From: a virus
DNA length: 23,551 nt
Direction: 5' to 3' (one strand)
IMG/VR virus record: IMGVR_UViG_3300014911_000031
Span: 1-23,551 of that record
In this document: positions 1-23,551 of the stretch, piece after piece
Position numbering within the stretch: the stretch's first letter is position 1
Layout: the number at the start of each line of letters is the position of its first letter
Notes under the pieces: model-generated
What the model was told of the DNA's origin: nothing
What the model saw: the letters and a program-made list of their open reading frames with translations, nothing else
The model's database searches: none
Position numbers and translations under genes: made by a program

Positions 1-2
1 AT

Positions 3-716
3 TTAAACCTCTCAAGTGATGCTGAAACATATATAGAGAAAACAGATTTAGCTGATGACGACTATATTGCTGGTTGGATTTCAGCTGTCGGCGAAGAACC
101 AGCAAAACTACTTAAAGGCGTCTATGACTGGTATATCACAATGGAGAAAATGACAGGAACAAAGACTTTAAGAATATATTGGAAGTTAATAGAAAGAAAG
201 TCAGATGATACTGAAGTAGAAATTGCCACCAGTTCCTTATCAAATGAGATAGATGGAAGAGCAAATTATATTGTTCCACTCCAGTTAGATGATGACTATA
301 TCCCCGACACAGGGAGTAGGATTGTAGGAAAGTTATATGCTGATGTCTCTGGAAGCGGTAATGCCCCAACGGTAAGAATATATTATCAGGGAGATACTTC
401 CTCACGCTGGGAAATACCTGCTAATAGCGAGATTTTTCAAAATATCTTTGTCCCTTATACAGGAGCTAAAAAAGATGTTAATTTAGGTTCAAAAAATTTA
501 ACTACTACAGGGATTGTAAAAGATTATACTACCAGAGAGATAATTTTTAATCTTGTAGCTAAAGCCGCAGAACGGGCTTGGGTAAGAATTCCCTTTGATT
601 GTGAAATAACTGGCTGGACAAAAACTATATCAGCAGGAGATTATTTATTGGCTAATGTTGATAATGCTACTGATTTAGAAAAAATAATTTTAATACTAAA
701 AGCAAGGAGGACATAA
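3..716 (+). CDS. Tail fibre / appendage protein, C-terminal part (5' end outside window)
   Basis: The reading frame is open from base 3 with no stop before the first ATG at 141, so the gene very probably begins left of the window. The visible 237 residues are rich in beta-forming, Gly, Thr and Asp residues, as in phage receptor-binding or tail-fibre proteins. A segment near residues 155-175 (PYTGAKKDVNLGSKNLTTTG) resembles the short motif often seen in tail-fibre proteins just before a C-terminal head domain; this comparison is from memory. No signal peptide or membrane segment is visible. The stop TAA overlaps the next ATG (TAATG), so the two genes are translationally linked. Together with 936-2471 it would form the host-recognition apparatus. 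The structural role is likely; the exact component is an inference. Confidence 0.7.
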   Translation, partial: LNLSSDAETYIEKTDLADDDYIAGWISAVGEEPAKLLKGVYDWYITMEKMTGTKTLRIYWKLIERKSDDTEVEIATSSLSNEIDGRANYIVPLQLDDDYIPDTGSRIVGKLYADVSGSGNAPTVRIYYQGDTSSRWEIPANSEIFQNIFVPYTGAKKDVNLGSKNLTTTGIVKDYTTREIIFNLVAKAAERAWVRIPFDCEITGWTKTISAGDYLLANVDNATDLEKIILILKARRT

Positions 717-955
717 TGGATTACGGAAAAATTATTCGTCAAAAACTAATTAAAGAAGAGATTGATTTAAATCAGTATTACAGAGAAATCAAGGGGATAA
801 GGAAAAGGATTAAAGAGCTTAATTCTTTATCTACTGAACAAAAGGCTAAAGAGTGGGAACGATTGGTGATTACTCCGTTAAAAGAAGAATTGAAGGAAAA
901 AGAAGAAGAGTTTAATAATCTCTTAAAGGAAAAAGATGGCGATAACATTCAATGA
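716..955 (+). CDS. Small coiled-coil protein of the tail-fibre cluster
   Basis: 79 residues, strongly charged and almost entirely helical, with Lys/Glu heptads from about residue 8 to 75 (for example KRIKELNSL and KEELKEKEEEFNNLLKEK). The start is well supported: AAGGAGG at 704-710 lies 5 nt before the ATG, and that ATG overlaps the upstream stop. The 3' end overlaps the following fibre gene by 20 nt, so the three genes form one operon. No family is recognised. It could be a fibre-assembly chaperone or a small fibre-linker subunit. Its location between two fibre-like genes is the only functional hint. Confidence 0.6.
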   Translation: MDYGKIIRQKLIKEEIDLNQYYREIKGIRKRIKELNSLSTEQKAKEWERLVITPLKEELKEKEEEFNNLLKEKDGDNIQ

Positions 956-2471
956 TTGGGTTAATCTGAATTTTATTTATTATTACAATGGAAGCAGTTA
1001 TTCCTCTAATTATGCTTCCTCTACTGCCTTTGATTATTTTTCTGATGGTGCTTCAGTTGGTTCAGCATTATATTTTGGAATGAGGTTTGATGAAAACCCT
1101 CCTAAAAGTGAAAAGTTTAGAAATCTTAAATTCTATGTAGGCACAACTGCTTCTTATACAGATGCTATTTTTGAGTGGCAGTATTGGGACGGGTCAAGCT
1201 GGGTGCCAATAGCAGTGACGGATAATACTAATGACTTTCAAAACAGCGGTGAGAATACGGTTGTTTTCACTCCTCCTAATGATTGGAGGGAGAAAACTAT
1301 AAATGGTCAAAAAGCACACTGGTTAAGAAAAATCTTTCTTTCAGGAACAATAACTGAAGGAGGGGCTCAATCAACTCAAGTTGTTAAAGCTGGAAGCAAT
1401 ACTATTCAGGCTACTGGAACGGTAGATATGGACGATATTTACAATGCTGATGTTTCTGGAAGCTGGGGAGTTGTAGAGAAGATTGGGGATAATTCATACT
1501 ATGTAAGTGGAGCTGATATTTTATTTGGAGATGGTGGAACTACCTCAACTACCGTAGATTTATCAGACAACCATATTTATGTAGAGAATAACTGGCGTTT
1601 TTGGATGTATAAACGGATAAATCTAACCCTTAATCATACAGCAATAAGAATGAGGGTTGATCACGGCGATTGTTGGGGATGGACATATAGTGGGGTGTTT
1701 GACGCAAGAAAAATGCAGTGGTATATAGACGGAGGTTCAGCTACTGATAGTATGATTGATTTCTATGTGGGTTATGCCTGTTCTTTTCAGATACGCTCAA
1801 ATATCACTTGGGACAAATGCTTGTTTATAGATAGAGGCACTGGAGGTGGAACAAGTGGCTATATTATTGACGACCACTATGGAACACCAACCTATAACGA
1901 TTGTATCTTTCATTTAGGCGGTAATCTTGATATTGCCTCATCTCTTTCTAATAACAGGTGTAAATTTAAAGTGAAAACTTTACGGGGGTTTGTAGCTGAC
2001 CCGACATTTAATAAACCAGAGTTTTTAGAAATAACTTATCTAAAGTCTTATTACAGCAATATCACTATTAACAATCCTGTATTTGTTGATGACACCTATA
2101 CGGTTGTTGCTCACCCTAATGACAGGTGGATAAAGATATACTATGACTTGAACATTCATGTTCAAAACAATAATGGCGGGGATGTAGCTGGGGCTTCTGT
2201 AGTAATAAAAGACAAAGACGGAAATGAAGTATTTTCAGGAACAACAGATAGCAATGGAAATGTCAGCACTACTCTTTTGGTTAAATATACTCCAGGAGAT
2301 ACAGATACCGAGGTTGATTATAACCCGTTTGATTTTATTGTCACTAAAGACGGCTACTATGATTTGAATGCTTTAGATGTCAATATCAAAAAAGAATTCA
2401 CTTCTGATGCCCCATTTATATTAGTCTCAAAATCAGAAGAGGCTGGTGGAAGTTCTGCTTATGTTGTTTAA
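936..2471 (+). CDS. Tail fibre / appendage protein with Ig-like C-terminal domain
   Basis: 511 residues of mostly beta character. The N-terminal 150 residues (WQYWDGSSWVPI, then VVFTPPNDW and HWLRKIFLSG) look like a jelly-roll type domain. The middle, about 190-390, has short Asn/Asp/Gly-rich turns that could form a beta-helix stem. Residues about 405-500 (NNNGGDVAGASVVIKDKDG, SGTTDSNGNVSTTL, VTKDGYYD) fit an Ig-like carboxypeptidase-regulatory fold, which is common in phage surface proteins. The start overlaps the preceding gene by 20 nt, with an AAAGGA stretch upstream. It is followed by the lysis pair. The most likely role is a virion appendage that binds host surface sugars. The family call rests on composition and motifs only. 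Confidence 0.65.
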   Translation: MAITFNDWVNLNFIYYYNGSSYSSNYASSTAFDYFSDGASVGSALYFGMRFDENPPKSEKFRNLKFYVGTTASYTDAIFEWQYWDGSSWVPIAVTDNTNDFQNSGENTVVFTPPNDWREKTINGQKAHWLRKIFLSGTITEGGAQSTQVVKAGSNTIQATGTVDMDDIYNADVSGSWGVVEKIGDNSYYVSGADILFGDGGTTSTTVDLSDNHIYVENNWRFWMYKRINLTLNHTAIRMRVDHGDCWGWTYSGVFDARKMQWYIDGGSATDSMIDFYVGYACSFQIRSNITWDKCLFIDRGTGGGTSGYIIDDHYGTPTYNDCIFHLGGNLDIASSLSNNRCKFKVKTLRGFVADPTFNKPEFLEITYLKSYYSNITINNPVFVDDTYTVVAHPNDRWIKIYYDLNIHVQNNNGGDVAGASVVIKDKDGNEVFSGTTDSNGNVSTTLLVKYTPGDTDTEVDYNPFDFIVTKDGYYDLNALDVNIKKEFTSDAPFILVSKSEEAGGSSAYVV

Positions 2472-2475
2472 ACAC

Positions 2476-2506
2476 TTGACAGATGATTGGTTTTGTTGTG
2501 TATTAT
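2476..2506 (+). promoter_or_regulatory. Predicted sigma70-type promoter of the lysis genes
   Basis: TTGACA at 2476-2481 and TATTAT at 2501-2506 (5 of 6 to consensus) lie in the short gap after the fibre gene. The spacer is 19 nt, longer than usual but identical in length to two other promoters predicted in this window (8732-8762 and 22574-22604). Transcription would begin near 2513, about 11 nt before the ATG at 2524. Confidence 0.5.
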
Positions 2507-2523
2507 TATCAGTAATTAAAACT

Positions 2524-2757
2524 ATGGCTAACGGAGCAACACTAAAGGAGAGAATGGCAAGAGTTGAGCAAAAACTGGAAGATTTGACCAAGAAAGTAGA
2601 GGACGGCTTTTCCAGCATTCAAGCCCAATTGAGCGGTTTAGACAAAAAGTATGCTCCAAAGTGGGTTGAGTGGTTTGCCAAAGGAATTATCTATCTTGGT
2701 GCTGGAGGAGTAGTTAGCCTTTTCTTCTTTTTGGTCAAATACCTTATGGAAAGATGA
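2524..2757 (+). CDS. XhlA-like holin / membrane lysis protein
   Basis: 77 residues from the ATG at 2524. The N-terminal half is an amphipathic coiled coil (LKERMARVEQKLEDLTKKVEDGFSS). The C-terminal half is one hydrophobic membrane segment (GIIYLGAGGVVSLFFFLV) ending in a short basic tail. This layout, a coiled coil then one C-terminal membrane span directly before an amidase, matches XhlA-type haemolysin/holin proteins. The start is uncertain. ATG 2524 preserves the full coiled coil and follows a predicted promoter but lacks a Shine-Dalgarno. ATG 2554 has GGAG only 3 nt upstream. A GTG at 2446 would overlap the fibre gene and adds residues that do not look like part of the domain. The stop overlaps the endolysin ATG by 4 nt (ATGA). 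It probably permeabilises the membrane or anchors the endolysin step. Confidence 0.72.
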   Translation: MANGATLKERMARVEQKLEDLTKKVEDGFSSIQAQLSGLDKKYAPKWVEWFAKGIIYLGAGGVVSLFFFLVKYLMER

Positions 2758-3587
2758 GATATTTAATAGTCCATCATTCTGTTACAGGTCATAATGTTTC
2801 CCTTTCTACTATAAAAAGTTGGGGATACAATAAAGTAATCCGCTGGAGCGGGGAAGTTGTAAATGCTAAAGGAGATGCTCATACTTATGGTCATAACTAT
2901 GATGGGCTGGGAGTTTGCTTAATTGGTAATTTTGAAAAAGAGAAACCCAATCAAGCACAAATAGATAGCCTAATAAGAGTTTTAAAGGAGTGGAAAAGAA
3001 AATATCCAAAGGCAAGAATAGTTGGTCATAAGGACTTGAGAAACAACCCTCCAGGACATAACTTCACCCTTTGTCCTGGCAAGTATCTCTATGCTATGCT
3101 TCCAGAAATAAGAAACAAGGTAGAAACTAACCAAAATATGGACGAAAAAGAAATCATTCGCAAGTATGAAACAGACCCAAAAACTTTAAGGTTCAGAGAC
3201 AATGCTAACAAAGACATTTTTATTTTCCGTTTAGCAGACAATCAGGACTTATCAGCTAAAACTTTGGACTATTACACCATCAATCCAGACATTTTAGTTA
3301 GCGAGGTTAAAGCAATGAAGAAAGCTATCACTAATTTTAAAGTAGAATTGAGAGAAACTAACGAGCTATTAAAGAAAAGAGAGGGTGAATACAAAACACT
3401 CAAGCGAGAATACGATAAATTAGTGGTAAGATACCAGACCCTTGAAAAAAAGCTCTCTGAAGCCGAAATAAACGCTAAAAATATGCCTCAATTGACAAGA
3501 AAAGAAAAATTGCTAAAAACACTTACAAACCTGTGGAAAAAGGCAGTTTATTACTTCAACAAGCTGATGAAGTTATTGTCCTATTAA
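2754..3587 (+). CDS. N-acetylmuramoyl-L-alanine amidase endolysin
   Basis: 277 residues. Residues 1-120 form an amidase_2/PGRP-type domain, which cleaves the bond between MurNAc and the L-Ala of the peptide stem. The expected zinc ligands can be seen: His7/His8 in VHHSVT, His92 in GHKDL and Cys107 in TLCPGK. The core strand HTYGHNYDGLGVCLIGNF aligns with the equivalent strand of T7-like lysozymes. The linker between the HH motif and the first core strand is short. Residues 150-277 form a long charged coiled coil ending in a basic amphipathic tail. That is not a classical SH3 or LysM wall-binding domain and may promote oligomerisation or membrane contact. It follows the holin with a 4-nt overlap and ends inside the opposite-strand zinc-ribbon gene (15-nt overlap). 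Confidence 0.9.
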   Translation: MRYLIVHHSVTGHNVSLSTIKSWGYNKVIRWSGEVVNAKGDAHTYGHNYDGLGVCLIGNFEKEKPNQAQIDSLIRVLKEWKRKYPKARIVGHKDLRNNPPGHNFTLCPGKYLYAMLPEIRNKVETNQNMDEKEIIRKYETDPKTLRFRDNANKDIFIFRLADNQDLSAKTLDYYTINPDILVSEVKAMKKAITNFKVELRETNELLKKREGEYKTLKREYDKLVVRYQTLEKKLSEAEINAKNMPQLTRKEKLLKTLTNLWKKAVYYFNKLMKLLSY

Positions 3588-3824
3588 CAGCTTCCCGTCT
3601 TTTACTTCTGACCTTTTATGGACTAAAACTCCTTTTCCGCAGTATCTACAAGAATACGGGTAAAGACCCGTGTCTTTTTCTTTTTTTCCAGCAGGGACAA
3701 AATAATGATTACAAGTAGCTGTGTTTCTTTCCAGCGTTGGTTTCACAACTATATACCTGTTTCCGTCATTGTCTATCCCGCTTTCAACAACATTCTTCTT
3801 GTTTTTGAATAGTTTTTCCATCAT
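3573..3824 (-). CDS. Small zinc-ribbon-like protein
   Basis: 83 residues. Cys38, His40, Cys59 and Cys62 (TCNHYF, then YSCRYCGKG) suggest a CxH...CxxC zinc-binding knuckle, with a beta-rich N-terminal strand (DNDGNRYIVVKPT). It is the last gene of the minus-strand block. Its ATG overlaps the stop of the 1194-residue gene (ATGA). A second ATG one codon later is possible. Its 3' end converges with the amidase gene and overlaps it by 15 nt. No family is recognised. Nucleic-acid binding or a small structural role are both possible. Confidence 0.65.
   Translation of the reverse strand: MMEKLFKNKKNVVESGIDNDGNRYIVVKPTLERNTATCNHYFVPAGKKEKDTGLYPYSCRYCGKGVLVHKRSEVKDGKLLIGQ
3654..3690 (+). terminator. 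Intrinsic terminator of the tail-fibre/lysis operon
   Basis: ACGGGT (3656-3661), loop AAAG, ACCCGT (3666-3671). The stem extends by one U-G and one A-U pair to 3654/3673 and is followed by a T-rich run (TCTTTTTCTTTTTTTCC). It is oriented to stop plus-strand transcription about 70 nt after the amidase stop. It lies wholly inside the coding region of the opposing gene 3573-3824. Confidence 0.75.
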
Positions 3825-6800
3825 AGCTTGGTTATTGGTTTAATTTTCTTACTGCTTGGCTTTTTAACAGACCTTTTGTATTTAGCCAAGAATGATGATA
3901 ACTCTTTTTCTGGTGTAGTGGCAACAGCAGGAACAGAAACGCCTTTATATTTTACAGAAATGCGTGGATGTTTAACTACTCGTGGGCGTATTTCTTTCTT
4001 CTTTCCTTTTTTCTCAAGGCGTTTTATCAGCTGTGTGTATTTATCAGCAATTGTAGCCAATATCCTTTCCTGTTTCATTCTGATTTCTGTTTTCTCTTCT
4101 TCTGTAAGAGTTGGGTCTTTAAGCAGTTCTTGGTAGAGGGCATATAGTCTTTCTCCTGTATCTCTAACGACATTAAAATTATTAGTATTCTTTGCTACCA
4201 CAAACAAATCTTTAGCCAAGCTCCACTGCTTGTTTAAGTATTTCAATGCCTCTTCTGGGGTTTGAGCCCTCATCAACCCTACTTGTATATCTGAATAATA
4301 CTTCTTCCACAGCTGAACATAGCTGTCTTTATCATCAGCTTTCTTATAGCGGTAAAGCAAGATATCTTCCTCCTTAATTGGCAGTGTATCTGGTTCTCTG
4401 GCTAAACCGAACTCTTTATTAACTTGGGAGATTGCCTTGCCATAAAGCTTGTCAATCCACTTCATCTGCTGTTCTGGAGTTAGCTTGCTAAAGTTGGGGT
4501 CATTTATCTTCGCTTCTACCAGTTGTTTTATCAGCTCTTTCTTACGCTCTTCATAGCGTTTCTGAATATCTTTAGGCAAGGTTTCAACCAATCCTTTTCC
4601 TTCCTCTTTGCGTAATCTCTCAATGGTCTCATACAGCTCATCTGTTTTCACTCCGCCCTTCTTTCTCATTAGGTCATAAAACAGCGTAAATTTTTTGCCA
4701 AATGGTCTCTTTATCTCCTCGTAGTAGTGCTTGGCTTCTTTGGTAGCTGTTGGACCAAAAGCCACAGCTTTAAACTTCTCCCAAGTAGTAGTTGGGGCAG
4801 GATACATCAGACCTCGTTCTTTCCGTTTTTCTATATCCTCTACAAGAGAGCCTGGATACTTGCCCCCATATTTCAAAACATCTATTCCCTGTAATGTTTT
4901 CTGAATTTGTCTTCCCATTGGAATAAATCCAGCAACATCTCCTGAAAGAGCTTCTCTAATCGCACCAAAGACAGGAGCGGTTTCATAAATACCTGCTCCA
5001 GACTTACCGAAGAACTCTCGTCTGGGAGCAAGCTTAATTGGTCCAAGTCTGCCACCATATTCTGGATACAAACCAACCAAGAAGCCACCATAGGGATTGT
5101 TAGCTAACACTTCACCAACAATCCTGCCAATAGCCTTCTGTATTCCCTCGTTTTTGTCCTCTGCCTTCTGATATTCCTCTATTGCGTCTTGGAAGGCTTT
5201 AATGGGGTCAATGTTGGTGCGGTAGCCAACGGTTTTCTCAAAAAAGTTGCCAAACAGATATATTGTTCCAAGTGCTTTCATTAAGTCCCAAGCGTGCTGG
5301 GGCTTCATTCCCACATCGTATAAGAGATAGTTAAAGTTGTTGGTCACCTCCAGCATAAATTGTCCAAAAGTGCTACCAAGAGTGCTTTCAAACATATGGG
5401 CTCTTGTGCCCAACCCCCTGTATCCCATAATCCTGCCAGCGGCAATATCAGCCAGCTTGGTTGCTTTCTCTTTAGGAACACCCCTTTGAAGCAAGGCAAA
5501 GTATTCTGTCTTCCACGCTGTTCTGGCAGTAATGCTCTCCAAAAACTCCAAGAGTGCCATTCCCCCCTTCTTAAGCAAAAAAGAAGAGGTTATCTTTCTT
5601 GGGGGCAACTCCATATATCTGCCCTTGAGAAAACTGGCTTCCTTTAGTGCCCAATCTGATTTAGCAGGCAAATGGATAAGGGTATCCAGAAAAGCACGGG
5701 TAAAATGGTAGGGGGAACGGGCAAAAGAAATAGGAAGTTGGGAAGTCTGGGCTAATGCTGAAGATAGCCTTCCAAATACCGTTCCCATACCATAAGCACT
5801 CCTGGCTTGTTTCAGAAACCTAACGCCAGTTGGGAAATATTCTTGTATGCTCTTCTCTGCCAAAACATTAGCCCGAACAGGATTGCCAGCCAAGAGGTTG
5901 GCTTGGGCTTTAGCATAACGGATTAAAGAGCCAAGCGGTCTTCCTGTTTCCTCTTGTAATCTCTCAAGCATTCTGGTGAAAGCTCGCCAGCGTTCTACAT
6001 AAGGAATAGTATGCTTATGGGATACTGCTTGGTTAATAAAATCTCTATATGCTTCTAGAGCATCTGTCGGTTGAAAGCCAGCTACTCTTCTTTTAACAAT
6101 TCCAGCAGTTGGTTTAGCTATTCCCCCAACCTCGTGAGCTACACCCACACTTTCACCGAAAGAACCAAGCCTAAAAAGACCAAAGGGGGCTTCTCCTATC
6201 TGGTGCATATAGTTAGGGAGCTTGTTGATTGGTTTGAGCCCATATCTTTTTCTTATCTCATTTAGGCTTCTCCACCATTCGTTGTATTGCTTCCTTAACC
6301 ACTTGGTTGCTTGCTCAATTCTTTCTGCCCCTTCTTTACCCCACTTCTTTACTAATTCTTCTTTGGTTATTTGTTTTGAGCCCAAAGCGTGAATATCCTG
6401 CCTCATTGCTCTGTTTAAGCCAGAGAAAATTCTTTTAACTGCTGAAGATTGAACCAATCTATTAGCTTCACTTTTAATTGTCTTATCTAAAGTTCTGGGA
6501 TAGAGCCAGCGGTGAAGAGTAAGATTGGCTCTTTCGCCAAAGGTTAGGTTCTTGCCACCCTTCTTTAAGATATCTATAAAGTTGCTTCCTGTAATGCGGT
6601 CTATAAAACGGGAGGGGGTTAGGGTAGTAGAGGGATAGAACCCCAATCCTTTAGCTCTCTCGCCCACTGCTCCTAACGCTTCTTTTACTGAAGCTGGTAT
6701 CTTCTCCCCTTTCATCTTGACATCTTCTATTGTCTTGGGGATTGTTGGTTTAATATATTTTGCCTTCACTCCGTGAAGAGCTTTGGTAAGTTCTTGGGGG

Positions 6801-7405
6801 GTTGGCTCTCTATACTTTTGGGCAAATGTTTCCATCAAATAAGTCCTGATTTTCTCTGGTTCTCTTAATTTAGCTATGTCTTTGGCAACCAAAGAACCTT
6901 CAGGAACTTTTACTTTTATTTCTCGCAAATGCTTAACAACTTCCTGTGGTGTTTTTGTCTTAGCAAGACGACTAAGTAAATTACTACTTAATCTTCTACC
7001 AAACTCCAACCCACCAGCAAAACTGCCAACTCCAACAAGCAAATCCATCTGCTTTTTCCTCGCCAATTCTTCTAAATTACTTTTGTGTGAGATTATCTCT
7101 GATGGTTTGGCAAGCAAAATGCTTCCTAATAGTGGAGTATGTGGAGTAATCTTTCTTGGTCTGCGGAGGTATTCAGATGTTATTCTCCTTGCCTCTGGAG
7201 CTAAACTTCTCTCTTTTTTGTATTCTTCAATCTCTCTTTGTATTGGAGAAACAACAAATCTCTGGAGATTACGCCTTGATAATTCCCTGTTCCTTCTTTC
7301 TAAATCCAGATACCTTCTCCAGACACCAGAGATATCACTGCCAAACCTACCTAATCCAGGCTGACCTATTCCGAAGTATGATTTGAATTTTTCCCAAATA
7401 GCCAT
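3821..7405 (-). CDS. Very large internal virion / DNA-ejection protein (predicted)
   Basis: 1194 residues, basic and largely alpha-helical, and the longest gene in the window. It has Gly/Ala-rich helices (for example LLVGVGSFAGGLEFGRRLSS near 122-141), a central motif LPNYMHQI near residue 398 and long Lys/Glu-rich helices in the last 350 residues. Its size, helical make-up and position at the distal end of the morphogenesis operon, after the connector and tail proteins, match internal proteins that podoviruses eject with their DNA. The NYxxH-type motif also occurs in such large internal proteins, as far as I remember. No lytic transglycosylase Glu motif or protease motif was found. A tape-measure protein is an alternative but fits less well, because no tail-tube genes are present. 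ATG 7405 lacks a clear Shine-Dalgarno. Confidence 0.55.
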   Translation of the reverse strand: MAIWEKFKSYFGIGQPGLGRFGSDISGVWRRYLDLERRNRELSRRNLQRFVVSPIQREIEEYKKERSLAPEARRITSEYLRRPRKITPHTPLLGSILLAKPSEIISHKSNLEELARKKQMDLLVGVGSFAGGLEFGRRLSSNLLSRLAKTKTPQEVVKHLREIKVKVPEGSLVAKDIAKLREPEKIRTYLMETFAQKYREPTPQELTKALHGVKAKYIKPTIPKTIEDVKMKGEKIPASVKEALGAVGERAKGLGFYPSTTLTPSRFIDRITGSNFIDILKKGGKNLTFGERANLTLHRWLYPRTLDKTIKSEANRLVQSSAVKRIFSGLNRAMRQDIHALGSKQITKEELVKKWGKEGAERIEQATKWLRKQYNEWWRSLNEIRKRYGLKPINKLPNYMHQIGEAPFGLFRLGSFGESVGVAHEVGGIAKPTAGIVKRRVAGFQPTDALEAYRDFINQAVSHKHTIPYVERWRAFTRMLERLQEETGRPLGSLIRYAKAQANLLAGNPVRANVLAEKSIQEYFPTGVRFLKQARSAYGMGTVFGRLSSALAQTSQLPISFARSPYHFTRAFLDTLIHLPAKSDWALKEASFLKGRYMELPPRKITSSFLLKKGGMALLEFLESITARTAWKTEYFALLQRGVPKEKATKLADIAAGRIMGYRGLGTRAHMFESTLGSTFGQFMLEVTNNFNYLLYDVGMKPQHAWDLMKALGTIYLFGNFFEKTVGYRTNIDPIKAFQDAIEEYQKAEDKNEGIQKAIGRIVGEVLANNPYGGFLVGLYPEYGGRLGPIKLAPRREFFGKSGAGIYETAPVFGAIREALSGDVAGFIPMGRQIQKTLQGIDVLKYGGKYPGSLVEDIEKRKERGLMYPAPTTTWEKFKAVAFGPTATKEAKHYYEEIKRPFGKKFTLFYDLMRKKGGVKTDELYETIERLRKEEGKGLVETLPKDIQKRYEERKKELIKQLVEAKINDPNFSKLTPEQQMKWIDKLYGKAISQVNKEFGLAREPDTLPIKEEDILLYRYKKADDKDSYVQLWKKYYSDIQVGLMRAQTPEEALKYLNKQWSLAKDLFVVAKNTNNFNVVRDTGERLYALYQELLKDPTLTEEEKTEIRMKQERILATIADKYTQLIKRLEKKGKKKEIRPRVVKHPRISVKYKGVSVPAVATTPEKELSSFLAKYKRSVKKPSSKKIKPITKL

Positions 7406-7407
7406 AG

Positions 7408-7641
7408 TTAAAAGTTAAAAAGCTGTTGCCGTATTAGACGCCACAACCTATCGTAAAAATCTTGAGAAGGACGATAAGAATGGAAATATGTCTGTTGGAG
7501 ACGAGGTGTTGGCATTCTTCTTAAGGTGGTTGGTTTAGCCCACTTATATTTATTCCTCAACATAGAGTTATAGCTGATTGGTCTCCAGAAGCGTTCTGGT
7601 CTAAAAAATGTCTGTGGGCGGTAGAAATCTCTTAATGGCAT
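7408..7641 (-). CDS. Small Arg/aromatic-rich protein
   Basis: 77 residues from the ATG at 7641, chosen because AAGGAGG (7648-7654 on the complement) lies 6 nt upstream. A GTG at 7647 would touch the ribosome site. The composition is unusual: Arg, Phe, Tyr, Trp and Pro dominate (DFYRPQTFFRPERFWRPISY near the start), and the motif RPxxF/W is repeated three times. It sits between two probable internal virion proteins with gaps of 2 and 14 nt. It is one of the few genes here with a strong Shine-Dalgarno, so high expression is plausible. No family is recognised. It may be a minor virion or DNA-contact protein. Confidence 0.6.
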   Translation of the reverse strand: MPLRDFYRPQTFFRPERFWRPISYNSMLRNKYKWAKPTTLRRMPTPRLQQTYFHSYRPSQDFYDRLWRLIRQQLFNF

Positions 7642-7655
7642 AACCACCCTCCTTA

Positions 7656-8711
7656 TTATATTGCTTTATAAAGCCACTCCTCTAATGCTGATGGTTTTAC
7701 TGAAGTCTGCCTCTTTCTTCTTGTAGAAGCTGTTGTAGTCTTTTCTGTATCAACCACTCTTGAGCCAGGAGCTTTCCTTACCTGTTCAAGTAAAGCAGGA
7801 ATATCGATTGAGTATGTAGCTCTTTGGTATCTAACCTCTGGAGGAGTAAGTTGTGGTAATGGCTGACCCTGTTTCCAGCCATAAGAAGCATATTGACCAG
7901 CTTGTTCCTGCCAACCCTCAAGCCAATCCTGAATACTGCGTTGAGCTTCTTTTAGTGAGGATTGGGCTTGTTGGGCTGCCCTTTGGAGAGCTGTGAGCTT
8001 ATCCTCCTCCATTGCCCTTATCCTTTGCTCTAAATCGCTTTCTGCTAATTCTTGGCGGGATTGATAGACATCTGGAGAAATAGCACGATAATACCCACGC
8101 AAAGCTGAATAAGCCTCTCTTCTTGCTCTTGGAAGCTCCTCTAAAAGCCTTTGCCTCTGCCTTTCTATCTCCGCTATGTTTCTTTGATACTCTTCCTCAA
8201 CAGATGTTTCTCTCTCTTGTGCTTTTCTTTGGGCAGAAGCAAGCATAGCTTCTGATAGGGCAGCTGGGTCTTCATACCATTGCCCCTCAAAATACACTGG
8301 TTGGAAAACTGGTTCTTGGTATCCTCCACCATAATAAGCACCAATATCTTGGGAAGATACTGGCGGTGCTTGTCCTCCGCCTGGGGGTGGTTGTAATGCT
8401 GGTTCGTCAGGAGGCGGAGTGCCACCAGACATTATAAAGTCTTCTAAAGAAGCAGGGTGACCATTAACAAAATAATCATAGCCACCATCAGCTTTTTTGC
8501 GATAACCAGTAAAATTGTTAGTTTGTGCTTCTGCGTAACGGGCTGTTCTTGGGATAAAAGCACGAAGTCCCTCTCGCTCATAACGAGAGCCAAATTCACT
8601 CCACGCTCTTGCCCTGTAATCTGGGTCATAAGCCAGACGAGCATAACTTCCACCTATTCGGCTTAAATCATAGCGACCGCCACGAAACGGCCATAGTGAG
8701 AAACCTGCCAT
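7656..8711 (-). CDS. Coiled-coil virion-associated protein (possible ejection protein)
   Basis: 351 residues in three parts. The N-terminal region (1-90) is rich in Arg, Tyr and Gly. A Pro/Gly-rich linker (about 95-125: GGTPPPDEPALQPPPGGG) follows. The third part is a long Gln/Glu/Arg coiled coil (about 150-275). The tail ends in a basic segment before LEEWLYKAI. It stands directly upstream of the small Arg-rich protein and the 1194-residue protein, as smaller ejection proteins often accompany a large one. A predicted promoter lies in the 53-nt gap upstream. No enzyme motif was found. A structural role is likely; the specific role is inferred. Confidence 0.6.
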   Translation of the reverse strand: MAGFSLWPFRGGRYDLSRIGGSYARLAYDPDYRARAWSEFGSRYEREGLRAFIPRTARYAEAQTNNFTGYRKKADGGYDYFVNGHPASLEDFIMSGGTPPPDEPALQPPPGGGQAPPVSSQDIGAYYGGGYQEPVFQPVYFEGQWYEDPAALSEAMLASAQRKAQERETSVEEEYQRNIAEIERQRQRLLEELPRARREAYSALRGYYRAISPDVYQSRQELAESDLEQRIRAMEEDKLTALQRAAQQAQSSLKEAQRSIQDWLEGWQEQAGQYASYGWKQGQPLPQLTPPEVRYQRATYSIDIPALLEQVRKAPGSRVVDTEKTTTASTRRKRQTSVKPSALEEWLYKAI

Positions 8712-8731
8712 AAAGATAAGTTAGTTTAACT

Positions 8732-8762
8732 ATATTAGGACACATTCTTATTGGAATGTCAA
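8732..8762 (-). promoter_or_regulatory. Predicted promoter before the ejection-protein genes
   Basis: On the minus strand, TTGACA (complement of 8757-8762) and TAATAT (complement of 8732-8737) are separated by 19 nt. The -10 and spacer match the layout of the promoter before the small terminase gene (22574-22604). The 14 nt around the -35 (8755-8768) are identical to those at 12620-12633. Initiation would be near 8725, giving a leader of about 14 nt without a Shine-Dalgarno. Confidence 0.5.
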
Positions 8763-8764
8763 TA

Positions 8765-9403
8765 CTATACTTCGCCAATAGTCATCCAATTACCCTTTAT
8801 CTCGCCCCACCACCGTGAGGTTTCCCAAGTCACTCTTACTTTAAAAGTGTTGGAGCTGACAATTACTGCAAACAAATTAAAATCTTGCACCTCCCCAGTG
8901 CTTCCTATCGCCGTAACAGTCAAGAAAACCCCATAATTAGTATCCTTGTAAGAAAAAGGAAGGGTTATGGTTTTTTCTGCTAACCCATAACTATCTGCAT
9001 CATCTACCACATTACTTGATGTCAAAGAAAATTTGCCCCTCGCAATTTTTTGATAACTGACAGTGGAATTTGAGCCATCATCGTCTTGAAAATCAGTATT
9101 GGGAGCAAACTCCTTATAGATATTGTCATAATGTTCAGCCACAAAAGCCATTATCACCTCTGCCCCAGAACTATGAGATTGAGCCGTAGTTCCGCCTACA
9201 CCTCTGCCAGTAGCTGCGTCGGGGCAGATTACATTGTTTCCAGATACAGAGGTGTAATAGATAATCTCCCTCTTGGAAGAATTAGAGGGGTCAATAACCA
9301 AATATCCCTTTGTTTTTGTAGGAGCAGTGTTAAGGGGAATGGTGGTGTCTGTAGCAGTAATGCTTGAAGCCAAAGTTGTCCTAAAAAAGTTTTGTAATTC
9401 CAT
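8765..9403 (-). CDS. Tail appendage / baseplate-like structural protein
   Basis: 212 residues. Residues 1-90 (SITATDTTIPLNTAPTKTKG, then REIIYYTSVSGNNVI, RGVGGTTAQSHSSGAEVIM) follow a pattern seen in many phage tail proteins, where a small beta domain anchors to the tail. The C-terminal half (SFSYKDTNYGVFLTV-like strands, RVTWETSRWWGEIKGNWMTIGEV) resembles a lectin-like or fibre head domain. It lies 10 nt downstream of the propeller-like tail protein in the same operon. The role is likely a fibre, or an adapter carrying a fibre. The start ATG 9403 is preceded by AAAGG. Confidence 0.65.
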   Translation of the reverse strand: MELQNFFRTTLASSITATDTTIPLNTAPTKTKGYLVIDPSNSSKREIIYYTSVSGNNVICPDAATGRGVGGTTAQSHSSGAEVIMAFVAEHYDNIYKEFAPNTDFQDDDGSNSTVSYQKIARGKFSLTSSNVVDDADSYGLAEKTITLPFSYKDTNYGVFLTVTAIGSTGEVQDFNLFAVIVSSNTFKVRVTWETSRWWGEIKGNWMTIGEV

Positions 9404-9413
9404 AAGCCTTTAA

Positions 9414-10955
9414 TTAACCAACATATCTTATATCATCTCTCATATAATGAGGAAATGCTTTAAATGTCAATAGTATCTTCTTTATTTGGAAATCTTCATC
9501 TGCTTCTGAATTGGAAAACTTCAGTTGAACCATTGTGGTATCCTGTCCGACATCAAAATAACGCCAATCATTAGCAATATTGCCAGAAGTGGTTGTTCCA
9601 GCTCCAAACTCACCAATCTGCTTATAACCAAGCATATAGCGTCCAATACCGCCACTATCACTCTCTTCTCCCATAGTCAGAGATTGGGCTACTGCCCCAT
9701 CATCGGTTATTACCTCAACATCTATTGTGCCATAAACATTACCAAATAAAATAGAGCAATCCATAATCAGCTTCTCAATAGAGAAGTCTCCCATATCAAA
9801 CTTCTTGGTGTAAATATAGGCATCTATGCCATCACCATCATCATTTAAGCCAACACCAAGCTCATAAACATTAGCTGTGTTGTCGTCAGCAAAATACAGA
9901 TGGCGGTTATTGTCGCTGTCAATATAAACCAAGAACTGATTAGCTCTTATATTGTCCCAGTAAAGCCACGCTTTATATCTGGTATCATAGACAACCAGCT
10001 CACTATTATATGTCTGCCCCGCCCTTCTAAAAGCCAGATAATACTTATGGTCAAAATATACAGCACAAGCCTTTTCCTTTTCTTCTCCTCCAGCTGTATC
10101 TAAAATAGGTTTTACTCTTGAACCCAAATCAGTAATACGAAGATTTAAATAGTTAGCTACTTCACCAAAAGAAACAACACCTTCGTGGGTCAAGAACAAA
10201 ACATCATTGCCAACCTGCTGAATAGTGCGGAAAGAAGTTGTTCCCAAAGCCTTGACAACCAACTCAACATTATAATCACCAGCGGTTTCTGCTGGAGAAA
10301 GGCGATAGATAGCATCTTCTAAAAGAACATATAGGTAGTTTCCAAATTTAAACGCTCCAGTAATAACAGCTCCTGAACCAGGCAAGAACTCTAAATACCC
10401 CCCTCCACCACCAGCGGAGAAATCTGGGGCATTGCCATCTTTCACTCCTGTGCCAGAAAAGTAAAGCCTATCGGGATTTGAAGCCTTTTGGCAAAACAAA
10501 CGATTGTCGTAATAAACGCACCATTTACCCACACAGGTATTATCACCAGTTAGCTCTGTCAAGCTCGTGCCGTTGTATTGGACGAGATTATCTGTGCCGT
10601 TGGAGAGATAAAGCTTGCCTCCAGCCTGACAGGCATTAGTGTCCTTGCCAGAAGTAAAGGTAAAGCCAGAAATAGATACCCAACCGCCACCGCTATATTT
10701 TTTAAGAGTGTCTCCGTCCATTACCAATACCTCTTTTTTGCTGGTGGTCTTATACTGGAAAATGCCAGTGGGGTGGTTAGACAAACCAGTGCCAAGTTTA
10801 ATATATCCCCTCCTTTTCTTTAATGCTCCAACACCAAAGAAATCCATATTCTTCATATCTGGACTTTCATTATCTTTAATCTCAAAATCGTCCAGATATT
10901 TGTTAATTCCACCAGCCAGATTGCTGATTAAAAAGCTCTTTAACTTGCTTGCCAT
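9414..10955 (-). CDS. Propeller-like tail / DNA-stabilisation protein
   Basis: 513 residues, nearly all beta. The N-terminus (NLAGGINKYLDDFEIKDNES) followed by KRRGYIKLG is typical of short-tail 'nozzle' or packaged-DNA stabilisation proteins (P22 gp10-like, T7 gp12-like). Repeated blade-like segments follow: KEVLVMDGDTLKKYSGG, KLYLSNGTDNLVQYNG, NYLYVLLEDAIYRLS and NRHLYFADDNTANVYELG. These suggest a beta-propeller that reads as repeated 'value printed along a tube' strands. It lies 2 nt from the adaptor gene upstream, the same gene pair order as in podoviruses. It should close the portal channel after packaging and form part of the tail. The fold assignment is from motif pattern. Confidence 0.75.
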   Translation of the reverse strand: MASKLKSFLISNLAGGINKYLDDFEIKDNESPDMKNMDFFGVGALKKRRGYIKLGTGLSNHPTGIFQYKTTSKKEVLVMDGDTLKKYSGGGWVSISGFTFTSGKDTNACQAGGKLYLSNGTDNLVQYNGTSLTELTGDNTCVGKWCVYYDNRLFCQKASNPDRLYFSGTGVKDGNAPDFSAGGGGGYLEFLPGSGAVITGAFKFGNYLYVLLEDAIYRLSPAETAGDYNVELVVKALGTTSFRTIQQVGNDVLFLTHEGVVSFGEVANYLNLRITDLGSRVKPILDTAGGEEKEKACAVYFDHKYYLAFRRAGQTYNSELVVYDTRYKAWLYWDNIRANQFLVYIDSDNNRHLYFADDNTANVYELGVGLNDDGDGIDAYIYTKKFDMGDFSIEKLIMDCSILFGNVYGTIDVEVITDDGAVAQSLTMGEESDSGGIGRYMLGYKQIGEFGAGTTTSGNIANDWRYFDVGQDTTMVQLKFSNSEADEDFQIKKILLTFKAFPHYMRDDIRYVG

Positions 10956-10957
10956 AA

Positions 10958-11599
10958 CTAATCGTTAGACCTTTGGGTATATCCTAAATTGTATCTTTCT
11001 CCTAATGTTTTTGTTCTTTTCCTTTCCGCCCACTTCCTATCATTGGCAACAAGCTGGTTAATTCTCTTTTGGGCTAACGCCATATATCTGTCGTGATTAG
11101 TCTCATCTCTTTCTTTTGCCATCCAGAGCTTGGCTGCCGCCAAAAGACCAATTGCCTCTGGGTCTGGGCAAAGGTCTTCATCACTATCATCAGACAAATC
11201 AGCTGGCAATACGCTGTAAATTATATCCATAGAGGTAGCAGAAGAGGGAGTGTGAAAAACATATTTCCCAGAAGAGCTGTCGTAATCAATCCAAAAAACA
11301 TAGTCGTCTGTATCTGTGTAATCGTGCTGTTGGTTTGGGTCTATCTGGGTATAGACATTGTCGTTTTCGTCTTTAGCATAATGAATGCCAAAAATAGGAT
11401 TATAATCAGAAGGCAAATCTGCCTTATTGCTGGAAAGGGAAAGCGTAGTTGAAGCTCTCGACCACCTAAACGGATAGGTATTGTAAATTTCCTTTCTGGC
11501 AAGATTAACCATCTCGTCTCGCACAACATCAACAGAGGTATAATCAGTTTTGTTGCGGTATCCTACCGTAATTTTTTTAAGCTCTTGGAAAGTTGCCAT
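10958..11599 (-). CDS. Head-tail adaptor (connector) protein
   Basis: 213 residues. The N-terminal helix region (VDVVRDEMVNLARKEIYNTYPFRWSRA) followed by TLSLSSNKADLPSDYNPIFGIHYA is the pattern of phage adaptor proteins that bind under the portal ring (P22 gp4 / T7 gp11 type). Such proteins read an F-W stretch, a TL-beta strand and then a LPSDY loop. The C-terminus is a helical, basic region (KRINQLVANDRKWAERKRTKTLGERYN). Its position next to the propeller-like tail gene supports the call. ATG 11599 has no Shine-Dalgarno, and the upstream gene ends 8 nt before. Confidence 0.72.
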   Translation of the reverse strand: MATFQELKKITVGYRNKTDYTSVDVVRDEMVNLARKEIYNTYPFRWSRASTTLSLSSNKADLPSDYNPIFGIHYAKDENDNVYTQIDPNQQHDYTDTDDYVFWIDYDSSSGKYVFHTPSSATSMDIIYSVLPADLSDDSDEDLCPDPEAIGLLAAAKLWMAKERDETNHDRYMALAQKRINQLVANDRKWAERKRTKTLGERYNLGYTQRSND

Positions 11600-11607
11600 A
11601 AGATAAG

Positions 11608-12591
11608 TTATTGTTCAACCCATTTAGAAATAGATATCGGATTACCATTAGCATCATAGGTTAATGTTTTGCGATAGGTTTTTCCATTTAATTCTGCTTC
11701 TAAATAATCAACATCTTGGTTATCATTGTAATGTATTGTCAGGTCTTGCTCGTCTAGCTGCATTGAAAGTGAATGCTCAAACGAACTTTTAAAGTTAGGA
11801 ACTGGAAACTGAAGGTTCTTAATGGTCGTTTCCAACTTTCCCAACCCCTTAATAATCGGGGAAACATCTGTCTCTGGAAACGAAAGAGATTTTATATCTT
11901 TGCTTAATTGTGTAATTTTTTTCTCCAATTCGTCAAGATTGGAAACTCTTATTGTTTTGGGATATTTTTGTCCCCCCACCTGTTTGTTTATCTTTTCCAA
12001 TACTCCCAACACTGCTGAAAGCAGTTTAATTGTATCTTTTGCCTGCCCAACAATTGTTTTTAGCTCTTCTTGTTGTTTTTTGGTAATAACACCCTCTTTT
12101 TCTATTGTTTCAACTAATGATTGCGAATGCTTATCTATTCTCTTTGCCGAAGACGCCAACAGCTTTATCTGTTCTAAAGCCTTCTGGGTATTTTTATCTT
12201 TAACGCTAAATGTGGTGTTCTTTATGCCAGAAATAGCCTTATTTAGGGATTTAACTTTTTTTGCCAAACCAGAAAAACCAGTCTTACCGCTATCCCCAAC
12301 CAAAGCCATAGCCTTCTCAACAGAAACGATTGCTTCCCTTACCCTCGCAAGCTCATTTTTGACATCTTTGTCCTTTACCCTAAAAATTGTTCTGGAAAAT
12401 CCAGTCAGGGCTTCTTTTAGTATAATTGTCAGGGAATTCAAAAATGCTTCCCTTTTTTGGGAAGAAAATGTCTTTTTTAGCCACTTAAAAAGAGAGGAAA
12501 GGGTAGCAACAGATATAGTCTGAACCTTCTCCTGATAAACCCTGTTTTCCCTGTTTTGTTTTTCTTTTAATAAATCAGAAAGAGACTTCAT
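11608..12591 (-). CDS. Coiled-coil structural protein with internal repeats
   Basis: 327 residues, helical from 1 to about 250, then a small beta domain (QLDEQDLTIHYNDNQDVDYLEAELNGKTYRKTLTYDANGNPISISKWVEQ). Two related segments, IFRVKDKDVKNELARVREAI near 69-88 and TFSVKDKNTQKALEQIKLLA near 131-150, indicate an internal duplication. A third weaker helix pair follows. It lies between the sugar-modification cassette and the adaptor gene. The C-terminal domain resembles small domains in phage neck or tail proteins, so a neck whisker or tail component is plausible. A promoter is predicted immediately upstream, with the ATG only 8 nt after the -10 box. Confidence 0.6.
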   Translation of the reverse strand: MKSLSDLLKEKQNRENRVYQEKVQTISVATLSSLFKWLKKTFSSQKREAFLNSLTIILKEALTGFSRTIFRVKDKDVKNELARVREAIVSVEKAMALVGDSGKTGFSGLAKKVKSLNKAISGIKNTTFSVKDKNTQKALEQIKLLASSAKRIDKHSQSLVETIEKEGVITKKQQEELKTIVGQAKDTIKLLSAVLGVLEKINKQVGGQKYPKTIRVSNLDELEKKITQLSKDIKSLSFPETDVSPIIKGLGKLETTIKNLQFPVPNFKSSFEHSLSMQLDEQDLTIHYNDNQDVDYLEAELNGKTYRKTLTYDANGNPISISKWVEQ

Positions 12592-12599
12592 CAGGATTT

Positions 12600-12627
12600 A
12601 CGATACAATAAAAAAACAAAATGTCAA
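12600..12627 (-). promoter_or_regulatory. Predicted promoter, possibly giving a leaderless mRNA
   Basis: On the minus strand, TTGACA (complement of 12622-12627), a 16-nt spacer and TATCGT (complement of 12600-12605). The ATG of the coiled-coil gene follows 8 nt after the -10 box, so initiation would fall 0-3 nt before the start codon. The 38-nt gap holds nothing else. Confidence 0.5.
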
Positions 12628-12629
12628 TA

Positions 12630-13361
12630 CTATGTTTGTATTCGCCTTCTAATAGTCCAATGGACATAATCAGGAAACCTTTTGTATAATTCCTCCCTCC
12701 TTTCTGCCTCGTGAGTTTTTATTCCGCTTCTCTTGGTAGTGTGAGCTTTGTGGTAATAAAGAGGCTTGGTGCAATGATAAGAGACATATCCGTGTTTCTC
12801 CATTAGGGCATTAAGATAATCGTCCTCATAACCATAACCAGCCTTACCCCAAATACCATATTCTGGGAACTTGTATTTCCTTATTAAATCCCCCTTAAAC
12901 AAGCCATATTGTGTCCAAGCAATGGCAAAATTGTTTAATACTCTACCAGCACCAACCCACTCTTTATCTGCTTCAGAAATATCTTGCGTTCCGTCCCAAC
13001 GCTCATTGTGAATTCCCAAGCAATAAGCATTTTTTGGCAATTTTACTAATATCTCATAAAGACCGAAAGCAGATTTGGGAATATACAAAATATCGCTGTC
13101 AAGCATTAAGAGATAATCGCCACTAAACCTCTCTATTACCCTATTTCTGGCAACGCAAGCACCCATATTTTTAGGAAGCTGGATAACATTTATCCCTTTT
13201 TGTTTCTTAAGCCACTCTTGTGTGCCATCGGTTGAGCCATTATCAACAACCCAAACCTCAATTGGCTCTTTTTTAAGGCGATTAACACTCTTTCTTACCA
13301 CATCTAATTCATTCCAAGAAAGAACTAAAGCACTGATTTTAGGAACAGCGGTATCTGTCAT
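12630..13361 (-). CDS. GT-A glycosyltransferase, family 2 type
   Basis: 243 residues. The GT2 core can be seen: ALVLSWNELD (11-20), VVDNGSTDGTQEW (38-50, nucleotide-sugar binding Asp), NMGACVARN (65-73) and the DSD metal-binding motif at 88-90 (LMLDSDILY). A later GYGYEDDYLNALM (about 184-196) supplies the expected acidic ED residues of the catalytic base. The enzyme would transfer a sugar from a nucleotide donor; the acceptor cannot be told. The ATG overlaps the upstream methyltransferase stop (ATGA). It is the last gene of a four-gene modification cassette placed among virion genes, so virion or host-envelope glycosylation are both candidates. Confidence 0.85.
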   Translation of the reverse strand: MTDTAVPKISALVLSWNELDVVRKSVNRLKKEPIEVWVVDNGSTDGTQEWLKKQKGINVIQLPKNMGACVARNRVIERFSGDYLLMLDSDILYIPKSAFGLYEILVKLPKNAYCLGIHNERWDGTQDISEADKEWVGAGRVLNNFAIAWTQYGLFKGDLIRKYKFPEYGIWGKAGYGYEDDYLNALMEKHGYVSYHCTKPLYYHKAHTTKRSGIKTHEAERREELYKRFPDYVHWTIRRRIQT

Positions 13362-14008
13362 ATTTTCTTTAAAACTAAAAACCAGCCCTGTCTTTTTGCC
13401 ATATAGGATATTTTTAATCCTGCTTCTTTTATTAAATCAACGAGTTCCCAAAAGTAATAGTGGTGATGATGACCATCTTTCCATTTATATTTCTTTACCA
13501 CTGGTATTTGCCTCCAGTTAATCTCCTCTGTCCATAAACCCCTCTTTTCTGGGGGGTCAAGTTCTCTCATCGGCACAGAAAGAATAAGGCGTCCCCCTCT
13601 TTTTAGTTTGGCTACCAGTTTTTTAAGGGTGGGTAGGGGGTTGCTACAAAAATGCTCCATAACCTCTGATAAAATAATCAAATCAAACTTCTCCTTGTAA
13701 GGAACAGGGTCTGTTTCTATATTCGCCTTTTTAAAAGGAACTCCATATTTGCGGAATAGCTTTTGTGAGTGAAGCTTTGGCAGAATATCAATAGTTTTCA
13801 CCAAAAACCCGTTTCTGGTAAGCAATAGGGATAAACAGCCATAAGCACAGCCAACCTCTAAAGTATTCTTTGGTTTTAGTTTTTTAACCAACTCCAAAAT
13901 AAAGTTGTAATCAACACTACGCATAGTGTCATAGCGATAAAAATTCCTGTCAGCGTCCCCTGCCTGTTTAATCTCTGAAACAATGTCTTTGGCTAAAATC
14001 TTGCTCAT
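13358..14008 (-). CDS. SAM-dependent methyltransferase, class I
   Basis: 216 residues from the ATG at 14008, chosen because it follows the upstream stop by 1 nt (TAATATG). A start at 14074 would overlap the previous gene by 65 nt and add residues outside the fold. Motif I (LEVGCAYGCLS, residues 50-60) binds SAM. An acidic residue closes strand 2 (KTIDILP, about 71-77), and FDLIILSEVMEHF is motif IV-like and typical of UbiG/Methyltransf_11-type small-molecule or sugar methyltransferases. A histidine-rich stretch (KDGHHHHYYFWE) near residue 178 may contribute to the active site. No DNA-methylase DPPY motif is present, so DNA modification is unlikely. A methylated sugar or glycan is the best-supported product because its neighbours are glycosyltransferases. 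Confidence 0.8.
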   Translation of the reverse strand: MSKILAKDIVSEIKQAGDADRNFYRYDTMRSVDYNFILELVKKLKPKNTLEVGCAYGCLSLLLTRNGFLVKTIDILPKLHSQKLFRKYGVPFKKANIETDPVPYKEKFDLIILSEVMEHFCSNPLPTLKKLVAKLKRGGRLILSVPMRELDPPEKRGLWTEEINWRQIPVVKKYKWKDGHHHHYYFWELVDLIKEAGLKISYMAKRQGWFLVLKKI

Positions 14009-14009
14009 A

Positions 14010-15065
14010 TTAAGACTTAAATTCCTTTTGCCAATCTTTAGCCACTTTTTTCCAATCAAACCTCTCTCTGGCATCTGCCATCATCTCTTCCCTATATTTA
14101 TTCTGATATCTGGGGTTAAGAGCCTTAATCACTAAATCAGCAAACATATCAAAAACCTTCTCTGGTATTTCTCTGTTTGGGAAGTGGTCATAAGACCAGT
14201 TGGTTGTTAGTCCCCAGCGAGTTGTTTCTGCTACTGCGGCAGTAGGAATAACAACAGGGATAGCCCCGCCAACTTGAGCTTTCATTGAGGAAATACAGCT
14301 AATCTCTGGCCAGTGTGTCGGGTATGCCCAAACACCAGAAGAAAGTATCTGTTTTGCCAATTCAATATGCCCAACCCTGCCGTGATGATATACTCCTTCT
14401 TGAGAAAACAGATTTTCCAAATACTCTTTATAAACCTTAAATGTCTTTTTATCCAAAATCTTTTTCATTGTCTGCCAACCATAAAATATATGGAGTTCAG
14501 CCTCTGGTTCAGCTAACTTGATAGTAGTCCAAGTTTCCAATAGCTCTTTTAAGCCCCTATCATAGGAAGACATATAAATAATTTTTTTGGGGTTTCTTTT
14601 AACTTTCTGGTTAAATTGGGATATATCAACCCCATTCTGGGTTATAAACATCTTTTCATTGGGGATATTGGGATAGAGGCTACGATGATAAAGAGAGAGA
14701 ACCATAATCTTATCAACCAGATAAACAACAGGTAATATCTCCGCCTCTGGGGTTGTGTCGTGAAGCCAGATATATTGCTTTTTGGCTCTCGCTGATTTTA
14801 TTAAATCAATATATTTATCTCCGCCACGCCAAAAAATCAAAATATCACACTTATCATTCTTGTATTTCTTGTAATCACGATACTCAACCCCATCATAACT
14901 ACCGCAATCTTTATCGCAACGATTATACACCACAACCTCATTGCCAAGAGAGGATAGGTTTTTAGCCATCTGGATAGTGGCTTCCTCTGAACCACCTATA
15001 CCAGTAGCCACAGATTTTGGCGACCAGCTTTCAATTGATTTGCCAATATAAAAAATAATCTTCAT
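14010..15065 (-). CDS. GT-B glycosyltransferase, family 4/1 type
   Basis: 351 residues with two Rossmann-like halves. The N-terminal half has the GGSEEA loop (24-29), which is typical of GT4 enzymes that bind the acceptor there, and an IWLHDTTP strand (99-106). The C-terminal half starts after FITQNGVDISQF (140-151) and has SSYDRGLKELLETW (166-179). The donor motif EISCISSMKAQVGG starts at Glu254. In the usual EX7E pattern the second acidic residue is replaced by Lys262, which may mark altered donor binding. The stop lies 1 nt before the methyltransferase ATG, and the start overlaps the upstream GT gene by 4 nt. Confidence 0.82.
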   Translation of the reverse strand: MKIIFYIGKSIESWSPKSVATGIGGSEEATIQMAKNLSSLGNEVVVYNRCDKDCGSYDGVEYRDYKKYKNDKCDILIFWRGGDKYIDLIKSARAKKQYIWLHDTTPEAEILPVVYLVDKIMVLSLYHRSLYPNIPNEKMFITQNGVDISQFNQKVKRNPKKIIYMSSYDRGLKELLETWTTIKLAEPEAELHIFYGWQTMKKILDKKTFKVYKEYLENLFSQEGVYHHGRVGHIELAKQILSSGVWAYPTHWPEISCISSMKAQVGGAIPVVIPTAAVAETTRWGLTTNWSYDHFPNREIPEKVFDMFADLVIKALNPRYQNKYREEMMADARERFDWKKVAKDWQKEFKS

Positions 15066-15781
15066 TTGTAGGGCTGGGTTATTTTCTCATTACCTTTTAT
15101 GGTGTGTTGCGTTTTGTATTTATGAGACGAGAGAACCAAAACAAACCTTTCTATGCGTAGATGTTTGGCAACCATTCCTTTAACTTGGGCAATCTTCATT
15201 TTGTTTTTCCTTGCTTGTAAAAAGAAATAGACATCTTCACCGCCACCAGAAGGATTAGGAAATTCTCCTGTAAAGGAAACTTTACCTTTTTTGTCCCTAA
15301 CAAAACTCTTTGACATTTCCTTGAACCAGGGCTTCTCCATTTTTTCAAAAACCTCTCTTTTAACCAAAGTGCAACCAAGACCAGCCCAAACAACTGGCTT
15401 TCCCTCCCAATCTTCGCCAGGAAGCCAATTGTCATAACAGGCAGTTCCCATATTTGCCCACTTGCCCTTGTGGTGGTGCATTGGGTAATCAATGAAGGCT
15501 ATATCAGCGTCAAGTTTAAGCATTTCCTCCAATCCACCATCTGGGATAACCACATCATCATCAACCAAGAGAAAGTGGGTAAAATAAGCTGGGTGCTTTA
15601 AGGCATCTTCCACCAAAGCATTGCGACAATCAGGAATAGGCAAATCTTTAGTGGTAAGAATAACAGGATATTGGTTGCATCTGGCATTCTCAACTAAAAT
15701 TGAATTAAGCGTTTCGGTAAAAATTAAACCCCTTGTAGGAACAAGAGTGCCAATTCTAATTTCTTTTTTTTGTTTAGGCAT
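15062..15781 (-). CDS. GT-A type glycosyltransferase
   Basis: 239 residues. It shows a GT-A core of the type found in phages and in polymer-building GT enzymes: RIGTLVPTRGLIFTETL (9-25), DCRNALVEDAL (51-61), LLVDDDVVIP (71-80, DxD metal motif) and VWAGLGCTLVKREVF (131-145). SGGGEDVYFFLQA (178-190) carries the likely catalytic Glu182-Asp183. The C-terminal tail is Lys/His-rich and not conserved-looking. It overlaps both neighbours (4 nt downstream, 8 nt upstream), so it belongs to the same transcription unit as the other two GT genes and the methyltransferase. Substrate unknown. Confidence 0.8.
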   Translation of the reverse strand: MPKQKKEIRIGTLVPTRGLIFTETLNSILVENARCNQYPVILTTKDLPIPDCRNALVEDALKHPAYFTHFLLVDDDVVIPDGGLEEMLKLDADIAFIDYPMHHHKGKWANMGTACYDNWLPGEDWEGKPVVWAGLGCTLVKREVFEKMEKPWFKEMSKSFVRDKKGKVSFTGEFPNPSGGGEDVYFFLQARKNKMKIAQVKGMVAKHLRIERFVLVLSSHKYKTQHTIKGNEKITQPYK

Positions 15782-16028
15782 ATCTTAATATCTCAATTAT
15801 CTCATCAGCGTGAAGAAGCAACCTGACTTTTTTATTATCCAAATCTTCTTCCTTTAAATCAATATCAAAGACAAATATCCTGTTTTTAAACCTCTCCTCA
15901 CCTATCTGTTTCCCCGTATAAATCCTACATCTGCGATGGTGGTTATAGTCCCAAATGGGTGAGGTTCTGTTTTTAAATAAGTATTCTTGGTCAAATTTAA
16001 ATTTTGGTTTCATATATTTACGAGCCAT
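15774..16028 (-). CDS. Small protein heading the modification cassette
   Basis: 84 residues with a basic N-terminus (MARKYMKPKFKFDQEYLF), a central NHHRRCRIYTGKQ and an acidic, helical C-terminus (DIDLKEEDLDNKKVRLLLHADEIIEIL). It resembles small phage beta/alpha proteins but no family is recognised. Its ATG follows a predicted promoter with only 6 nt between -10 box and start codon. Its 3' end overlaps the first glycosyltransferase by 8 nt, so it is probably co-expressed with the cassette. Confidence 0.6.
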   Translation of the reverse strand: MARKYMKPKFKFDQEYLFKNRTSPIWDYNHHRRCRIYTGKQIGEERFKNRIFVFDIDLKEEDLDNKKVRLLLHADEIIEILRYA

Positions 16029-16034
16029 ATCTTT

Positions 16035-16063
16035 ACAATGCCAAAGCCTCCCCCATTTGTCAA
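16035..16063 (-). promoter_or_regulatory. Weak predicted promoter of the modification cassette
   Basis: On the minus strand, TTGACA (complement of 16058-16063), a 17-nt spacer and CATTGT (complement of 16035-16040, 3 of 6 to TATAAT). The ATG at 16028 follows after 6 nt. The -35 box sits in the loop of the hairpin 16044-16073. The -10 is poor, so the call rests mainly on the exact TTGACA and on the spacing shared with other promoters here. Confidence 0.35.
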
Positions 16064-16073
16064 GGGGAGGCTT
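16044..16073. terminator. Hairpin after the capsid gene (possible terminator)
   Basis: AAGCCTCCCC (16044-16053) pairs perfectly with GGGGAGGCTT (16064-16073), giving a 10-bp GC-rich stem with a 10-nt loop. It lies 25 nt after the major capsid protein stop on the minus strand. The T run that follows on the minus strand is short (TTTGG), so termination may be partial. It could instead protect the capsid mRNA 3' end. Confidence 0.55.
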
Positions 16074-16097
16074 CAGCCAGTATCAGCAGTATCAAGA

Positions 16098-16952
16098 CTA
16101 TGTCTGTCCGTATCTGATATCCACAGCAAAGGTGTCTCTGTATTCGGCTACGCCGTAGAGAACATCGGCAATCAAGACAGTAGCCAATCTCTTGGCTTCG
16201 TAATCTGTCTGAACCCGAATGCTTCTCTGCATAGCCAGAACGAACGCCTCTCTGTGGAACATCATTGAGTGAACAAGGCTGGTAACAGCAGGAACTTGCT
16301 CGGTGAAGTGGACACGGACACCATAGATTGTTCCTATCTTGCCACCAACAAGCGGATTTTCTGAACCACCGCTACCAATAGCGTCATAGCGGACAAAGTC
16401 GTCCATCTCAAACAAGTCTTGATGACCATAGCTCTCAACCACCCAATGCAAGTCATCAAGTGGAGCTCCAGCTGCCTCAAGTTTTTGGATAGCACCAGTA
16501 ATGAAGGTTTTAGCTAAACCAACATTATTTGTGGTAGCACCAACAGTTTGAGACAAGCCAGAGTAAAGAGCCATTAAGTCATCATCAACCAACTTACCGA
16601 TAGCATAACCAAGCTTCTGCGTATACTCCTTGAGGAGGTTAGCTTGAGCTTGGACTGAGGCGATATCCTCAATATCAACACGAGCAACGCCGTGTTTGTC
16701 TATTGAGATATCGGTTGTGCTTTCGGTAGTGGCTGATTGCGGAGCTTCAGTGTTGGCTTGTTTGTAGGTGGCGGTGATGTTTGACAGATTAGGAACATGG
16801 ATTGTGTCCCCTTTCTGCTTCACATCAGCGTCAAACCTCTTCACCAACTTCGCCATCACCAACTTGTTCTCAACAGCTCGCTTGATTTCATTACTCCATA
16901 TTTCAGGAATAAAAGCACCAGCAACACCAACGGTGATGTTAGTATCAGCCAT
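16098..16952 (-). CDS. Major capsid protein
   Basis: 284 residues with features of an HK97-fold coat protein of the podovirus/T7-like kind. The N-terminal helix (FIPEIWSNEIKRAVENKLVMAKLVKRF) is followed by DADVKQKGDTIHVPNLSNITATYK. A spine-helix region (DIASVQAQANLLKEYTQKLGYAIGKLVDDDLMALYSG) and a domain ending QTDYEAKRLATVLIADVLYGVAEYRDTFAVDIR come next; this last pattern is characteristic of these coat proteins. It is directly downstream of the scaffold gene. The 39-nt gap holds a perfect 16-bp palindrome. No Shine-Dalgarno is obvious before ATG 16952. It should be the most abundant virion protein. Confidence 0.9.
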   Translation of the reverse strand: MADTNITVGVAGAFIPEIWSNEIKRAVENKLVMAKLVKRFDADVKQKGDTIHVPNLSNITATYKQANTEAPQSATTESTTDISIDKHGVARVDIEDIASVQAQANLLKEYTQKLGYAIGKLVDDDLMALYSGLSQTVGATTNNVGLAKTFITGAIQKLEAAGAPLDDLHWVVESYGHQDLFEMDDFVRYDAIGSGGSENPLVGGKIGTIYGVRVHFTEQVPAVTSLVHSMMFHREAFVLAMQRSIRVQTDYEAKRLATVLIADVLYGVAEYRDTFAVDIRYGQT

Positions 16953-16962
16953 ATTGCCCGAA

Positions 16963-16978
16963 TTAGTTTATAAACTAA
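16963..16978. repeat. Perfect 16-bp palindrome before the capsid gene
   Basis: TTAGTTTA followed directly by TAAACTAA, a loop-free two-fold symmetric site 10 nt upstream of the capsid ATG and 14 nt after the scaffold stop. As DNA it suits a dimeric regulator; as RNA it would form only a weak AT stem. Function unknown. Confidence 0.6.
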
Positions 16979-16991
16979 CTGGGGAATAGGA

Positions 16992-17699
16992 CTACTCTAA
17001 TACGCCTCCACCTTGCTGTAGGCTTCGGAGAATTTCGTCACGGTGTTTCTCATACTCCTCTGGAGAAAGAGAAGCAATTGCCTCTCTTGTCCAGCCACCG
17101 CCTGCTTTCTTCCCCTTGCCTGACGGGGTGGAAGCACCAGCTGATTTCTCAGCCACGCTGGCAAGAGCTTCCTTTTTCCCCTCTTCCTTGCCGATTTTCG
17201 TCATTTGGTCTTGAAGCTCTTTTGCTACTTCCGCAATGGTTTTTGTTCTGCCTGACGCATTCCAAGCACCGATAACTGCTGCGGCAAGGCGGTCGTTGCT
17301 TTTCAGTTCGGGAAACTTCTCTTCAGCTTCCCTAATCTGAATAGCTACTTCCGCTTCTTGACGAGCAATTGCGGCAACTTTGGAAGGGTCAACAGCAGCT
17401 TCTTCAGGAGGGAAAGCTCCCTCAGGCTGGTAGCCTTGAGCTTCTGGGAAAGGAGACGGGATTTCTCCCTTAGCAACACTTTCCCAATACTTTTTTTCCT
17501 CAACCAACTGACGAATTCGACGAGCGGCACGACTTTCTCCTTTCGGAGAAGTGCCTGTGTCTTCTGCCTCTGCTTCAGTGTCTTCGGCTTTAGACACATC
17601 AGCTTCAGCAGTGGGCTCTTCTTCACTTGCCGAAGGTGATGAGGTGTCCCCTACCTCTTCATCTTTTACGGCTTCGTTCTTGATTTCTTCATCTGGCAT
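16992..17699 (-). CDS. Capsid scaffolding protein
   Basis: 235 residues, highly acidic in the first 55 (runs of Glu/Asp/Ala/Ser/Thr), then helical (AARRIRQLVEEKKYWESVA near 59-77). A Pro-rich linker (about 80-100) follows, then a second helical region with AEKFPELK-like segments, ending in a Gly/Lys hinge and TREAIASLSPEEYEKHRDEIL. This acidic, flexible, helix-ended design and its position immediately upstream of the capsid gene are typical of scaffolds, which guide capsid assembly and then leave. It has one of the best ribosome sites in the window (AAGGAGG, complement of 17704-17710, 4 nt before the ATG), consistent with high expression. It follows the structured leader 17764-17880. Confidence 0.85.
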   Translation of the reverse strand: MPDEEIKNEAVKDEEVGDTSSPSASEEEPTAEADVSKAEDTEAEAEDTGTSPKGESRAARRIRQLVEEKKYWESVAKGEIPSPFPEAQGYQPEGAFPPEEAAVDPSKVAAIARQEAEVAIQIREAEEKFPELKSNDRLAAAVIGAWNASGRTKTIAEVAKELQDQMTKIGKEEGKKEALASVAEKSAGASTPSGKGKKAGGGWTREAIASLSPEEYEKHRDEILRSLQQGGGVLE

Positions 17700-17763
17700 A
17701 CAGCCTCCTTACTACGCTTTTTAGGAGTTTGCGATTCTCCCGCAGTTTTACGAGTTGCGAGCT

Positions 17764-17880
17764 CGTTAGTTTTTTAATCCAGCCTGAATAGGCTGATGGA
17801 GACAACAAAAAGATGGGCGCTACTCATTGCCCATCTTTAATGCTTAATTCTAATTTTGTTGTCCCCAACAGACTATTCTA
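17764..17880 (-). promoter_or_regulatory. Structured leader / terminator-like region before scaffold and capsid genes
   Basis: On the minus strand three stems occur. The inner hairpin is AAAGATGGGC (17838-17829) with GCCCATCTTT (17818-17809), 10 perfect bp, followed by TTGTTG, which looks like an intrinsic terminator. An outer pair, GACAACAAAA (17863-17854) with TTTTGTTGTC (17810-17801), encloses it and pairs with its U-tract. A smaller stem CAGCCT/AGGCTG lies at 17780-17795. The gap of 225 nt holds no other gene. The leader would start near 17879 and reach the scaffold Shine-Dalgarno at 17710. It may end transcripts from upstream or act as a regulated attenuator. Confidence 0.6.
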
Positions 17881-17885
17881 ACTAT

Positions 17886-17914
17886 CCTATAACACAGATA
17901 ACAAACTTTGTCAA
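17886..17914 (-). promoter_or_regulatory. Predicted promoter of the scaffold and capsid genes
   Basis: On the minus strand, TTGACA (complement of 17909-17914), a 17-nt spacer and TATAGG (complement of 17886-17891). It begins 11 nt after the stop of the basic-protein gene. It would drive the scaffold and capsid genes through the structured leader. Confidence 0.6.
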
Positions 17915-17924
17915 GTTTTTCAAG

Positions 17925-18146
17925 CTATTTCTTCTTTTTTCTCCTCGTCCTTCTTCTTTTTCGCACCTTTCTCCAATAAACCTTGCCAGCTACACGCTTT
18001 CCAGCCGCTTTTGAACCATACCTTTTGGCTGCTTTCCTGGCAATTCTGGAAAAACCACCAGTTTTGTAAGTTCTTCCCAATCTTCTAACTGCGGCTCTAC
18101 CTCTTTTTCCTTTTGGTTTTAGCCTTCTTGCTCTTTTTCTTGGCAT
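17925..18146 (-). CDS. Very basic small protein (DNA-condensing candidate)
   Basis: 73 residues, roughly half Arg or Lys, with almost no acidic residues. The start is MPRKRARRLKPKGKRGRAA and the end is a run of Arg/Lys (KVRKRRRTRRKKKK). The central YKTGGFSRIARKAAKRYGSKAAGKRVAGKVYW resembles short basic phage proteins of the procapsid region. It overlaps the next gene by 50 nt in a different frame, so both frames in the overlap must encode basic residues. It may neutralise packaged DNA, like a protamine or internal head protein, or it may bind nucleic acid during packaging. Function is inferred from composition. Confidence 0.6.
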   Translation of the reverse strand: MPRKRARRLKPKGKRGRAAVRRLGRTYKTGGFSRIARKAAKRYGSKAAGKRVAGKVYWRKVRKRRRTRRKKKK

Positions 18147-18309
18147 AAGATTTTTTTAGTTTCCCTCTTTCTCTCTTTGACCTTGCTCCAAAGATATTGT
18201 CATACTTACCGCTGTTAAGCATAGCGTGATAAATCTGGGTGGCTTTGTCTGTGCCATAGGTTTTTACCAAAGAGGCATAAAGTTCTTTTTCTTTTTTAGT
18301 GTAAGGCAT
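18097..18309 (-). CDS. Small basic-tailed protein
   Basis: 70 residues. The N-terminal 42 form a compact helical domain (TKKEKELYASLVKTYGTDKATQIYHAMLNSGKYDNIFG). The C-terminal 28 are nearly all Lys/Arg/Ser (SKKAKTKRKKR at the end). The last 50 nt overlap the start of the following basic gene. Its ATG overlaps the upstream stop by one base (TAATG). Similar small helix-plus-basic-tail proteins occur near phage portal genes, from memory. DNA contact is likely; the exact role is unknown. Confidence 0.6.
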   Translation of the reverse strand: MPYTKKEKELYASLVKTYGTDKATQIYHAMLNSGKYDNIFGARSKRERGKLKKSYAKKKSKKAKTKRKKR

Positions 18310-18638
18310 TAACTCTCATTTAGTTTGCGTAATGTATCCAGTTTTGCTTTAGCACCTTTGCCCTGTTTTATCACAACCTCAACTACATCTAAAATTCTCT
18401 TCATTGCTCTGGCAATAGCCACTTTCTCCTGATAAACCTTAATACTTTTGAAACCAGGGTCTATTGCTGCCTTTGCTATCATATCAATCTCTTTTTCTAA
18501 AATCTTTTTCAACAACTTCCAACCCTCTGTCTGTGCCATCTCGTTAATCAAGCTGGCTTGTTTTTGGGTAGATAACAACTTCTTTTCAAACTCATCAAGA
18601 TTGTAATTGGGGTGATAAATAATTTCATCTTCTTTCAT
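18309..18638 (-). CDS. Helical protein between portal and basic proteins
   Basis: 109 residues, predicted all helical: an acidic N-terminus (MKEDEIIYHPNYNLDEFEKKLLSTQKQA), a middle helix (GWKLLKKILEKEIDMIAKAAID) and a basic C-terminal helix (KVAIARAMKRILDVVEVVIKQGKGAKAK). It sits 15 nt after the portal gene in the packaging operon. No family is recognised. Its place, between portal and scaffold, is where small portal-associated or head-completion proteins often lie. The start ATG 18638 has no Shine-Dalgarno. Confidence 0.62.
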   Translation of the reverse strand: MKEDEIIYHPNYNLDEFEKKLLSTQKQASLINEMAQTEGWKLLKKILEKEIDMIAKAAIDPGFKSIKVYQEKVAIARAMKRILDVVEVVIKQGKGAKAKLDTLRKLNES

Positions 18639-18653
18639 ATTTTGTTTAGTTTA

Positions 18654-20438
18654 TTAACCCAATTCTTCTGGTCTTATCAATGGCGGAACTCCGCCAAGTT
18701 CAGCTGTTGTTGGCACTCGAACTTCAGTTATTGGTTCTCGTGTTGGAGGCTGGGCTGTTGTTCCTGACATATCAAGCTCCTCGCCACCCTGCATAGGTGG
18801 TTGCTCCCCCATCTCGTTTATAACATTCTCTACATTCCTAAAACCAAACTTCTCGGCAATTCTCTTGGCAACTTCCTCTTTCTTCCAGAGCGGGTCGTCC
18901 TTTATAAGCATATAGAAATTAACCAGCTCTTCCTTTGTAACATCGTGTGGGTCAGGAGCTGTTGAGCCAGCCTCTGGAACAACATCATATTCACCCACAA
19001 TATCTTGGGGGGTAACAGAGGTATAAACAACTCCATCTTCACCAAAAATCCTAATCTCTTTCTCGTCAGTAAGATATTGTTGATAAAGAGAAAGAACCAA
19101 ATAACCAAGCCTTTTAAGAGTTATTTTCTCAAAAAGCTGTATCTTGTGCTGGAAACGAAAGTTTGCTTGAGCAGTCTTTATCTGGACTTCTCCAAGAGTT
19201 TCATCTGTGGGGGTTTTCATTCCCCGAATATAGTCAGTAATACCAAGTATTTCCTGTATCTGCTGCCTCCAGAAACCAAGCTCTTCAAAAGCCCTACCAG
19301 TTACATTGGGAAACTCTATTGGTTCAACATCAGCCAAATCATTAACATGGATAATCTGCCCCTGCATTGGCACAAGTTCAGCGTCATCAACCGTTGGCTT
19401 TGCCTTCCACATCAAATTCAAAATCATATTCACATTGTCAATACGCTGATTAGTAACCGTGTTAATAACCGCCTGTATCTTTTCAATCGGTTCAATTTCA
19501 CCCCTACCCCAGAACTCACCAGGAACAACACTATCAATCATCATCACAAAGGGATAATCATCGTGCCAATAAGGAAATGGGTATTGACGCAATAAAATAT
19601 CATAGTCTTTGGCTATAAGAGTAACCGTCTTGGTTTGCCTATCCCACATTTCAAGCAACTCAACCTCATCAACGGTGTCATCTTTTATGGTGGTATCAAT
19701 TCCTAAAGTTTTTCTCTTATCTACTTCTTGTTGGGAGCGGTCAACAGAACCTTTAACTTTTGCTTTTAAAGCCCTTAAATTAACATAAGGGACAATGGTC
19801 TCTGCCACCTCCTCCATTCCAGCTTCTTTCAACTGCTTGATGTTTCTCTCCATATCTGCCTGCTGTTTCTCCAGTTCAGATATGGTTGTGTAAATCCTAT
19901 GGATAATCCAACGGCAGTCATCTAAAGATGTTGCTTGGGGGTCAACAAAAATATCGTAGATGTTAATATATTCAAAATCTGGGTCATCATATGTAACCAC
20001 AACATCTTCCTTTACTTTTCCTTCTTCGTCCCTAAACTTCTTTTTGGTGGTCTCAAACTTCCAAGTAATCTTGCCAAACGAAGTGCCATAGATTAAAGCC
20101 GCCTTAACCATTTGAACCAGTGTCTCAAAGGCATCAGACTTGTTATACCAATAAGAGAAAAGCTGGGAAGACTTCTTTGCTTTTACAACATCATCGCTAC
20201 CAACGGGAATATAGTTAATAGTCGGGTTTCTGTTAAGCATTCTCGGCACAAGCGTCTCTACTGCTGACCAAGCAGTGGGAACAAAAACCTTACTTCCATT
20301 AGGAAGAGTGATGTTAGAGGAAAAAGTAGCATTAAAAATATCATCAAACCTCCTAAACCTATTAAATAGAGTTCTTTGTGATTGCTGGGCTATATCAAAT
20401 CTTGAAAGAGTTTTTTTAACATCTGCTTTAGTAGGCAT
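18654..20438 (-). CDS. Portal protein
   Basis: 594 residues, the usual length for podovirus and P22-like portals, which form the 12-subunit ring through which DNA is packaged. Features include the N-terminal helix (RTLFNRFRRFDDIFNATF), the segment KVFVPTAWSAVETLVPRML (about 46-64), AALIYGTSFGKITW (near 108-121) and YINIYDIFVDPQATSLDDCRWIIHR (about 155-179). The long stem helix KIQAVINTVTNQRIDNVNMILN and the motif DYIRGMKTPTDETLGEVQIKTAQANFRFQHKI are the strongest family matches. It lies directly downstream of the terminase genes and overlaps the DUF5659-like gene by 11 nt. The C-terminal 80 residues are Pro/Thr-rich and probably disordered or in the barrel. Confidence 0.9.
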   Translation of the reverse strand: MPTKADVKKTLSRFDIAQQSQRTLFNRFRRFDDIFNATFSSNITLPNGSKVFVPTAWSAVETLVPRMLNRNPTINYIPVGSDDVVKAKKSSQLFSYWYNKSDAFETLVQMVKAALIYGTSFGKITWKFETTKKKFRDEEGKVKEDVVVTYDDPDFEYINIYDIFVDPQATSLDDCRWIIHRIYTTISELEKQQADMERNIKQLKEAGMEEVAETIVPYVNLRALKAKVKGSVDRSQQEVDKRKTLGIDTTIKDDTVDEVELLEMWDRQTKTVTLIAKDYDILLRQYPFPYWHDDYPFVMMIDSVVPGEFWGRGEIEPIEKIQAVINTVTNQRIDNVNMILNLMWKAKPTVDDAELVPMQGQIIHVNDLADVEPIEFPNVTGRAFEELGFWRQQIQEILGITDYIRGMKTPTDETLGEVQIKTAQANFRFQHKIQLFEKITLKRLGYLVLSLYQQYLTDEKEIRIFGEDGVVYTSVTPQDIVGEYDVVPEAGSTAPDPHDVTKEELVNFYMLIKDDPLWKKEEVAKRIAEKFGFRNVENVINEMGEQPPMQGGEELDMSGTTAQPPTREPITEVRVPTTAELGGVPPLIRPEELG

Positions 20439-20694
20439 TATATCTATTAAGTTCAGAATAGATTAGGCTCTTTAAGCTCTTAATCGTCTGGAAATAATCA
20501 AATGGTTCTACTTTTAATTCTCTGTTGTAGAATTTCTGGGAAACCTCTTCAGCCTTTTTGGCTGGAGAAAAATAGAAAATCAACTTCTTTTCAGTTTCTT
20601 GTGATGTTCCTTCAAATTTAATTCCTTTCGTCATTCTTAATACCGCTACCAGCGGTAAATCGCTTGATGAAAATAGTTTTTCTTGCTTTGCCAT
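20428..20694 (-). CDS. DUF5659-like small protein
   Basis: 88 residues with the pattern SSSDLPLVAVLRMTKGIKFEG, then KKLIFYF, then KFYNRELKVEPFDYFQTIKSLKSLIYS. This order (a DL-x-AA helix, a short FxF strand, and 'F-Y-ELKVEP..Y' leading into a final helix) matches my memory of DUF5659, small proteins of unknown function encoded near phage packaging genes. It lies 2 nt after the large terminase gene and overlaps the portal start by 11 nt, so it is co-expressed with them. Confidence 0.6.
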   Translation of the reverse strand: MAKQEKLFSSSDLPLVAVLRMTKGIKFEGTSQETEKKLIFYFSPAKKAEEVSQKFYNRELKVEPFDYFQTIKSLKSLIYSELNRYNAY

Positions 20695-20695
20695 A

Positions 20696-22003
20696 TTAAA
20701 TTGCTATTTTACCATACCCTGTTATAGGGTCTCCGCCCACTAATATGCGTCGTTTTCTCCTCTTTGTCAAGTGTGGCACATCATAATCATAAATAAAATC
20801 ACCTAAAGCGTCCATAGCGTGGTCAAAAGCCTTAACAGGAAGCTCACTTGGATTGCGTTCTGATGTTCTTGCCGAAGGATAAGAATAGTTCTCAAACTCA
20901 AATATGGTGTTGTGGCAATTGTCAGTCACATATAAGCGTGGCTTGCCAGTTATTGGACTTGGTTTTAATCTCTCAATTACTTTCTTTATCTTGGCTTTCA
21001 CATAGTTTTCCCTATCATCACCCTTCTTTGATACCCCCCTACAATAAATGCCATACTGCTCCAGCTCTTTAATCTGTTGAGCCGCCGCACTATCAGCTGT
21101 TCTTCCCCTTATCTCAAGCGTATATTCCTTCTGTTTTATCCTCTCTGCCAATTCTTTAATAGTCAAACCAGCCTCATAAACCTCATCAAAAATAACCATT
21201 GTATCATCTGGCTTAATAGCTATCCATAAAACAGCGGTAGGATTTACCTGACCAAAATCAATAGCTGTATAAATAGTCCATTCTGGGGGTATTGTCTTGA
21301 GTGGCTTGATAACATGCGTATCCCTATCAAACTCTTTATAAACAGCCCCAGCTAAACGCCTAAATTCCGCTAAAAACTCTTGGGCAAAAGTATCCTCGTC
21401 CATCTGTGCCCTTGCTTCCTCAATTTCACTCTTGGGAATATACGGATTGTCGTAGGTAGTGAAATGAAACTTCTCAAACTTATTTGGGTTAGCCTTCTGC
21501 CACAACTCATAAAAATGGTTATATCCTTTAGGCGTGGAAATAAACCAAGCCCAACCCTTACTATCAACAAGCATTGGTCTAACAATCTCAAACCAAATAT
21601 GGGGCTTAATATAGGAATACTCGTCCATTATCACCCCGCTTAAACCAACACCACGCAAAGAGTGCTCTTTATCAGAACCCTTTAAGGCAATGTTTGAACC
21701 ATTAGCCAAATCAACCTCTAAATCAACATGTCTTACTTTTTTAACAATTCCTGGTATTTTCTCCAAAATCCCCAAAAGCGTCTTCCAAGCAACGCTTTTA
21801 GCCTGCCTGTAAGTAGGATAAATAATCCAGTAATCACCAGGTTTTCTCAAAGAAGCAATTACAATCTCATTTAAGGCAAGTAAAGTTTTTCCAAAGCGCC
21901 TCCCACACCTGATAATCTTGTATCTTTTGGGAGACTCAACAATCAACTTTTGGGCTGGGTGCGGAGTGTATAGTTTTATCGTCCTCTGCGAACCAAAGGG
22001 CAT
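20696..22003 (-). CDS. terL: Terminase large subunit (packaging ATPase and nuclease)
   Basis: 435 residues with both terminase domains. ATPase: adenine-side segment YTPHPAQKLIV (12-22), Walker A CGRRFGKT (33-40), Walker B VIMDE (124-128, catalytic Glu128) and coupling motif FISTPKG (154-160). Nuclease (RNase H fold): Asp249 in YTAIDFGQVNP, Asp304 in TADSA and acidic residues in AFDHAMDALGDF (392-403, typical of TerL C-termini). It cuts concatemeric DNA and drives it into the procapsid through the portal. It lies 4 nt after the small subunit gene and 2 nt before the DUF5659-like gene. ATG 22003 has no Shine-Dalgarno, so coupling to the small subunit is likely. Confidence 0.93.
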   Translation of the reverse strand: MPFGSQRTIKLYTPHPAQKLIVESPKRYKIIRCGRRFGKTLLALNEIVIASLRKPGDYWIIYPTYRQAKSVAWKTLLGILEKIPGIVKKVRHVDLEVDLANGSNIALKGSDKEHSLRGVGLSGVIMDEYSYIKPHIWFEIVRPMLVDSKGWAWFISTPKGYNHFYELWQKANPNKFEKFHFTTYDNPYIPKSEIEEARAQMDEDTFAQEFLAEFRRLAGAVYKEFDRDTHVIKPLKTIPPEWTIYTAIDFGQVNPTAVLWIAIKPDDTMVIFDEVYEAGLTIKELAERIKQKEYTLEIRGRTADSAAAQQIKELEQYGIYCRGVSKKGDDRENYVKAKIKKVIERLKPSPITGKPRLYVTDNCHNTIFEFENYSYPSARTSERNPSELPVKAFDHAMDALGDFIYDYDVPHLTKRRKRRILVGGDPITGYGKIAI

Positions 22004-22007
22004 AATG

Positions 22008-22568
22008 TTATTTTAACTTCTCTATCTTTATTTTCTCCTTTTTGTTATTAACGGCAAGGGTAGGCAACTTGCCAACATACTTCTTGCTTCCACCCTCTCT
22101 AACCTCTATTTTTTCCTGAACAATATTCGCTGTCTTTCTCTTATCATCTTTGCCATACTCTCCCCTTGTAACCACAATGGTAGTTCCACCATATTTGCGA
22201 CTAAGCTCTGACGAGCCTATTTCCACCTTAATCCCCAAGCGGTCTAATATCTCAATTGCCGCCTTAATCCTGATATTCTCATTTAAAGAGTCCAAAAGTT
22301 CAACAAGCGTTTGAGCCGCTTTGGTAGAGCCACTCCTTAAAACCTCTAAAGCACCATTTCTAATCCTATTAAGCTCTGCCGCCTGAAACTCTTTATAAGC
22401 CTTGTGTAGTTTCCCTCCTTTTCTAAACCAAACCTTAATAGTAATCTGGCTCTTGCCAACAGCTTCAGCAATCTGCTTATAAGTAGCCCCTTTAAACTTC
22501 ATTTCCAAAGCCTTGTAATGCTCTGGAGTGAGACCATGAAACTTGCTGTGTAGCTTCCCTTTTACCAT
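22008..22568 (-). CDS. terS: Terminase small subunit
   Basis: 186 residues. Residues 14-50 form a helix-turn-helix (PEHYKALEMKFKGATYKQIA, then EAVGKSQITIKVWFRKGG), followed by the helical oligomerisation region (ALEVLRSGSTKAAQTLVELLDSLNENIRIKAAIEILDRLGIK). This layout and its position directly before TerL identify a small terminase subunit, which recognises the packaging site on DNA and loads the large subunit. The C-terminal 60 residues are basic and less ordered. The ATG is only 5 nt after a predicted -10 box, so its mRNA may be leaderless. It is also the first gene after the small RNA terminator. Confidence 0.85.
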   Translation of the reverse strand: MVKGKLHSKFHGLTPEHYKALEMKFKGATYKQIAEAVGKSQITIKVWFRKGGKLHKAYKEFQAAELNRIRNGALEVLRSGSTKAAQTLVELLDSLNENIRIKAAIEILDRLGIKVEIGSSELSRKYGGTTIVVTRGEYGKDDKRKTANIVQEKIEVREGGSKKYVGKLPTLAVNNKKEKIKIEKLK

Positions 22569-22573
22569 TGTTT

Positions 22574-22604
22574 ATATTACTCCACAATAATTAGAAAATG
22601 TCAA
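22574..22604 (-). promoter_or_regulatory. Predicted promoter of the packaging operon, leaderless geometry
   Basis: On the minus strand, TTGACA (complement of 22599-22604), a 19-nt spacer and TAATAT (complement of 22574-22579). The terminase ATG follows after 5 nt, so initiation should fall on or beside the start codon. The -35 begins directly after the T run of the small RNA terminator. Confidence 0.6.
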
Positions 22605-22605
22605 G

Positions 22606-22630
22606 AAAAACCCCCGCCAAAAGACGGGGG
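22606..22630 (-). terminator. Intrinsic terminator of the small RNA / packaging leader
   Basis: On the minus strand, CCCCCGTC, loop TTTT, GGCGGGGG, then TTTTTCTT. This gives an 8-bp stem (seven Watson-Crick pairs and one G-U) with an immediate U-tract, a textbook intrinsic terminator for leftward transcription. Confidence 0.88.
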
Positions 22631-22642
22631 AGAGGGGAAGAT

Positions 22643-22665
22643 GCTCTTGGTGATGCTATACAAGA
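22643..22665. repeat. 23-bp direct repeat, copy 1 (in small RNA)
   Basis: Identical over 23 bases to 23007-23029. Begins GCTCTTGG and ends ATACAAGA. The repeat carries an imperfect dyad with arms TCTTG and CAAGA separated by 11 nt. It lies inside the predicted small RNA. Confidence 0.95.
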
Positions 22666-22681
22666 CTTCTCCTCGATTATT

Positions 22682-22710
22682 ACTATAACACATAATGAAA
22701 ACAATGTCAA
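22682..22710 (-). promoter_or_regulatory. Strong sigma70-type promoter of the small RNA
   Basis: On the minus strand, TTGACA (complement of 22705-22710), an exact 17-nt spacer and TATAGT (complement of 22682-22687, 5 of 6). It is the best promoter match in the window. Initiation would fall near 22675. Its -35 is 12 nt from the -35 of the divergent plus-strand promoter. Confidence 0.8.
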
Positions 22711-22722
22711 GAAATTTTACAC

Positions 22723-22751
22723 TTGACAAAAAAACAACAGGGGTGTAGAGT
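22723..22751 (+). promoter_or_regulatory. Predicted early promoter, leaderless geometry
   Basis: TTGACA (22723-22728), a 17-nt spacer and TAGAGT (22746-22751, 4 of 6). The ATG at 22759 follows after 7 nt. It is back to back with the small-RNA promoter. The TTG of the -35 box should not be taken as the start codon of the following gene. Confidence 0.65.
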
Positions 22752-22758
22752 AAAAAAA

Positions 22759-23007
22759 ATGAAGAAAGATGAAGAAGAACTCGCTCAATTACTCGCCTTT
22801 GCTGGACTTGATTTCCTTGTCAGTTTAGTGGGAGAAATAGAAGAAATAGACGTAGATAAAGACTACTCACTAAAAGAAGCTGGCAAGCTGGAGTCCAGAC
22901 TTTTAAAACTTCTAAACTCAGAAATTAAAGTCCTAAAGAGGGGAAAGAAAAATGTTATTGTCCAATTTAGAACAAGAAAAACTAAACAACAACTATGGCA
23001 GCTGTAG
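22759..23007 (+). CDS. Small protein at the head of the early module
   Basis: 82 residues from the ATG at 22759. An in-frame TTG at 22723 lies inside the -35 box of the promoter and is rejected. The N-terminus is acidic and hydrophobic (MKKDEEELAQLLAFAGLDFLVSLVGEIEEIDVD). The C-terminus is basic (KVLKRGKKNVIVQFRTRKTKQQ). No family is recognised. Its 3' end overlaps the winged-helix gene by 13 nt and stops with TAG at the first base of the 23-bp repeat. This suggests that ribosomes finishing here restart at ATG 22995. Confidence 0.62.
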   Translation: MKKDEEELAQLLAFAGLDFLVSLVGEIEEIDVDKDYSLKEAGKLESRLLKLLNSEIKVLKRGKKNVIVQFRTRKTKQQLWQL

Positions 23008-23551
23008 CTCTTGGTGATGCTATACAAGATTTTTTTGATAAAAGAGGGTTTTCTCCAATTCCAGCCCAAACAAGTAAGCCCAGACTTAATAGTAATGAGC
23101 CAGCTATTCCTTATCCTTCCAGAAAAATAAAGCGAACTATAAAGAGAATAAGGAAGAAGCACAACCTAAACTGGACAGATGTCTTCCTGCTCTATGTATT
23201 AGCCCTAATGGAACGCCGCTATGGTTCAATGAGGGTCTTCCCCTCACAAACATGGCTGGCAAAGATAGTAAAAATCTCCCGCAGGCAAGTAATCAGGATA
23301 ATCAAGAAACTAAGAAAACTGGGGCTAATTATCATAAAAGGTGTCTCAAAGTTCAGAACTCTGCTCTACAGCCTCTCAATCTTCATCTTCCAAAAGCAAA
23401 TGGTAAGGGCAAACAAGCAACAAGAAAAATTTTTTTCAAACAAAAATGTCACACATATACGTAGTAATATAAATATTACTACTAATAATAAAAAAGGAGG
23501 GGTATTTATTAAGAAAAAAATAAAAAAATCTACTAAGGAGGGGATTGAAGA
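22995..23551 (+). CDS. Winged-helix protein, probable replication initiator or regulator (3' end outside window)
   Basis: The frame is open from ATG 22995 to the window end (185 residues visible). An in-frame TAA at 22983 lies just upstream, and ATG 22995 is the first ATG/GTG/TTG after it. It begins MAAVALGDAIQDFFDKRGFS, followed by a basic region (SRKIKRTIKRIRKKHNLNWTD). The HTH core follows: FPSQTWLAKIVKISRRQVIR, then IIKKLRKLGLIIIKG, with a recognition helix near RRQVIRIIKKL and a likely beta-wing after it. Such proteins are common as phage and plasmid replication initiators or helicase loaders; a transcription regulator is the alternative. No Shine-Dalgarno is visible, so initiation probably depends on coupling to the previous gene. 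The mRNA start region is the predicted target of the small RNA. Confidence 0.72.
   Translation, partial: MAAVALGDAIQDFFDKRGFSPIPAQTSKPRLNSNEPAIPYPSRKIKRTIKRIRKKHNLNWTDVFLLYVLALMERRYGSMRVFPSQTWLAKIVKISRRQVIRIIKKLRKLGLIIIKGVSKFRTLLYSLSIFIFQKQMVRANKQQEKFFSNKNVTHIRSNINITTNNKKGGVFIKKKIKKSTKEGIE
23007..23029. repeat. 23-bp direct repeat, copy 2 (inside winged-helix gene)
   Basis: Identical over 23 bases to 22643-22665. It encodes codons 5-12 of the winged-helix gene (ALGDAIQD). Its first base is the last base of the TAG of the preceding gene. A run of seven T follows. Confidence 0.95.

Follow-up and report, generated by a model that had tools for sequence, protein, structure and literature searches.

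CopA of plasmid R1 is an antisense RNA of a plasmid Rep gene, of the same type as RNAII of pMV158, RNAI of pT181 and RNAI of pSK41, and the c4 RNA of phage P1 is a phage antisense RNA that targets early or replication genes through dispersed complementary segments. In pMV158, pT181 and pSK41 a small stem-loop RNA made from a strong promoter limits the synthesis of the initiator, and in pMV158, where a small gene precedes repB in one operon (copG-repB), a 48-nt RNA lies at the start of repB (PMC5703833). The OOP RNA of phage lambda, 77 nt long and self-terminating, has been linked to RNase III decay of the cII-O mRNA and to the silencing of early replication (PMC3349717, PMC12197685), while the CI RNA of P4 acts via dispersed complementary segments on early/replication genes and the IsrK RNA of the prophage Gifsy-1, with a promoter and terminator of its own, pairs over ~30 nt with a nearby mRNA (PMC4825925). 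A literature search found no description of an opposite-strand, self-terminated RNA that carries, as a direct repeat, a copy of an initiator target with which it does not overlap.

The window, i.e., the whole stretch of DNA analysed here, is the incomplete virus contig IMGVR_UViG_3300014911_000031 with a length of 23.5 kb. Its minus strand encodes a P22/SU10-type portal, TerS, TerL and the major capsid protein, a short group of rightward genes stands at the right end, and the divergent control region lies between terS (minus) and orfU-rep (plus) (Table 1). The rep gene overlaps orfU by 13 nt and is truncated by the end of the contig, with at least 185 codons visible; its PHROG matches also include phrog_186 and phrog_270. 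In line with the earlier note, which had taken it for a replication-type winged-helix gene, the product looks like a phage replication initiator. Elsewhere in the window, the virion operon encodes a protein of 1194 aa (3821-7405) that has no confident Pfam or PHROGs match, two tiny overlapping ORFs with very basic (Lys/Arg-rich) products lie between the portal and scaffold-like genes (17925-18309), and a perfect 16-bp palindrome, TTAGTTTATAAACTAA, is located immediately upstream of the major capsid gene (16963-16978).

Table 1. Positions in the window of the genes, signals and predicted RNA elements discussed in the text
Feature	Coordinates	Strand	Description
terS	22008..22568	-	Opens the leftward structural operon; phrog_2538 terminase small subunit, E 2.1e-10
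Putative terS promoter, leaderless	22576..22604	-	TTGACA-17-AGTAAT; starts in the terminator tail
Predicted small RNA, ~69 nt	22606..22674	-	Start inferred via the 36-nt rule from three gene starts
Intrinsic terminator and T tail	22606..22630	-	Stem 22630-22611, 8 pairs (7 GC), tail TTTTTCTTGA
5' stem-loop	22632..22674	-	11-nt loop 22650-22660 (UAUAGCAUCAC) complementary to the rep target
Antisense segment	22643..22672	-	23 nt exact plus 7 A-U/G-U pairs
Small-RNA promoter	22682..22710	-	TTGACA-17-TATAGT, extended -10 (TGT), 11/12 consensus positions
Divergent orfU-rep promoter	22723..22751	+	TTGACA-17-TAGAGT, 10/12; TTGACA 36 nt before ATG 22759
orfU	22759..23007	+	82 aa; no known family; mRNA probably leaderless
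rep, winged-helix, replication-initiator-like	22995..23551	+	HTH_36 E 3.3e-8; phrog_345 'replication initiation O-like' E 2.2e-8
Target site in rep mRNA	23007..23036	+	Begins at +13, counted from the A of ATG
TTGACA of four genes	22723, 22604, 12627, 16063		orfU, terS, the gene at 12591 and a fourth gene

The control region contains an exact direct repeat of 23 bases (22643-22665 = 23007-23029, 23/23; alternatively 26 nt at 96%), the copies of which are 364 bp apart. As the earlier note had claimed, the match is exact, and it lies far beyond chance: no direct repeat in the 23.5 kb of the window is longer (runner-up 15 bp), while the longest repeats in 20 first-order Markov windows of equal size measured 13-17 bp. 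No third copy exists in the window, where the next best match (16/23) is at the level of random sequence. The downstream copy covers codons 5-12 of rep (ORF start 22995), which bears out the proposal that an RNA read leftward across the upstream copy would be complementary to the winged-helix gene at these codons. In 144 direct-repeat tests carried out on both strands of 170 contigs, no other repeat combined a copy that precedes a terminator with a second one where an opposing gene begins.

Gene starts in this phage follow a recurrent pattern. An exact TTGACA stands 36 nt before the ATG of orfU, of terS and of the gene at 12591, and a fourth gene has it at 35 nt; three genes at exactly 36 nt have P ~4e-7 under a simple Poisson model. 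A convincing Shine-Dalgarno sequence was present in only about one-fifth of the 28 genes checked. The phage thus seems to rely on leaderless mRNAs and on starts without an SD, a hint of an unusual host. The statement that rep lacks a Shine-Dalgarno sequence holds; the coupling to the preceding gene that had been deduced from it does not follow, and translational coupling on these grounds was discarded, since SD absence is the norm in this phage.

Both the near-consensus minus-strand promoter and the strong intrinsic terminator described previously for the small-RNA unit are present, the former being the best promoter match across 21500-23551. The 36-nt rule places the first base of the RNA at 22674, exactly where the stem-loop begins. 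An exact 12-bp repeat (minus strand), TTTCTTGACATT, is shared between this promoter (22703-22714) and the terminator tail before terS (22597-22608), which suggests that the two promoters are related. The -35 boxes of the RNA and orfU-rep promoters are divergent and only 12 bp apart (22705-22728), so that polymerases at the two promoters should exclude one another; in such a competition the RNA promoter has the better consensus match (11/12 with an extended -10 vs. 10/12). At the gathering score no Rfam family matched the small RNA, and below threshold there were weak matches only (Hrs1, wrong strand, E 0.03).

The predicted RNA folds into two hairpins (-28.7 kcal/mol) with a stem that begins at nucleotide 1, and folding z-scores were -3.4 for the whole RNA (72-nt version) and -2.4 for the 5' hairpin alone. 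The loop and the upper stem of this hairpin (UCUUG/CAAGA) lie within the repeat and the lower stem (GAGG.GAAG/CUUC.CCUC) outside it. When the repeat core was kept fixed, equally stable hairpins arose in 177 of 5000 cases (3.5%) with random flanks taken from the window and in 1155 of 5000 (23%) with shuffled, composition-matched purine/pyrimidine flanks; the stability of the 5' hairpin is not special in comparison with the latter and is supportive, not decisive. A TTG leader peptide inside the small RNA (GAGGAG-AAGTC-TTG) was considered and rejected, as its start region is buried in a stem and most genes here are SD-free.

Pairing with the rep mRNA extends past the exact match, as had been pointed out: target bases 23030-23036 are all U and face seven purines of the RNA, which gives 30 consecutive pairs by A-U and G-U pairing. 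The hybrid computation that the earlier note had proposed returned a strong interaction, with -49 to -50 kcal/mol for the 30-bp duplex and a net energy of -23 to -36 kcal/mol once both unfolding costs were paid, compared to -0.3 to -7 for shuffled target sites. Binding was also specific (-49.8 at the target vs. -36.6 at the next best 60-nt stretch, both strands considered and the RNA's own locus excluded). Within the mRNA the target site shows no unusual accessibility (mean unpaired 0.42 vs. 0.47 overall).

A promoter and a terminator of its own, an antisense segment placed in a stem-loop, and strong, specific pairing are best accounted for by a short antisense RNA gene that represses rep and exists as a direct-repeat copy ~330 bp away from its target, a reading that we regard as fairly probable from the sequence. 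The strong leftward promoter would produce an RNA of ~69 nt ending at its own terminator, and its 5' stem-loop would offer the 11-nt loop to the rep mRNA just past the start codon. From the loop contact, pairing could then spread to as many as 30 bp, beginning at +13 of rep, in a duplex that would be situated at the edge of the footprint of the initiating ribosome and would make a good double-strand substrate. Duplexes near a start codon block 30S binding and attract RNase III, and the one predicted here should stop the translation of rep and/or draw cleavage of the RNase III type. The RNA would be made by every genome copy from a promoter that overlaps the divergent orfU-rep promoter, the unit should act as a dosage-dependent brake on early replication, and a rising number of genomes should let the RNA turn off Rep synthesis. 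The repeat, the promoter, the terminator and the computed fold and pairing are features of the sequence, from which we infer transcription, repression, an effect on copy number and its timing.

Tentatively, and with clearly less confidence than in the repression of rep as such, the locus may be a phage copy-control module in which the antisense RNA gene is displaced as a direct-repeat copy, makes contact through a kissing loop and has a promoter competing with that of the initiator, so that each new genome would out-compete and silence rep. If true, a phage would use plasmid-style RNA control of its replication initiator through an RNA physically apart from its target, as a simple means to time the end of initiator-dependent replication. 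Such an arrangement would also stand midway between cis-antisense RNAs and small RNAs acting in trans, and would illustrate concretely how one may become the other.

Compared with the described systems, the layout is probably a variant of known antisense control that would work like OOP and the plasmid Rep RNAs, which overlap their targets. In common with OOP it has a short, self-terminating RNA unit beside replication genes, encoded on the opposite strand under a promoter of its own (PMC3349717, PMC12197685). OOP, however, overlaps the end of cII and is antisense by position, whereas the predicted RNA and its target do not overlap, the complementarity comes from a direct repeat, and the site is at the start of the initiator gene. 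As in plasmid Rep control (the copG-repB-RNAII arrangement of pMV158), a strong antisense promoter is combined with a weaker initiator promoter (PMC5703833), and the target is an initiator-like gene, although truncated here and assigned by its phrog_345 match. Plasmid Rep RNAs are counter-transcribed inside their target, in contrast to an RNA gene located ~330 bp upstream that retains a copy of the target. The P4 CI and P1 c4 RNAs are processed from the target's own strand and rely on inverted repeats, unlike this separate opposite-strand unit with its direct repeat. IsrK is similar in its own promoter and terminator and in a pairing of ~30 nt with a nearby mRNA; it differs in that the partner is its own read-through mRNA and translation is switched on (PMC4825925). 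Considered as a cis-antisense RNA, the unit has the opposite strand, its own promoter and terminator (as sequence signals only) and long perfect complementarity (23 nt exact, 30 consecutive pairs), but no genomic overlap with the orfU-rep mRNA, which would begin at ~22759. Considered as a trans-encoded RNA of the Hfq type, for which short and imperfect pairing would be expected, it pairs over too long and too perfect a stretch.

The earlier note had seen in the locus the expected picture of a selected RNA-RNA pairing; a duplicated DNA-binding site fits it too. The main rival is a pair of operators or initiator sites, with a phage repressor or Rep itself binding TCTTG-N11-CAAGA both within rep and at +10 of the leftward promoter and possibly looping the 364 bp between, comparable to lac O1/O2. 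The repeat does contain this imperfect dyad (5-11-5), one copy overlaps the start of the leftward transcript, and repressor and iteron sites are often repeated; nevertheless, we consider such a pair unlikely. All 23 positions are identical between the copies, including the asymmetric, non-palindromic 11-nt centre, and such identity is needed for base pairing but not for a dyad operator. The half-sites are 16 bp apart and so on opposite faces of the helix, there are two copies only, and a degenerate operator family was searched for and dismissed because the 23.5 kb held no further copies. Moreover, DNA sites would leave the adjacent terminator, the outer stem that is not part of the repeat and the seven extra G-U/A-U pairs unexplained.

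Less credible still is an attenuated leader of the late operon, in which promoter and terminator would form a late switch, comparable to a put-like RNA element or to pR'-tR' of lambda with Q, and complementarity to rep would be secondary or meaningless. The unit and terS share a strand, with the unit immediately upstream, and a hairpin followed by a terminator is a typical leader arrangement. However, 36 nt before the ATG of terS there is a separate TTGACA, because of which the small RNA is probably a unit separate from terS and not only an attenuated late leader. In the computed fold the terminator also remains intact with the antisense segment blocked, so the rep mRNA cannot be an antiterminator, a candidate that was ruled out on this basis, and the 23-bp identity would be left without explanation. 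The previous suggestion that late-direction transcription shuts off an early gene is not supported: the RNA ends before terS, which apparently has its own promoter in the terminator tail.

We attach slightly lower probability to a chance relic, i.e., a functionless stretch left by a recent ectopic duplication of a short segment from the start of rep. Conservation was not seen in any relative, none having been found with this region; against this stands a copy that, within a compact phage genome, landed exactly between a promoter and a terminator and in a hairpin loop, in a coincidental layout that is absent for every other repeat in the 170 contigs. Packaging sites of the pac type or origin sites, recognised as DNA, often lie between terS and the initiator gene, as the repeat does, yet they are very improbable here given two copies only, 364 bp apart, and the absence of the clustered repeats usual for origins and pac sites.

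Relatives of the locus were searched for in IMG/VR with the 23-mer, rep, terS, TerL, MCP, portal and two alignments as queries; in addition, TerL was compared with GTDB genomes, rep, TerL and portal with phages, and rep with plasmids. The 23-mer, rep and terS searches returned no relative with the rep/terS region. Only distant relatives of the structural genes were recovered (best TerL ~43% identical, full-length MCP matches of up to 46%), and none of them had a rep or terS match that would make the region comparable. In the nearest syntenic contigs (L013 and L120), the sequence before terL differs and a comparable repeat pair is absent. Within the virion operon, a block of glycosyltransferase-/methyltransferase-like genes extends from 12630 to 15781, and parts of it match a phage from Manatee Spring (MW202497) as well as several IMG/VR contigs.
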